A DNA stretch of 64,000 nt from Domibacillus indicus. Its GTDB lineage: Bacteria; Bacillota; Bacilli; Bacillales; Domibacillaceae. The notes below the pieces were generated by a model that searched no databases, had not been told where the DNA came from, and saw only the letters and a list, made by a program, of their open reading frames with translations. The stretch lies in NCBI RefSeq assembly GCF_000970685.1, contig NZ_LAJB01000003.1:496001-560000 (forward strand), written 5' to 3'. Position numbers and translations under genes: made by a program. Positions 1-64,000 of this stretch are shown one piece after another (the stretch's first letter is position 1; every line of letters begins with the position of its first letter).

Positions 1-303
1 CTGGCGGTTAAAGGTGAGGTGGCCGGAAATATGTTTGATTTCGAAGATAAAAATGATGGATGGGCAGATAACAATGGTGTCTATTTGAAAGTGGGTTACG
101 CCATTCGGGGATGGCAGGCGGATATCATGGAGAATACGGAATGATTCGTTCAGTTCAGACAAAAAATAATAAACTCGTTTTTCACCTTCCAGTCCGGCAA
201 CGCATCTTTGCAGCTCTTCTCTTACCCGGTTGTATTGCGGATCAGCCGGGCTCATTCTTTCATAGAGCACTTCTACTTTTTGATGCCATAATGACTTTTT
301 CAC
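1..303 (-). CDS. NERD-domain protein, N-terminal part (cut by window edge)
   Basis: A GTG start at 303, preceded by an AGGGAG ribosome binding site seven bases away, opens 101 codons that run off the left edge without a stop. The peptide begins MKKSLWHQK and contains GLEGEKR, HDIRLP, THFQIDTIVI and FEIKHISG. These match the start of a nuclease-related domain (NERD): a GxxGE motif, a QxD strand and an E-x-K strand, the restriction-endonuclease-like core. It is clearly paralogous to the protein at 17606-18535, which shares MKKS, HDIRLP, THFQ-DT-VI and KH-SG. The substrate and role of such NERD proteins in Bacillaceae are unknown. It lies next to a hairpin repeat (381-494), as its paralog does. 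Confidence 0.85.
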   Translation of the reverse strand, partial: MKKSLWHQKVEVLYERMSPADPQYNRVREELQRCVAGLEGEKRVYYFLSELNESFRILHDIRLPSPNGVTHFQIDTIVICPSIIFIFEIKHISGHLTFNRQ

Positions 304-380
304 TATTACACTCCCTTCAGCTTCCCCAGTTACTATTACACATTTTTTTCAAAATCCCTGCTTTTTTTGAAAAAAACTGG

Positions 381-494
381 CTTGCGGCGCGATCTGGGAA
401 AAATTCGGCGCAATTAGCAGCCGGGATGGCGCAATTTCAGGTAAATTGCGCCATCCTCATATGTTATTGCGCCATAAATTCCGGGAAATGCGCC
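381..494. repeat. Hairpin-rich repeat element D, beside the NERD gene
   Basis: The motif GGCGCAATT occurs twice in direct orientation (407, 429) and is then inverted as AATTGCGCC (444) and TATTGCGCC (465), with a weaker copy at 486. The central pair (425-437 and 443-455) forms a perfect 13-bp stem with a 5-base loop. The layout of direct copies followed by inverted copies, and the core GCAGCCGG, resemble repeat elements A-C (11625, 17455, 18623), but the repeated word differs. There is no U-tract, so it is not an ordinary terminator, although it lies after the gene ending at 523. Confidence 0.7.
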
Positions 495-522
495 GAGCCT
501 GGAGACAGAGCTTGCCTTTTCT

Positions 523-1476
523 TTACTCGACAGGCGCCCCCTTGGTAATTTTTGCAATGCCAAGCCCCGGTGCACCCGGTTCTGACGTTTTGGCCTCCGG
601 GCAGTACCGTTCAATCATTCCAATGCCGATGGAAGCACGGCGCACACGCTCCTGTGTCAGGGAAATATTTGTGCTTTCCCACTGTTTTCCTGACGGATAC
701 ACATCCGGATGGTTGCGGAGCCCGAATTTAATGTAAACCGGCGCGAGCACCCGGATGATTTCTGGAATTTCGTAGTAGCGGAGAAAACCGCCAAAGTTGT
801 CCGGCACTTCCACATACAGGTCAATCGGAATATCAATCGCCTGGCGGATTGCTGCGAGCTTCGAGAGCGTCAGGCCGGTCGGCACGTTATATGTATCTGC
901 CCCGATATCCTGCATCAGCCTGACAGATACAGGATTGGCCGCTCCCATCTGTACCGATACTTTGACCACAAAATCCTCCGGCAGCTGTCCCTGTTTTTTC
1001 ATTTCCCTGGTGAGCAGCAGCAGCCCTTCGTCTGCCACAAGAGCTCCCCGAAGACCGAGTGCCGCTCCCCGTTTTAAATCTTCCATGGCGTAGACAAGCT
1101 GGTCGGCGCCTTCGTGGCGGAGCGCCTGCGATTTGCCGGCAGCGGTGAGCGGACCCGCACTGATGTCCCATGTGCCGCGCGGACCGACAAACAAGCTTAA
1201 TTCCATTCCGCGTTCTGCGGTGAGCTCGCACATTTCCTTGATTTCTTCATCCGTCTGCAGCATAATGCCGCTTCCCTGCGAAATGCGGTGAACCGTGAGG
1301 CCAAGCCGGTCTATTTCCGCCAGTGTCGCTTTTAACGCTTCCGGGCCTTCTACACTCGGAAGCTCAATCCGGTACTGCGCTCCATCCGGAAACCGTTTCT
1401 CAGATGACGGCAGCTCGCCGGGATCCGCTGAAGGATAGCCCAGTTTTTCTAAAAACTTGCGTGTTTCCTTCATCAT
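523..1476 (-). CDS. Unrecognised TIM-barrel-like protein (peptidase U32-like), sugar-acid cluster
   Basis: The 317-residue protein is the last gene of the catabolic operon. It overlaps the stop of the DHDPS-family gene by ATGA and has an AAGGAAGG ribosome binding site. It has no signal peptide or membrane segment, so it should be cytoplasmic. Repeated strand-helix units ending in motifs such as SLFVGPRGTWD, VKVSVQMG, DIGADTYNVPTG and PVYIKFGLR suggest a TIM-barrel fold like the barrel of peptidase U32 proteins. I see no protease signature I can defend. Its place after a Weimberg-type enzyme set suggests an enzyme of the same route, possibly an isomerase or lyase, but that is inference only. 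Confidence 0.6.
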   Translation of the reverse strand: MMKETRKFLEKLGYPSADPGELPSSEKRFPDGAQYRIELPSVEGPEALKATLAEIDRLGLTVHRISQGSGIMLQTDEEIKEMCELTAERGMELSLFVGPRGTWDISAGPLTAAGKSQALRHEGADQLVYAMEDLKRGAALGLRGALVADEGLLLLTREMKKQGQLPEDFVVKVSVQMGAANPVSVRLMQDIGADTYNVPTGLTLSKLAAIRQAIDIPIDLYVEVPDNFGGFLRYYEIPEIIRVLAPVYIKFGLRNHPDVYPSGKQWESTNISLTQERVRRASIGIGMIERYCPEAKTSEPGAPGLGIAKITKGAPVE

Positions 1477-2381
1477 TCAACACCTTCCTTCTCGCTTATC
1501 GTTTGCAGGAGGCCGGCTACTTTTTCTGATAAATCAGCCAGATAAACATCAAAAGGGGCACGATGGCCGGCGGGCTCAGAAAGCCAGCGCTGGTGAACCG
1601 CTTCTTTCATCGCCGTGAAAAATGCCGGTCCGAATGAATAAATGTCCATTAATTTCGACAGCCGCCGGTGCTGCAGCTCTGCTTCATGCAGCTCTCCCCG
1701 CTGGTACGCGTTGAACAGCGCCACGGAAACCTCCGGGATAAAAACAGCGGTTCCATTAATACTGCCGTCTGCTCCGATCATTTGAGCCGGAAGCAGATGA
1801 TCATCAAAAGCAGAGAAAACCAGAAAGTCAGGACGAACCTTTTTAACAGAAGCGATAACCTGCCGAATATGGCCGAAATCACCGATTGTCTCCTTAACAC
1901 CGGCAATATTCGGGTGATTCTCTGCAAGCTTTTGAATCAGCTCGACCGACAGCGTTTGTCCGGTCAGCATTGGGATATTGTATAGAAACACCGGCAGGCT
2001 CGTTTCAGAGGCCAGAATGGAATAAAACCGGTACAGCTGCTCCTCCGAAAGCTCCCAGTAATAGGGACTGACGGCCAGAACTCCATCTGCTCCATGCTCC
2101 CCGGCGTAATGGGTGAGTTCAATCACTTCTTTTAACGCCGAATGCCCGACTCCAACCATTACCGGCACACGGCCGTTAATATGCTTGATCATCTCGCGCA
2201 CATACAGCTTTCTCTCTTCAACTGTAAGAGAGGAAAATTCTCCGGAGCTTCCCATCAGCAGAAGTCCGTCCACCCTGCGTGAAAGAAGCTCATCTATATA
2301 CCGCTTGTTTAATGCCAAGTCCAGGTTTCCCGCTTCGTCAAACAGTGTAACAACCGGCGGGATTACTCCGCGAAAGCTCAT
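1473..2381 (-). CDS. DHDPS/N-acetylneuraminate lyase family protein, likely 2-keto-3-deoxy sugar-acid dehydratase or aldolase
   Basis: The start is the ATG at 2381, because AAAGGAGG sits seven bases upstream; a longer reading to 2492 has no ribosome binding site. The 302-residue barrel shows GSSGEF (the GTTGE-like substrate loop), YNIP with the catalytic Tyr, and GVKET with the Schiff-base Lys. These are class I lyase hallmarks of the DHDPS family. Family members include 5-keto-4-deoxyglucarate dehydratase and L-2-keto-3-deoxyarabinonate dehydratase, whose product, 2-oxoglutarate semialdehyde, is the substrate of the dehydrogenase encoded just upstream (2428-3894). That pairing favours a dehydratase over true dihydrodipicolinate synthase. 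The exact substrate cannot be read from the sequence. Confidence 0.82.
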   Translation of the reverse strand: MSFRGVIPPVVTLFDEAGNLDLALNKRYIDELLSRRVDGLLLMGSSGEFSSLTVEERKLYVREMIKHINGRVPVMVGVGHSALKEVIELTHYAGEHGADGVLAVSPYYWELSEEQLYRFYSILASETSLPVFLYNIPMLTGQTLSVELIQKLAENHPNIAGVKETIGDFGHIRQVIASVKKVRPDFLVFSAFDDHLLPAQMIGADGSINGTAVFIPEVSVALFNAYQRGELHEAELQHRRLSKLMDIYSFGPAFFTAMKEAVHQRWLSEPAGHRAPFDVYLADLSEKVAGLLQTISEKEGVE

Positions 2382-2427
2382 GCTGCTTCCTCCTTTCCCG
2401 TTGCCGTTCTGCCGTGAAAGTGATTGA

Positions 2428-3894
2428 TCAGCCTTTAATAAATACGGTTTTAATCGCAGTAAAGAATTCCTTGGCCGCTTCACCCTGTTCACGTGACCCG
2501 GTGCTTGAGGCTTTCATGCCGCCAAACGGAGCCTGCAGCTCTACCCCCGCGCTTTCCGCGTTAATCCGGACAAGCCCTGCTTCAATCTCATCCACAAATT
2601 CAAGCAGCGAGCTGATATTGGAAGTAAAGATGGATGCGCTCAGGCCGTATTTTGTATCGTTGGCAATACGGATCGCTTCTTCAAGGTCAGCAGCTTTAAT
2701 AAGCGCAACAACCGGCCCGAAAATTTCTTCCTGTGCGATGGCCATATCCGGTGTGACATTTTCAAAAATGGCCGGTGTTACGTAAAAGCCGTTGTCATAG
2801 TCTCCGCCCGTAAGCACTTCGCCTCCGTGAATTAATTCGGCGCCTTCCTGCCGGCCTTGTTCAATGTATTTTGTTACGGTGTTAAACTGGCTTTCACTGG
2901 CACACGGCCCCATCCAAATCCCTTCCTGCAGCCCGTTTCCGACGGTAATATTACGGGCGGCTGCCACAAGCTTTTCTTTAAATTCCCCGTATACTGGATC
3001 TTCCACAATAACGCGGCTTGATGCTGTGCACTTTTGGCCAGAAGATCGGAAGCCGCCGCTGATAACCGCTTCGACTGCCTGGTCAATGTCCGCATCCTTT
3101 GTCACGATAACCGGGTTTTTGCCGCCCATTTCAAGCTGGAATTTAATGCCCCGCGCGGCTGCTGATTTTGCGACTTCCTGCCCGACTCCTTCTGATCCGG
3201 TAAACGTGATCGCGTTCAACAGAGGATGGTCAATCAAGCCCTGGCCGATCACCGAGCCGGAGCCGGTAACGAAGTTCAGCACCCCTTCAGGAAAACCCGC
3301 TTCTGCAAAGCACTCGATGACCTTTGCCGCCGTAACAGCCCCTTCTGTTGCCGGCTTTAATACGACCGTATTTCCGTAAACGAGAGCCGGAGCGATTTTC
3401 CAGATCGGAATCGCCACCGGGAAGTTCCACGGTGTAATAACTCCTACCACGCCAAGCGGCGCACGTTTTGTAAACATAAGCGCATCTTTATCGGAGGACG
3501 GAATCACATCGCCTTCCCTGCGCATTCCTTCGCCTGCATAATAGCGCAGAATCGCCACGCCGCGCGCTGTTTCTCCTTTTGCTTCCGGAAGGGTTTTGCC
3601 CATTTCACGCGTCATTGTTTCCGCGATATGGTCGAGGTTTTCCTCCAGAATATTGGCGGCTTTAAATAAAAACTGCCCGCGCGCTGCCTGCCCGATCCGG
3701 CGCCATTTCTTTTTCGCATTGTGTGCTGCTTCTACCGCTTTATTCAAGTCTTCTTCTGTCGATTTCTGGACGAGGCCGACCACTTCTTTTGTTGCCGGAT
3801 TTATACTTTCAATCGTTTCACTCGAAGAGCCTGCTGCCCATTCGTTATTAATAAAGTTCTGGTAGGTTTTGATTTCAAATGCTGTTGCTGTCAT
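2428..3894 (-). CDS. NAD(P)+-dependent aldehyde dehydrogenase, probable 2-oxoglutarate semialdehyde dehydrogenase
   Basis: The protein has 488 residues, the usual ALDH length. Motifs in order are ITPWNFP (cofactor site), FTGSEGVG (dinucleotide loop), LEMGGKNP with the general-base Glu, GQKCTASSR with the nucleophilic Cys, and EEIFGPV. The ribosome binding site AAAGGAG precedes the ATG. Its neighbours (a DHDPS-family dehydratase, an FAH protein and a sugar-acid dehydratase) point to oxidation of 2-oxoglutarate semialdehyde to 2-oxoglutarate, as for YcbD/GucD in the B. subtilis glucarate pathway. The role is inferred from context and family; the ALDH fold is certain. Confidence 0.88.
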
Positions 3895-3971
3895 TGTAAA
3901 ATCTCCTTTTTTATTAATTTGAGATGGCTTGACTGCAAATTTGCAGCTAAAGTGGATTGGCTGGCTTCTTT

Positions 3972-4862
3972 TTAATTTACTTGAACCGCTGTTTCACTTT
4001 GCTTCACCGGGTTGTTTAAAATGCCGATTCCCGGAATTTCAATTTCAATCCGGTCCTGATCCTGCAGGGTAAATTCGTTTGGCGGTACAATGCATGTGCC
4101 GGTTAAAAGAACGGTGCCGTCAAAAATTTGATTATCGCGCACTAAATAATGAACAAGCTCATCGAGTGTCCGCTTAAGCTGATTCACATGTGCCGAGCCT
4201 TCAAATACTTTTTGATTATTGCGGTAAATGCGGCAGATAATCTGCAGTTCATATGGATCTGCCACGGCTTCTTTTAACAAAACAGCCGGTCCGATTGAGC
4301 AGGAATTTTTCCATACCTTTGCCTGCGGAAGATAAAGCGGATTTTCCCCCTCAATATCCCGGCAGCTCATGTCGTTGCCAATTGTGTAGCCGAGCACCTC
4401 TCCTTCTCTGTCAATCACAAGGCCAAGCTCCGGCTCCGGTATTTGCCAGTTTGAATCAGAGCGCAGGTAAACCGGATCATTCGGCCCGACTGTCCGGGCA
4501 GCCGTTGATTTAAAAAAGATTTCCGGCCGCTCTGCGTCATATACTTTGTCATAAAATGTTTCGCGGTCAAGCTTGCCTTGAGTGGCTTCGTAATTCCGTG
4601 CTTCCTTGCTTTTTTTGTACGTAACACCCGCTGCCCACACTTCCGGCGCATCAATTGGTGTTGTCAGCATGAGCGAATCAATCGGCTTGCCTGCTGTTTT
4701 CGACGCTTCTTGTTCGACAATATCAAACACTGTTCTGTTATTTGAACGTGCGGCAGCCACGAGCGATATAAAATCCGCATATGGCAAATCTACCGCCCGG
4801 TTTTCTTTGGTGACCGCAGCCAGCTGCTTGTCGGTTCCGTTTATGTATCGAATAATTCTCAT
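3972..4862 (-). CDS. Fumarylacetoacetate hydrolase (FAH) family protein, possible 2-keto-3-deoxypentonate dehydratase
   Basis: GGGAGG lies eight bases before the ATG at 4862, so the first eleven codons of the longer frame are not used. The 296-residue protein has the FAH-fold metal-binding pattern around [10 protein letters not shown], followed by [14 protein letters not shown]. Bacterial FAH proteins in sugar-acid clusters (AraD1-type) dehydrate 2-keto-3-deoxy-D-pentonates or hydrolyse diketo acids. With the DHDPS-family enzyme at 1473-2381 the cluster therefore holds two unrelated candidates for the second dehydration. They may act on different stereoisomers. The gene lies 33 bases after iclR. 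Confidence 0.78.
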
Positions 4863-4895
4863 TGTCATGTCCTCCCGGTTGATGCGGGGCATCAT

Positions 4896-5663
4896 TTATA
4901 CTTTTTGGTATTCATAGCCAAGCTCCTGCGAAATTTTTGCTGTGCATTCTTTCAGCATTTCTGTATATTTCTGCAGTGTTTCTTCGTTCATTTTCGAAGA
5001 CGGCATGGACATGGAGATGGCGGCAATGGCTTTTCCCGAGTAATCTTTAATCGGAACGGCCATACAGAAAATTCCCGGCTCATTCTCTTCATTGTCTACA
5101 GAGTAGCCGTTGATTCTGACCTGCTCAATGACAGCCAGAAACTCTTCTTTCGACCGGATCGATTTTTCTGTCGGCCTGGTATACTGGTAGCCTTCAAGCA
5201 GCCTGTTCAGTTCTTCATCTGACTTTGTGGCCACCAGTGATTTTCCTACAGCACTTGTATGAAGCGGCACTCTCCGGCCGACTCTGGAATACACAACCGT
5301 TACGCCGCTGCCTTCTACCTTATCAATATAAACGCCTTCCTGCCCATCGAGTATAACTAAATGAAGGGTCAGGTTTGTTGTTGAGGAAAGCTTTTCAAGA
5401 TGCTTTCTGGCAACATTTCGCAAGTCCAGATGACCCGCTGCCATACTGCCTCTTTCAAAAAGTTTTAGCCCCAATGAATATTTTCCTGTATCTGCATCCT
5501 GTTTAATATAACGCTGCACCTGCAGTGTTTTCAGCAATGAATGGACCGTGCTTTTATGCAGATTCATTCGTTTGCTTATCTCTGTAATTGTTAACTCGCG
5601 GTCACGCTCGTCAAATAAATCCAGTATTTTCAATGCTCGTTCCACTGATTGGATAATTGGCAT
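4896..5663 (-). CDS. IclR-family transcriptional regulator
   Basis: The start at 5663 (MPIIQSVERA) is chosen for its GGGAGTG site; the longer frame has none. The 255-residue protein has an N-terminal winged helix-turn-helix (LTITEISKRMNLHKSTVHSL, about residues 22-41) and the C-terminal IclR ligand-binding domain, recognised by VGRRVPLHTSAVGKS, NGYSVDNEENEPG and IAAISMSMP. IclR proteins bind palindromes and sense small organic acids. The gene sits inside the dehydratase operon, and two 17-bp palindromes lie just downstream of that operon's promoter (8071, 8202). It is thus likely the autoregulated repressor of the operon. Confidence 0.9.
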   Translation of the reverse strand: MPIIQSVERALKILDLFDERDRELTITEISKRMNLHKSTVHSLLKTLQVQRYIKQDADTGKYSLGLKLFERGSMAAGHLDLRNVARKHLEKLSSTTNLTLHLVILDGQEGVYIDKVEGSGVTVVYSRVGRRVPLHTSAVGKSLVATKSDEELNRLLEGYQYTRPTEKSIRSKEEFLAVIEQVRINGYSVDNEENEPGIFCMAVPIKDYSGKAIAAISMSMPSSKMNEETLQKYTEMLKECTAKISQELGYEYQKV

Positions 5664-5724
5664 GCTGTTCACTCCCGTTGTCATTTGCTTTAGTTTACCG
5701 AATTTTTGACGAGCCCGCACACAA

Positions 5725-7929
5725 TTATTGCACCGGGATATTTTTATTAGACAGTATAATATCCTTCTCATAATCAAGTATTGCGTCTTCGACTATGGCA
5801 ATGGGCACTACTCCATTTGCGGCGTCGGTGTGGCCAAACATCCGGTTGCTCGCCGCCACCATTTTCTGACGGATTTTCATCCGCTGCTTTCTTTCTGCCG
5901 CCAAGCTCATTCGCTCCTGCCTTACTTCTTCTTCAAATGAATGAACAACTTCACCCGCCCGGAGCTTGTCCGCCTGAACAAAATCAATGCGTTTTGCCCG
6001 GAGCTGCAGATGAATCACATCACCTGTCCGCAAAAGACCGATTCCGCCGCCTTCATAGGCTTCCGGTGTCATATGGCCAATCGCTGCTCCATACGTTACA
6101 CCTGAATAACGGCCGTCACTGATGATTGTGGCCAGCTTTTTCATAACACGGTTTGCGTTGATATGCTGCATCGGTGTAAACATTTCCGGCATTCCAAAGG
6201 CCACTGGCCCCTGCCCGGCAATGATGACACCGATTTTTAAAATCCCTTCCGCCGCCATATAGTCAAACAGCTCGTTGTATGGCCTGTCCTGATGCTGTTG
6301 CCAGTTCTCTTTGCTGTTGTACTTCAAGGAAGCAATCAGCAGGTCATGAGCAAATAGCTGTTGATCGCGGATGGTGGATAAAAGCTCTGAATCAAGCAGG
6401 CTTTTATTCGCATCATCCTCGTTTTCATAATAGAGCACAAAGGCGAGCTTATCATCAAACAAGTCGAGCTGGGGCGTCGGCATGCCGCTGATTTTCACAA
6501 CCGCGCTTTCAAAAAAGTTGCCTTTTAATACGTCCACTCCACTGAAGCTGCGGCGCGGCGCACTTAAAATAACCGGATTTTCTTTTACATTTGCCGCCTG
6601 CAGGCTGCGGGTAATCATCAGCCGCTCCCGCCATGTTTTGGCGGCGACAGTCGGTGCATCCTGATCCATCGGCACACCATGTTCAAGCAGTTCATAAAAC
6701 AGCGTTTCCATTCCCCGGCTTGTCCCGCTGCAGCACTGCATGGCGAGTGAATAAATGTCCCGTCCTTCCGTCAGGCTGTAATCGAACAAGTCCGGCACCG
6801 GGTGATCGTGGTGAATCCGGTTTAAATCCCAGAGATTGAACTTATAGCCTGCATACAGCATACCTGCGACCATGTGCATCATTAAATTGGTTGAACCGCC
6901 GGATGCGCTGTGAATGCGGATCGCATTTTTAATGTTGGCACCAACTATATTGGCTGCGCCGTATTCTTCTTTATTTATCATGTAAGCAAAGCTGTCGAGC
7001 ACCGAGTTGATCTGGCGCTGCGTTGGCGGATCGGTTAACAACTCCACCGCCGGGTGAACAAGACCCATGCCGGCTACCAGATGCCTTGAGCTGTTGCCTG
7101 TTCCATTAAAGGCACACACCCCTCCCTGCCCGTCGCATGTCGCCACTGCCAGCCGCATTTCAAAGTATTTATGCTGCTCCTTCGTTAAAATGCCTCGTTC
7201 ATGAGCCCGCTCGAACACACCCTGAAAAGCAGTATTGGATGAGCATTGCAGAATATAGGCCATTGTATCGCGCAAATCGAGTGCAACATCCGCCGCTCCC
7301 TCTGTCTCCGCTTTTTTCGCTAAATCTTCAAGCTCTGTTATTACATCATCCGGAATAGAGCCTCCTTCTAACACATGAGCCGGCGCAAAGGTAGCGAAAA
7401 ATGGGGCTTCCCCGCGTTCACGGCGGACACGGTCAACATGGGCCAGCGCACTCACCACTCCAAGAGGCTGCTTGTCGCATCCCTGGATAACAAACGCGCC
7501 ATGATAGCTGTGGGCTTCAAGCTGATTCACAACCATCTGGGCAACCGCGTTCCTGCTTTGAAGAGAGTAGCTCATCCCTTGATTGCTTTGAGCGGTTCCA
7601 TCACACATTACCGGCGTTGAAAAATAAAAAGGAACGCCGCCGTTCTGCCAGATGCGGATTGCTGCCCGTGCAGATGTCTGGTAATCCATAATGTGGGCCG
7701 GATGATCGGAAGAACCTCCGATAATGGCAATACGCGGTGCGTTTTTTTCCAGACGCATATAAATTTCTTCAAGTGTCCAGTCCGGCTTTCCGCCTTCATA
7801 CGTAGAACCAAGCACCTGTTTTGACCGGTCAAGCAGCCCGGCCACTGTAATCGGCTCATTGGCTTTTCCCTGAACATTGTCCCGATATGGATTGACGTGA
7901 TTATCAATTAATGGATATAAGGGTGCCAT
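5725..7929 (-). CDS. IlvD/Edd-family sugar-acid dehydratase, large variant
   Basis: The 734-residue Fe-S dehydratase is first in its operon, with an AAAGGA ribosome binding site. Likely cluster ligands are Cys109 (MCDGTAQSNQG), Cys151 (GCDKQPLG) and Cys272 (GGVCAFNGTGNSS). The family core continues with ASGGSTNLMMH and ISDGRYSGVTYG, then GHMTPEAYEGGGIG. The spacing resembles YjhG/YagF-type xylonate dehydratases more than dihydroxy-acid dehydratase. It is longer than either (about 650 and 560 residues from memory), with extra sequence in the middle (about 185-260) and the C-terminal third. It should convert an aldonic acid to its 2-keto-3-deoxy form; the substrate is not known. Confidence 0.88.
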   Translation of the reverse strand: MAPLYPLIDNHVNPYRDNVQGKANEPITVAGLLDRSKQVLGSTYEGGKPDWTLEEIYMRLEKNAPRIAIIGGSSDHPAHIMDYQTSARAAIRIWQNGGVPFYFSTPVMCDGTAQSNQGMSYSLQSRNAVAQMVVNQLEAHSYHGAFVIQGCDKQPLGVVSALAHVDRVRRERGEAPFFATFAPAHVLEGGSIPDDVITELEDLAKKAETEGAADVALDLRDTMAYILQCSSNTAFQGVFERAHERGILTKEQHKYFEMRLAVATCDGQGGVCAFNGTGNSSRHLVAGMGLVHPAVELLTDPPTQRQINSVLDSFAYMINKEEYGAANIVGANIKNAIRIHSASGGSTNLMMHMVAGMLYAGYKFNLWDLNRIHHDHPVPDLFDYSLTEGRDIYSLAMQCCSGTSRGMETLFYELLEHGVPMDQDAPTVAAKTWRERLMITRSLQAANVKENPVILSAPRRSFSGVDVLKGNFFESAVVKISGMPTPQLDLFDDKLAFVLYYENEDDANKSLLDSELLSTIRDQQLFAHDLLIASLKYNSKENWQQHQDRPYNELFDYMAAEGILKIGVIIAGQGPVAFGMPEMFTPMQHINANRVMKKLATIISDGRYSGVTYGAAIGHMTPEAYEGGGIGLLRTGDVIHLQLRAKRIDFVQADKLRAGEVVHSFEEEVRQERMSLAAERKQRMKIRQKMVAASNRMFGHTDAANGVVPIAIVEDAILDYEKDIILSNKNIPVQ

Positions 7930-8070
7930 TACTATTTTCCTTTCTGTTTTAAATTAAAAGCGGCTCCGGGGGCGAAAAAATTTTTAAATTCGGATTTTTT
8001 CTGCTTTCTCAACAATAATGTGTGAAATCTGTATTTCAAGGGTACCCACTGATGCTTTTCACTCCACTTT

Positions 8071-8087
8071 GTTTTATATTATAAAAC
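8071..8087. promoter_or_regulatory. Palindromic operator 2, probable IclR site
   Basis: GTTTTATATTATAAAAC is a 17-bp palindrome, perfect apart from its central base. It is the reverse complement of operator 1 at 8202-8218. The centres are 131 bp apart, which would allow DNA looping by an IclR tetramer. Confidence 0.65.
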
Positions 8088-8139
8088 GAAGTTTTTATTT
8101 TCTTTGATAGCATTGATCCAATCTTTATATAATCGCCGT

Positions 8140-8153
8140 TAGAAGCGCTTACA
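8140..8153. promoter_or_regulatory. cre-like site in the dehydratase operon leader
   Basis: TAGAAGCGCTTACA matches the CcpA consensus TGWAANCGNTNWCA at 12 of 14 positions. It lies between the two palindromic operators, downstream of the promoter, where CcpA would act as a roadblock. Two mismatches make it tentative; a better cre lies ahead of the TRAP genes. Confidence 0.4.
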
Positions 8154-8201
8154 TAAAAGCCAGAGAATAGCTTATAGGATCAATAAACTCAGAAAACATT
8201 T

Positions 8202-8218
8202 GTTTTATAATATAAAAC
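8202..8218. promoter_or_regulatory. Palindromic operator 1, probable IclR site
   Basis: GTTTTATAATATAAAAC lies about 20 bases downstream of the predicted transcription start of the dehydratase operon. It is identical to operator 2 read on the other strand, so one dimeric protein should bind both. The regulator encoded in the operon (4896-5663) is the natural candidate. Confidence 0.7.
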
Positions 8219-8246
8219 TATGTTTTACATTCCTGAAATTAAATTA

Positions 8247-8276
8247 ATTATAAGTAGAGTTTGCAAAATAAGTCAA
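8247..8276 (-). promoter_or_regulatory. Sigma A promoter of the dehydratase operon
   Basis: On the minus strand TTGACT (8271-8276) and TATAAT (8247-8252) are 18 bases apart. It is a near-consensus promoter, so the operon probably needs repression when the substrate is absent. Confidence 0.8.
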
Positions 8277-8338
8277 TGGTTTTTTTACAAGTAAAATAAA
8301 TCGGCAATGGATTTATTGACTGAATACGCCTATAAAAA

Positions 8339-8367
8339 GAAGCGCAATTCCGGTGAAATTGCGCTTC
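8339..8367 (-). terminator. Terminator of the araC-oxidoreductase operon
   Basis: GAAGCGCAATT and AATTGCGCTTC form an 11-bp stem with a 7-base loop, followed on the minus strand by TTTTTATAG. It lies 20 bases after the stop of the gene at 8387. Confidence 0.9.
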
Positions 8368-8386
8368 TTCTTCGGCTTATTCGCTA

Positions 8387-9460
8387 CTACTCTAACCGGA
8401 CGGCTTTTTCCTGAGCCAGCAGGCATAATTCGGCTGTTTTGAATACATGTGCCTGGGTCATGGCCTGTTCGGTCCGGTTCAGGCAGTCCAAAATAAGCTC
8501 TCCAAAGAAAGGAAAGCCCACTTTCCCCTTCACGTTTTCATGGAAGGTGCCTTCCTTGTTGGACCAGTAGACATGGTCGCCTCTCTCATCGCGGGCAATA
8601 TCGATGTATTTGCGGATTTCAATATAGCCTTCGGTGCCGAGAATAAAGGTACGCCCGTCGCCCCAGACGCCAAGGCCGTCCGGTGTCAGCCAGTCAACAC
8701 GGAAGTATTGGGTGGCGCCGTTTGCGCCCACAATCATGCAGTCGCCAAAATCCTCCAGTTCAGGATATTCTTTAACCGTATAGTTGGCGACCTGGCTGCG
8801 GACCACCTCGGCTTCGGTATTTCCCGAGAAATATAAATATTGTTCAATTTGATGGCTCCCGATGTCGCACAGGATGCCGCCGTATTTTTCTTTTTGAAAA
8901 AACCAGTCCGGCCGCGCCGGCGCATTTAATAAGTGAGGGGCAAAGTTGGATACCTGCAGAACCCGGCCGATGGCTCCCTGCTTGATTAAATCACCGGCGT
9001 AAATGGCGCTTTCCACATGGAGACGCTCGGAAAAATACACCATGTACTTTTGGCCGGTGCGCACAGCGGTTTCGCGGGCTTCTTTAAGCTGGGCAAGTGT
9101 GGTGAACGGCGTTTTGTCAGTAAAATAGTCTTTGCCGCTTTCCATCACACGGCAGCCCAGGGGACCGCGCTTATTTGGAATGGCGGCGGCTGCAACGAGC
9201 TTTACTTCGGGATCTGTCAAAATCTGCTCTTCACTGTCAGCCAGTTTCGCTTCCGGAAAGGCTTCGATAAATTTGGCTGCCCGCTCCGGGTCAGTATCAT
9301 ACACCCATTTGATGACAGCGCCGGCTTCGGTTAGTCCGTTGCACATGCCGTAAATATGGCCGTGGTCAAGAGCCATGGCCGCGATCACAAACTCTCCTTT
9401 TTCCACGACCTGGCTTCTTTTTCCTTTAGGCGCATAATTCATACCGTCTTTTGTTGACAT
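8387..9460 (-). CDS. Gfo/Idh/MocA-family oxidoreductase
   Basis: The 357-residue protein starts directly after the stop of the upstream oxidoreductase (TAA then ATG), with AAAGGAGG inside the upstream gene, so the two are translationally linked. After a 25-residue leader the N-terminal half is a Rossmann domain; DKTPFTT replaces the usual EKP loop. The C-terminal half has the mixed beta-sheet domain with GGILCDIGSHQIEQ, including the conserved Asp and His of the family active site. Such enzymes use bound NAD(P) to oxidise, reduce or epimerise sugars, inositols or sugar acids. Here it may feed the catabolic route or interconvert inducers; the substrate is unknown. Confidence 0.85.
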   Translation of the reverse strand: MSTKDGMNYAPKGKRSQVVEKGEFVIAAMALDHGHIYGMCNGLTEAGAVIKWVYDTDPERAAKFIEAFPEAKLADSEEQILTDPEVKLVAAAAIPNKRGPLGCRVMESGKDYFTDKTPFTTLAQLKEARETAVRTGQKYMVYFSERLHVESAIYAGDLIKQGAIGRVLQVSNFAPHLLNAPARPDWFFQKEKYGGILCDIGSHQIEQYLYFSGNTEAEVVRSQVANYTVKEYPELEDFGDCMIVGANGATQYFRVDWLTPDGLGVWGDGRTFILGTEGYIEIRKYIDIARDERGDHVYWSNKEGTFHENVKGKVGFPFFGELILDCLNRTEQAMTQAHVFKTAELCLLAQEKAVRLE

Positions 9461-10591
9461 TTACAACTGCCTCCTTTGAAAAGAAGAATTCTTTATTTTT
9501 TCCTGAAGCTTCTCATAATACAGGTCTTCATCAATCGGCAGCTCAATTCGCTTATCCAGCCATGCGGACAGATATATGGCATTGATGATCATCAGGCTGC
9601 TGATGCCCTCTTCACCGGGAGCGGCGAGCGGTGTTCCGTCCAAAACAGCAGCTGCCCAGTTGGCCATAATGCCGTGGTGCTCTGTTGATTGGCCATTGAC
9701 CGGCACCTCGACCTTCCAGCTTTCCGGCTTTCCAAAAGGAACAGAGCATTCCCGGTTAAATTCGGATTCCGGCTGGCGGAGGCGCCAAAATGAAAGCTCA
9801 TTGTTTTCCACGACGATTTTGCCCCGATCGCCGGCCACTTCAAACCGGTTTGTGCCGGGGAATTCCGCGACTGATGCAGTAAACAAGCCGTTCGCGCCAT
9901 TTTTATATTCAACGTAAGCGGTTACTTCATCCTCTACTTCAATTTCACGCTGCCTGCCAAATCCGCAAAATGCCTGAACCGCTGACGGCATCATTCCGGT
10001 CATCCATACCCATAAATCAACCTGGTGCAGCGCCTGATTCAACATCACGCCGCCGCCTTCCCCCGCCCAGGTACCACGCCAGTCCTTTGAATCGTAATAG
10101 CTTTGCGGCCGGTACCAGCTCGTAATCGTCCAGTTGGTGCGCTTGATTTCCCCGAGTTCGCCGGTTTGGATTAAGTCCCGCACCTTCTGATAAAGAGGAT
10201 TCATGCGCTGGTTCAGCATTAAGCTGAATACCTTTCCGCTCCGCTCTGCTGCTTCATTCATTTCCCGGACATTTTTTGTAAACACACCGGCCGGTTTTTC
10301 GCACAGCACGTGCAGGCCGCGGTTAAACGCCTGAACCGCAAGCTCCGGATGGCTGAAATGCGGGGTAACAATCAATACACCGTCTATATCCGCCCGGTCA
10401 AAAAATTCATCTGTTGATAAAAACCCCTGCACATCCGGGCCCAATTGCGTTTTTGCCCACTCGAGCCGTTCAGGTCCCGGGTCGCAGACTGCGGTTAATA
10501 CGGCACCCTCGATTAATCCGGCTGCCAGTGCCTTGGCATGGCTTGAACCCATATTTCCCAATCCGATTATTCCTATTTTCACCTGCTTCAT
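9461..10591 (-). CDS. Gfo/Idh/MocA-family oxidoreductase
   Basis: The 376-residue protein opens with a Rossmann fingerprint (IGIIGLGNMGSSHAKAL) and has the canonical CEKPAG loop at about residues 97-102. GGVMLNQALHQVDLW lies in the second domain and provides the family His. It overlaps araC by four bases (ATGA). Two different Gfo/Idh proteins in a row suggest consecutive or opposite redox steps on a sugar or uronate before the dehydratase pathway. The two proteins share only the fold, so this is not a recent duplication. Confidence 0.87.
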   Translation of the reverse strand: MKQVKIGIIGLGNMGSSHAKALAAGLIEGAVLTAVCDPGPERLEWAKTQLGPDVQGFLSTDEFFDRADIDGVLIVTPHFSHPELAVQAFNRGLHVLCEKPAGVFTKNVREMNEAAERSGKVFSLMLNQRMNPLYQKVRDLIQTGELGEIKRTNWTITSWYRPQSYYDSKDWRGTWAGEGGGVMLNQALHQVDLWVWMTGMMPSAVQAFCGFGRQREIEVEDEVTAYVEYKNGANGLFTASVAEFPGTNRFEVAGDRGKIVVENNELSFWRLRQPESEFNRECSVPFGKPESWKVEVPVNGQSTEHHGIMANWAAAVLDGTPLAAPGEEGISSLMIINAIYLSAWLDKRIELPIDEDLYYEKLQEKIKNSSFQRRQL

Positions 10592-11466
10592 CCGTTTCGT
10601 TCCCTTCCGCTTTGTTTTTGCCGCCGGTATTCGGACGGAGTCATGCCCACTTTTTTCTTAAAAAAACGGCTGAAGTGCGCCGGGCTTTCAAAACCCGCTT
10701 CGACCGCTACATTGGTTAACACCTTTTCCGGATTCATTTCCAGCTCATATTTCACCTGGTTCAGCCGGCAGTCCATCACATACTCCATAACGGTTATGCC
10801 TGTTACTTCTTTAAAAACGCGTGATAAATAAAATTTGCTGATGGAAAGCGCCGCCGAAATATCATCCAGCGTTACTTTTTGTTTGAAATGCGTTTGAATA
10901 TAAGCGGCTGTTTTTTCTACATGCAGATCCTTTTCACTTTTTGGCATGACGAGCTTCCCATTTGCTGTTTTGCTCAGCTTGAATACATGTAAAAGAATGG
11001 ACGCCGCCAGCAGCTTCAGTTCCGCTTCCACTTCACTTTCATTGCTTGTCCGATGATCGGCCGTCAGATGGACAATTTGCTTGATACCGCCGTAGATCGC
11101 TTCCCTCTCCGGTCCTTCGCCGCCCCGCAGCAGACTGTTGTTCATTTCTTTAAACGGCGCCAGCCATTCGGACATGCCGAGTGATTCAAGCACCGGTTCA
11201 ATCCACTGCGGGGAAAAATGAACGATGCTGCGCTCGTAAGGGGTGAACAGGGATGGATTGGCCCGGTGCGCTGTCAGGCCGTCCATAATAATAATGTCGC
11301 CCGGCTGCAGGTCGTAAATTGTATTATGAATTAAGTATTTGCAGTCGCCGCTGTGAAAGCAGTAAATCTCATACTGGGCGTGGGTGTGGAGTTCAAAGGA
11401 ATGCTTTCCTCTGCCCATCGAGCGAAGCCGGTAATTCGCAAACAGCCATTCATTCATCCTTTCCAC
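10588..11466 (-). CDS. AraC-family regulator with cupin sensor domain
   Basis: The protein has 292 residues. The N-terminal part (about 15-90: HTHAQYEIYCF, LQPGDIIIMDG) is a cupin ligand-binding domain. The C-terminal hundred residues hold two helix-turn-helix motifs (VTLDDISAALSISKFYLSRV, and FESPAHFSRFFKKKVGMTPSEY as the signature). It is first in the operon with the two oxidoreductases and likely activates it in response to a sugar. The ribosome binding site is GAGGTGG. The 330-base gap ahead of it contains repeat A. Confidence 0.9.
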   Translation of the reverse strand: MERMNEWLFANYRLRSMGRGKHSFELHTHAQYEIYCFHSGDCKYLIHNTIYDLQPGDIIIMDGLTAHRANPSLFTPYERSIVHFSPQWIEPVLESLGMSEWLAPFKEMNNSLLRGGEGPEREAIYGGIKQIVHLTADHRTSNESEVEAELKLLAASILLHVFKLSKTANGKLVMPKSEKDLHVEKTAAYIQTHFKQKVTLDDISAALSISKFYLSRVFKEVTGITVMEYVMDCRLNQVKYELEMNPEKVLTNVAVEAGFESPAHFSRFFKKKVGMTPSEYRRQKQSGRERNG

Positions 11467-11797
11467 CTCGGTTTTCTTTTTATTGTATGAAAGATTTGGG
11501 CCAAATACATTAACCCGCCATGCTCAATCTGGTTTGTTTTTTGACTCAGCTTGCTCTTTTGAAAGCATTTACTTTATTTATCATATCAATTTCAGTCAAT
11601 TTGGATATTGTTTTCCGCTGTTCCGGGGCGGTATTTTTTATTTTGGGGCGGTTTCCTGGCTGCTTGGGGCGGTATTTTTTATTTTGGGGCGGTTTCCTGG
11701 CTGCTTGGGGCGGTATTTTACTTTTCCGACCCTGGGAATCAAAATGCCGCCCTAAATTTGAGTTTTCCGGCCATAACTGCATAAAAACGCTCCGTTC
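11467..11797. other. Intergenic region between araC and the response regulator gene
   Basis: No gene is seen. The stretch contains the terminator of the two-component operon (11788-11813), repeat A (11625-11776) and about 150 bases next to araC that must hold its promoter. Apparent open frames here come from the tandem repeat. Confidence 0.7.
11625..11776. repeat. Hairpin repeat element A, orphan copy with tandem unit
   Basis: A 41-base unit beginning GGGGCGGTATTTT starts at 11625 and again, unchanged, at 11666. A third start at 11707 diverges and ends in the inverted copy AAAATGCCGCCC (11741-11752). Without the extra unit its length and order match copies B (17455) and C (18623). No NERD gene is adjacent. 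Confidence 0.88.
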
Positions 11798-11813
11798 TTA
11801 AGGCAACGGAGCG
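11788..11813 (-). terminator. Terminator overlapping the end of the response regulator gene
   Basis: CGCTCCGTT and AACGGAGCG pair with an 8-base loop and are followed on the minus strand by TTTTTAT. The stop codon of the response regulator (11798-11800) lies inside the loop. Confidence 0.88.
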
Positions 11814-12532
11814 CATCTGCGAAATTCGGATGGGGTACAGCCGGTTATTTTTTTGAAGTTGTTGCTGAAGTACGCAACGTCTGCGTAGCCGATGTGTTCG
11901 GCAATCTCTGACATTCTCAGCGTTGTATGCAGCAGCAGGTGCTTGCCTTCCTCTATGCGCAGCTCTGTTAAATAATCAATAAATTTTTTATTAAGCTGCT
12001 GTTTGAAGAGCTGGCTGAGGTAGCTTGAATTTACATGAATTGCTTGAGCAGCGCTGTGCAGTGTGACTTCACTTAAAGGCGTTTTGCGAATATAATCCAA
12101 AACCTGCTCAATGGTAGAAGGGACCGCTTCCTTCTCTTTCAAATTGGAAGAAGAACCGGGTGCCTGTTTCTTCAGCCACTTTTCGAGGCTTGCCCGCAGG
12201 TCTTCTTCTTCAATGGGCTTAAGGAGATAATCGGTCACCCCGCTTCTAAGCGCCTGCTGGACAAATTGAAATTCATCATGCACGCTGATCACAACCACGT
12301 CCTGCGCTTCCTTAAATGTCCCCAGCTCTTTTACAAACGAAAGACCGTCCATTACCGGCATGCGTATATCTGTCAATACAAGATCGGCTTCGTTATGACC
12401 GATCCAATTAAGCGCTTCCAATCCATTCCCGCATTCCTGGACTACCTGCACAGGAAGCCCTAGTTTGTTAATGGTCCATTTCAATGCTGTCCGAACCCAT
12501 TTTTCATCGTCCACCAGCAAAATCCGCTTCAC
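11798..12532 (-). CDS. Response regulator with AraC-type output domain (YesN-like)
   Basis: The GTG at 12532 is the start: GGAGG lies seven bases ahead and the GTGA overlaps the kinase stop. The 244-residue protein has a receiver domain with the phospho-acceptor Asp in LTDIRMPVMDG and the Lys in LLKPIEEED. A C-terminal AraC helix-turn-helix pair follows (LHSAAQAIHVNSSYLSQLF; YADVAYFSNNFKKITGCTPSEF). It forms a pair with the kinase at 12529-14370 and follows the TRAP genes, so it probably controls uptake. Confidence 0.92.
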   Translation of the reverse strand: MKRILLVDDEKWVRTALKWTINKLGLPVQVVQECGNGLEALNWIGHNEADLVLTDIRMPVMDGLSFVKELGTFKEAQDVVVISVHDEFQFVQQALRSGVTDYLLKPIEEEDLRASLEKWLKKQAPGSSSNLKEKEAVPSTIEQVLDYIRKTPLSEVTLHSAAQAIHVNSSYLSQLFKQQLNKKFIDYLTELRIEEGKHLLLHTTLRMSEIAEHIGYADVAYFSNNFKKITGCTPSEFRRCAPLP

Positions 12533-14370
12533 CCGCTCGCCTCCCTTTTCTCCATTTCCATCGGCAGATGCATCATTACTTGAGTGCCGCATCCCGGCTG
12601 GCTTTGAACCTTTAAGCTGTACGCTTCTCCGAATAAACAGCTGATTCGCTGATGAACATTCGCAAGGCCGATGTGCTTTCCGTCACTGCTGCAGCTCTTT
12701 TCCTTCAGCTTCCGTTCAATTTCGTTTAACATTTCCTCCTGGATTCCTGAGCCGTTATCCGCGATTTGAATGACGCAGGAGGCTGGAGCCAGCTGAAACA
12801 CGGAGATAGAAATCATTAATTTTCCGGTGCTCTGCCCGAAAGCGTGAACAAAGCAGTTTTCGATAATCGGCTGAAGCGAAAACTTCACAACCCGTGCATT
12901 TTCTGCCCAGTATGGGATGTGAAGCTGGTATTCAAAACGGTCGCCAAAACGGAATTTTTGGATTTGCAAATACATCTCGCAAAATTTAATTTCTTCCTGC
13001 AGGCTGACTGTTGGCGAGCTGTTTTTCAAATTGTAGCGGAGAAGCTTCCCGAGTGAGTTTGACATGACCGCAATGTCTTCCTGGCTTCCCTCAAGGGCCA
13101 TTCCTCGAATCGTTTCAAGCGAATTGTACAGAAAATGAGGATTGATTTGAGCCTGCAGCATTTTTAATTCACTTTCTTTTTGCTTTAAAGAAAGCTCGGC
13201 TTCGTTCAGCTTTGAAACATACACCTCGTCCAGCAGGGCTGACAGCTTTTCGACAGTTCTGTTAAAGCCGATGGTCAGCTGGCCGATTTCATCCTTCGAT
13301 TCAACCTCGACCCGGCCATCGAGCCGTCCCACTTCGACTTCTTTCATAAAATGCTGGAGCCGTTTAATCGGACGGACGAGCGCAGCCGCAAATCCGTAGC
13401 CGGCGAGATACGCAATACCGAGGGCAATGATGATTGTAAGGAAAATGGTTTTCCTGATCTGGCTGATTCCCATCGTTAAATTATCATATTGAACAGAGGT
13501 GAGAAACGTCCAGCCCAAGCTCGGGGAATTAGTATGCGTAATAAAGTCTTTTGTTTCACCCTCCAGCACCATGGAGTCACTTTCCTTCAATTTCAGCTTT
13601 GACAGCAGCAGTGAATCCGCATTTTGGCCGAGTCTGGAGTAATCAGGGTGATAAACATAATGCCCTTCTGCATCTAAAATGGAAAAAGAACCGTTCCTGG
13701 TGATTGTGACCTTATTGGCAATATCTTCAATACGCCGGAAATTAATATCAATGACAAGCATCCCTGCTGGCTGCAGTGTCCGGGAATTGTACAGCCTGCG
13801 CACGAGAGAAATGACCGGCTGCTGTTTATCTCTTGTTGTTAGGGTTCTGCTAACCAGACGGATCATCCCGTTTTGCGGGACAGACTCGTACCAGTATTCG
13901 TCTTTCATCTTAAGAGCTGGATAGTAGTTTTGACTGCCCAGTGTGTCAATCACCTTTCCCGAATTCGTCATAATGGTGATATTGGAAATATCGGGCCTTG
14001 AATATTCCTGAAGCTCTAAAAAAGCTCGGACTTCACTTTTAAGCGCCTCCTCGTTTCCGCTGTTTGTGTAGTCTGCTTGAATAAAATTGGCGGTTTCAGG
14101 AGAATTGGCGATTTTTAAGCTGGTAATTTCAAAATCCTGCAAATAGTATTCGATGTTTGCCTCTGCCTGGTCAATAACCTGCAGGCTGGAGAGCCTGACT
14201 TCTTTTTCGATTTCAGCAGCCGAACGCTGGTAAGAGATAATTCCAACCGCGAGAACAGGAAGAATGACCAATAAGCTTGAAAAAACAAACAGCTTGCTCA
14301 TAAAGGACTGGTCTCTCAGCAAAACAAAGCGGTCTAATAACTCTCTCCATTTTCTTCGTTTTTTCTCCAT
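12529..14370 (-). CDS. Sensor histidine kinase (YesM-like, HisKA_7/LytS family)
   Basis: The protein has 613 residues. It has a membrane segment near residues 27-48, an extracellular sensor region of about 250 residues (Cache-like), a second membrane segment near 305-330, HAMP (PIKRLQHFMKEVEVG), then the phospho-acceptor motif LQAQINPHFLYNSLETIRG and an ATPase domain (IENCFVHAF; ADNGSGIQ). The ribosome binding site is GAGGG. Kinases of this type usually sit beside ABC sugar importers. Here it directly follows a TRAP transporter gene set, so the extracellular domain may sense the same acid or the loaded DctP. Confidence 0.93.
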   Translation of the reverse strand: MEKKRRKWRELLDRFVLLRDQSFMSKLFVFSSLLVILPVLAVGIISYQRSAAEIEKEVRLSSLQVIDQAEANIEYYLQDFEITSLKIANSPETANFIQADYTNSGNEEALKSEVRAFLELQEYSRPDISNITIMTNSGKVIDTLGSQNYYPALKMKDEYWYESVPQNGMIRLVSRTLTTRDKQQPVISLVRRLYNSRTLQPAGMLVIDINFRRIEDIANKVTITRNGSFSILDAEGHYVYHPDYSRLGQNADSLLLSKLKLKESDSMVLEGETKDFITHTNSPSLGWTFLTSVQYDNLTMGISQIRKTIFLTIIIALGIAYLAGYGFAAALVRPIKRLQHFMKEVEVGRLDGRVEVESKDEIGQLTIGFNRTVEKLSALLDEVYVSKLNEAELSLKQKESELKMLQAQINPHFLYNSLETIRGMALEGSQEDIAVMSNSLGKLLRYNLKNSSPTVSLQEEIKFCEMYLQIQKFRFGDRFEYQLHIPYWAENARVVKFSLQPIIENCFVHAFGQSTGKLMISISVFQLAPASCVIQIADNGSGIQEEMLNEIERKLKEKSCSSDGKHIGLANVHQRISCLFGEAYSLKVQSQPGCGTQVMMHLPMEMEKREASG

Positions 14371-14472
14371 CGCGGTCCCTCTTTCCGAAGCCGTTCCTGT
14401 TTGTTGAATGAGAAAGAACAGAACCCGGCACGCATCCGCATACCAGGCAGTTCCTGTTATCCTATGAAAAAC

Positions 14473-15483
14473 TTAAGGGCGTGCTTCTTCAATCGCATCC
14501 ATAATATCCTGGTAATCCTTTGAGTATTTTTCCACAACCGGCTTTACCGCATCCTGCAATGGTTTAATATCTTCTACTTCTGTAAAGGTAACTCCTTCCT
14601 CCTTCATTTTCTTTTCAGATTGTTCCTCCCACTTCGCCCATTCTTCTTTTTGTGTTTCAACTGAATCAATTGCTGCCTGTTTAATAATTTTTTGATCTTC
14701 TTCATTCAATTTACCCCAGATCGTGTCACTCATCAATAGCACTTCCGGTGTCCGCTGATGATGATCTAAAAGAACATGGGGCGCTTCCTGATAATGGTTC
14801 GCGGAGTCAAAGCTCGGCAAATTGTTTTCTGCTCCGTCAATCACTCCTGTTTGCAGGGCACTGAATACTTCTCCATATGGCATCGGCGTGGCATTTGCTC
14901 CGAGCGCGCTTAAAAAGTCGATGTTGATTTCACTTTGCTGGACACGAATTTTCAGGCCTTTTAAGTCATCCATGCTTTTTAATTCTTTTGATGAGTAAAA
15001 GCTGCGTGAGCCGGAATCGTAATAGGCCAGCCCTTTCATTTTGGCCTGATTCAAGCCATCCAGCAGTTCTGTTGCTTTTTCACTTTCAAGAAAGCTCCAC
15101 ATATGCTCATCACTTTCAAATACATAAGGCAATCCAAAAACGGAAAAATCTCCGTTAAATTCAGCGAGCGGGCTGGCGCTGATTCGCGTAAATTCAATCG
15201 CTCCGAGCTGCACCTGCTCAAGGACTGCTTTTTCATCCCCTAACTGCCCGGAAGGAAAAACTTCAATTTTGATACGTCCGTCGGTTCTTTCCTCAACCAG
15301 CTCGGCAAACTTTTCATCGCCGACAACCGTCGGGTAATCAGCAGGATGAACATCGGCCAGCCGGAAGGTATAGCTTGGCTTTTTCCCTTCACCGGAACCT
15401 GTTTCCGTCTCCGCACTGCCCCCGCATCCCGCCAGTATAGCGCTCATAAAAATAGCTGAAGCCAAAAATCCTTTTGCTTTCAT
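14473..15483 (-). CDS. dctP: TRAP transporter solute-binding lipoprotein DctP
   Basis: AGGGGG lies eight bases ahead of the ATG at 15483; the longer frame lacks a signal sequence at its start. The 336-residue protein has a lipoprotein signal with lipobox LAGC (about residues 17-20) and the DctP/TeaA fold: RLADVHPADYP, GQLGDEKAVLEQVQLGAIE, LKGLKIRVQQS (with the carboxylate-binding Arg), and GVIDGAENNLPSFDSANHY. It is anchored outside the membrane, catches an organic acid and delivers it to DctQM. The ligand cannot be deduced; the neighbouring catabolic genes suggest a sugar acid. Confidence 0.93.
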   Translation of the reverse strand: MKAKGFLASAIFMSAILAGCGGSAETETGSGEGKKPSYTFRLADVHPADYPTVVGDEKFAELVEERTDGRIKIEVFPSGQLGDEKAVLEQVQLGAIEFTRISASPLAEFNGDFSVFGLPYVFESDEHMWSFLESEKATELLDGLNQAKMKGLAYYDSGSRSFYSSKELKSMDDLKGLKIRVQQSEINIDFLSALGANATPMPYGEVFSALQTGVIDGAENNLPSFDSANHYQEAPHVLLDHHQRTPEVLLMSDTIWGKLNEEDQKIIKQAAIDSVETQKEEWAKWEEQSEKKMKEEGVTFTEVEDIKPLQDAVKPVVEKYSKDYQDIMDAIEEARP

Positions 15484-15521
15484 GTGTATGTCCCCCTTTT
15501 TCATTTTCGTGTTTTCTTCTA

Positions 15522-16817
15522 CTAATCTGCCAGCATCGTTGGAAGCCACATCACCACATCAGGAATATACGTGATGATTAACAGAACGACAATTAACGCA
15601 TAGAAAAACGGAAGCATGGCTTTTGTTGCCTGCTGGATCGAAACCTTTCCAATGGCAGAGCCGACAAACAAAACGGTTCCAACCGGCGGGGTCAGGAGAC
15701 CGATTCCGGCATTTAAAATGAGAATAATGCCGAAATGCACCGGGTCCATTCCGAAGTTGGTGACAACCGGCAAAAGAATTGGCGTCATAATTAAAATCAT
15801 AGGTGCCATATCCATCGGTGCGCCAAGGAGAAGCAGCAGTATATTGATAATTAATAAAATGATGAGCGGATTGTCCGAGATCTGCAGAAACAAATCCGTG
15901 ACCATTCCCGGAATTTGCAAATACGCTAACGTCCAGCCGAAGGAAGCAGAAGCCGCGATTAGAAAAAAAACCATCGAAACGGTTCTCATTGTCCGTTTCA
16001 GGATGTTCCATATGCTTGAGAGTGGCGCTTCTCTGTAAAAGAAGAAAGCCAGAATAAAAGAATAAAGGCATGCCAGCGCTCCCGACTCGGTCGCGGTAAA
16101 CCAGCCGCTTAAAATACCGCCAAGAATGATCACTGCCGGACTCAACGATAAAAGTCCATGAATTAAAATCCCAGAGATTTCTGATTTCGGCACAGGCTCG
16201 GCTTTTCCATATCCCCGTTTTCTGGCAATCAGATAGCTTGTCACCATCAGGGCAGCGAGCATCATTAATCCCGGAACAATTCCCGCCATAAAAAGGCTGG
16301 CAATGGAAACGCCGCCGGCTGCCAGGGAATAAAGAACGAGATTATGGCTCGGCGGTACAACAACGCCTTGAATGGCAGAGGCGATGGTGACTCCCACCGC
16401 ATAATCTGCTTCATAGCCATTTTTTTTCATCATTGGAACCATAACCGACCCAACGGATGAAACGTCAGCGACGGCAGACCCGGAAATGTTTCCGAAAAAC
16501 AGGGCAGCCACACTGTTTACCATCGCCAGTCCGCCGCGGATTCTGCCGACCATTAAGCCGGCGAACCGGACAATTCGAAGCGCCAGCCCTCCTTCACTCA
16601 TAATTTGCCCTGTTAAGATGAAGAAAGGAATCGCGAGCAGGGAAAATGAATTCACTCCCTGAACCATTTGCTGCCCGATTACAGGCATTGGCACTCCGAG
16701 ATAGATGACTGTCATGAGCGCTGAAATAACGAGAGTCAGCGCAATCGGGAAACGAAGCAGGATTAAGCCAACAAAGCTAACCAGCAGAATAATGGTACCG
16801 ACTGTATTTGTATCCAC
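15522..16817 (-). CDS. dctM: TRAP transporter large permease DctM
   Basis: The protein has 431 residues with about twelve membrane segments. Typical DctM motifs are FPIALTLVISA, GNISGSAVADVSSVGSVMVP, VVPPSHNLVLYS, APMDMAPMILIMTPILLP and GLLTPPVGTVLFVG. It is the Na+-coupled transport subunit. It begins one base after the stop of dctQ and is followed after 38 bases by dctP. Confidence 0.95.
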   Translation of the reverse strand: MDTNTVGTIILLVSFVGLILLRFPIALTLVISALMTVIYLGVPMPVIGQQMVQGVNSFSLLAIPFFILTGQIMSEGGLALRIVRFAGLMVGRIRGGLAMVNSVAALFFGNISGSAVADVSSVGSVMVPMMKKNGYEADYAVGVTIASAIQGVVVPPSHNLVLYSLAAGGVSIASLFMAGIVPGLMMLAALMVTSYLIARKRGYGKAEPVPKSEISGILIHGLLSLSPAVIILGGILSGWFTATESGALACLYSFILAFFFYREAPLSSIWNILKRTMRTVSMVFFLIAASASFGWTLAYLQIPGMVTDLFLQISDNPLIILLIINILLLLLGAPMDMAPMILIMTPILLPVVTNFGMDPVHFGIILILNAGIGLLTPPVGTVLFVGSAIGKVSIQQATKAMLPFFYALIVVLLIITYIPDVVMWLPTMLAD

Positions 16818-16818
16818 C

Positions 16819-17316
16819 CTACAGCTCCTCCTCTATGCCCTGGTGCCGGGTTGTACGGATGTTTATTAATTGCAGCACCGAATAGCCGGCAATCATTATT
16901 CCCGTAATCGGCATGGCCAGGTACGTAATGCTGCTCGGCAGTTTTGTGGCAGGCAGTGTGGAATCCATCATCAGAATCGTAAACTCCCACCCTTGAATAA
17001 CGAGATACAGCCCAAAAGCGAGCGTGCTTATCATAATGACTTTGTCCCATACTTTATTGAATTTTTTTGAAAGAAGATTCGTGAAGGAATCAATCCCCAG
17101 ATGAATATACTCACGAAATCCAATGGCAATAGACATAAAAGCGAACCAGGCGAGCAGCAGCAGCGTGACTTCCTCCGACCAGAAAAACACAAAGTTAAAT
17201 AACTTCCGGGTCATAACCTGTGTGGTTACAATGAGGATCAAAGCCACGAGTGATACTAATGTTAATTTTTCAAAAAAAGAGTCAAGGAATAGACCGGCTT
17301 TTTTGACCAATTTCAT
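16819..17316 (-). CDS. dctQ: TRAP transporter small permease DctQ
   Basis: The 165-residue protein has four membrane segments (about 25-45, 50-68, 93-110, 132-152) and the DctQ pattern EEVTLLLLAWFAFMSIAIGFREYIH shortened by family variation. It is the first gene of the TRAP/two-component operon, with AAGGAGG seven bases ahead. A strong cre site lies 18 bases upstream of the start. Confidence 0.92.
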   Translation of the reverse strand: MKLVKKAGLFLDSFFEKLTLVSLVALILIVTTQVMTRKLFNFVFFWSEEVTLLLLAWFAFMSIAIGFREYIHLGIDSFTNLLSKKFNKVWDKVIMISTLAFGLYLVIQGWEFTILMMDSTLPATKLPSSITYLAMPITGIMIAGYSVLQLINIRTTRHQGIEEEL

Positions 17317-17333
17317 GTTAATCCTCCTTCATT

Positions 17334-17347
17334 TGAAAGCGCTTTCC
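17334..17347. promoter_or_regulatory. cre site ahead of the TRAP operon
   Basis: TGAAAGCGCTTTCC fits the CcpA consensus TGWAANCGNTNWCA at 13 of 14 positions and is a near-perfect palindrome. It overlaps the leader just upstream of the dctQ ribosome binding site, a position typical of repression by preferred sugars. Confidence 0.8.
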
Positions 17348-17454
17348 TGTTTTTCATTTTATAAATTATTGAAGGATTAAGATATACGTTTTTTTTAGAA
17401 GAATTTGTGATTTTTTTATATTTGTGAAAAGGACGGCGCGAATTCCATGACGCC

Positions 17455-17565
17455 GGGGCGGTATTTTTTCATTTTAAGGCGGTTTTCCGGCTGCCAGGGG
17501 CGGTATTTTATTTTTCCGGCCCTAACGATCGAAATACCGCCCCAAATTTCATTTTTCCGCCCATA
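17455..17565. repeat. Hairpin repeat element B, downstream of NERD gene 2
   Basis: GGGGCGGTATTTT occurs at 17455 and again near 17498, with a related GGCGG between them. It returns inverted as AAATACCGCCCC (about 17532-17543) and CCGCCC (about 17556). The core CCGGCTGCC lies between. It closely resembles copies A and C and lies 40 bases past the NERD stop, in the same orientation as copy C on the other side of the gene. Confidence 0.88.
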
Positions 17566-17605
17566 ACCATCTAAATTTTATTGCATCTCGAAATTCAGCC
17601 CTGTC

Positions 17606-18535
17606 TTACTCCCATTTCCATTCTTTCGGCAGCTGATACACTCTTCCCCTGGCTTCTCCTTCTTTTTGGACTGCCCACTTTCCCAATAATTTTTTCACAA
17701 CGGATGCCGACTCGATTCCGGTAAATGCCCGTATTTGTTTATTTACTGCCGCAGTGCCAAATAGTCTGACGTATTCTTTTAAGGCTGGAATATGCGGAGC
17801 TTTTAGAGGAGCGCTGCAGCCGAGGCATATCCATCTTCGCTGCACCCGCTTGACCCGCCAGCACTGGCAGGCTTCGCATTGGATTCCGGTTTGAAGGTGC
17901 TCCGGCTGAACATGGAACTTTTTCATAATATCAGGATCATACGGGCGGTGGTGGTGCTGGAGTTTGCTGGCAAGCTGGTGGACTTCCTGGCTGGATAAAA
18001 GGATGGGTCTGTCCCGGTGGAATTCGTCTAGTTTAGCGGGGATTTCCTGTGCATACATGATGAGCGATGCATCAAGGGCATCTGGCGGAGTAATTTCTAT
18101 GCGCACGTTCGGATGGGTAAGAGCGACGGCGGCCATAACGGGGACCCGGTGGCCAAGCCAGGCTTCAAGGCCTTTTTTCTGGCGTATTACCTGGGTAATA
18201 GGGTCATCATACATCGTGCTGCCTCTTATAAGCTGTCTGGTAGAACGGTCAAATATGAGGCGGCCGCTGAAATGTTTCGCGTCAATAACAATAATCATCT
18301 GTCGAGTAATGACGACGGTGTCCATTTGAAAGTGGGTGTAGCCTGTGGAGTACGGGAGGCGTATGTCATGAAGAACCCTGACTGTGCCTTCTAGTTCAGA
18401 TAAGTAATACAACAGCTTTCTTTCTCCTTCAAAGCCAGCTTCACAGCGGGCAAGCTCTTCCTTTACTTCTTTTCTCGGTACAATGAGGCGCTTATCAAGT
18501 GCCGCCAGCTTTGCATGCAGGATGGATTTTTTCAT
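17606..18535 (-). CDS. NERD-domain protein with C-terminal zinc ribbon
   Basis: The start is the ATG at 18535 behind a GGGAG site. The 309-residue protein carries a NERD domain at about residues 35-150: GFEGERK, HDIRLP, THFQMDTVVI, IDAKHFSG. The Glu, Asp and Asp-x-Lys residues form the nuclease-like core. A four-cysteine zinc ribbon follows at about 220-240 (CEACQCWRV and WICLGC). The last 60 residues (SASVVKKLLGKW) look like a winged helix-turn-helix. It is thus a possible DNA-binding nuclease, but no activity is proven for this type. Direct copies of one repeat lie on both sides (17455, 18623), and a paralog lies at the left edge. Confidence 0.88.
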   Translation of the reverse strand: MKKSILHAKLAALDKRLIVPRKEVKEELARCEAGFEGERKLLYYLSELEGTVRVLHDIRLPYSTGYTHFQMDTVVITRQMIIVIDAKHFSGRLIFDRSTRQLIRGSTMYDDPITQVIRQKKGLEAWLGHRVPVMAAVALTHPNVRIEITPPDALDASLIMYAQEIPAKLDEFHRDRPILLSSQEVHQLASKLQHHHRPYDPDIMKKFHVQPEHLQTGIQCEACQCWRVKRVQRRWICLGCSAPLKAPHIPALKEYVRLFGTAAVNKQIRAFTGIESASVVKKLLGKWAVQKEGEARGRVYQLPKEWKWE

Positions 18536-18622
18536 TGGCTTCTCTCCCTTCCCTCCAAGCATACAAGGTTTTTTCTTAAAAATCCTCGCATTTACAATAA
18601 TTTTACAAAAAGCGGATCATCC

Positions 18623-18735
18623 GGGGCGGTATTTTTCATTTTGAGACGGTTTCTTCTGTTCTTCGGGCGGTATATCACTTTTCCGCCCCTGGCCGCTGTC
18701 ATACCGTCCCAAATCCGGATTTACCGCCCGGGACC
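18623..18735. repeat. Hairpin repeat element C, upstream of NERD gene 2
   Basis: GGGGCGGTATTTT starts at 18623, GGGCGGTAT follows near 18665, and inverted ATACCGTCCC (about 18700) and TACCGCCCG (about 18722) close the element. It has the same order and length as B but is more diverged in sequence. It lies between the NERD start and the gnd terminator. Confidence 0.82.
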
Positions 18736-18747
18736 GAGACAGCAAAA

Positions 18748-18777
18748 ATCCCGCCGAAGGAAAAGCCCCGGCGGGAT
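18748..18777 (-). terminator. gnd terminator
   Basis: ATCCCGCCG and CGGCGGGAT form a 9-bp stem with a 12-base loop, followed on the minus strand by TTTTTGCT. It begins 11 bases past the gnd stop. Confidence 0.9.
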
Positions 18778-18788
18778 CATAAAAAATC

Positions 18789-20204
18789 TTATTTCATCCA
18801 CTCAGTGTGGAATGTGCCTTCTTTGTCCACACGTTTGTACGTGTGGGCACCGAAGTAGTCACGCTGCGCCTGGATCAGGTTGGCAGGAAGTGTTTCGGTA
18901 CGGTAGCTGTCGTAGTAAGCGACGGCGCTTGCAAAGGATGGAACCGGGATGCCTGTTTCCACTGCAAGAGAAACCACTTTCCGAAGCGATGTCTGGTAAT
19001 TCTGTACGATGTCCTGGAAATATTCGTCCAGCAGCAGGTTTGGAAGCTCTGCATTGCGGTCGAACGCTTCTTTGATTTTCTGTAAGAACTGCGCACGGAT
19101 AATGCAGCCGCCGCGGAAAATCATCGCGATGTCGCCGTAGCGAAGGTTCCAGTCGTACTCTTCTGAAGCAGCTTTCATCTGCGCAAAGCCCTGTGCGTAT
19201 GAACAGATTTTGCTCATGTACAGCGCCTGGCGCACGGCTTCGATCAAGTCTTTCTTTTGATCGGCATCCACTTCTTTTGGTGAAGGGCCCGTAAGCTGCT
19301 TGCTTGCTGCTACACGCTCGTCTTTTAGCGCAGAGATAAAGCGCGCGAACACAGACTCAGTGATGATTGGAAGCGGAACGCCAAGGTCAAGCGCGTTCTG
19401 GCTCGTCCATTTGCCTGTTCCTTTCTGGCCGGCTGCATCAAGGATAACGTCCACAAGCGGCTTGCCTGTTTCGTCATCTTTTTTCGTGAAGATGTCCGCT
19501 GTAATTTCGATCAGGTAGCTGTCCAGCTCGCCCTTGTTCCACTCGGCAAATGTCTCAGCCAGTTCTTCTGTTGACAGGCCAACCACATGCTTCAGGATAA
19601 AGTATGCTTCTGAGATCAGCTGCATATCGCCGTATTCGATTCCGTTGTGCACCATTTTCACATAATGGCCGGCACCATCTGGACCAATGTACGTTGTACA
19701 TGCTTCGCCGTCTACTTTCGCTGCGATCGCTTCAAAGATCGGGCGCACAAGTTCAAATGCATCGCGCTGGCCGCCCGGCATAATCGAAGGTCCTTTTAAC
19801 GCTCCTTCTTCCCCGCCGGATACGCCTGTGCCGACAAAGTTGAAGCCAAGGCCGGCCAGTTCTTTATTGCGGCGTACAGTGTCCTCGAAGAACGTATTTC
19901 CGCCGTCAATGATAATATCCCCTTTATCCAGATGAGGCTTCAATGAATCAATCGTTGCATCGGTTGCGGCACCCGCTTTGACCATAAGCAAAATTTTGCG
20001 GGGCTTTTCAAGCGAGTCCACAAATTCTTCCACGCTGTAAGCGCCTTTGAAATTTTTCCCTTTTGCTTCTTCCTGTAAGAAAGCCGTTGTTTTGTCCGCT
20101 GAACGGTTGAATACCGCGACAGAGTATCCTCTGCTTTCAATGTTAAGCGCCAGGTTTTTGCCCATTACGGCTAACCCGATAACACCAATTTGCTGCTTTG
20201 TCAT
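18789..20204 (-). CDS. gnd: 6-phosphogluconate dehydrogenase, decarboxylating
   Basis: The 471-residue enzyme oxidises 6-phosphogluconate to ribulose 5-phosphate and CO2 in the pentose phosphate pathway. It shows [20 protein letters not shown] (NADP fold), [28 protein letters not shown] with the catalytic Lys just ahead (HYVKMVHNG), [11 protein letters not shown] and the C-terminal tail near HTEW. The ATG at 20204 is preferred because the upstream in-frame ATG overlaps the AAAGG site. It has its own terminator. Confidence 0.96.
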
Positions 20205-20255
20205 AAACAATTCCATCCTTTCTTTTTTCCCCTTAATTATGCATTATAGCGAAAG

Positions 20256-21746
20256 TCATTTTGAATTTAAATACTGTTCTTTACTTTCAATCAATTTCTG
20301 CAGAACAGGACTCGGACTTCCGCCAAGCTCCTTCCAGCTTTTAGCCCGGTGGCGCAGGCTTTGCAGCACTTTTAAATCATCGCCTTCCCCTGTAAAGGTT
20401 CCATCCCAGTGAATTCGGTGCCAGACGTTTCCATTAGGGCGAATCCACTTTTCTCCGGTCGACTTAAGCGCCGCGCGAATATTTTGCGCTGCCTCCAGAT
20501 ATTTTTTCTCTCCGGTTTCCCTGTAAGCCGCTAACAAAAGGCTGGCTTCGCTAAGAGCCTGGTCAAGTGACGAAGAAAGCATGGCTTTTTTTTGCTGCGA
20601 TGAATAGTAGTCAGCCGGGTAATATCCTTTTTCCGCTGGAACGACATTGCCGATACTAATTAAGTTTAGCAGATAATCACTGTAGCTGGCTAAAACACCG
20701 CTTAGCTCCGGCGCGCTTAATTCTTCTCCAATTTGATGGAGATACCGGGCGATGCGTTCATTGTCCCGCATATCAACATATGGAGCCGTTATGCCATACT
20801 TGCTCTTTAAGGCCGTGCTCGTCACCTCTGTTTTCCAAACGACGTCATTTCGCGACTGGCGGTACGTCCATAAATTGGCGGCTGACTGTACAGTCAGGTT
20901 GTAAAAATAACGGTCTTTATTTTTTATAAACCGGCTGATCGCTTCTGATTCAATCATAGTGGAAAGCTCATAGCCATAGCTATTTTGTGCCACCGGTTCA
21001 ACTCCAGCAAGCTTTTTAAGCGGGCCATCGACTGTAAACCAGTTATTTACCTCTGCTTCCTGTTCCTGCTGAAAGGTAATCCACTCATTTAAATGATCTG
21101 TATCATCAAAAAGCGGTTTTTCCGCTGCCAGAAACCATTGCTCCGCTCTTTGCCCCCGGCCGGCTGCAAGCTCCAGCGAAAGGCTATTTTTTGAAAGTTC
21201 AGCTCTATTCGTTTCAGCAATCAGCTCCTGCAATGCACTGATTCTTCCCCTGCCGTATAGTTCAGTCAGCGTTTTCGACACAAAGGTGTGGCTCAGCACA
21301 ATTTCGTTTACAAATTGATGGTTTTGAGTGAAGCGCAGCAGCCCGACAGGCGGTTTTGTTGTGTCGGCTCCCGGCTCACGCTCAGGAATATTTTTTGTCC
21401 AATCAACCAGATAATAATCATCGGCTTCTGGAATAGAAAGAGTTCCTTTTACTTTTCCATTTCCATCAAGCCGAAGCATAACAAATTCGTCCCCGTTGTT
21501 CAGTTCACGAACCGTAATGGTGACATCTGCCGCGCCCGCATCAAGCTTGTAAACCGTGTCTTTGTACAGTGAAGCAATTCCTTCGGGGTGCAGTTCTTTT
21601 TCCAGCCGAAGCTCTTCTGCCTCTAAGCGAAGCGTCCTGCTGCCAACCGGGATATTGACTTTGTCTTTCTCTGGTTCCGCTCCTTCACTGGCTGCACAGC
21701 CTGCTGTTATAATCACCGAGAGAAGAAGAAAAAGAACTTTTTTCAC
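20256..21746 (-). CDS. Predicted lipoprotein with possible glucuronyl C5-epimerase-like C-terminal domain
   Basis: The 496-residue protein has a lipoprotein signal with lipobox TAGC near residue 17. The next 100 residues are beta-rich. The C-terminal half is helical with repeated YxxA and LxxxxETGEKKYLEAA segments, like the alpha/alpha toroids of D-glucuronyl C5-epimerases and glycoside-processing enzymes. I cannot name the function. It overlaps the flippase gene by ATGA, so the two products probably act together outside the membrane on an exported glycan or lipid-linked substrate. Confidence 0.6.
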   Translation of the reverse strand: MKKVLFLLLSVIITAGCAASEGAEPEKDKVNIPVGSRTLRLEAEELRLEKELHPEGIASLYKDTVYKLDAGAADVTITVRELNNGDEFVMLRLDGNGKVKGTLSIPEADDYYLVDWTKNIPEREPGADTTKPPVGLLRFTQNHQFVNEIVLSHTFVSKTLTELYGRGRISALQELIAETNRAELSKNSLSLELAAGRGQRAEQWFLAAEKPLFDDTDHLNEWITFQQEQEAEVNNWFTVDGPLKKLAGVEPVAQNSYGYELSTMIESEAISRFIKNKDRYFYNLTVQSAANLWTYRQSRNDVVWKTEVTSTALKSKYGITAPYVDMRDNERIARYLHQIGEELSAPELSGVLASYSDYLLNLISIGNVVPAEKGYYPADYYSSQQKKAMLSSSLDQALSEASLLLAAYRETGEKKYLEAAQNIRAALKSTGEKWIRPNGNVWHRIHWDGTFTGEGDDLKVLQSLRHRAKSWKELGGSPSPVLQKLIESKEQYLNSK

Positions 21747-23263
21747 GACAGAGCCCCTTTGTTGCGTTTTAGCAGGCTAAGCAGTGTGCGGAAGCCTTCT
21801 TTGTAAAAAAGAAACAAACCGAGCACATACAAAATAACACCTGCCGGGACAAGAATCGCCAGCTGCCAGAGTGAGTACAGCTCCTCTATAAATGGGCGCA
21901 TAAAATAAAGCGGCACTGACATAAAAGCGGTCACTACTGCGGTCCGGAGAATAAGTCCAATCAGCCGGGCCGGCTCTGATTTGTCAAAGTCTTTGTAAAC
22001 AAAAATCGTGCAGGTTGTTAAATAATAAAGAGACACAATGGAGGTTGTCAGCGCAAGGCCCGGATATCCCAGCGGCCCAATGAACAGCCAGTTTAACAGG
22101 GCGTTTAGTGCAATCGTGACCACACTGATCCGGAAAACGGTTTTTGTTTTCCCCTGTGCGTACAGCGCTTTGGCAACAATATACTGCATGCCCTGTGTAA
22201 CAATAGTCGGCAAATAATAGACGAGCGCTACATACGTATTATGTGTATCTTCTGCGGTAAACTTCCCCCGCTCAAAAATAAATGACAGTGCTTCTTCACC
22301 GACTACCCACAGCCCTGCCGCAATCGGTGCCAGTGTCAGGAGCGAAATCTGCATGCCGCTGAAAAACGTATTTTGAAAACGGCGCCTGTCATTAATTTGC
22401 TCCGCCAGCAGAGTGAAAATGATAACGGCAATCGTTGTGGCATAAATCGTGTGCGGAATGGATGAAAGCAGCTGCGCATTGTTTAAGTAGGTGACAGGCC
22501 CTTCCTCTCCAAGTCCGGAAGCAAAGCGCTTGTTAACGAATACATTGATCTGCCCAACAACCGAACTCAGAATAGCCGGGGCCAGCAGAACGAGAAAGGA
22601 ATGCTGAAATTCTTTATCACCCGAGAGAACCGGCTTCCATCGGTAATCGGTTTTAAACAAGTAATAGAACTGCACAAAAATACCGGCAATTGTCCCCGCA
22701 ATGAATCCGTAAGCAAGACTCGCAATTCCCCACTGCTCCGCAAAAAGCAGTGCAAAGGACACGCCAAAAACTGTTTGCAGCAGTTTGGCAACCTGCGACG
22801 GGACAAAAATACGCCGGCCCTGCAAATAGGAATCTAAAATACTCGTTAACGCAATAAATGACATAAATACAAAGAAAAACTGCGTAACGGAAATAGCCGT
22901 TTCAGCTGTTGCCTCCTTCATATCTCCATAAATGAGAGGCACAAACCATGGCGCAAAAAAGCAGCCTAAAAACGAAACCAATATAAATAGAAGAAACGTG
23001 ATATTCATAATTGCACTTGCTGTCCGGTCGGTACGCTCGGGATTGTTTTGCCTGTTTTTTACGTAAAGCGGTAAAAAAACATTATTAAAGCCGCCAGCGA
23101 TCATGGCAATGACGAGAGTAATAAACGAAAAAGCGAGCAGGTAGCCGTCCGTTTGATGGCTGACGCCAAACTTGTAGGCCAGAATACTTTCCCGGACAAA
23201 GCCGGACAACTTTACGATAAGCGCAAAAAGGGCAAGCCAAAGCGCCGTTTTTTTCAAAGACAT
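21743..23263 (-). CDS. MurJ/MviN-family lipid-linked oligosaccharide flippase
   Basis: The 506-residue protein has 13-14 predicted membrane segments. The N-terminal RESILAYKFGVSHQTDGY, then NVFLPLY and the central LLFAEQWGIASLAYGF and RGKFTAEDTHNTYVAL, are typical of MviN/MurJ proteins (MOP superfamily). It flips undecaprenyl-linked precursors. Because its operon partner is an unusual lipoprotein and no mur genes are near, it may serve a polysaccharide rather than lipid II. Housekeeping MurJ could be elsewhere in the genome. Confidence 0.82.
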   Translation of the reverse strand: MSLKKTALWLALFALIVKLSGFVRESILAYKFGVSHQTDGYLLAFSFITLVIAMIAGGFNNVFLPLYVKNRQNNPERTDRTASAIMNITFLLFILVSFLGCFFAPWFVPLIYGDMKEATAETAISVTQFFFVFMSFIALTSILDSYLQGRRIFVPSQVAKLLQTVFGVSFALLFAEQWGIASLAYGFIAGTIAGIFVQFYYLFKTDYRWKPVLSGDKEFQHSFLVLLAPAILSSVVGQINVFVNKRFASGLGEEGPVTYLNNAQLLSSIPHTIYATTIAVIIFTLLAEQINDRRRFQNTFFSGMQISLLTLAPIAAGLWVVGEEALSFIFERGKFTAEDTHNTYVALVYYLPTIVTQGMQYIVAKALYAQGKTKTVFRISVVTIALNALLNWLFIGPLGYPGLALTTSIVSLYYLTTCTIFVYKDFDKSEPARLIGLILRTAVVTAFMSVPLYFMRPFIEELYSLWQLAILVPAGVILYVLGLFLFYKEGFRTLLSLLKRNKGALS

Positions 23264-23449
23264 AATTGTCGTACACCCCAGTTTTCTTTTAATTCCCCTA
23301 TTTATTTTACCTTATTTGTCTGCTTCTTGCGAGAATCCATCAAAAACCCTGTAAGATAAGCTGACAAAAGCACACATTTCTTTTTTCTTCTGTTCTATAG
23401 TAAAGATACATTAAAAATACATCTTCTATTATGAAAGGGGATTTTTTAA

Positions 23450-23572
23450 ATGAACATTTTATCTTTCTTGTATGGAGTCTTAGCCAATGGCGATGCAGAT
23501 AAACAATTCTCTCATAACCTAACCGATTCGTTCACGGGAATTGAATCATACTGGGTGCCTTCTTCTAAATAA
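23450..23572 (+). CDS. Small ORF, 40 codons, unknown
   Basis: An ATG at 23450, preceded by AAAGGGG with nine bases spacing, opens a 40-residue peptide beginning MNILSFLYGVLANGD and ending YWVPSSK. A perfect hairpin with a T-run (23589-23610) follows 16 bases after the stop. The ribosome binding site, the isolated position and the terminator suggest a real small gene. The N-terminal 13 residues are hydrophobic. Trp near the C-terminus recalls ComX-type peptides, but no comQ-like gene is near, so no function is claimed. Confidence 0.5.
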   Translation: MNILSFLYGVLANGDADKQFSHNLTDSFTGIESYWVPSSK

Positions 23573-23588
23573 CAATGGTCATGAAAAA

Positions 23589-23610
23589 ACCCGCTCTGGC
23601 CAGAGCGGGT
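23589..23610. terminator. Bidirectional terminator between the small ORF and the glucosaminidase gene
   Basis: ACCCGCTCTGG pairs perfectly with CCAGAGCGGGT, with A-rich sequence on the left and T-rich on the right. It serves the plus-strand small ORF and the minus-strand gene ending at 23622. Confidence 0.9.
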
Positions 23611-23621
23611 TTTTTCTTTTA

Positions 23622-25607
23622 TTAAGGCAGCGTTAGTATATTTACATAGTTGCTGTGAATATAGCCTTCTTTTGTAGACAGGTTGTCTGAAAGAACTTTA
23701 TGCCATGTGCCCTGCTGAGAAATGGTCACAGGCATTCTGTTTAAGCTGTAGGTGAACTGAATAGCAGCTGTGCTGCTTGCTGCGCTTCTTACATTTAAGT
23801 CCGGCGCATTTGTAAAGCCAATAGAATATTTCTTATAATCTTTTCCGCCAAGCGCCTTGTCAATACGGTACATATGGCCGGCTACTTTGGCTCCCCAGTT
23901 TGGATCTGACGCATATTTAACATTTAATCCGTTTGCTTTTGTACCCGGTGCCGCTCCATATGCGCGCCATGTGTTTGGCATTAAGTAGCCGCCGCGCCAG
24001 TCCTTTGTTCCATTTAAGTAATCATTGGCTAAATGGTAGACGCCTTCTTCTACTGTTTTAAAGGAAGTTCCGGACGACGGTGAACTGTCGTAGACGGCAA
24101 TGCCAAATAAGTTGTTATTAGTAAGTGCATGATTGCTGATGCCGTAGTCACTTTCATGAATAGCCATTGCTAATATAAGCAGTGCATTAACACGAGTCTC
24201 TGCTTCTACTTTTTTCAAAGTCGCGCCAAGGCCAATCAGCTTGCTTTTCTTTGTGATATCTTTGTATTTTGCCAGACCGAGAGACTCTCTTTCTGCCAAT
24301 GTATCAATAATAAACTTGTCCAGCTCAGCTGCCGTATAGGAGGTCGCTGCACGTGCGGATAAGTACTGGAAGTATTGATAAGCCCGCCCGGCAAGAGTAC
24401 CTTCTTCATTATAAAAAGCGAAGCCGTCCCAGCTGTAGTATTTCGTCCCGGCTTTCATAAATGATGGAGCTTTCCCAAGCGTATAAGAAGCATATTTATC
24501 AGTTTCTACCTGGTAGATGCTGTGAACAAGCTCTCCACCGCTGTTTTGGTAATAGCCGCGGCCTTTCGCTCCTTCAAACGGTACCATCAGGGCATCCGAC
24601 GGCTTCATATAATAGGTTTCGCCGCCCAGGTAAACCTGTACGTATTGATCCGTTGAAGTAACATATTTTACTTCCGCTGTGGTATACGCAAACGTGGCTG
24701 CTGTCATAGAGTTGCCGGTTACATAGGTTTTATTATTCTTCAATTCGGGATCTGTATACAAATTAACCGTTCCGCCTGAACCGGTAAGCGGTCTTGTGAA
24801 CACGACGCCGCTATTGTCTTTCATTTTAATAATCCGGCCGTTATGAAGCAGCAGCTCTGCTCCGCTGTTTGCCATAGCGTTTTTGGCCTGTTCATATGTT
24901 TCATAAGAAAACCATGCTGTTGTTATTTTTCCAGAAGCATCAATATTCGCTGTCTGGTATGGACGAAGCGGCGGCTCGATTTCTTCCGGAACCACTCCGT
25001 TTGCAACGAGCAGGCGGTAAACAAAGGCCGCTGCCTGGTCGCGTCTTGCGGTCGCAAACGGCTCAAATGTATCACTTGAAGTGCCTTTAATAATATTTAA
25101 GCTGACGCTTTTGCCAATTGCTGTTTTGTAGCTGCTGCTTAACGTTGAGATATCTGTAAAAGAAGGATCTGTGTAAGCCGCATCAATTTTCAGATAGGTA
25201 ATCGCATTGCTGATCATCATCGCCATATCCTTGCGGGTAATCGTTTCTTTCGGCATAAATCTTCCATCCGACGTCCCATTCACAATTTTCGCTGCGGCTG
25301 CTGCTTGAATATATGGCGCGAGCGACGTTTTTTCAGATGTGGCGTCACTAAAAACAGCCGGACCTTCCGGAAGATTCAGAGCACGCGCTAAAAAGGTAGC
25401 AAACTCTTCACGGGTAACATTTCTTGAAGGGCCATAAATACCATTCCCGTATCCCCCCATAATGCCTGCATTGATAATCGCCCTAATCTCTTTTTCTAAC
25501 GTGATGCCCGTGACATCGTCTTTTATTTCTTCTGCCTTTCCGTTTAAAGGCTGAAAAAGTGGGAATAGTAAAAGAAATGCCATCATAATTGAAACTGCTT
25601 TTTTCAT
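23622..25607 (-). CDS. SLH-anchored N-acetylglucosaminidase (autolysin)
   Basis: The protein has 661 residues. It has a signal peptide (1-26), three SLH repeats (about 35-210, with the TRxxxA signature as NVTREEFATFLARAL and TITRKDMAMMIS), and a 200-residue region with weak repeats. A glucosaminidase domain follows (about 440-590), with ALLILAMAIHESDYG holding the likely catalytic Glu and NNNLFGI. An SH3b domain lies at the end (LNVRSAASSTAAIQF). The SLH part should bind secondary wall polymer and hold the enzyme at the surface, where it cuts glycan strands. It is the first of four SLH proteins in a row. Confidence 0.9.
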   Translation of the reverse strand: MKKAVSIMMAFLLLFPLFQPLNGKAEEIKDDVTGITLEKEIRAIINAGIMGGYGNGIYGPSRNVTREEFATFLARALNLPEGPAVFSDATSEKTSLAPYIQAAAAAKIVNGTSDGRFMPKETITRKDMAMMISNAITYLKIDAAYTDPSFTDISTLSSSYKTAIGKSVSLNIIKGTSSDTFEPFATARRDQAAAFVYRLLVANGVVPEEIEPPLRPYQTANIDASGKITTAWFSYETYEQAKNAMANSGAELLLHNGRIIKMKDNSGVVFTRPLTGSGGTVNLYTDPELKNNKTYVTGNSMTAATFAYTTAEVKYVTSTDQYVQVYLGGETYYMKPSDALMVPFEGAKGRGYYQNSGGELVHSIYQVETDKYASYTLGKAPSFMKAGTKYYSWDGFAFYNEEGTLAGRAYQYFQYLSARAATSYTAAELDKFIIDTLAERESLGLAKYKDITKKSKLIGLGATLKKVEAETRVNALLILAMAIHESDYGISNHALTNNNLFGIAVYDSSPSSGTSFKTVEEGVYHLANDYLNGTKDWRGGYLMPNTWRAYGAAPGTKANGLNVKYASDPNWGAKVAGHMYRIDKALGGKDYKKYSIGFTNAPDLNVRSAASSTAAIQFTYSLNRMPVTISQQGTWHKVLSDNLSTKEGYIHSNYVNILTLP

Positions 25608-25672
25608 CTAAGACTAAACTCCTTTCGATTCTGGTGGCATAATACACACTCATTTTCCATTATATCGTAAAA

Positions 25673-25705
25673 AAGAGCCCCGGAAGTGGGAATTCCGAGA
25701 CTCTT
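25673..25705 (-). terminator. Terminator of the NlpC/P60 gene
   Basis: AAGAGCCCCGGAA and TTCCGAGACTCTT pair over 13 positions (with wobble pairs) and are followed on the minus strand by a T-rich run. It begins 13 bases past the stop. Confidence 0.85.
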
Positions 25706-25717
25706 GTAACTTTTTTC

Positions 25718-26725
25718 TTATTTTGCCGCATTATAGATGGCAACGGCGAACGCTTCACGCGTAGCATCTTTCGTTCCGTTGTATCTCGTGCCGGCATAAT
25801 AGCCTGTACGGTCTGATGAGGCAATGGCGATAATGCCGTCATATGCCCAGTGTGTTGAACGGATATCTGTATATTTTACAGAAGCGGCTGCTGATTGAGT
25901 TGGCGCAAGGTTAAACGCCCGCTTAATAATGCTGGCCATTTCGTCACGCGTCATATAAGCGCCTGCTTTAAATGTTCCGTCAGAAAAGCCGTTAATGATG
26001 CCGGCTTCTTTCATTGCTGCGATATCTTCTGCAAACTGGTAGGATGCTCCTACATCGCGGAAATGCGAGATTTGATTTGGCGTGATGCCAAGAACCCGGT
26101 TAATAATTGCCGCTGCCTGTCCGCGTGTTACATTTGCGTCAGGGCGGAATTGAAGATTATCAAAACCAGCAATAACCTCTTTTTCTGTTAATGACTTAAT
26201 TGCCGCGTATGAAACATCAGATTTCGCTACATCGACAAACCAATCCTGGTCTGTGATCACGCGTTTTGCACCCGCGTATTTAGGACCCCAGTATGAGTTA
26301 TTCATTGATACAAGGGCGATACCGCTGCTTGAAGTTGCATTTAATACCATGTTTCCGCCTGCATATACACCGACATGCGAGATGCCTTTTTTATAGGTAT
26401 TTGCATAGAAAATCAGGTCCCCTGGCTGAAGATCACTTTTCGATACTGCTTTGCCGACATTATATTGCTGCTCGGCTGTGCGCGGCAGTGAAATACCTGC
26501 TGCATGTTTAAAAATATATTGTGTAAATCCTGAACAATCGAACCCTCTAGGCGTTGTTCCACCAAAGACATAAGGAACTCCCATAAACTTTTTGCCATAT
26601 GCCGTAACAACTTCGCCAACCGTTGTCGATGCTGCTTCTGTTTTATTGGAAACAAGCGGTGATAGTGTTACAAGCATAAGAGTCGCAATCAGTGCTGCGA
26701 CGATTTTCTTACAGCTTTTCAACAT
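25718..26725 (-). CDS. NlpC/P60 cell-wall peptidase with C-terminal SLH domains
   Basis: AGGAGG lies three bases before the ATG at 26725 and six before the next codon, TTG (26722), so either may be the start. About 335 residues are encoded. After a signal peptide comes an NlpC/P60 domain (about 40-155) with the catalytic Cys in RGFDCSGF, the His in KGISHVGVYAGG, and VPYVFGG. Three SLH repeats follow (about 165-335). It probably hydrolyses the D-Glu-diaminopimelate bond of peptidoglycan stem peptides at the surface. Confidence 0.9.
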   Translation of the reverse strand: MLKSCKKIVAALIATLMLVTLSPLVSNKTEAASTTVGEVVTAYGKKFMGVPYVFGGTTPRGFDCSGFTQYIFKHAAGISLPRTAEQQYNVGKAVSKSDLQPGDLIFYANTYKKGISHVGVYAGGNMVLNATSSSGIALVSMNNSYWGPKYAGAKRVITDQDWFVDVAKSDVSYAAIKSLTEKEVIAGFDNLQFRPDANVTRGQAAAIINRVLGITPNQISHFRDVGASYQFAEDIAAMKEAGIINGFSDGTFKAGAYMTRDEMASIIKRAFNLAPTQSAAASVKYTDIRSTHWAYDGIIAIASSDRTGYYAGTRYNGTKDATREAFAVAIYNAAK

Positions 26726-27072
26726 AAACCTCCTAAAAGCTCTCACTTGTTTTTTTTCTCTCTATTTCTAATAAATTCATTTTAACAAATACAAACATTA
26801 AATAGTTTTACGTTTGCATTACATTAAAGAGTCATATTGTTACAGGATAAAGCTTGATTTTACGGGATTTTTTTGCTTTTTTTCAAAAAAAATAAGCCGA
26901 AAGTCTATAAAACTACCGAAAAGAAACATAAATGAAATAGTACTAAATTTTCAAACTATTTTATTTTCGTAAAATTACTCCAAAAAAAATGGCTTCTTTA
27001 ATAAATATGTAGTTCAAATAAAAGGGAAAAACTACATATTTATTAAAGATAGCCAAAAAAGAAATAACTCTT
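26726..27072. other. Intergenic region upstream of the NlpC/P60 gene
   Basis: It is AT-rich and without genes. It contains the long-stem terminator of the subtilase gene (26996-27048). The remainder presumably holds the promoter of the NlpC/P60 gene, but no box pair stood out. Confidence 0.6.
26996..27048 (-). terminator. Terminator of the subtilase gene, AT-rich 19-bp stem
   Basis: A perfect 19-bp inverted repeat (26996-27014 and 27030-27048) with a 15-base loop, extended by GGCT/AGCC, is followed on the minus strand by eight T. The stem is unusually long and AT-rich for a terminator. Confidence 0.8.
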
Positions 27073-29016
27073 TTATCTCATTTCTTTATTTATTGTTAAG
27101 GACAAAAACTTGGCAAATTCAGCACGGGTAATTTTTGCTCCAGGCCGGAACGTATTATCGGCAAAGCCGGACACAATCTTAGCATTCAGCATACCATTAA
27201 TATACTGATAGCCTGTTACGTTTGTGCTGATGTCTTTCAAGGTAGAAACTGTGCTTGTTTCTACCTTATAGGCTTTGGCAACAAGAATAGCCATTTCCGC
27301 CCGGGATACTTCATCATATGGGTGGAAGGTTTTATCAGAAAAACCGGTGATGATCCCGTTTTTCGCCAGCTGTTCTATATAGCCCGATGCAAGAACCTGG
27401 TCAGTTACATCAGCAAAACGTGTGGCTCGCGGCGTTCCGTCATAGCCAAGCGCCTTGCCGATTAAAATAGCCGCTTCGCCGCGCGTAATTTTGCTTGTGG
27501 GGCGGATTTCGTTGTTTTGGTAGCCCTGCAAAATTTTCTCGTGATACAAATAAACGATAAACCGGTTATACCAGATAGACGAAGATAAGTCGGAAAGTAC
27601 GGGTCCCGCATTGGCCACAACCGGCATAGACAGCGGCCGGTCTGCAGCGGCCCCGCTCTTCACTGGATAAAAGTGATAGGAAATAGATCCTTTCGATGCA
27701 TAATCCGTAAATTGAGCAGCCGTTGCCCCTTTCTTAATCCGTTCTTCTCCTCTATAAACATCATACGATTCCCCTTTTTCTAAAAGCTGGGCCGTATTAA
27801 AGGTAATCTTTCCTCTTCCGTCCGTTGTGTAAGGCAGCTTTGCTTCTCCTGCAGCAGAGTATAGGTCTGGCTGCACCAGCCCGTAACCAAAGATGGAGTC
27901 TCTTCCGGCCGCGCCAAGGTCCGAGGCATTCGACTGAAGAAGCTTCCGTATTTGAACATTTGTCATCTCCGGATACTTTTCTATATAAAGAGCAGCCATA
28001 CTCGCCACATAAGGAGCAGCCATTGATGTGCCTGTCGATTCTTCATAGCCGGATAGCGAAATGTCCAGAGGATAAGTACTGTAAATGCCTACGCCCGGCG
28101 CCGCCAGTTCCACTTCTTTTCCCGCTGCAGAAAGCGGATCGATGTTTTTAGCTGCATCAATGGACGAAACCCCGATGACACTATCGTATTTGGCCGGGAA
28201 TTGAACAGTAGACCCTGAAGCTGCAGCCGGCGGGCCGTTATTGCCCGCAGCCGCTACAATTAAAATGCCGGCGTCATATGCTTTGGTAAGCATTGCTTTA
28301 AGTGCGCTGTCATGATCAGGAGTCGTAATACTGATATTTAAAATATCCAGCTTATTTTGAATGCTGTAATCGATCCCTTTCAGCATAGTGCTTGTTGTGC
28401 CCAGCCCTCTGCTGTCCAGGACTTTGATGGAATACAGTGTAGCATTCGGCGCAATTCCAACCGTGCCGATTGAATTATTGTTTGCAGCAATAATTCCGGC
28501 CACATGGGTGCCGTGGCCAAAATCATCATTGTAACCTGAAATGCAGGCAGAAGGATCCAGATCTTTCATTAAACAAACTCCGCCGGCTACTCTTCCTTTT
28601 AAATCGGGATGTGTTGTATCAATACCTGAATCTAAAATACCGATTTTCACACCTTTTCCTGTTAAAGAAGAAGGAATACGTTTTTCAGCGCCGACCAGTT
28701 TATAGCTATAAGGAATTTTCTGGGCCGACGATTCTACTTTTGTATCGTATTCGATGGAGTTTACATTGGGTGAGTCCGCTAAAAGCTGTTTTTGTTCTTC
28801 TGTCACATTCACGACCGCAGCCGGAATGGATTCATAAAAATGGTCTATCGACTGGGTATGCTGCTCCAGCAGCCCGCTGTCAACCGTTTGATCAAACAAA
28901 ATGACTGCCGGCTCCCCTGTTTCTGTGTTTGCAAGTGATATAGACGGGGTACAGGCAATGAAGAAAAGGACAGCGATGCAAAATAGTCCGTGTTTAATAA
29001 TAGTCAATATCAGCAC
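27073..29016 (-). CDS. Subtilisin-like serine protease (S8) with C-terminal SLH domains
   Basis: The protein has 647 residues: a signal peptide (1-29), an I9-like propeptide (about 40-100) and the peptidase S8 domain (about 115-395). The catalytic triad is Asp in GILDSGIDTTHPDL, His in DFGHGTHVAGI and Ser in TGTSMAAPYVASM. A short domain follows, then three SLH repeats (about 480-645). It is a secreted, wall-anchored protease that probably matures or degrades surface proteins, perhaps the autolysins encoded on both sides. Paired AAAGAGAGG hairpins separate it from the amidase gene. Confidence 0.92.
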   Translation of the reverse strand: MLILTIIKHGLFCIAVLFFIACTPSISLANTETGEPAVILFDQTVDSGLLEQHTQSIDHFYESIPAAVVNVTEEQKQLLADSPNVNSIEYDTKVESSAQKIPYSYKLVGAEKRIPSSLTGKGVKIGILDSGIDTTHPDLKGRVAGGVCLMKDLDPSACISGYNDDFGHGTHVAGIIAANNNSIGTVGIAPNATLYSIKVLDSRGLGTTSTMLKGIDYSIQNKLDILNISITTPDHDSALKAMLTKAYDAGILIVAAAGNNGPPAAASGSTVQFPAKYDSVIGVSSIDAAKNIDPLSAAGKEVELAAPGVGIYSTYPLDISLSGYEESTGTSMAAPYVASMAALYIEKYPEMTNVQIRKLLQSNASDLGAAGRDSIFGYGLVQPDLYSAAGEAKLPYTTDGRGKITFNTAQLLEKGESYDVYRGEERIKKGATAAQFTDYASKGSISYHFYPVKSGAAADRPLSMPVVANAGPVLSDLSSSIWYNRFIVYLYHEKILQGYQNNEIRPTSKITRGEAAILIGKALGYDGTPRATRFADVTDQVLASGYIEQLAKNGIITGFSDKTFHPYDEVSRAEMAILVAKAYKVETSTVSTLKDISTNVTGYQYINGMLNAKIVSGFADNTFRPGAKITRAEFAKFLSLTINKEMR

Positions 29017-29039
29017 CTCGTTCTTTTGAAAATAAAAAT

Positions 29040-29070
29040 AAAGAGAGGCCCTCGAAAGGATCCTCTCTTT
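29040..29070 (-). terminator. Region-end hairpin ahead of the subtilase gene (amidase terminator)
   Basis: AAAGAGAGG and CCTCTCTTT pair around a 13-base loop, with T-rich sequence after it on the minus strand. It follows the amidase stop (29105). Confidence 0.85.
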
Positions 29071-29104
29071 ATTGTATCGTTTCTAAGCAAAATATTCTAT
29101 GTGA

Positions 29105-30526
29105 TTATTTAGCTACATTATATAAAGAGTCTACTTCATAGCCTTTCGCTTTGTAATAATCAAGGATGCCATAGTAAATTGCTTTAGAAGCAGAAGTCAG
29201 CCAATAATCGGATGCAAGTTTTGCATTATCACTTTTATTTGTAATAAATCCAAGCTCCGCCAAAGCTGCTGGCATATTGTTTTCACGAAGAACAGAATAG
29301 TTGCCCGATTTTACGCCGCGGTTTTTCAAATTCCATGCGGTAATCATGCGATTTTGAATTTTCGTGGCAAGCAGCTTGCTGTCTGCTACATACGGATTGG
29401 TTGCAGCAGAATAATAAAATGTTTCTGTGCCGGATGCACTGGCTGAAGCCGCATTGGCATGAATGCTGACAAAGACGTCGCCGCCCTGGGCTTTCGCAAA
29501 GTTAGAACGGCCAATCAAGCTGATAAATGTATCAGTAGAACGCGTCATTTTTACGTTAAATGGTGTTTTCTTTAACAAATTATTCACTTTAAGACCTGTT
29601 GTAAGCACAACATCTTTTTCTCTTAAGTTAAAGCCAATGGCTCCTGGATCAGTGCCGCCGTGGCCCGGATCAATGATGATTGTCTGGCCGGCAAGGCGTG
29701 AATCCGCACTTTCCGTCGGGACAGCCGGCTTCGCAGCGGTTGTCCGCGTATAAGCTGTGGCGACAAATCCTGTTGTACTGCCTGTTTTAATATAGGTCCA
29801 GCCGCCAACGGAATGAGCCGCTGACACCTGCTGGTCTTCACTCAGCTTGCCAATAGAAGCATATGCTGTAGAAGGTCCTTTGCGAATGTTCAGGTTCGGC
29901 GCATTCGACCAGATTGATTTTGAAAAGCCTGCAGAGTCCTTGGTGCGGAACTCCGGATTAATCGCACGCGCTAAAAAGACAGCGAAATCAGCCCGCTTAA
30001 TCAGATAGGAAGCACCGAATGAACCATTGCCCATTCCGTCCGCTACCCCGCGATCCATTAACGCTTTTGCTGCGCCGGATGCTGTTCCTCCGTATGAATA
30101 CTCAAATGCATTGGCAATCATAATCGCCATTTCGCCGCGCGTAATGGCTTTGTTTGGATAAAAATTTCCCTGGCTTACGCCGGATAGATAACCGAGAATA
30201 ATTCCGGTATCTACTCCCGATTGTATATAACCTGCGGCTGTTGAGCTGCTGTCGACATCACGGAAAACCGTTTTTCTTGGTGTTCCGTTTAACTGCAGGG
30301 CGCGTCCGATAAAGATCGCGGCCTCCGCTCTTGTAATGGTCCGGTCCGAGTTGAAAATTGTTGTTGAAGAGCCTTTGGCAATGTTCCCGTCAGATAAATA
30401 TGTCACTTCCTCTAAAGCACGTGCAGGCACATCAGTAAAACCCGCTGCGTGAGCAGGTGAATTTACATTAAAAAGAGGAATCATAACAAATAAAGCTATT
30501 AAACTATAAAACAACCTCTTCTTCAC
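29105..30526 (-). CDS. SLH-anchored N-acetylmuramoyl-L-alanine amidase
   Basis: The GTG at 30526, eight bases after AAAGGAG, is the best start; the longer frame has no site. The 473-residue protein has a signal peptide (1-28), three SLH repeats (about 30-190), an SH3b domain (LNIRKGPSTAYASIG, about 215-270) and Amidase_3 (about 285-465). The zinc ligands and catalytic Glu lie in IDPGHGGTDPGA, VSIHANA and ALAELGFITN. It resembles CwlB/LytC-type amidases, which in B. subtilis depend on sigma D; a weak sigma D-like promoter lies upstream. Confidence 0.93.
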   Translation of the reverse strand: MKKRLFYSLIALFVMIPLFNVNSPAHAAGFTDVPARALEEVTYLSDGNIAKGSSTTIFNSDRTITRAEAAIFIGRALQLNGTPRKTVFRDVDSSSTAAGYIQSGVDTGIILGYLSGVSQGNFYPNKAITRGEMAIMIANAFEYSYGGTASGAAKALMDRGVADGMGNGSFGASYLIKRADFAVFLARAINPEFRTKDSAGFSKSIWSNAPNLNIRKGPSTAYASIGKLSEDQQVSAAHSVGGWTYIKTGSTTGFVATAYTRTTAAKPAVPTESADSRLAGQTIIIDPGHGGTDPGAIGFNLREKDVVLTTGLKVNNLLKKTPFNVKMTRSTDTFISLIGRSNFAKAQGGDVFVSIHANAASASASGTETFYYSAATNPYVADSKLLATKIQNRMITAWNLKNRGVKSGNYSVLRENNMPAALAELGFITNKSDNAKLASDYWLTSASKAIYYGILDYYKAKGYEVDSLYNVAK

Positions 30527-30605
30527 TAAATTGTCTCCTTTCTTAAAATTTACCACCTAAGTTTAGCATAGAAAATGTAATCTAAAAACCTCTCTTTTTT
30601 AATAT

Positions 30606-30632
30606 ATATCGACAAAACCGCTATTTTATTAG
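30606..30632 (-). promoter_or_regulatory. Possible sigma D promoter of the amidase gene
   Basis: On the minus strand CTAA (30629-30632) and GTCGATAT (30606-30613) are 15 bases apart. The -10 differs from GCCGATAT at one position but the -35 from TAAA at two. The match is modest; the motility-linked role of related amidases gives some support. Confidence 0.35.
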
Positions 30633-30705
30633 ATTCATCCTAAAAATGTAATTTTTCTGTAACAGTTGTTATGATTGAGAAATAATAGAACTTATGTTCT
30701 TTTTT

Positions 30706-30737
30706 GTTGCATAAAAGGGACTGTTTCGTGCTATAAT
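30706..30737 (+). promoter_or_regulatory. Sigma A promoter of the helicase operon
   Basis: TTGCAT (about 30707) and TATAAT (30732-30737) are about 19 bases apart. The -10 box overlaps the first in-frame ATG of the next gene, which therefore cannot be the start codon. Confidence 0.65.
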
Positions 30738-30774
30738 GAAGAAATCTTATAGAATCGAAAGGGTGCCATTTATT

Positions 30775-32076
30775 TTGACGAAGGCCAAATCGCTGATTAA
30801 TGATTCATCTTCTTCGGAGCGGTTAAATTTGTTTTCTATTCCAGGGGTTATGAGGGCATCGGAGCTAAAGCCGGCTCCTTCGTCCAATATGTCTGCTGGC
30901 GACTGGAAAGAGTTCATGCTGTCTGCTTTTCGAAGCCGCCTGTCAGCTGAACAAATTGCAAAAGAACCGTACCAAACGGAATATATAGCGAAGGAGCTGT
31001 ACCAGGCGCTTCTCAAAAAGGCACCCTCTGACCGGGAGTGGGCTGTTCTCTTTCGGTTATTTGCAGCGTTTTATTCATTTTCTGCTTTAGCTGAACAGCT
31101 GGACGAAGCGGATTTGTCCGTGGAAATATCCGAAAGAGCAGCTTATGATGTCCTTTTTTATTTTGCGGATGAAGCCTACGATGCCGCAAAAATAACAAGC
31201 AGTGCTCTTCCTTTTGCGTTTGAATCGTATATTGAACAATTGCGGATGGATACAGGACGCCTGCTGGGCTTTCCATTTAACCAATTCCCTGCAGCGCGTC
31301 TTGATGTGTACCGCCTGTTGTGGGATTCCCTTTTTATAAAAACAGAATGGCGCCTGGCGGAATTGGAGCGAATTACACCTGCAGCCGGCAGCAGCACTGT
31401 CCAGCACGCCGCCTTTCTTCATCAGCTTTATCTGCTCGGTGAAATGGAGCAATTCACGGCTAAATCGTTGGCCGCACCGGTCGAATTGTTTCCCTATTTC
31501 CTTCACTGGCTTCAAGACTCAAAACGATCTGACCGCTTTGTGCATGTGCTTCGCTCGGCAGCGTCTCTTGCTCATGACGGTCTTTTAACAATTGAAAATG
31601 AATACAGCCGGCGCCTGTTTGTGCGCCAGGTGATTCGGCTCGTCGAAGAAGACGATATATCCGAGCATGCTCCTTTGCTTGTAAAAGAGCTCTATACATC
31701 GCTGCTGCCATTCAGCTATGTGTCTCTTAGTTATTTTCTGCTTGAAAGAGGCGATTACGCTGAATGGGTTGACCTGCAAATGTTTATTGATGCCGATTTA
31801 ACTGATCTGGACCGGGCCGGCTTAAAAAGTGCCATCAAGGAAGCACCCGAGCTCGCACTGCCGCTTCTCCATCACGGCATAGCTGCGTTTATTGCCGAAC
31901 GAAACCGATCCTCTTATAAAAAAGCAGTGCGGTTTATCAAACGGATGCGGACCATTTATAAGAAATTAAAATGGACGGATGAATTTGACCGCTGGCTTCA
32001 ATGGACTCTCAGTGAAAACAGGCGGCTTCGGGCGTTTCAGGAAGAATGCAGAAAAGGAGGGCTGCTGGATGATTAA
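30775..32076 (+). CDS. Uncharacterised partner of the SNF2 helicase (YwqB position)
   Basis: The earlier ATG (30736) is part of the -10 box, so the TTG at 30775 behind GAAAGGG is taken as start, giving 433 residues. The protein is mostly helical with many aromatic and acidic residues and no membrane segment. In B. subtilis the gene beside ywqA is ywqB, whose product carries a SWIM zinc finger. The only cysteine here lies near the C-terminus, so there is no SWIM finger. The next gene starts inside its last codons (8-base overlap), which implies a functional pair acting on DNA. No activity can be assigned. Confidence 0.75.
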   Translation: MTKAKSLINDSSSSERLNLFSIPGVMRASELKPAPSSNMSAGDWKEFMLSAFRSRLSAEQIAKEPYQTEYIAKELYQALLKKAPSDREWAVLFRLFAAFYSFSALAEQLDEADLSVEISERAAYDVLFYFADEAYDAAKITSSALPFAFESYIEQLRMDTGRLLGFPFNQFPAARLDVYRLLWDSLFIKTEWRLAELERITPAAGSSTVQHAAFLHQLYLLGEMEQFTAKSLAAPVELFPYFLHWLQDSKRSDRFVHVLRSAASLAHDGLLTIENEYSRRLFVRQVIRLVEEDDISEHAPLLVKELYTSLLPFSYVSLSYFLLERGDYAEWVDLQMFIDADLTDLDRAGLKSAIKEAPELALPLLHHGIAAFIAERNRSSYKKAVRFIKRMRTIYKKLKWTDEFDRWLQWTLSENRRLRAFQEECRKGGLLDD

Positions 32077-34819
32077 CCTGAAGATCATTCATCTTGCCAC
32101 ACAATTTGAACAGGGGTTTTTCTTCTTACGGGCAATGGATGCAGACGGTGCACCATTGCCTTTTGATTCGTGGACCCGCCTTTTATTTGGCGGCCACTCA
32201 GAAAGCTTTTATGGAACAAACTTGACATTTACCGATTTTGCCGGTGAGCCGGCTGTACGGCTGACACCTTTTGAGTGGGCCTCCCTTTTTAAAGCGGAGC
32301 ATTTTAACCGTTTTGCCCGGTTTGAATGGGATGAAGCCGGGCATTTTAGCCTTGCGTGTGCACCGGTGCTTTATGAAGCTGCCTTTGAAGCCATGCCTGT
32401 TTTTTCAGAAGAAGGAATTCAATGGGCGGTTCCTGGGGATGTATATGAGGAATTCGCCGATGCATTCTGGCAGGAGCCGATTTTTAATGAAAGCCGCCGG
32501 GCATTTGCAGAGCGGATTTTCCCTTTCATCGCGGCAGAGGCGCATCCAAATCTTGCTTCTGTCATGGATTCAGCTGGCGCCGGACTGCTGACGCCGGAAG
32601 AGCTAAACCGCTACTTTGATCCCGAGCGCCTTCGTGCTTATCTTTCAGCCAGAGAAGCTGACGTTTATGAAGCGGGCCTCCGCTTATCCGAGCCCGAGGC
32701 GGAGGATGACAGCTGGATGCTTGAAGCGATTTTGCTGCGCCGGAAGCCGTCTGAAAAAGTATACGAGCTGGAGAAAAAGCTTCCCAAATCGGCTGAGCCG
32801 TTTGTTTCTGCTGCCCGGGAAGAAATGAACCGCTGGCTCCGGCTTTTTCCGGAGCTTAATGATCAGGGCGGGTTAAAGCGATTTTTAACTGAGGAAGAAG
32901 CTATTGCTTTTTTAACAGACCGTGGTGAAAAATTGACGGCACTTGGCATTCCAGTGCTCCTTCCGCCCTGGTGGGAATCGGTTCGTTCGGCAGCTGTATC
33001 CGTTTCTGCAGATGTGCGGGATGGAAACCGGCAGTCTTTTGTCGGCATGAATGCCATTTTGGACTTTGATTTTAAAGTGGCCCTTGGCGGAGCAGAAATA
33101 ACCGAAGAAGAATTTTTGGCGCTTGCTGATGCAGGCTCCCGTCTCGTAAAAGCAAATGGCCGCTGGGTCCACCTTGATCCGGAAGTGATTAAAAAAATTA
33201 AAAACCTGATGGAAAAAGCAAAGCAGGAAGGAATGACAGTGATCGATGTGCTGAATCAGGAGTTTGCCAGCCCCGAGGATGAAGCACGTGTACACATCCG
33301 GCTGAATAGATCTCTTCAGGCAATGATCGACCGTTTAAAAAGTGGCGCGGATATTCCGCTTCTCCAGCCGCCGGACAAGCTTCACGGCAGCCTGCGCCCT
33401 TATCAGCTGGCGGGGATGAGCTGGCTGTTATTTTTGCGGGAGTGCGGCTTCGGAGCCTGCCTTGCTGATGATATGGGTCTTGGAAAAACGATCCAGCTTA
33501 TTTCTTATTTGCTGTATGTAGAAAAAAAAGAACGCCCTGAAACACCGGCTCTTATTATTTGTCCGACATCCGTTCTTGGCAACTGGCAGCGCGAGCTTGC
33601 TTCTTTTGCCCCAGATCTGTCGGTTATGCTGTATTATGGAAAAGACCGCCCGCGCGGCGATGCTTTCTTAAAAGAAATTTCACATGCCGATGTTGTGTTA
33701 ACTACTTACGGGCTTGTTCATTCGGATTTTGAAACACTGCAAAAAGTCGAATGGAGTACCGCTGCCTTAGATGAGGCACAAAACATAAAAAATGCAGGTA
33801 CAAAGCAGTCACGCGCTGTACGGAAACTAAACAGCCGCCATGCGATTGCCCTGACTGGAACGCCGATGGAAAACCGCCTGTCCGAGCTCTGGACGATATT
33901 TGACTTTACAAATCACGGCTGGCTCGGTTCACTTGCCCAATTTCAAAAAACATACATGGCGCCTATTGAAAAAGAACATAATGCTGAACGTGTTGCTGCT
34001 CTTCAGGCTAAAATCCGCCCCTTTTTGCTGCGGCGGACAAAAACGGATCCTGAAGCGGCTCTCGGCCTGCCGGATAAGGTTGAACAAAAGGAATACTGTC
34101 CTCTTTCTAAAGAGCAGGCCGTTTTATATGAACAGGCTGTCCGCGGAACGATGGAGCAAATTGGCCAGTTGTCTTCTTTTGAACGGCGCGGCCTTATTCT
34201 CCGGCTTTTAAATGAATTAAAGCAGTTATGCAGCCACCCGGCTCTTTATTTAAAAGAAGATGACCCTGCTGAAGTACGGGAGCGCTCGTCAAAAATGGAT
34301 AAGCTGCTCGAGCTGGCGGGGAATATTGTCGACCAAAACGAAGCATGCTTGATCTTTACACAATATATCGGCATGGGAGAAATGATTCAGCGTGAGCTGG
34401 CGGAGGAGTTCGGTATTCATGTTCCATTTTTAAACGGCTCTACGCCGAAGCAGGAACGCGACAGACTTGTCACACAGTTCCAAAACGGAGAATTCCCTTT
34501 CTTTTTGCTTTCGCTAAAAGCCGGCGGCACTGGCCTTAATTTAACAGCAGCCAACCATGTTATCCACTACGACCGCTGGTGGAATCCGGCTGTTGAAAAT
34601 CAGGCGACAGACCGCGCTTACCGTATTGGCCAGAGCCGGTTTGTTCATGTCCATAAATTTATTACAACGGGGACGATTGAAGAAAAAATAGATGGGATGA
34701 TTGAAGCGAAACAGGCAGCCAGCAGTGAGATTATTCAAAGCGGCGCATTTATCGCTGACATGAGTAATCAGGAGCTGGCAGAGCTGTTTACGTTAGATAA
34801 AAGCTCCGCCTCGCACTAG
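32069..34819 (+). CDS. ywqA: SNF2-family DNA helicase/ATPase
   Basis: The start is the ATG at 32069 behind AAAAGGAGG. The 916-residue protein has an N-terminal helicase-associated region, then an SNF2 motor from about residue 440. It has Walker A DDMGLGKTIQ, the Walker B variant DEAQNIKN, LTGTPMENRLSELW, and the second RecA lobe with FTQYIGMGEMIQ, SLKAGGTGLNL and ATDRAYRIGQ. Proteins of this type translocate on double-stranded DNA; the B. subtilis homolog YwqA has been linked to recovery from DNA damage. It is co-expressed with the overlapping upstream gene. Confidence 0.94.
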   Translation: MINLKIIHLATQFEQGFFFLRAMDADGAPLPFDSWTRLLFGGHSESFYGTNLTFTDFAGEPAVRLTPFEWASLFKAEHFNRFARFEWDEAGHFSLACAPVLYEAAFEAMPVFSEEGIQWAVPGDVYEEFADAFWQEPIFNESRRAFAERIFPFIAAEAHPNLASVMDSAGAGLLTPEELNRYFDPERLRAYLSAREADVYEAGLRLSEPEAEDDSWMLEAILLRRKPSEKVYELEKKLPKSAEPFVSAAREEMNRWLRLFPELNDQGGLKRFLTEEEAIAFLTDRGEKLTALGIPVLLPPWWESVRSAAVSVSADVRDGNRQSFVGMNAILDFDFKVALGGAEITEEEFLALADAGSRLVKANGRWVHLDPEVIKKIKNLMEKAKQEGMTVIDVLNQEFASPEDEARVHIRLNRSLQAMIDRLKSGADIPLLQPPDKLHGSLRPYQLAGMSWLLFLRECGFGACLADDMGLGKTIQLISYLLYVEKKERPETPALIICPTSVLGNWQRELASFAPDLSVMLYYGKDRPRGDAFLKEISHADVVLTTYGLVHSDFETLQKVEWSTAALDEAQNIKNAGTKQSRAVRKLNSRHAIALTGTPMENRLSELWTIFDFTNHGWLGSLAQFQKTYMAPIEKEHNAERVAALQAKIRPFLLRRTKTDPEAALGLPDKVEQKEYCPLSKEQAVLYEQAVRGTMEQIGQLSSFERRGLILRLLNELKQLCSHPALYLKEDDPAEVRERSSKMDKLLELAGNIVDQNEACLIFTQYIGMGEMIQRELAEEFGIHVPFLNGSTPKQERDRLVTQFQNGEFPFFLLSLKAGGTGLNLTAANHVIHYDRWWNPAVENQATDRAYRIGQSRFVHVHKFITTGTIEEKIDGMIEAKQAASSEIIQSGAFIADMSNQELAELFTLDKSSASH

Positions 34820-34971
34820 GGGAGAGCAGGACGGAGCGGCGGCTGGCGCCATTACGAGGATAAAAGAGGAAATTCGCAGCCGGCTTCAGGCCGGCTGTCC
34901 AGACTGTTGATAAACGCCCGCTCCCGGCATTACCCGCCAGATGGCCAGAGGCGCCAGGCGGGCGTTATCAA
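34820..34971. repeat. Structured intergenic repeat between convergent genes
   Basis: A short hairpin of GCCGGC copies (34881-34900) is followed by a long inverted repeat: GATAAACGCCCGC (about 34910) against GCGGGCGTTATC (about 34957), flanked by CAGACTG on both sides. It lies between the helicase stop and the minus-strand small gene. The ends (GACTGTTGAYAAACG) resemble the element at 40486-40608. Confidence 0.65.
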
Positions 34972-35103
34972 TCAGACTGCTTTTTTACTTGCCATTTTCT
35001 TTTCCAATTTCTCAATTCGTTCTTCAAGCTGATAAATGACAGATTTTGCTTTGCCAAGCTGAAAAATCATATCTTCAATAACGCGTTCAACTCGTTCCCT
35101 CAT
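34972..35103 (-). CDS. Small coiled-coil protein, 43 residues, unknown
   Basis: The ribosome binding site TTAGGAG overlaps the stop of ssb, and the ATG lies seven bases on, so translation is probably coupled to ssb. The peptide is highly charged with heptad leucine and isoleucine spacing (MREREV-type start; KSVIYQLEERIEKLEKKM) and ends SKKAV. It is very likely a coiled coil. No family is recognised. It may be an accessory of the single-stranded DNA-binding protein, by position only. Confidence 0.65.
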   Translation of the reverse strand: MRERVERVIEDMIFQLGKAKSVIYQLEERIEKLEKKMASKKAV

Positions 35104-35113
35104 ACACTCACTC

Positions 35114-35491
35114 CTAAATTAACGGTACCGTCTGAATAGTTCCAGGCTGTTCTTTTGGTTCGAACTCGGATTGTTTTTTGCTTAGAAAACGCATTGTCTG
35201 AACAAGTACTTCCGTTACATAAGTCGTTTTTCCAGCCGGGTCTTTATAACTTCTGGTTTGAATCATGCCCGTTACTGCAACAAGTGATCCTTTTTCGCTG
35301 TACTTTACCGCTGCTTCTGCCAAGCGCCCCCAGACTGTACAGTAAATAAAGTCTGTGTCTGTCTCGCCTTTCGCGTTGCGGTATGGCCTGCTGACCGCTA
35401 CTGTTGTTTGTAGTAGCGGTGTACCATCAGCCGTATGCTTGACTTCTGGATGCTTCGTCAGCCTGCCAATAAGTGTTACCTGGTTAATCAG
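35114..35491 (-). CDS. ssbB: Single-stranded DNA-binding protein (SsbB-like)
   Basis: The OB fold begins INQVTLIGRLTKHPEV and includes VAVSRPYRN, FIYCTVWGRLAEA and KGSLVAVTGMIQTRSY. The protein has about 125 residues and a short tail without the acidic DDDIPF-type tip, as in SsbB/YwpH of B. subtilis. GGAGGGAGGG lies seven bases before a CTG (35491) at exactly the place where homologs start. The nearest in-frame ATG lies 11 codons upstream without a ribosome binding site. A CTG start is therefore proposed. SsbB proteins act in natural transformation. Confidence 0.85.
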   Translation of the reverse strand: MINQVTLIGRLTKHPEVKHTADGTPLLQTTVAVSRPYRNAKGETDTDFIYCTVWGRLAEAAVKYSEKGSLVAVTGMIQTRSYKDPAGKTTYVTEVLVQTMRFLSKKQSEFEPKEQPGTIQTVPLI

Positions 35492-35710
35492 CTTGCTTCC
35501 CTCCCTCCATCTGAATGAATTCATCATAAAAGAAATAAGATTTATAAACAATTCGCGCTTTTTATGGTTTTTCTCCATTTTTCCTATTAAAAATGGGAAT
35601 TTTAAAAATAATCAGATAATGAAATCTTATTTTTCTGGACAAAAAATGATTTTTCACTTAATTACTGATATACTTTTTTGTAAATCGCTTTCGGAGAGGA
35701 GAATGGTTCG

Positions 35711-36130
35711 TTGAAAACCTTTAAAGTCGCCGCATTTTTTATTGAAAAAAATGAACAGCTGATTTCAATTCCACTCCAGGACGGCTTGATTATTAATCGG
35801 GAAGATGAGCAGCAATCCTGGCTCATTGAATTATTTTTAACGGAAGAAGGTGTACAGACTGTACAATCTTTTGAACAGGATAAACAGCTTGCTGTCCGCA
35901 TTGCCATTTCTCATCGGGGAAATGACCCGGCGAGGTTCTATGCTGCTATTCGTTCTTTTCAGACGCTTCGAGAAGGCACCAGTGTCCTATTTGATGCACA
36001 GCTGCGCCAGATGCGAAATGAATATGCAAAGCAGCTTCTTCACTCTCTGGTGGAGGAGGGGCTGGAGGGCGAGCAGCTGGTCACTGCCTTTTCTGAAGCC
36101 ATCCGCAAGCCATTAAAATCAGAAAGTTAA
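35711..36130 (+). CDS. ywpF: YwpF-like protein
   Basis: A TTG at 35711 behind GGAGAGGAG opens 139 residues: MKTFKVAAFF-, IPLQDGLIINRED, SWLIELFL, VRIAISHRGNDPA. This matches the YwpF family by memory and by position after ssbB. The family is small, soluble and of unknown function. A weak hairpin with a T-run follows the stop (about 36130-36162). Confidence 0.8.
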   Translation: MKTFKVAAFFIEKNEQLISIPLQDGLIINREDEQQSWLIELFLTEEGVQTVQSFEQDKQLAVRIAISHRGNDPARFYAAIRSFQTLREGTSVLFDAQLRQMRNEYAKQLLHSLVEEGLEGEQLVTAFSEAIRKPLKSES

Positions 36131-36161
36131 AAAAACGCTCCCCGCTAATGGAGAACGTTTT

Positions 36162-36745
36162 TTAATGGATAATACTTGAGTGCAAACCGTCATGACCCGT
36201 TACGATTGTTTGCTGGAGCATTTCGATAATATAATGGATATCCTGCTTTGTATAATTCCGCACCGGCATATCCTCATCATATAACTGGGCGTACAGAAGT
36301 GAAGCGAGAGCTAAATCCTGCTCACTGGCAGGGCTCAGTTCCTCGGCTTTTTTTTTTCGTATTCGGTTAAAAAATCGATATAAAAACGCGCTTCCGCTTT
36401 ACACGAAAAGTCATAATCTGTCCCTAGTTTTTCCTGGAGCGCATTAACTGTTTCAATTTGTTCCTCTGTCGGTTCTTCTGCTAAAACCTTCGCAACGACC
36501 TGGTTGATTTTCCCGGCCAATTCTGTATGAAATTGCGGATCATTTCTCATAGTGTCCGGCACACTGCTGTACCATGAGGCATTTTTTTGAATATAACGCT
36601 GCCATTCCTTCATGAAATCTGCAGGGCTGTACATATCCTCATCCCACATAATATTAGCCATATATTGTTCAAACGCTGTCGTAATTGAACGGGTAATACT
36701 AATTTTAACACCTTGTGATAAACCATTTAATATTGACATTGCCAA
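36162..36745 (-). pseudogene. Unknown gene interrupted by a one-base frameshift in a run of ten A
   Basis: AGGAGG lies six bases before a TTG at 36745 (and 12 before an ATG at 36739). The frame encodes SILNGLSQGVKISI and reaches FLTEYEKKK, where a run of ten A (36348-36357 on the plus strand as T) ends it at 36335. With one more A the frame would continue AEELSPASEQDLALASLLYAQ to a stop at 36162, about 193 residues in all. The second part reads as normal protein. The cause may be a sequencing error, a real mutation, or transcriptional slippage. I do not recognise the family. Confidence 0.75.
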
Positions 36746-36844
36746 CAGGTACCTCCTGGAAATAGCCTCATTGACTTCTCTAAAATAATAACTCTTATAC
36801 TCTATCATACTTTTGAACCGGTGACAAAATTTTTTCTATAATAA

Positions 36845-36880
36845 AAAAGCATCGAGGCGATCAAACAACCTGATGCTTTT
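36845..36880 (-). terminator. Terminator of the acidic lipoprotein gene
   Basis: AAAAGCATC and GATGCTTTT form a stem with an 18-base loop, followed on the minus strand by TTATT. It begins a few bases past the stop at 36884. Confidence 0.75.
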
Positions 36881-36883
36881 CAA

Positions 36884-37204
36884 TTATTGATTTAAGTTTT
36901 CAGGATCTTCCTCTTTATCCGGCCGGTTTTCATCATTTGTTTCTTCCTGGTTTTCCATTACATCTTCTTCAGGGGTATTTTCATCAATCACGTCTCCATC
37001 GGTGCCCAAATCGTCATTTTCCTCCTGTATCGACTCCTGATCCGTTTCTTCTTCCATCATAGTGTCGTTGTTTTCTTCCTGTGTATCCTCTTCCAGTACC
37101 GGCTCTTCAGCTGGCTGTTCTTCCTCGTTTCCACCGCCGCAGCCTGCTAAGAGCATAACTGAAAGCATTGAACCGCCCGCCAATTTCCATAGCTTCTCCT
37201 TCAT
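36884..37204 (-). CDS. Highly acidic small lipoprotein
   Basis: The 106-residue protein has a lipoprotein signal ending LLAGCGGG (Cys at about 22). After it nearly half the residues are Glu or Asp in low-complexity order (EEEQPAEEPVLEED, QEENDDLGTDGD). The mature part is predicted disordered and strongly negative. Function is unknown; an acidic surface chain could bind cations or the cell wall. The ribosome binding site is AAAGGGG. Confidence 0.75.
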   Translation of the reverse strand: MKEKLWKLAGGSMLSVMLLAGCGGGNEEEQPAEEPVLEEDTQEENNDTMMEEETDQESIQEENDDLGTDGDVIDENTPEEDVMENQEETNDENRPDKEEDPENLNQ

Positions 37205-37443
37205 TTAGAAAGCCCCTTTCATCCATTTTCGTAATCAGATGCTTACCTGCTGTATTGTTTCCCTCATTTGGTTAAAATACCCGCTTTTTTTATAAAAAGA
37301 GCCCCATTCTTTTTATCGATGCGGAAAAATATAATTTAGATAAGTTGAATTAAGCTTTTTTCACTGGCCGTTTGAGATCATATAGGGATCCCTTTTCAAA
37401 AGCAATATGGCTGTTTTGCATTTAATTTTGTTGATTCAAAAAA

Positions 37444-37577
37444 GACTGGCGGCAAAGCCGACAGTCTCAGACTGTAAACAAATGATTATCGACAACTGCA
37501 CATATGAACAGGCTGGATCAGCGGCGTCCGGGAAAGCGCCTGTGGGATCTTTTTAAAAAACGAGAGACTTTGTTTAC
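37444..37577. repeat. Structured intergenic repeat, family E
   Basis: GACTG and CAGTC enclose CGGC-AAA-GCCG (37444-37466). GTAAACAAA and TTTGTTTAC then enclose a region with CAGGCTGGATCAGC. A similar order (GACGGCAAAGCCGTC, then GACAAAC, then AGGCTGGAGGTCAGC) is found at 61196-61265, so both look like members of one repeat family. Confidence 0.55.
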
Positions 37578-37750
37578 TCACTATTGAAATAAGCAACTGC
37601 CTGTCTCTTCTCCAGGTTACACCCCCCTCATTTGTAAACGTGTGGGTCTGGATGGATACTGTACTTACCCAGCCGTAGAAGAGACGGCATCTGCAGAGAG
37701 GGAAAATCAGCTGAAAAATCCAGCTGGTTCCCTTTTGCTAACGGGAAATA

Positions 37751-37785
37751 AAAAAGACAAACATGTTTGTCATGTTTGTCTTTTT
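37751..37785. terminator. Strong bidirectional hairpin
   Basis: AAAAAGACAAACATG and CATGTTTGTCTTTTT form a perfect 15-bp stem with a 5-base loop and A/T runs on both sides. No gene ends directly at it on either strand. Confidence 0.75.
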
Positions 37786-38026
37786 AGAAAAACAACGGGC
37801 GGAGGGCTGCCGGCGGAGACTTCCGTGGGACGAGTGGGCGGGTGAAACAGACGGCGCAGCGTGCCGGGTGGTTCACCGTTCGCCCCACAGAAAAGCGCGG
37901 CCGGCAGATCGCAAGCCCCTGACTCTGCTTTTGGAAGAAAGAAACCCATTTCCATCTGCTAAAAAGAGAGCCACTTTAGCCCAAAACAGAATTTCTTCTT
38001 GGTGCCTCTGTCTTTTCCATACTGCG

Positions 38027-38058
38027 AGGCAATGCTTAAAACTAGCTAAGCATTGCCT
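38027..38058 (+). terminator. Hairpin with plus-strand T-run after fabZ
   Basis: AGGCAATGCTTA and TAAGCATTGCCT form a 12-bp stem with an 8-base loop. The T-run (TTTTTC) follows on the plus strand. On the minus strand, where it follows fabZ, no T-run is present. It may still end fabZ transcripts, or it may end a plus-strand RNA. Confidence 0.6.
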
Positions 38059-38071
38059 TTTTCATTTTATT

Positions 38072-38491
38072 CTATTCCAGTGCAAACATTAAGTCTGCTT
38101 CACATACGAGCTCGCCTTCAACGGTTGCAACTGCCTTTGCTTTTCCGATTGAACCGCGCAGACGGGTCATTTCAACTTCAAGGCGAAGCTGGTCACCCGG
38201 AACCACCTGTCTTTTAAAGCGACAGTTATCAATTCCTGCAAAGAAAGCGAGGCGCCCTTTGTTTTCTTCTTTCTTGAGCATGGCCACTGCACCAACCTGT
38301 GCCAGCGCTTCTACAATTAAAACACCCGGCATAACCGGATAATCTGGAAAATGGCCATTAAAAAATTCTTCATTGGCTGTTACATTTTTAATGCCGACCG
38401 ACCGCTTGCCTTCTTCCACTTCGAGAATTCGATCTACGAGCAGAAAAGGATAACGGTGCGGGATGGTTTCTTTTATTTCACGAATATCCAT
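38072..38491 (-). CDS. fabZ: 3-hydroxyacyl-ACP dehydratase FabZ
   Basis: The start is the ATG at 38491 behind AAGGTGG, giving 139 residues, the usual FabZ length. The single hot-dog domain has [10 protein letters not shown] and the active-site segment with His47 ([14 protein letters not shown]) and Glu61 (VEALAQV). It dehydrates beta-hydroxyacyl-ACP in fatty-acid elongation. It ends the group flhO-flhP-epuA-like-fabZ. Confidence 0.96.
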
Positions 38492-38504
38492 ATTGACACC
38501 CACC

Positions 38505-38708
38505 TTAAAAAAGACTATTTACGACTACTTCATACAATTGAATCCATGTGTCCAGTTTAAATACATCTATCGGATCTCCTTGACCGATAACGCTGTATCC
38601 GATCAATGCACCGATTATGGCTGTCAGGACAATGAAAATTAATGAGAGCATAAATCTGCCGAGGGGGGTGAGGCGGGTTTCTTTTCTCCGCTTCCTTTCA
38701 TGAGCCAC
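38505..38708 (-). CDS. EpuA-like small membrane protein (annotated as DNA-directed RNA polymerase subunit beta in relatives)
   Basis: The protein has 67 residues: a basic start ([13 protein letters not shown]), one membrane segment (about 20-42: [20 protein letters not shown]) and [12 protein letters not shown]. It fits the EpuA family (PF11772) in size, topology and place between flhP and fabZ. The RNA polymerase name seen in databases is misleading, since nothing in the sequence suggests a polymerase subunit. Function is unknown. Confidence 0.75.
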
Positions 38709-38723
38709 TGCTATCCTTCCCCT

Positions 38724-39512
38724 CTATCTGACCCCATTAATTAAGCCAAGCATTTGATCTGCAATCGAAATTGCCTTCGATTGAAACTGGTAAGCACGCT
38801 GTGTGACCATTAGATCACTCATTTCTTTTGAAAAATCAACGTTCGACATTTCCAGGGCTCCCGCTTGCAGGCCCGCTTCCTGCCGTTCTGCTGCATTCAA
38901 GTTACGTAAAATCTGATTTTCGGCTGTTGGCGGATTTTCCGGCAGCGCAAACATAGTTGCAGAAGACCGCTCTAAAAATTGCGGTTTGTCCACTTCCACA
39001 AGGCCAATAAGGCCGGATGCCTGCTCCTCCATCTCCTCTGGCGCCAGAACAATCGGGTTATCATTTTCATCAAGTACCGGATAACCTTCTGATGTAACAA
39101 GCATAACATTGTTACCGCCCGCAGGAGTCACGGAAAAAGAGCCATTACGCGTATAATTCACACTGCTTCTGCCCTGTTCATCCTGGACAAGAACTTTAAA
39201 AAACTGATTGGGCTTTGATAATCCAAAGTCAAGTGTCCGCCCCGTTTGCTGCAGGGCGCCCTGCGTGCCGATCATCTGTGTCTGGGCCATCATTGCGCCA
39301 GCGCCAAGCCGGATGCCGGCCGGCGTCAATCTTCCCACCTCTTCATTCTCGCGGTACATATTAATAGCTTGCTGATGAATAAGGTCTGAAAACGTCGCCT
39401 CATTCCGTTTATACCCGACTGTGTTCATATTGGCAACATTGCCGCTCGTAACATCCATTTTCTTCTGAAGCTGTGACAGCGTATTGACCGAATTAATCAT
39501 TGTTCTGTTCAT
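38724..39512 (-). CDS. flhP: Flagellar basal-body rod/hook protein FlhP
   Basis: The 262-residue protein starts with the rod signature MNRTMINSVNTLSQLQ-KMDVTSGNVANMNTVGYK and ends with ALEMSNVDFSKEMSDLMVTQRAYQF and SKAISIADQML, as in FlgG/FlgF-type proteins exported by the flagellar type III system. The ribosome binding site is AAAGGAG. It lies 13 bases after flhO. The pair forms the distal rod in B. subtilis. Confidence 0.92.
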   Translation of the reverse strand: MNRTMINSVNTLSQLQKKMDVTSGNVANMNTVGYKRNEATFSDLIHQQAINMYRENEEVGRLTPAGIRLGAGAMMAQTQMIGTQGALQQTGRTLDFGLSKPNQFFKVLVQDEQGRSSVNYTRNGSFSVTPAGGNNVMLVTSEGYPVLDENDNPIVLAPEEMEEQASGLIGLVEVDKPQFLERSSATMFALPENPPTAENQILRNLNAAERQEAGLQAGALEMSNVDFSKEMSDLMVTQRAYQFQSKAISIADQMLGLINGVR

Positions 39513-39525
39513 GCTGCGCTCTCCT

Positions 39526-40326
39526 TTACGTTACACGTCCGATTTCGTTTGCTGCTTTTTCCATGCTTCGGTCATACGCCGTCAGCACTTTTTGATTCGC
39601 TTCAAAGGAACGATACGCTGCAAGCATATCAGTCATTGTCCGCGCCATATCTGTAGTTGAACCTTCTAAAGATGACTGTTGGACTGAAAATACGGCTTCG
39701 TCTGCTTCAAACGCATTTGGAAGTGCTGCCCCGTCAATACGGTACAGGCCGTCTCCTTCTTTAACCAGGTCATTTGGATTCTGGGCGTAAGCTACTCCGA
39801 TTTGTGCAATAGCCTCGCCATTTTCTGTAATTTCTCCTGCCTCATTCACCTGGAACTGGTCAGACGTTAATTGAATGCGCTCGCCATTTGTATCCTGGAC
39901 GTAAAAACCAGAAGCTGTTGTTAAATAGCCTTCGAGATCCAGCGTAAAATTCCCGTTTCGTGTGTAACGTGTTTCTCCCGATGCGTTTTGAACAGTAAAA
40001 AAGACGGATTCTCCCTGCAAAGCCAGGTCTGTTGAGAGGCCTGTTTCTCTCAGATCACCCTGCCGGAAATTCGGAATTGTTTCCTGTACATACACACCTG
40101 TATTTAAAGAGCCAATCTGCGGCTCTAAAGGCAAATTTAATTTATTTTCGACCGGTATAGAAGTTTCATCCATTCGCCGCAAGAGCATTTCTGGAAAAGC
40201 TCTTACACTTGTCTGGTCTGCTTTATAACCCGGTGTATTGGCATTTGACATATTGTTTGTTAAGATTTCAGTGCGTCGCTGATGCGCAATCATACCCGAA
40301 GCAGCTGTGTAAAACCCTTTGAACAA
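39526..40326 (-). CDS. flhO: Flagellar basal-body rod protein FlhO
   Basis: A TTG at 40326, six bases after GAGGTG, starts the protein exactly where the family begins (FKGFYTAASGMIAHQRR). There are 266 residues with the rod N-terminal motif NNMSNANTPGYK, a beta-rich middle and the C-terminal ARTMTDMLAAYRSFEANQKVL. It is a paralog of FlhP. Confidence 0.9.
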   Translation of the reverse strand: MFKGFYTAASGMIAHQRRTEILTNNMSNANTPGYKADQTSVRAFPEMLLRRMDETSIPVENKLNLPLEPQIGSLNTGVYVQETIPNFRQGDLRETGLSTDLALQGESVFFTVQNASGETRYTRNGNFTLDLEGYLTTASGFYVQDTNGERIQLTSDQFQVNEAGEITENGEAIAQIGVAYAQNPNDLVKEGDGLYRIDGAALPNAFEADEAVFSVQQSSLEGSTTDMARTMTDMLAAYRSFEANQKVLTAYDRSMEKAANEIGRVT

Positions 40327-40435
40327 CTTGTTCACCTCATTTTTAAGCATTTAATGCCATTCTTATTATACAATAGACCTTATCTGTATTAACAGAAAAT
40401 AATGAGAAAACAGCCCAGAATGTGACAAAATAAAT

Positions 40436-40460
40436 AGAGCTGCTTTTCCAAAGCAGCTCT
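40436..40460. terminator. Hairpin between mbl and flhO
   Basis: AGAGCTGCTTT and AAAGCAGCTCT form a perfect 11-bp stem with a 3-base loop; ATTTATTTT follows on the minus strand. It probably stops part of the mbl transcripts before flhO. Confidence 0.7.
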
Positions 40461-40485
40461 GAGAGTGTAAATAAAGTTAGAAAGC

Positions 40486-40608
40486 AGGCTGATTGAAAAC
40501 GTTTGACTCTTCAGGAACGCCGCCGGCTGGGAAGCGGAGTGACCTTTTGGGGGTATGAGCATTCCCAGCCGGCAAGTGACGCCGAAAGCAAGCGTTTGTC
40601 AACAGCCT
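40486..40608. repeat. Structured intergenic repeat between mbl and flhO
   Basis: Outer ends AGGCTG and CAGCCT, extended by TTGA-AAACG, enclose a perfect 12-bp stem (GCCGGCTGGGAA at 40522-40533, TTCCCAGCCGGC at 40562-40573). Its outer ends resemble the inverted repeat at 34900-34975. Confidence 0.65.
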
Positions 40609-40629
40609 AAGAACTTTATAAAATAGCTT

Positions 40630-41640
40630 TTATTTTAAAACCTTTCTTTTTTTGGAAGAAATTCTATCTATACTGTCAAGCATGCGGCCTGTTCCAATCG
40701 CTACACAGTCCATCGGGTTCTCTGCGATAAAAACCGGCACCTTCAGTTCATCTGCCATTAACTGATCAATACCGTGCAGGAGCGCTCCCCCTCCTGTCAG
40801 CATAACGCCCCGGTCAATAATGTCCGCTGACAGCTCAGGCGGCGTTTGCTCTAACACATTTTTAGAAGCCTGGACGATCTGGGCAACTGACTCGCGAAGT
40901 GCTTCTTCAATTTCAGCTGAATTGACAGTTAAAATACGCGGCAGGCCTGTCATAATATCACGGCCGCGGATTTCCATTTGTTCATTCCGCCCATCCGGAT
41001 GCACCGTGCCGACATTTATTTTAATTGCTTCGGCCGTACGCTCTCCGATTAACAGCTTGTACTGCTTTTTCACATAGTTCATAATGTCCGCATCGAAGGT
41101 ATTCCCGGCCACTTTAATGGATTCAGAAGTGACGATCGCTCCGAGTGATAAAACAGCTACATCTGTTGTGCCGCCGCCAATGTCGATAACCATATGGCCG
41201 CTTGGTTCAAAAATATCCATGCCGGCGCCAACTGCCGCCACCTTTGGTTCTTCTTCAAGATAAACCGTTTTCCCGCCGCTTTTTTCTGCTGCTTCCCGAA
41301 TCGCTTTTTGTTCGACTGCTGTAATCTGTGTCGGACAGCAAATCAAAATGCGGGGCTTGGATAAAAATCCTTTTACATTTAATTTGTTAATAAAATGCTT
41401 CAGCATTGATTCTGTTACATCAAAATCCGCAATAACACCGTCACGAAGCGGACGGATAGCAACAATATTGCCTGGAGTCCGGCCAACCATCTGGTACGCT
41501 TCTTCTCCGACTGCGAGTACTTTATTTGTGGTGCGGTCCAAAGCCACTACGGAAGGCTCATTTAAAACAATTCCCTGGCCTTTTACATGAATTAAAACAT
41601 TGGCAGTACCAAGATCAATTCCAATATCTCTAGATAACAT
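40630..41640 (-). CDS. mbl: MreB-like cytoskeletal protein Mbl
   Basis: The 336-residue actin-family ATPase shows phosphate 1 GIDLGTANVLIHV, VIDIGGGTTDVAVLSLG and TGGGALLHGID. It polymerises under the membrane and guides lateral wall synthesis. The position upstream of flhO-flhP is as in B. subtilis. The ribosome binding site is AGGGGGAA. Confidence 0.95.
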   Translation of the reverse strand: MLSRDIGIDLGTANVLIHVKGQGIVLNEPSVVALDRTTNKVLAVGEEAYQMVGRTPGNIVAIRPLRDGVIADFDVTESMLKHFINKLNVKGFLSKPRILICCPTQITAVEQKAIREAAEKSGGKTVYLEEEPKVAAVGAGMDIFEPSGHMVIDIGGGTTDVAVLSLGAIVTSESIKVAGNTFDADIMNYVKKQYKLLIGERTAEAIKINVGTVHPDGRNEQMEIRGRDIMTGLPRILTVNSAEIEEALRESVAQIVQASKNVLEQTPPELSADIIDRGVMLTGGGALLHGIDQLMADELKVPVFIAENPMDCVAIGTGRMLDSIDRISSKKRKVLK

Positions 41641-41769
41641 TTTTTAATTCCCCCTGAATATTCTGTATCTATCTTTCATATAATGTTAGGTTTTCTGTTC
41701 CAAATACCTATTTTATCATATATGCAGGGAAGAATGGACTGTGAATACCCGTTTTTAACCATGAAAAAA

Positions 41770-41797
41770 GGACGCTCATGAACATTATGAGACGCCC
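41770..41797 (-). terminator. spoIIID terminator
   Basis: GGACGCTCAT and ATGAGACGCC pair with small bulges, followed on the minus strand by a T-run (TTTTTTC). It lies 50 bases past the spoIIID stop. Confidence 0.65.
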
Positions 41798-41847
41798 TTT
41801 CCATTCTTGCTTTCGACTGGCACCTGGCATAAATAAAAGCGAGAAGC

Positions 41848-42099
41848 TCAGACTGGCCTTTTCCACTTTTGCCTGGTCGCTTCTCCTCCTCGAAGATGCC
41901 GGATCGATTTGTGATAATGCAAAATATTTTCGACGCGGGCAGATAGTTCTGGATTTACGTTCGGCAGCCGCTCAGTTAAATCCTTATGGACGGTGCTTTT
42001 TGAGATGCCAAATTCTTTGGCTATATCCCGGACGGTTTTGTTTGTTTCTACGATGTACTTGCCGGCCTTCAGCGCTCTTTCCTTGATGTATTCGCGCAT
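41848..42099 (-). CDS. spoIIID: Sporulation transcription factor SpoIIID
   Basis: The ATG at 42099 (behind AAGGAGG) starts at MREYIKER, the family start; the longer frame covers the promoter. The 83-residue protein has a helix-turn-helix (TVRDIAKEFGISKSTVHKDL, about 22-41) and the tail NILHYHKSIRHLRGGEAT. It switches mother-cell genes between sigma E and sigma K during sporulation. Confidence 0.97.
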   Translation of the reverse strand: MREYIKERALKAGKYIVETNKTVRDIAKEFGISKSTVHKDLTERLPNVNPELSARVENILHYHKSIRHLRGGEATRQKWKRPV

Positions 42100-42160
42100 G
42101 CACACGCCTCCTTCAGCGGAAACGGGATGAGCGGTATCGAATGGTGCGGCCACAGGTTTC

Positions 42161-42168
42161 ATTGTATG
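42161..42168 (-). promoter_or_regulatory. Sigma E -10 box of spoIIID
   Basis: On the minus strand CATACAAT matches the sigma E -10 consensus fully, about 60 bases before the spoIIID start. The -35 side is weak (A-rich). Confidence 0.6.
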
Positions 42169-42220
42169 AAAGTAGACCCATTTCTTTTTATTAACAATAT
42201 GCGTATTGCCCGGGAAATAT

Positions 42221-42877
42221 TCATTTCCATTCGCTGATGGCTTTTCCATAGAGCGCGGATGGATTTAATAATTCGCCATCTTTCGTTATCTCATAATGTA
42301 CGTGGATGCCGGCTGACTCATTTAAAATGCTTCTTCCTGCTTCCCCGATTTTTTGCCCCTGACTGACTGTGTCGTCCTTTTTCACCGCAATATCCTCAAC
42401 GGATTGGAACGTGCTGACTACTCCGTTTCCATGGTCAATTTCGATATAATTGCCCAGAAACGCGTCTTCTCTTACATCCTTTACCGTCCCCGAAAGTGGT
42501 GCTGAAACGGCAAATGTTTTTCCGTTTTCCAGAACGTAATCCACGCCTGTACTTTCGTAGTACGTATCATTAAATACAACAAGTGCTTCTTCCTGGTCTC
42601 CTGCTTCTGCTTTTGCATCATAAAAAGCTGTTTTCGCCACCGCTCCTTCAGCAGCCGGCATCATCATCTTTTCTTTTTCCGGTGTACCGCTTACTGTTTC
42701 TGCGGGCTGCTCCAATATGCCGCCTGCTTCTTCATCAGCCGGCTTCATTACTTCATAAAACATCAGACTCGAAATCAATAAAACAGCACAAGCCAGATAA
42801 ATCGCAGGCAGAGCCCGTCTCTTCAGAAAGAAATCTTTCAATTTTGGGGGTAGTGTTTTTTTGCCGCCCTCTTTCAT
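42221..42877 (-). CDS. spoIIQ: Forespore engulfment protein SpoIIQ
   Basis: The ATG at 42877 behind GAGGTG is chosen; the in-frame ATG at 42898 lies within the -10 region. The 218-residue protein has one membrane segment (about 25-45) and an extracellular LytM/M23 domain (about 105-215) ending HVHYEI. At the first metal-ligand position the HxxxD motif is replaced by S-T-G-V-D, so the domain is degenerate, as known for SpoIIQ, and serves to bind SpoIIIAH. Confidence 0.94.
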   Translation of the reverse strand: MKEGGKKTLPPKLKDFFLKRRALPAIYLACAVLLISSLMFYEVMKPADEEAGGILEQPAETVSGTPEKEKMMMPAAEGAVAKTAFYDAKAEAGDQEEALVVFNDTYYESTGVDYVLENGKTFAVSAPLSGTVKDVREDAFLGNYIEIDHGNGVVSTFQSVEDIAVKKDDTVSQGQKIGEAGRSILNESAGIHVHYEITKDGELLNPSALYGKAISEWK

Positions 42878-42895
42878 GGTTATCACCTCGAAAAC

Positions 42896-42925
42896 CATTT
42901 TGGACAGGCAGATGTTTTTTTATAC
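42896..42925 (-). promoter_or_regulatory. Sigma F promoter of spoIIQ
   Basis: On the minus strand GTATA (42921-42925) and GTCCAAAATG (42896-42905) are 15 bases apart. The -35 is perfect and the -10 has one mismatch to GGNNANANTN. Confidence 0.65.
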
Positions 42926-43028
42926 ATCTATTCCAAAAAATTCCCCAAATCGTAAAAAAAACGCCACAATCAACGCTTTTCGCTGTTTACATAGATGGTA
43001 AAATCAAAGAGGATGGGGAGGTGTGGAA

Positions 43029-43463
43029 GTGAAGAAAGTAATTCGGTTTTTATCGATAGCAATGCCTGTTTTATACATGATGGCGATTTGGATCATGTCA
43101 GGACTTCCGCACGATACAATTATGGAGCTGCCGAATAATAAGGTGGATTTGTTTGTAAAGGAATCACTTCATCTTGTTGAATTTGCCATTTTATATGGAT
43201 TGATTGTTCTCGCCTTTTTAACACACGGCAAATTAACGCCGCTTGTCAGCCTGGCTGCGGCTATGTTTGCTTCTGTATATGGGCTGGTCGATGAAATTCA
43301 TCAAGTTTTTGTTCCCTATCGGTCTGCTGCGCTGATTGATGCCATTAAAGATGTAGCTGGCGTTACCGTTGCTTTTTTAGCTGTTAACTATATGTACTTT
43401 GAACGCAGATCACGTATTGGCCGCTGGATAGCTGGCTTAGGTGAATGGACACGTCCGCAGTAA
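43029..43463 (+). CDS. VanZ-like membrane protein (YwnJ-like)
   Basis: GGGGAGG lies seven bases before the GTG at 43029. The 144-residue protein has four membrane segments (about 8-25, 43-61, 68-86, 105-125) and the VanZ motif SLHLVEFAILYGLI and GLVDEIHQVFVPYRSAALIDAIKDVAGV. It is a plus-strand gene between spoIIQ and spoIID, as ywnJ in B. subtilis. Function is not known. Confidence 0.85.
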   Translation: MKKVIRFLSIAMPVLYMMAIWIMSGLPHDTIMELPNNKVDLFVKESLHLVEFAILYGLIVLAFLTHGKLTPLVSLAAAMFASVYGLVDEIHQVFVPYRSAALIDAIKDVAGVTVAFLAVNYMYFERRSRIGRWIAGLGEWTRPQ

Positions 43464-43474
43464 GAGCGGACGTG
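43450..43474 (+). terminator. Terminator overlapping the end of the VanZ-like gene
   Basis: CACGTCCGC and GCGGACGTG form a 9-bp stem followed by CTTTTTC. The stop codon lies in the loop. It also sits downstream of spoIID on the other strand. Confidence 0.88.
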
Positions 43475-43485
43475 CTTTTTCTTTT

Positions 43486-44415
43486 TTAACGGCTTAAAAA
43501 TGCCTGGGCATCTGCAATCATCGTACCGGGATAATAATGAGCCGTGATATCCCGATAGTTTTTTCCCTCTTTTGCCATGCCGTTGGCACCGTATTGGCTC
43601 ATGCCCACACCGTGTCCATATCCTTTCGTCTTAATAATAACATCCGCACCGCTTACTGTTATTTCAAAATCGGCAGAAGGCAGTCCAAGCGTTTCTCGTA
43701 TCTCCCTTCCTGTAAATGACTTTTCGCCAATCACAAGTGACCCGACACGGCCTCCCGTTGTTTTTTTTACAATTGTGCCCGCAGAACCCGAGGCAGGCAG
43801 GGAGATATTTAACTTCTCCTCGACTTCCTGTTTGGGCAAAACAAGTTCCTGTTCAAAATTAGGTGCCGCAGCATCCCATGGACTGGCGACACTTTTTAAA
43901 TATGGTTCTGCTGACTGCCAGTATTCTTCCGCATTTTCTGTTTGGCCGTTGCCCGATGAAAAAAAAGCAGCGGTAATAGGCTCGTCATTGTAAATAAGGA
44001 CTTCTCCTTCGGTTTCACGGGCGGCCGCTTCAATTTTTTCTTTGTTTTCTTTGTAATCCGATCCCCACATTTTTTTCTGGTCTTCCTCATCTTTAAACAC
44101 TTGATCGTCTACCGTGTCTGTTACATCGAGTCCTTTTAATGTTTGTGTTAAGATAAACGTCCGCGCGGCAACAGCCTGTGCTTTTAATGCTTCTTTTTCA
44201 AAAGAACCCGGCATTTCTGCTGATACCACCCCTGCCACATACTCTTCAAGCGGAACAGATTCTGTTTTTTGTGTACCTGACCGGACTACATCAACGGTCG
44301 GTTCCTCATCTGCAGGAGGGCGTGTCGTTTGTTGCTCTGTAAGCCATAAGCCAGCGGCGGGGACGACAATTGCAGCAATCAAAATAAAGAAAAAGGCAGA
44401 CAGCGGCTTTTTCAA
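43486..44415 (-). CDS. spoIID: Stage II sporulation protein D
   Basis: A TTG at 44415, seven bases after GGAGGG, starts LKKPLSAFFFILI. The 309-residue protein has one N-terminal membrane segment and the SpoIID lytic transglycosylase domain, with the catalytic Glu in VSAEMPGSFEKEALKAQA and the motif KGYGHGVGMSQYGANGMA. It degrades peptidoglycan during engulfment together with SpoIIM and SpoIIP. Confidence 0.95.
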   Translation of the reverse strand: MKKPLSAFFFILIAAIVVPAAGLWLTEQQTTRPPADEEPTVDVVRSGTQKTESVPLEEYVAGVVSAEMPGSFEKEALKAQAVAARTFILTQTLKGLDVTDTVDDQVFKDEEDQKKMWGSDYKENKEKIEAAARETEGEVLIYNDEPITAAFFSSGNGQTENAEEYWQSAEPYLKSVASPWDAAAPNFEQELVLPKQEVEEKLNISLPASGSAGTIVKKTTGGRVGSLVIGEKSFTGREIRETLGLPSADFEITVSGADVIIKTKGYGHGVGMSQYGANGMAKEGKNYRDITAHYYPGTMIADAQAFLSR

Positions 44416-44442
44416 TAAAATTCCCTCCTTGCTGTATAAAAA

Positions 44443-44470
44443 GAGATATGCATGACTATACTGAATATGA
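44443..44470 (-). promoter_or_regulatory. Sigma E promoter of spoIID
   Basis: On the minus strand TCATATT (44464-44470) fits the -35 KMATATT fully. CATATCTC (44443-44450), 13 bases on, fits the -10 in part. Confidence 0.6.
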
Positions 44471-44485
44471 CCAAACATAAAAAAA

Positions 44486-44505
44486 CCGCCTGCATAAACA
44501 GACGG
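44486..44505 (-). terminator. murA terminator
   Basis: CCGCCTG and CAGACGG pair (one wobble) with a 6-base loop, followed on the minus strand by seven T. It lies 30 bases past the murA stop and just upstream of the spoIID promoter. Confidence 0.8.
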
Positions 44506-44535
44506 CCTTTTTGTAAAAATAAGATAAAAATAAAT

Positions 44536-45825
44536 TCAGCTTTTCACCGTTACTGGCGTTTCCGCTTCTTCTGTTACACGTTCAATGTCTGCACCGAGCG
44601 CTGCAAGCTTGCCATGGAAATTAACGTAACCGCGGTCAAGATGCTTTAGCTCTGTAACACGTGTGTAGCCGTCTGCCACAAGTCCGGCTATAATAAGTGC
44701 TGCTGCAGCCCGCAAATCCGTAGCTGCCACTTCTGCACCCTGCAGGTCAGACGGACCGTCAATAATAACTGAACGGCCTTCGATTTTTGCGTTAGCATTC
44801 ATGCGGCGGAATTCTTCCACATGCATAAAACGGTTTTCAAAAACAGTTTCAGTAATAACACCCGTCCCTTCCGCCTTTAACATGAGCGCCATCATTTGGG
44901 ACTGCATATCTGTCGGGAAGCCCGGATGCGGCATTGTTTTAATATCGACTGATTTTAATTTTTCAGGTCCGATTACACGAATGCCATTTTTTTCTTCTGT
45001 AACCTTAACGCCCATTTCCCGCATTTTAGCAATTAACGAGGACATGTGTTCTGCCACTGCGCCCTCGACAAGCACATTGCCGCCTGTAATAGCAGCTGCT
45101 GTCATAAATGTTCCTGCCTCAATACGATCCGGGATAATGGCATGATCGGCACCTGTCAGAACATCAACACCTTCAATTCGAATCGTTTCTGTTCCAGCGC
45201 CGATTACCTTGCCTCCCATTTTATTAATAAGATTAGCAAGATCAACAATCTCCGGCTCTTTTGCTGCGTTTTCAAGAATGGTTGTGCCTTCCGCCAATGC
45301 AGCTGCTGTCATAATGTTCTCAGTCGCACCTACACTTGGGAAGTCCAGATAAATCTTTGCGCCTTTTAATCGGCCATCTGTTTCTGCATCGATAAAACCA
45401 TTTTCAACGCGTACGCGGGCACCCATTGCTTCAAATCCTTTTAAATGCTGGTCAATGGGACGTGAGCCAATTGCACATCCGCCCGGTAATGCCACACGGG
45501 CTTTGCCATTGCGTGCCAAAAGTGCACCCATAACCAAAACAGAGGCGCGCATTTTACGAACGTATTCAAATGGTGCTTCGATTGAAAGTTCTTTTGTTGC
45601 ATCAACTGTTACCGTGTTTTTTTCAAATGTCACTTCACAATTTAAATGGCGCAGTACTTCATTAATTGTATATACGTCAGATAAAGTAGGTACGTCACGA
45701 ATGACACACTTACCTTCTCCCGCTAGCATGGTCGCTGCGATTACCGGCAGCACCGAATTTTTTGCGCCTTCAACTTTGACGGTCCCGTTCAATTGACGGC
45801 CGCCGCGGACGATAATTTTGTCCAA
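44536..45825 (-). CDS. murA: UDP-N-acetylglucosamine 1-carboxyvinyltransferase
   Basis: The 429-residue enzyme adds enolpyruvate to UDP-GlcNAc, the first committed step of peptidoglycan synthesis. The Cys117 loop ([13 protein letters not shown]), KNSVLP at residues 22-27 and [11 protein letters not shown] are diagnostic. The catalytic Cys is the fosfomycin target. The position ahead of spoIID is as for murAA in B. subtilis; ywmB, which lies between there, is missing here. Confidence 0.96.
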
Positions 45826-46132
45826 ACTGTTCCCCTCCGCGTCCTTTTCTATTATACATATTCAAATCAGTGGACTGATGTTCCAGCCCGGTCCAATGTC
45901 TTTTACAAACTTCGACAAAACTTCTTAAAGTTTACCATCCAAATTGCGTATTTCACAAGTGAAATTAAGCACAAATTGTAGAGACTTTGTGAAATTATTC
46001 AAAAAAAACACTCTTTTTTGTTTTCCCATCTAAAAGGGCAACAAACCTAAATTGAATATTTTTTCACAATTGCCTTCATCCAATTTATATGATTTTACGA
46101 GAAAAGGCAAGTATCTCACCGGACGCTGAAAA
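45826..46132. other. Region upstream of murA
   Basis: These 307 bases hold no gene. It is AT-rich and contains the palindrome ATTTCACAAGTGAAAT (45950-45965) and another TTTGTGAAATT half-site 23 bases further. No convincing promoter pair was found, but murA must be transcribed from here. Confidence 0.5.
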
Positions 46133-46366
46133 TTAAAATAGAAGAGGAAGCTGGCGGGCCCACTGCATATAGTTTAAAAAAAAGCTGCTTACTGCTGATC
46201 CGATTACAATGGAGAGCAGTAAATAAAGCATACGGGCCCGGGCAACCTGGTTTTTGCGAAAAAGCTGATCAAGCCGAAGTGACTGTAAAGCCCAAAACGA
46301 CAGGCCAATGCAGAAAAGACTGAGAATCATGCTGATCAATGCTTCCTGTCCGAATGACTCAATCAT
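46133..46366 (-). CDS. ywzB: DUF1146 membrane protein YwzB
   Basis: The 77-residue protein has two membrane segments (about 8-28 and 45-68) with SLFCIGLSFWALQSLRLD and VARARMLYLLLSIVIGSAVSSFF, typical of DUF1146 (YwzB). It lies downstream of atpC as in B. subtilis. Function is unknown. The ribosome binding site is AAGGAG. Confidence 0.85.
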   Translation of the reverse strand: MIESFGQEALISMILSLFCIGLSFWALQSLRLDQLFRKNQVARARMLYLLLSIVIGSAVSSFFLNYMQWARQLPLLF

Positions 46367-46488
46367 GCGACTTCTCCTTTTTAATAGTGTAGTTGGATTT
46401 AATGAAACTTTAGCAGCTCTATTGAATTCTATTCTAAAACGATTTCTTTCGTGATTATGGAAGACGTCTGCCGCAGCACCAAACAGGA

Positions 46489-46526
46489 AAAAGCTGCCCG
46501 TTAATTTTAGCGAACGGACAGCTTTT
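46489..46526 (-). terminator. Terminator of the atp operon
   Basis: AAAAGCTGCCCGTT and AACGGACAGCTTTT form a 14-position stem with one wobble pair and a 10-base loop, directly after the atpC stop. Confidence 0.88.
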
Positions 46527-46528
46527 CA

Positions 46529-46954
<426 letters not shown>

Positions 46955-46959
46955 CTATA

Positions 46960-48399
<1,440 letters not shown>

Positions 48400-48462
48400 T
48401 TACATCAATTTATTTCTCTTTAAAAACATCTTAACGGGACAAAGTTACCCCGGCTAATCGCT

Positions 48463-49329
<867 letters not shown>

Positions 49330-49402
49330 TCACCACCCTTTTTGTGTTTGATGACGCAGACAGGGCGGACGTCCGGTAGACGGTACCGCCCTTCTTCTGC
49401 TT

Positions 49403-50923
<1,521 letters not shown>

Positions 50924-50959
50924 TCATTTTCTTTAAGAAGCCTGCTGCTTCTTTCAAAT

Positions 50960-52273
<1,314 letters not shown>

Positions 52274-52278
52274 TTTTC

Positions 52279-52506
<228 letters not shown>

Positions 52507-52569
52507 TTATTTTTAAAAACATGATTTACTGAAAAAATGTTTGTCCAATGGCTGAACAGGTAAATTATA

Positions 52570-53686
<1,117 letters not shown>

Positions 53687-53692
53687 AGAATG

Positions 53693-53917
53693 CTAGTCTC
53701 CTGAATTGAAATGTTGAATTGTCCGCACCATGGCGTATACTCCTGCCGAGAGTCCTCCCAGCAGTCCGATGATTAAAAAAAGAGGCACTGTATCGAAATG
53801 ATTGTCAAGCCACAAGCCTGCAAAAATACCGGCAATCATCGAGCCGGCGAGCTGAGCAAGAATCGCACTGTAAAGCGCCATTGCCCTAAAGGCACCGTTA
53901 TTCTGATTCCGGTTCAT
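53693..53917 (-). CDS. AtpZ/AtpI-type small membrane protein
   Basis: The 74-residue protein has two membrane helices (about 14-35 and 45-65): SMIAGIFAGLWLDNHF and FLIIGLLGGLSAGVYAMV. It fits the AtpZ family (F0F1-ATPase assembly/putative Mg2+-Ca2+ transport). It is the first gene of the atp operon. Many Bacillus relatives carry such a gene ahead of atpI. Confidence 0.82.
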   Translation of the reverse strand: MNRNQNNGAFRAMALYSAILAQLAGSMIAGIFAGLWLDNHFDTVPLFLIIGLLGGLSAGVYAMVRTIQHFNSGD

Positions 53918-54010
53918 TCACACACCTCAATCGCATGCTTGACAACATAAAAAACAGCGGCAAAAAAACGGTTACACTATGTATAAAACCCATTCTCCTT
54001 ACCCTTTGTT

Positions 54011-54039
54011 AGCATACAATAGCCGTTTTTCAATGTCAA
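54011..54039 (-). promoter_or_regulatory. Sigma A promoter of the atp operon
   Basis: On the minus strand TTGACA (54034-54039) and TATGCT (54011-54016) are exactly 17 bases apart. Transcription would start near 54004, about 90 bases before the first gene. Confidence 0.85.
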
Positions 54040-54137
54040 TGTGTTGCGGGCGAAAACCTCAGTGCCTGACACGGATATTTCACAAAATGCTCATACTTTT
54101 TTCGTTTTTTCCGAACAATTCTTTTAAAAAGGAAAAA

Positions 54138-54162
54138 GGTCGTCCGCTGTTATGGGACGACC
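54138..54162 (-). terminator. mnaA terminator
   Basis: GGTCGTCC and GGACGACC form an 8-bp stem with a 9-base loop, followed on the minus strand by TTTTTCC. It separates mnaA from the atp promoter. Confidence 0.87.
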
Positions 54163-54174
54163 GGCTTCTACTAC

Positions 54175-55323
54175 TTAGTTTACCTCAAAGCGATCCGGCT
54201 TGTTTGCGGCTGCTTTGAAATAATAGCGGATCGCATCGCAAATGCGCCGCGACGCTTCACCGTCTCCATAGGGATTCGATGCTTTTGACATTTTCTCGTA
54301 AGCCGCATCATCTGTTAAGAGTTCTGAGGCGAGCGAGTAAATGGTTTCTTCATCGGTGCCGGCAAGCTTTAATGTTCCTGCCTCGATTCCTTCAGGACGC
54401 TCTGTTGTATCCCGCAAAACAAGAACCGGCACACCAAGTGACGGGGCTTCTTCCTGTACACCGCCGGAATCCGTCAAGATAATGTGGGCCCGCTCCGCAA
54501 AGTTATGGAAATCAATAACATCGAGCGGTTCAATCAAGTGGATGCGCGGATCATTGCCAAGGATCGAATCAGCTGTTTCCCGGACCACCGGATTTAAATG
54601 AACCGGGTAAACAACCTGAATGCCTTTATGATCCTCAACAAGACGCTTAATAGCGCGGAACATATTTTTCATTGGCTCCCCGAGATTTTCGCGGCGGTGG
54701 GCAGTCATTAACACAAGACGGTCATTCCCTAGCTTTTCAAGAACTTCATGTGTGTACTCTTCTTTTACTGTTGTTTTAAGTGCATCAATTGCCGTATTTC
54801 CTGTAACAAAAATGGAATCTTCTTTTTTGTTTTCCTTTAAAAGATTTCGCTCAGACTGCGCTGTAGGAGAAAAATGAAGATCAGCCATGACACCTGTCAG
54901 CTGGCGGTTCATTTCTTCCGGAAACGGCGAGTACTTATTCCATGTGCGAAGACCGGCTTCCACATGCCCGACCGCAATTTGATTATAAAACGCGGCAAGG
55001 CCCGCCACAAATGTTGTTGTTGTGTCACCGTGAACGAGGACGATATCCGGCTTGACTTCTTTCATTACTTTATCAAGGCCTTCAAGCCCGCGCGTAGTGA
55101 CATCAATCAATGTCTGGCGGTCCTTCATAATATTTAAATCATAGTCGGGTGCAATATTAAAAATGTTCAGCACCTGGTCAAGCATTTGGCGGTGCTGTGC
55201 GGTTACGGTTACGATTGCTTCAAATTCTGCCGGGCGTTTTTTTAATTCCAAAACGAGCGGCGCCATTTTAATCGCTTCCGGCCGTGTACCGAAAATCGTC
55301 ATTACTTTAATCGGGCGATCCAT
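54175..55323 (-). CDS. mnaA: UDP-N-acetylglucosamine 2-epimerase (non-hydrolysing)
   Basis: The ATG at 55323 behind AGGTGG starts MDRPIKVMTIFGTRPEAIKM, the family start. The 382-residue enzyme interconverts UDP-GlcNAc and UDP-ManNAc for teichoic acid linkage units or the secondary wall polymer on which SLH proteins depend. Motifs are VHGDTTTTF, HVEAGLRTWNKYSPFPEE and LTDSGGVQEEAPSLG. It follows upp by 19 bases. Confidence 0.95.
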   Translation of the reverse strand: MDRPIKVMTIFGTRPEAIKMAPLVLELKKRPAEFEAIVTVTAQHRQMLDQVLNIFNIAPDYDLNIMKDRQTLIDVTTRGLEGLDKVMKEVKPDIVLVHGDTTTTFVAGLAAFYNQIAVGHVEAGLRTWNKYSPFPEEMNRQLTGVMADLHFSPTAQSERNLLKENKKEDSIFVTGNTAIDALKTTVKEEYTHEVLEKLGNDRLVLMTAHRRENLGEPMKNMFRAIKRLVEDHKGIQVVYPVHLNPVVRETADSILGNDPRIHLIEPLDVIDFHNFAERAHIILTDSGGVQEEAPSLGVPVLVLRDTTERPEGIEAGTLKLAGTDEETIYSLASELLTDDAAYEKMSKASNPYGDGEASRRICDAIRYYFKAAANKPDRFEVN

Positions 55324-55342
55324 TTTTTCCACCTGCTTTTCT

Positions 55343-55972
55343 TTATTTTGTTCCAAATAACCGGTCGCCGGCATCGCCAAGCCCCGGTACAATATAGCCT
55401 TTTTCATTTAGTTTTTCATCTAAAGACGCAATATAAATATCCACATCGGGATGCGCTTCTTTTAATAAGTCCACGCCTTCAGGAGCCGCAATCAGACACA
55501 TAAATTTAATATGTTTGGCACCGCGTTTTTTCAAGGAATGAATGGCTTCGATCGCCGAACCGCCTGTAGCGAGCATCGGGTCCACAACAATAAAGTCGCG
55601 GTCTTCTACATCAGTCGGCAGCTTCACGTAGTATTCAACCGGCTGAAGCGTTTCCGGATCCCGGTACAGGCCGACATGTCCTACTTTTGCCGCCGGGATC
55701 AGCTTGAGGACGCCATCCACCATTCCGATACCCGCGCGCAAAATCGGAACGATCCCCAATTTTTTGCCGGCCAGCACTTTCGCTTTTGCATCACATACCG
55801 GTGTCTGAACCGTTACCTCTTCAAGGGGCAGATCACGTGTAATTTCAAATGCCATAAGTGTGGCTACTTCATCTGTTAACTCACGAAAGTCTTTCGTGCC
55901 CGTGTTTTTATCCCGGATCATTGTCAGCTTATGCTGGATAAGCGGATGATCGAATACGTAAACTTTTCCCAT
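55343..55972 (-). CDS. upp: Uracil phosphoribosyltransferase
   Basis: The start is the ATG at 55972 behind AAGGAG, giving 209 residues. It has the PRPP loop [14 protein letters not shown] and the uracil site near [13 protein letters not shown] at the C-terminus. It converts uracil and PRPP to UMP. Confidence 0.96.
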
Positions 55973-56202
55973 TATATTCACTCCTTATTTAACGATCATA
56001 CAAAATCAATCCTATTTTACTTGAAAAGAGAGTGATGGGCAACAAACTGAGAAATCCCCCTTTCCATTTGGGCAGTAGAGCTCTAAGAGAGTTTTCTCAC
56101 TAAAGCTCTTGCTCAGTTCCCATAAAAAGCGCAGCAGCACTTTATGTCTTTATGTAAACAATTCTATTCCCCGGGAAATTACACGAGGAGCCGCTAAAAT
56201 AA

Positions 56203-56230
56203 AAACTGCCGGCGCTAAGGCCGGCAGTTT
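56203..56230 (-). terminator. glyA terminator
   Basis: AAACTGCCGGC and GCCGGCAGTTT form an 11-bp stem with a 6-base loop, followed on the minus strand by TTTATTTTA. Confidence 0.9.
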
Positions 56231-56233
56231 GGA

Positions 56234-57475
56234 TTATACTTCCTGATATAAAGCGTATTTAGAGGTTAAAGCCACAACGCGCTCTGCCGCTTCTTTCAAT
56301 ACTGCTTCATCCTCGTGGTTTTTCAATGTTTTCGCAATAATGGACGCTACTTCATCCATTGCGGCAAGATCAAATCCGCGTGATGTTACCGCTGCTGTAC
56401 CGATACGGATACCGCTTGTAACAAATGGGCTTTCCGGATCGTAAGGAATCGTATTTTTGTTAACGGTAATGCCGACCTCATCCAGTACGGCTTCGGCTAC
56501 TTTTCCTGTTAAGCCAAGCGAGCGAAGATCGATCAAAAGAAGGTGGTTATCTGTTCCGCCTGAAACGATATCAATCCCTTCGTTTTTCAAGCCTTCAGCC
56601 AAACGGCTTGCATTGTCGATGATGTTTTGTGCATATGTTTTAAAATCATCCTGCAGTGCTTCACCGAACGCAACCGCTTTTGCTGCGATAACATGCATTA
56701 ACGGACCGCCCTGGATTCCAGGGAAAATAGCTTTATCAAGCTTTTTGCCAAACTCTTCTGTTGACAAAATCATACCGCCGCGCGGGCCGCGGAGCGTTTT
56801 ATGCGTTGTCGTTGTGACAAAATGCGCGTAAGGAACCGGGTTTTGATGAAGGCCTGCTGCAACAAGTCCGGCGATATGCGCCATGTCTACCATCAAGTAA
56901 GCGCCCACTTCATCAGCGATTTCACGGAATTTGGCAAAGTCGATTGCACGCGGGTAAGCACTCGCACCAGCTACAATCAGCTTCGGCTTATGCTCAAGCG
57001 CTTTTTGACGAACATCTTCATAGTCGATAACCTGCTCGTCTTTTGTTACTCCGTACTCAACAAAGTTATACTGAACGCCGCTGAAGTTTACCGGGCTTCC
57101 GTGTGTTAAATGGCCGCCGTGAGATAAATTCATGCCAAGAACCGTATCGCCGGTTTCTAATACTGTGAAGTAAACACCCATGTTTGCCTGTGCACCCGAG
57201 TGCGGCTGAACGTTTACGTATTCTGCACCGAATAGCTGCTTCGCGCGGTCACGCGCCAGGTCTTCCACCACGTCAACATGCTCACAGCCGCCGTAGTAAC
57301 GCTTGCCAGGGTAACCTTCTGCGTACTTGTTCGTTAAAACTGAACCCTGCGCTTCCATTACTGCTTCTGAGACGAAGTTCTCTGATGCAATCAGTTCAAT
57401 TTTCGTCTGCTGGCGCTTCAGCTCATCTTCAATTGCTGCAAATACAGCCGGATCTTGCGCTTGAATTTTACTCAT
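56234..57475 (-). CDS. glyA: Serine hydroxymethyltransferase
   Basis: The 413-residue PLP enzyme converts serine and tetrahydrofolate to glycine and methylene-THF. It shows [26 protein letters not shown] as [10 protein letters not shown], and the PLP-Lys motif [15 protein letters not shown]. It is monocistronic, with its own terminator. Confidence 0.98.
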
Positions 57476-57608
57476 CGTTGTTCCCCTTCCCGATCTATAA
57501 AATAATGTGTAGCAATAGTCGTTAAAAAAGCTTCTTTCATAATAACACTTTTTCCGAATCTTTCAACTCTATTTTCTGCTTTTTTGCACAATTTTCATAA
57601 AAAAAAGA

Positions 57609-57632
57609 GCTGTCTTCTGCAAAAAAGACAGC
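57609..57632 (-). terminator. Terminator after ywlG
   Basis: GCTGTCTT and AAGACAGC form an 8-bp stem with an 8-base loop, followed on the minus strand by TCTTTTTTTT. Confidence 0.88.
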
Positions 57633-57638
57633 AATTTC

Positions 57639-58217
57639 TTAACATTCCGGGCCGTTCAAATCGCTTACATTCGTTTTTTCGTAAACAGCACGAGGACCGC
57701 CAATCAATTTCGGACGTGTTCTCGCCATTACGACATGTGCAGCTCCGACAGAATGGCTGGATGTGCGCACGGGCACGGCTACATGCTTTAAGTGCATGCC
57801 AATCAGTGTATCTCCAATGTCAATGCCTCCATCCGCCTTTATCGATTCAACGAGTATACAGTTCTTTTGCTTAAATGCGTATGCTGCCATGGCACCGCCA
57901 GCTGTACGCACGGGCACTGCAGCCACTTCATCATAGCCCAGTTTCTCGGCCATCTGAGCCTCAAGAACAACAGCCCGGTTTAAATGCTCACAGCATTGAA
58001 ACGCAAGACGCACGCCTGTTTTTTCTGCAAAAGCATGAAGCTCCTCGTAAAGAGCGGCGGCTATTTCCTCTGTTCCGGCTGTGCCAATTCGCCCGCCGGC
58101 GACTTCAGAAGTGGAACAGCCTACAACAAACAATTGTTCTTTTTTAAATTGCGCCTGCTCCTGCAGTTCCGAAAGCAGCTCCTTCAGTTCCTGCTTGTAC
58201 GTTTGAAGCTCGTCCAT
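57639..58217 (-). CDS. ywlG: UPF0340 protein YwlG
   Basis: GTG (58220) and ATG (58217) are adjacent and both overlap the rpiB stop; the ATG is given here. The 192-residue protein shows VVGCSTSEVAGGRIG, CCEHLNRAVVLE and GIDIGDTLIGMHLKHVAVPVR, which identify the YwlG family (TIGR01440). The function is not established. Coupling with rpiB is as in B. subtilis. Confidence 0.9.
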   Translation of the reverse strand: MDELQTYKQELKELLSELQEQAQFKKEQLFVVGCSTSEVAGGRIGTAGTEEIAAALYEELHAFAEKTGVRLAFQCCEHLNRAVVLEAQMAEKLGYDEVAAVPVRTAGGAMAAYAFKQKNCILVESIKADGGIDIGDTLIGMHLKHVAVPVRTSSHSVGAAHVVMARTRPKLIGGPRAVYEKTNVSDLNGPEC

Positions 58218-58666
58218 CACTGCCCGCTCTTCTCTTCGTATTCAGCAATTTTGCCGATTCGTGTTGCATGGCGGCCCGCTTCAAAATCAGTTGTCAGCCA
58301 CGTCTGGGCGATTTCTCTTGCAAGGCCTGCTCCAATTACACGTTCTCCCATTGTAATGATGTTTGTATCATTATGCTGGCGCGTCAATTTAGCACTGTAC
58401 ACATCATGGACAAGTGCACAGCGGATGCCTTTTACTTTGTTTGCTGCAATCGACATGCCAATCCCGGTTCCGCAAATTAAAATCCCCCGGTCAAATTCAC
58501 CGGCCGCTACTTTTTCCGCCACTGGAAGTGCATAGTCGGGGTAATCAACCGACGTCTGGCATTCACAGCCAAAATCTTCGTACTCAATACCGAGCTCTTC
58601 CATTAATGATTTAATTTCTTCCCGAATATTAATGCCGCCATGGTCTGATGCAATTGCCACTTTCAT
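58217..58666 (-). CDS. rpiB: Ribose 5-phosphate isomerase B
   Basis: The 149-residue protein has DHGG at 9-12, Cys65 in LICGTGIGMSIAANK (the catalytic Cys of RpiB) and LVHDVYSAKLTRQHND. It interconverts ribose 5-phosphate and ribulose 5-phosphate. The ribosome binding site is AAGGGAG. The B. subtilis gene is ywlF. Confidence 0.95.
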   Translation of the reverse strand: MKVAIASDHGGINIREEIKSLMEELGIEYEDFGCECQTSVDYPDYALPVAEKVAAGEFDRGILICGTGIGMSIAANKVKGIRCALVHDVYSAKLTRQHNDTNIITMGERVIGAGLAREIAQTWLTTDFEAGRHATRIGKIAEYEEKSGQ

Positions 58667-58724
58667 GTAACATGCTCCCTTCCATTTTATCTCTGTTGTT
58701 ATTTTCTCATATTTCCCGTAAAAA

Positions 58725-60014
58725 CTACAATTTGAACCGTGTAATCACAGATTTTAAATTCTCTGCCTGCTGCTCTAATGTTTGCGTCACACTGTCCATT
58801 TCCTGAATCATTTCCGATTGTGTCCGGGCTGCATGGGTTACTTCATTGGCACCGGCTGATGTTTGTTCGGCGATGGCTGCGACTTCCTGTGACTGGTGTG
58901 TTGTCTTCTCAATTTTGTTCATTTGCCCATCAACAAGCCGAGAAATTTCTTCTACTTCTGCCGCCATTTCTGTAATTTTGCTGCTTATTTGGCCGACGGC
59001 TTCCTGTGCTGATGCTCCTTTTTCAATCCCGTCTTTTGCTGCTTCCGCTTGAGCGGTGATTCTCTGGACAACATGTCCGACTTCCAGCTGGATTTGCTTC
59101 ACAAGACCGGAAATGCCTTTTACCGCTTCAGCACTTTCATCCGCCAGCTTCCGGACTTCTTCTGCTACGACTGCAAACCCTTTCCCATGTTCACCGGCAC
59201 GCGCTGCCTCAATGGAAGCATTCAACGCAAGCAGGTTGGTTTGTGCGGCAATATCTCCTACAAGCCCAATAACATTGCCAACCTTGCGCGCATTTTCTTC
59301 AAGCGAGCGAACCGCTTCAAGCGATTCAAGATTTCCTGCGGCTAATGAATCCATTCCAGAAATAAGCGATTGGAATGCTCGTCTGCTTGTATCTAATTCT
59401 TTGACCATTTCTTCCGCTTTGTCCGCAGACCCCGCTGCTTTCTTTTGAACAGATCCAGCAATTTCCGTTACTTCTTCCATCGCTTCTGCGGCAGCCTGCA
59501 CAGCATGGGCTGAACCTTCAGCGCCGCCGGCAATTTCTTCAGCCGTCCCTGCCATAGTGCCTGCCTGGTGTGTCGTCTGCCTGCTGATTTGAGCAATACG
59601 GCCGACACTTTCATTCGTTACAGCAAAGTTGCTTTCAATGCTTTGAACCATTGTACGCAGACTGGTTAGCATTTCATTGAACGCCGCTCCAAGCGCACGG
59701 ATTTCATCGTCACTTTTCGGCAGTTCCACTTCCTGTTTAATTTGTCCCGCTGCCGCCGCTTGAGCCGCCGATTGAAGGCGGGCAATCGGGTTGACAACGT
59801 ACGAAGCAGCAAAATAGGCCAGTATCGCCGACCACCCAATGCCCATTGCCAGCGTCATAAACGTAAACAGCTTTTCATTTACCTGCGAGAAATAAACCGG
59901 GTATAAATAATACATAAACAAAGCACTAAACGAGTAGGTAATCACTGCAAGCAAGGCAACAAGCAGGACGAGCTTTTTCCGAATGCTAAATGAATATTTT
60001 TTTCTTCCGCTCAT
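58725..60014 (-). CDS. Methyl-accepting chemotaxis protein with minimal sensor
   Basis: The 429-residue protein has two membrane segments (about 14-36 and 45-70) separated by fewer than ten residues. There is thus essentially no extracellular domain. HAMP follows ([15 protein letters not shown]), then the signalling domain with the hairpin tip [26 protein letters not shown] in family form. It must sense something inside the membrane or cytoplasm, or relay from another protein. It overlaps ywlE by ATGA. No mcp is known to me at this place in B. subtilis. Confidence 0.92.
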
Positions 60015-60433
60015 TTTCTTTTCTCCTTCTTAAGCCACCGGCTTATATAAAAATCCAACTCTTCGAATGTTTTCCGATAAGCTGAATCCGGACCGCCGAA
60101 TGGATCTGCTACGTCTCCTTCTCCACCTTTAAGCAGCGTAACTTTTTCACGAAATTGAGGAAAATGAATATCAATTAATTGTTTATGGGATGAAGTCATT
60201 GTCAAAACGGCATCTGCCCACTCTAGCAATTCTTCGGTCACCTGGGAAGACGTATGGCTGTGCTGGATATTATTTTCTGTCAGCACCGTCATTGTTCCCT
60301 TTGAAGCCGGTTCACCCGGGTTTGCATACAATCCCGCTGACCTTACGCTCCAGTCCGGCCGTTTGCTGTGCAAAATCGCTTCTGCCATTGGACTGCGGCA
60401 TGTATTGCCTGTACATACAAACAAAATATTCAT
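60011..60433 (-). CDS. ywlE: Protein-arginine phosphatase YwlE
   Basis: The 140-residue low-molecular-weight phosphatase has the loop CTGNTCRS: nucleophile Cys7, Thr11 (which in YwlE selects phospho-arginine) and Arg13. The general-acid Asp lies in [11 protein letters not shown]. It reverses McsB-type arginine phosphorylation that marks proteins for ClpCP. The ribosome binding site is GAAGGTGATG. Confidence 0.93.
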
Positions 60434-60491
60434 AAATCATCACCTTCGTATCCGTTTTCTTTCATTATAATGGAACAGTTTACATGAAAAT

Positions 60492-60516
60492 AGTCCTTTT
60501 CTGTATGAAAAGGACT
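60492..60516 (-). terminator. mntP terminator
   Basis: AGTCCTTTTC and GAAAAGGACT form a perfect 10-bp stem with a 5-base loop; ATTTTC follows on the minus strand. Confidence 0.8.
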
Positions 60517-60519
60517 TTA

Positions 60520-61041
60520 TTAAACGAATATCCATTTCAACCCAATAACAAGCAAAAGAAGGCCGCCTGCCGCCTCCCCCGTTTTTCCGACAGCGGTACT
60601 CACCCGGCTGCTCAACAGGAGGCCGGCCATCGTTAAACAGGCTGAACATACACCAAAGCTCAGCACCGCCATGGACTTGTCCACACCAAGTACACCTAAT
60701 GACAGACCTGTTGAAAAGCTGTCCATGCTTACCCCAAAGGCAAACAGGACAATTCCCAGTCCCGCCGGCTTTTTTTGTTCTTCCTTTCTAAAAAAAGACA
60801 AGATCATCTGCAGCCCAGTAAGAATCAATACCCCCCCGCCCGCCAAAATGAGAACATCGCCAAAACGTCCATGCAGTTCACTGCCTGCTGTTATGCTGGC
60901 CAGCGGCAAAATAATATGCATGATGCCGACTGCCGCACTTAATGTCAGCTTGTCTATAAGCCCCATGCGCCTCATTCCAACAGCCAGTGCCGCGCCAAAT
61001 GCGTCTGCCGACAACGCCAGTGATAAGATAAAAATATCCAT
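60520..61041 (-). CDS. mntP: Manganese efflux pump MntP
   Basis: The 173-residue protein has six membrane segments and the paired motifs SLALSADAFGAALAVGM and FAFGVSMDSFSTGLSLG, which hold the metal-binding Asp residues. It exports Mn2+. The position between ywlC and ywlE is that of ywlD. I see no yybP-ykoY riboswitch in the 260 bases upstream. Confidence 0.9.
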   Translation of the reverse strand: MDIFILSLALSADAFGAALAVGMRRMGLIDKLTLSAAVGIMHIILPLASITAGSELHGRFGDVLILAGGGVLILTGLQMILSFFRKEEQKKPAGLGIVLFAFGVSMDSFSTGLSLGVLGVDKSMAVLSFGVCSACLTMAGLLLSSRVSTAVGKTGEAAGGLLLLVIGLKWIFV

Positions 61042-61195
61042 GCCTATTTATATGCCTTCTGAGTTTTTGTATACACGCAACAACAGCAGAAATATCAGCG
61101 GTCTTACACCTTCATTTATCGGTTTTTCAAAAAGAAAGATTCTCCAGCCGGCTGACTCCCGCTTTAATGAATAAAATCTTTTATAAAAAAAAATT

Positions 61196-61265
61196 GACGG
61201 CAAAGCCGTCAGTATCAACTATGGACAAACTATTAAATGATTAAATAGGCTGGAGGTCAGCTCTG
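61196..61265. repeat. Structured intergenic repeat, family E, second copy
   Basis: GACGGCAAAGCCGTC (61196-61210) forms a perfect 6-bp hairpin with AAA loop. It is followed by GACAAAC and AGGCTGGAGGTCAGC, in the same order as at 37444-37540. Confidence 0.5.
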
Positions 61266-61280
61266 ACAATCACAAAATGA

Positions 61281-61300
61281 GCAGACCGGTTTCGGTCTGC
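61281..61300 (-). terminator. ywlC terminator
   Basis: GCAGACCG and CGGTCTGC pair with a GTTT loop directly after the ywlC stop; the T-run (TCATTTTG) is weak. Confidence 0.7.
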
Positions 61301-62347
61301 TTATCTCATTTTAATCCATTTATGCCCGGCTGCTTTTTCCAGTCTGTTCATAATAGCGGCGCCGACTCCTTCTGCCGGAAAAGCTTCAGAAATAATCATA
61401 TCGACCGGCTGCTCGTTAAACAGCCGGAGTGCGCTGTATAATTCTCTTGCGACAGAAGCCAGGTCGCTTCGGCGGCCGCATTCAATAACAGTATCTGCTT
61501 TGTATGAGGCTGCACTTTCTTCTGCAGCAAGCACGCCGACTTTTTTTCCTTCTGCACGCCATTCATCTATTTTTTTTTGAATAGCGGCAGACGTTCCTTC
61601 CATTATGTAAAGCGGAGCTTCCGGCGCGTAATGCGTGTATTTCATTCCAGGCGCTTTTGGAGCTTCCTCCGCTTTTTTCAGCGCTGTGTTTGTATCTGCA
61701 TGTCCTGCAACTGCTTCAATATCCGCCTGGGTAATGCCGCCCGGACGCAAAATAACAGGATAGTCCCCTGTGCAGTCAACCACGGTTGATTCCAGGCCTA
61801 CTCCTGTTTCACCGGCATCTACTATACCTGCAATACGCCCGTTTAAATCATCCAGCACATGTTCAGCAGTTGTCGGGCTTGGTTTGCCGGAGCGATTAGC
61901 GCTTGGCGCCGCAACCGGCACTCCTGCTTCTTTAATCAGTGCCAGCGCCGCGGGATGATCCGGCATACGAACTGCTACTGTATCGAGTCCTGCTGTTACC
62001 CGCTCAGACACCGCTCCTTCTTTCTTTGGCACAACAATGGTCAGCGGTCCCGGCCAAAATGCATTTATCAACAATTGTGCGTAAGGTGGAATCAATCGGG
62101 CCAATTCATCCACATGTGTCCGGTCTGCAATGTGGACAATGAGCGGATTATCGGATGGACGCCCTTTTGCCTGAAAAATTTTTTCCACAGCGCTATCACG
62201 TTTCACCTGTGCACCAAGCCCATAAACCGTTTCTGTCGGAAAAGCGACCACTTCCCCTTGTTGAATCAGTGCTGCTGCTTCCTTTATCTGTGGATATTGT
62301 TGATGAATTATACCAGAGTTATCCACAACCCAGTGTTTTGTCTCCAT
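61301..62347 (-). CDS. ywlC: Threonylcarbamoyl-AMP synthase
   Basis: The start is the ATG at 62347 (METKHW) behind AAAGGTG, giving 348 residues. The YrdC domain (about 15-215) has VAFPTETVYGLGA, KGRPSDNPLIVHI, VAAPSANRSGKPSPT and the DSTVVD-like LESTVVDCTG. A Sua5 domain follows (about 235-345). It makes the t6A modification precursor for tRNAs. A cluster of DnaA-box-like sites lies in its promoter region. Confidence 0.95.
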   Translation of the reverse strand: METKHWVVDNSGIIHQQYPQIKEAAALIQQGEVVAFPTETVYGLGAQVKRDSAVEKIFQAKGRPSDNPLIVHIADRTHVDELARLIPPYAQLLINAFWPGPLTIVVPKKEGAVSERVTAGLDTVAVRMPDHPAALALIKEAGVPVAAPSANRSGKPSPTTAEHVLDDLNGRIAGIVDAGETGVGLESTVVDCTGDYPVILRPGGITQADIEAVAGHADTNTALKKAEEAPKAPGMKYTHYAPEAPLYIMEGTSAAIQKKIDEWRAEGKKVGVLAAEESAASYKADTVIECGRRSDLASVARELYSALRLFNEQPVDMIISEAFPAEGVGAAIMNRLEKAAGHKWIKMR

Positions 62348-62503
62348 ATCCGTCACCTTTGTTTCTTTATTTACAACTTCTAGAGATAATCCGTTATTTC
62401 TATACATAAATCGAATTTCCGCACTTTTTTATAAACAGGTTATACACAATATGTTGATAACTTATCCAATTATGTGCATAACTGTGTGGATGATTGTGTA
62501 TGA
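62289..62503. promoter_or_regulatory. DnaA-box cluster at the ywlC promoter
   Basis: Three full matches to TTATNCACA occur: TTATCCACA (62319-62327, plus), TTATACACA (62440-62448, plus) and TTATGCACA (62473-62481, minus). Three one-mismatch sites add to them: ATATCCACA (62289-62297, minus), TCATCCACA (62485-62493, minus) and TCATACACA (62495-62503, minus). Six sites in 215 bases is far above chance. Confidence 0.75.
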
Positions 62504-62518
62504 ATAAAAACAACCAAA

Positions 62519-63187
62519 CTAATTGGCTATGCGTATTTCCCTATTATCGGAATACCCGCCTTTTTCCTGATGGTTGTCGTTCCGCAAATGGTCCCATAGC
62601 TCAACAACCGCCCATTTGTATTCCGAATCGTCCTCTCCGGATTCCGCTCCTTCCTCTGCTTCCTCCTCTGTCACAACTTCCGCCGCTTCTACCGTATCTT
62701 CTTCTATTACCCTCTCTTCTTCCCCTTCTTCGGGAAAACAAAACGATGGATAAAGCAAACACCACCAGTTATCCCCACGCCCAGCCCCAATGGTGACAAC
62801 CAATGATTCATACTCTCCCGGGGGGTAGACGTAGCGGCCATACTGTTTAGCGGGAAAAGCTTCTTTGCCCAGTGTGACTTGTACATGTTCCCCGGCTGCT
62901 TCGGAAGCGCTTTGTTTGATTTCATTGATATTTTCCTTTACCAGCAGCCGCGCATCTTCAGGCGAATGTGCTTCCCCGGCCCAGCTGCTAATTTGATCTG
63001 CAACCGCTAAATGAACGCGCTCTTTTCTTTCCTGCTCCTGTTTGCTGTTATCATGTGCGACCACCCGGATGCGAATAGCTTCTTCTGGAATACCGCCTGC
63101 CGCTGGATCAGACGGAGCAAAATACATCATAAAGCAGGCAGCTGCCGAAATACCATATACATATAGAATAAGAATTTTTGTTTTCAT
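62519..63187 (-). CDS. spoIIR: Stage II sporulation protein R
   Basis: The start is the ATG at 63187 behind GGGAGGG, giving 222 residues. It has an N-terminal signal or anchor (about 5-22), then IRIRVVAHDNSKQEQERK and the core ending GEYESLVVTIGAGRGDNWWCLLYPSFCF in family form. The last 55 residues are Glu-rich and variable. It is secreted from the forespore and triggers SpoIIGA to process pro-sigma E. Confidence 0.94.
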   Translation of the reverse strand: MKTKILILYVYGISAAACFMMYFAPSDPAAGGIPEEAIRIRVVAHDNSKQEQERKERVHLAVADQISSWAGEAHSPEDARLLVKENINEIKQSASEAAGEHVQVTLGKEAFPAKQYGRYVYPPGEYESLVVTIGAGRGDNWWCLLYPSFCFPEEGEEERVIEEDTVEAAEVVTEEEAEEGAESGEDDSEYKWAVVELWDHLRNDNHQEKGGYSDNREIRIAN

Positions 63188-63208
63188 TTGATTATCCCTC
63201 CCGGCAAC

Positions 63209-63238
63209 CAGTATCACCAGGACAGGGCAATTTTAAAC
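63209..63238 (-). promoter_or_regulatory. Sigma F promoter of spoIIR
   Basis: On the minus strand GTTTA (63234-63238) and GGTGATACTG (63209-63218) are 15 bases apart. The -10 fits GGNNANANTN fully and the -35 differs from GYATA at one base. The -35 box overlaps the prmC stop codon. Confidence 0.75.
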
Positions 63239-64000
63239 GCGTAAAAATACCATTCTATCTTTTCCATTAATGTCATGCAGAATTTCTGTTTTTGAACCCG
63301 GGCATGAAGCCCGGAAAATCGCTGCTACTTCTTCTGTTTGCCCGGCGCCTGTTTCCACGCCGACGAGCCCGCCTTTTTTGACAACGAAAGGAATCTGCTC
63401 AGCCAGCCTTCGATATAAATCCAGGCCGTCTTTTCCACCAAAGAGGGCCAGGTGCGGTTCATAATCTACCACTACTGTGGATAATGTTTGCTGTTCATCG
63501 AGAGGAATATAAGGCGGATTGGATAACAGAATATCCACAGCCAGCTCCCGCTCCGCCAGGGGTGCAGCCAGGTCTCCTTCCAAAAAAAGCACTTCTGCTT
63601 CATGAGCAGCTGCATTCTGGCGGGCCGTTTTGACAGCGGCCGCTGATAAATCAATTGCATACACTTCAGCATCCGGTCTTTCCGCTTTTACGGTAACCGC
63701 AATCGCCCCGCTGCCAGTCCCGATATCAGCAATAATCGGGTTTTTCCATTCTTTTATTTTTTGGAGTGTATGGTAAACAAGCTCCTCTGTTTCGGGACGC
63801 GGAATAAGAACATCCCCATTGACGATAAATGGCCGCCCATAAAAATCTTCCGTACCGATTAAGTGCTGTACCGGTATTCCTCTGGCATGGTCCATAACCA
63901 TTTGATAAAAAGCATGAGATTGTTCGTCTGTTAATACATCATGCAGCCGGGCCAGCAGATTAGAACGGCTTGTTTGCAGCAGATGCTTCATGATAAGCTC
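63233..64000 (-). CDS. prmC: Peptide chain release factor N5-glutamine methyltransferase, N-terminus cut by window edge
   Basis: The frame stays open to the right edge. The ATG at 63991 is probably internal, because B. subtilis PrmC has about 35 more residues and the preceding codons read ELI, like its helical start. At least 256 residues are present: VLIPRPETEELV, the SAM motif DIGTGSGAIAVTV and the catalytic NPPY (LLSNPPYIPL). It methylates the GGQ glutamine of release factors. Confidence 0.93.
   Translation of the reverse strand, partial: ELIMKHLLQTSRSNLLARLHDVLTDEQSHAFYQMVMDHARGIPVQHLIGTEDFYGRPFIVNGDVLIPRPETEELVYHTLQKIKEWKNPIIADIGTGSGAIAVTVKAERPDAEVYAIDLSAAAVKTARQNAAAHEAEVLFLEGDLAAPLAERELAVDILLSNPPYIPLDEQQTLSTVVVDYEPHLALFGGKDGLDLYRRLAEQIPFVVKKGGLVGVETGAGQTEEVAAIFRASCPGSKTEILHDINGKDRMVFLRV

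Follow-up and report, generated by a model that had tools for sequence, protein, structure and literature searches.

The DNA analysed here, hereafter the window, is a stretch of 64,000 nucleotides from the genome of Domibacillus indicus. It contains a gene, designated NERD1, bracketed by two copies of a repeat, B and C, in the same orientation (Table 1). This arrangement had been reported in a preliminary description of the sequence, and both copies were found where that description had placed them. The half-sites of each copy had been described as following the order direct, direct, inverted, inverted. The succession of direct and then inverted half-sites was confirmed, but their number was not: each copy contains three half-sites in each orientation, six and not four. 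Judging from their translations, the neighbors of NERD1 are presumably gnd and a gene encoding a TRAP transporter.

A third copy of the repeat, A, contains five direct half-sites because of an internal 41-bp duplication. It immediately follows a gene readable as a two-component response regulator. Matches to GGGGCGGTATTTT with at most two mismatches were found 10 times in the window versus a mean of 2.0 in shuffled sequences (largest value of 7; 10 was reached by none of the 100 shuffles). The left edge of the window interrupts NERD2, another member of the NERD1 protein family, which is associated with an array of its own. The NERD2 array located at positions 386-494 had only two additional matches, both partial, in the whole genome at E < 0.001.

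Table 1. Position of NERD genes, protein domains, and repeat copies.
Feature	Position	Strand	Description
Repeat copy B	17455..17562	+	3' side of NERD1; six half-sites (consensus GGSCGGTA) 20-21 bp apart, 3 direct (starts 17456, 17477, 17498) and 3 inverted (17514, 17535, 17555)
Repeat copy C	18623..18730	+	5' side of NERD1, in the NERD/gnd interval; 3 direct half-sites (starts 18624, 18644, 18665) and 3 inverted (18681, 18702, 18722)
NERD1 gene, 318 aa	17606..18562	-	NERD nuclease domain, zinc ribbon, and C-terminal winged helix
NERD domain	18119..18436	-	Residues 43-148; E47, D81, and D94-x-K96 as PD-(D/E)XK-type residues
Zinc ribbon	17816..17878	-	C229, C232, C246, and C249, invariant in an alignment of 69 proteins
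Predicted winged helix	17633..17794	-	Residues ~257-310
Repeat copy A (B/C family)	11625..11772	+	No adjoining NERD gene; 5 direct and 3 inverted half-sites
NERD2, N-terminal part	1..321 (about)	-	Second gene of the NERD1 protein family; runs off the left edge of the window
NERD2 5' array	386..494	not assigned	Half-site GGCGCAAT, unlike that of NERD1; 3 direct and 3 inverted, the outermost two deviating
NERD2 3' partner array	contig C23:495253-495340		Outside the window

The NERD1 protein

NERD1 matched PF08378 (NERD) with a score of 65.2 bits (curated cut-off of 22.1; E = 9.5e-18), in agreement with the identity initially proposed for the gene. This was the only Pfam match of the protein at E ≤ 1. 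All 69 aligned relatives (69/69) also matched NERD PF08378 at E ≤ 0.01, and the Y1 (HUH) transposase was absent from the 13 families matched by these 69 proteins. Residues G46, D81, K96, C229, C232, C246, and C249 were invariant in the 69 proteins, and E47 was conserved in 90% or more of them. The four cysteines belong to the zinc ribbon. By reference to the PD-(D/E)XK fold, E47, D81, and D94-x-K96 are assigned as the catalytic E...D...(D/E)xK residues.

The AlphaFold2 model of NERD1 had a mean pLDDT of 94.9. The best fold match of residues 43-184 was VC1899 (Z of 9.1), and the other matches included Can2 (8.6), Hjc (7.3-7.6), McrC (7.5), and BstEII. Many of the top-ranking matches were PD-(D/E)XK nucleases, but Z values of 7-9 are also reached by common structural arrangements. 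The C-terminal 113 residues, modelled alone (pLDDT of 91.5), matched the winged helices of AntR (6.8), PefR (6.5), and Z-alpha (6.4). The fold matches are modest, the best Z values being 9.1 for the nuclease part and 6.8 for the C-terminal part, and they indicate no function.

Since NERD domains occur in defense proteins and the fold matches include Can2, McrC, and BstEII, the protein could belong to a device for defense or genome identity, in which the nuclease would attack foreign DNA and the host arrays would mark, titrate, or sequester the nuclease. A search for PADLOC models in the 69 members of the family returned weak matches to PglW in 18 proteins and matches to MAD6, far below the cut-off, in 54 proteins. 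NERD1 of the window matched no PADLOC model at E ≤ 0.001, and its neighbors were read as gnd and the TRAP transporter gene, both observations arguing against a defense role, which we consider quite unlikely.

Repeat copies in the D. indicus genome

A covariance model trained on 16 copies from the D. indicus genome (G000, 3.6 Mb) returned 63 strand-matches in this genome, corresponding to approximately 31 sites. The surroundings of 21 copies were read. Nine copies were located between tandem genes, six between convergent genes, and one between divergent genes. Four additional copies overlapped solely short, spurious-looking open reading frames, and the last one was located near a contig edge.

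Copies B and C fold better than shuffled sequences on either strand (z of -3.2 to -4.1). However, no covariation of the pairing was detected above that of shuffled columns across the 16 copies (82.5% of paired positions versus 83.3% in shuffled columns). Pairing in the absence of covariation indicates that the conserved feature is apparently the sequence and the spacing of the half-sites. An RNA structure was therefore rejected as the conserved feature, and the window contained no Rfam match at the gathering threshold. The repeat, initially described as a hairpin repeat, is better described as a phased array of half-sites than as a simple hairpin. The copies present in Domibacillus are nested inverted repeats, whereas arrays in other genera are often purely direct.

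Orthologs and paralogs in the genus Domibacillus

The best named relatives of NERD1 were found in Domibacillus tundrae, Domibacillus antri, and Domibacillus enclensis. An intact ortholog, with at least 61% identity, was present in 6 of the 13 genomes of the genus, including that of D. indicus, and the covariance model detected a repeat copy at most 100 bp away on both sides of all six genes. In the genomes of D. antri and D. enclensis, searches for the exact motif revealed no repeats, whereas the covariance model detected diverged copies. In genome G006, NERD1 is split and the model detected a copy on the 3' side only.

The genus contains seven additional intact genes of the family displaying 30-49% identity to NERD1. 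Six of these paralogs were flanked on both sides by repeats with other half-sites, as detected by the covariance model or by BLAST comparison of the two flanks. The half-sites were GGCGCAAT for L102, L103, and L106, GTGACCGGTAAA for L104, TTGCACGCT for L105, and AACGTGACC for L107. Inspection by eye revealed repeats solely on the 3' side of the seventh paralog (L108) and repeat remnants at a pseudogene (L109). No array was found at four shorter Domibacillus NERD genes lacking the C-terminal part. Contig C7 of genome G003 harbors, between 92 and 172 kb, four intact NERD genes, each with its own array motif, and a NERD fragment (G003:C7:125398), all within 80 kb.

Half-sites in Domibacillus track the lineage of the protein and not the genome. 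The genes associated with GGCGCAAT in G000, G003, and G009 formed a single clade (support of 99/98 in a tree of 24 proteins), and the four paralogs of G003 were associated with four different motifs. For a broader comparison of motifs and proteins, 69 of 90 loci had arrays. Based on a crude consensus and on pairs that are not independent, the mean number of motif matches was 2.7-2.9 for proteins with less than 50% identity, 3.2 at 50-60%, 4.75 at 60-70% (12 pairs), and 5.1 at 70% or more (17 pairs). The rank correlation over all pairs was weak (rho of 0.09) because most pairs are distant. In two other genera, arrays were found at 6 of 8 genes (g25, with sites such as TCGCTGATATA, TCGCGGATATA, and TCGCGGAA) and at 12 of 12 genes (g50).

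The 5' and 3' copies flanking NERD1 in one genome were more alike (76.9% on average, n = 8) than flanking copies from different genomes, whether located on the same side (63.5%, n = 42) or on opposite sides (62.6%, n = 41). This is an average, since in three of six genomes (G000, G005, and G004) a flanking copy resembled the best same-side copy from another genome more closely than it resembled its partner. Dispersed copies bear the half-site of their own genome, namely TAACGCCGATA in G003, GGCCGG in G002, G004, G005, and G006, and mostly GGGGCGG in G000 and G012, in a sample of one to three copies per genome picked by best model score.

Association of arrays with NERD genes across the order

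Of the 397 genomes sampled from the order, 287 contained relatives of the family, full length or not, at E ≤ 1e-15; these relatives occurred in 99 of 135 genera. The order is delimited here as in the search tool; its NCBI name is Caryophanales, formerly Bacillales, and its boundaries may differ. We analyzed 56 loci: 45 from outside the family of Domibacillus, with one locus per genus, and 11 from inside this family. The 45 order loci were the first listed stop-free match per genus, drawn from the 99 genera with matches, a choice that favors the best-scoring relatives, and the 11 own-family loci overlap loci inspected beforehand.

Exact 6-mer self-matches were counted in the masked flanks of the 56 loci as a function of lag. 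The spectrum peaked at lags 20, 21, 40, 41, and 42, with 9.6, 24.1, 7.9, 25.2, and 20.0 matches per kb, respectively. Lag 19 was at 1.3 per kb, a third rise began at 59-60, at the end of the range, and the remaining lags were at 0.04-0.75 per kb. The same lags peaked at about a tenth of these values for nearby control genes (1.8 at lag 20, 2.6 at lag 21, and 0.9-1.9 per kb at lags 40-42). The density of matches decreased with distance, from 27-44 per kb in the 300 bp next to the gene to 3-5 per kb beyond 1 kb.

An array was then scored when a 420-bp stretch contained at least five matches at lag 20 or 21. Arrays were present at 35 of the 45 order NERD genes, only on the 5' side in 19 cases, only on the 3' side in 9 cases, and on both sides in 7 cases. 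Thus, 42 of the 90 NERD flanks had an array versus 39 of 1495 control bins located more than 2 kb away (p ~5e-35). Application of the same rule to control lags 26/27 identified none of the 45 order NERD genes. At own-family loci, arrays were found at 6 of 11 genes versus 8 of 376 control bins. The enrichment of repeats beside NERD genes, which had been proposed as a check in the preliminary description, was observed. The association spans the order and is not peculiar to the locus present in the window. Flanks of L158, L160, and L180 showed that arrays can be long and direct, at times with an open reading frame across them; 19 units at exactly 20 bp were present inside the 420 bp examined at L158.

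The arrays could be operators, the NERD protein regulating its own gene and scattered genes without any part played by cutting or spreading. The 9 loci with an array only on the 3' side argue against pure operators, and purely 5' operators were rejected on this basis, although the 19 loci with an array only on the 5' side, the dispersal of copies between genes, and the resemblance of the modelled winged helix to MarR/ArsR regulators would fit this explanation. The location of the D. indicus copies in tandem, convergent, and divergent intervals (9, 6, and 1 of the 21 copies read) also counts against it, and the conservation of nuclease-type residues (D81 and K96 in 69/69 proteins) argues against a pure regulator. 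We consider regulation by operators unlikely.

Following masking of coding sequences, arrays were retained at 31 of the 45 NERD genes versus 25 of 434 control genes (p ~8e-23). This count drops arrays overrun by an open reading frame, such as those present at L158, L161, L164, and L180. The array rule was not satisfied at 10 of the 45 order loci, 5 of the 11 own-family loci, and 2 of the 8 loci of genus g25. The flanks of NERD1 in the window scored 0 and 2 (threshold of 5), and NERD1 of G012 and G003 also failed, indicating that the rule misses short diverged copies, which were detected by the covariance model at these three genes. The split gene of G006 (L101) was left out of all array counts.

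In a phylum-wide sample, arrays were found at none of 23 genes that encode only the NERD domain or are distant. In 22 of these genes, the match extends no further than the zinc ribbon; the remaining one, L291, matches over the full length but is distant. Four of the 23 loci are from Domibacillus, L291 is from the same order, and the others are from outside the order, mostly from other classes, so that taxonomy is confounded with domain make-up. Among full-length genes from the phylum-wide search, eight of nine had an array (at least five pairs); two of the nine (L263 and L286) had been inspected earlier. Strong full-length matches in this sample were found in the order and in one other genus of the class.

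These data bear on the possibility that the arrays are passive, i.e. that NERD genes happen to adjoin a hot spot or intergenic DNA prone to slippage. The enrichment observed after masking, the lack of arrays at the 23 NERD-only or distant genes, and the tracking of the protein lineage by the motif across Domibacillus genomes all argue against this possibility. Copies occupying the same site in two close species, G005 and G006, differ by the gain or loss of whole 19-21-bp units, as expected for slippage. Altogether, we regard passive arrays as highly improbable.

Turnover of sites and mobility

Comparison of G005 and G006 revealed that copies at two sites differ by the gain or loss of 19-21-bp units. 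The five sites compared in these genomes were occupied in both, as established directly for three and by alignment for two. At the L293 site, G012 harbors a repeat between two genes, whereas inspection by eye of the same gene pair in G004 revealed a terminator-like hairpin and no repeat. In G000, G005, and G006, only the left side of this site matched, and the next 320 bp contained no repeat. Only one of seven G012 sites not associated with NERD genes was common to the G000 copies compared. The left side of L302 matched a repeat-free place in G000, based on one flank only. These differences in units, together with the empty site, indicate that sites and units turn over and that NERD-flanking arrays persist. 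Clean insertion with target duplication was observed at none of the compared sites, and inspection by eye of the flanks of 21 copies revealed no target-site duplication of the kind left by an insertion sequence or MITE.

Another dispersed repeat, of approximately 130 bp (AATAAGAAAAGCG...GCAGCTGGACA), is located at about 52173-52300 in the window and at about 660-792 in L293. It had no Rfam match at the gathering threshold and had further matches in G000, G005, and G006.

The covariance model returned 17-83 strand-matches per genome where NERD1 is present (seven genomes, counting G006 with its split gene) versus 0-21 where it is absent (six genomes; one-sided p = 0.006), a contrast that is weak because the model was derived from G000 copies, one of the six genomes is 77% complete, and the species are related. 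GGCC-type copies are kept in the absence of NERD1 in G009 and G010, and copies are also kept in G007 although the sole family member found there is broken. In random stretches, arrays were found 4 times in 334 kb of NERD-plus genomes versus once in 370 kb of NERD-minus genomes, numbers too small to decide.

A mobile unit comprising the gene and its repeats was not supported, since NERD1 stays beside gnd at the loci with neighbors read. The preliminary description had regarded two findings as incompatible with its reading, an unchanged site in relatives and a random scatter of copies. The former applies in part, since NERD1 keeps its gnd neighbor, and scatter without enrichment at NERD genes was not observed. 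Carriage as plasmid or phage cargo was also rejected: a search of 72,556 plasmid records returned a single weak match (24% identity over 58% of the query), and there were no phage matches.

Discussion

The gene family and its lineage-specific repeats suggest an undescribed pair comprising a protein and its target site. We consider it likely that the NERD gene and the bracketing repeats form one functional pair, in which a nuclease-like protein would bind DNA in a sequence-specific manner and the array would provide its recognition sites. In our reading, NERD1 would be a nuclease that binds DNA at arrays of cognate sites, acting like a REP/RAYT pair and yet unrelated to it. Binding of the half-sites by the protein appears quite probable, and cleavage of DNA appears rather probable, with less confidence than binding.

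Each half-site, ~8-9 bp in length, probably corresponds to a single recognition site. With a spacing of 20-21 bp between units, close to two helical turns, neighboring sites face the same side of the helix, where protein molecules could line up next to each other. The arrays adjoin the gene on the 5' side, the 3' side, or both, with Domibacillus copies also scattered between genes, and the specificity of the protein and its sites may drift together. In plasmid iterons, direct repeats approximately two helical turns apart are located beside the gene of a winged-helix Rep protein. By sequence analogy, the NERD arrays would be similar in adjoining the gene of a presumed winged-helix binding protein. 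They differ from iterons in being chromosomal, in their association with often several genes per genome and with a nuclease-type domain, and in the existence of dispersed copies.

The preliminary description had likened the locus to RAYT transposases and REP sequences. The pattern holds with respect to flanks of the gene's own repeat family, dispersal of copies between genes, and tracking of the protein lineage by the repeat; the repeats, however, are phased arrays and not simple hairpins, and a mobile unit was not supported. According to two reports (PMC3116915; PMC8266576), REP/REPIN sequences and RAYT (TnpA-REP) transposases, together termed 'REPtrons', have a similar organization: the gene is chromosomal and has members of its own repeat family on its flanks, other copies are dispersed outside genes, inverted pairs occur, a genome can contain several families, each located next to a gene of its own, and protein and repeat co-evolve. 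RAYT is a HUH (Y1) transposase, in contrast to the NERD protein with its zinc ribbon and winged helix, and the arrays reported here consist of half-sites phased by 20-21 bp that are purely direct in many other genera.

By analogy with these systems, cutting followed by copy repair might allow the pair to spread or homogenize its copies instead of serving the host, a possibility that we regard as doubtful. Extended to the order, the same analogy leads to a tentative proposal: an undescribed module in which a winged-helix NERD nuclease would cut at or near its own phased arrays, repair copying, homogenizing, and spreading these arrays. Such a module might, equally tentatively, be considered as a 'REPtron' with a restriction-like nuclease in place of the transposase, the arrays of Domibacillus having become dispersed 3+3 palindromic elements.

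Most of the sampled relatives, in a family detected in 287 of 397 genomes of the order, appear to have a DNA target beside the gene. If the pairing proposed here is correct, this uncharacterized nuclease family would provide ready-made pairs of proteins and sites, their natural co-variation would give access to a code for winged-helix specificity, and the family would explain one type of dispersed repeat located between genes in relatives of Bacillus. If the nuclease does spread its own sites, REP/RAYT-like repeats, selfish or domesticated, would have originated a second time, independently.

In agreement with the preliminary description, which knew of no NERD-repeat unit, we found no description of NERD genes with repeat arrays in the open-access papers searched, including parts of PMC10910872, PMC12802215, PMC3116915, PMC6563490, and PMC8266576. 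The bcr-type repeats of the Bacillus cereus group are likewise short, dispersed, and intergenic, in Bacillus relatives. In the parts consulted of a study of non-CRISPR hypervariable interspersed repeat arrays (PMC10910872), nucleic-acid enzymes similarly adjoin regularly spaced arrays. The NERD unit differs by its length of 20-21 bp, of which ~8-9 bp are constant, and no such NERD-array system is described in those parts, where a figure legend lists NERD as a putative CRISPR auxiliary gene. At a guess, array finders might take short phased arrays for CRISPR arrays.
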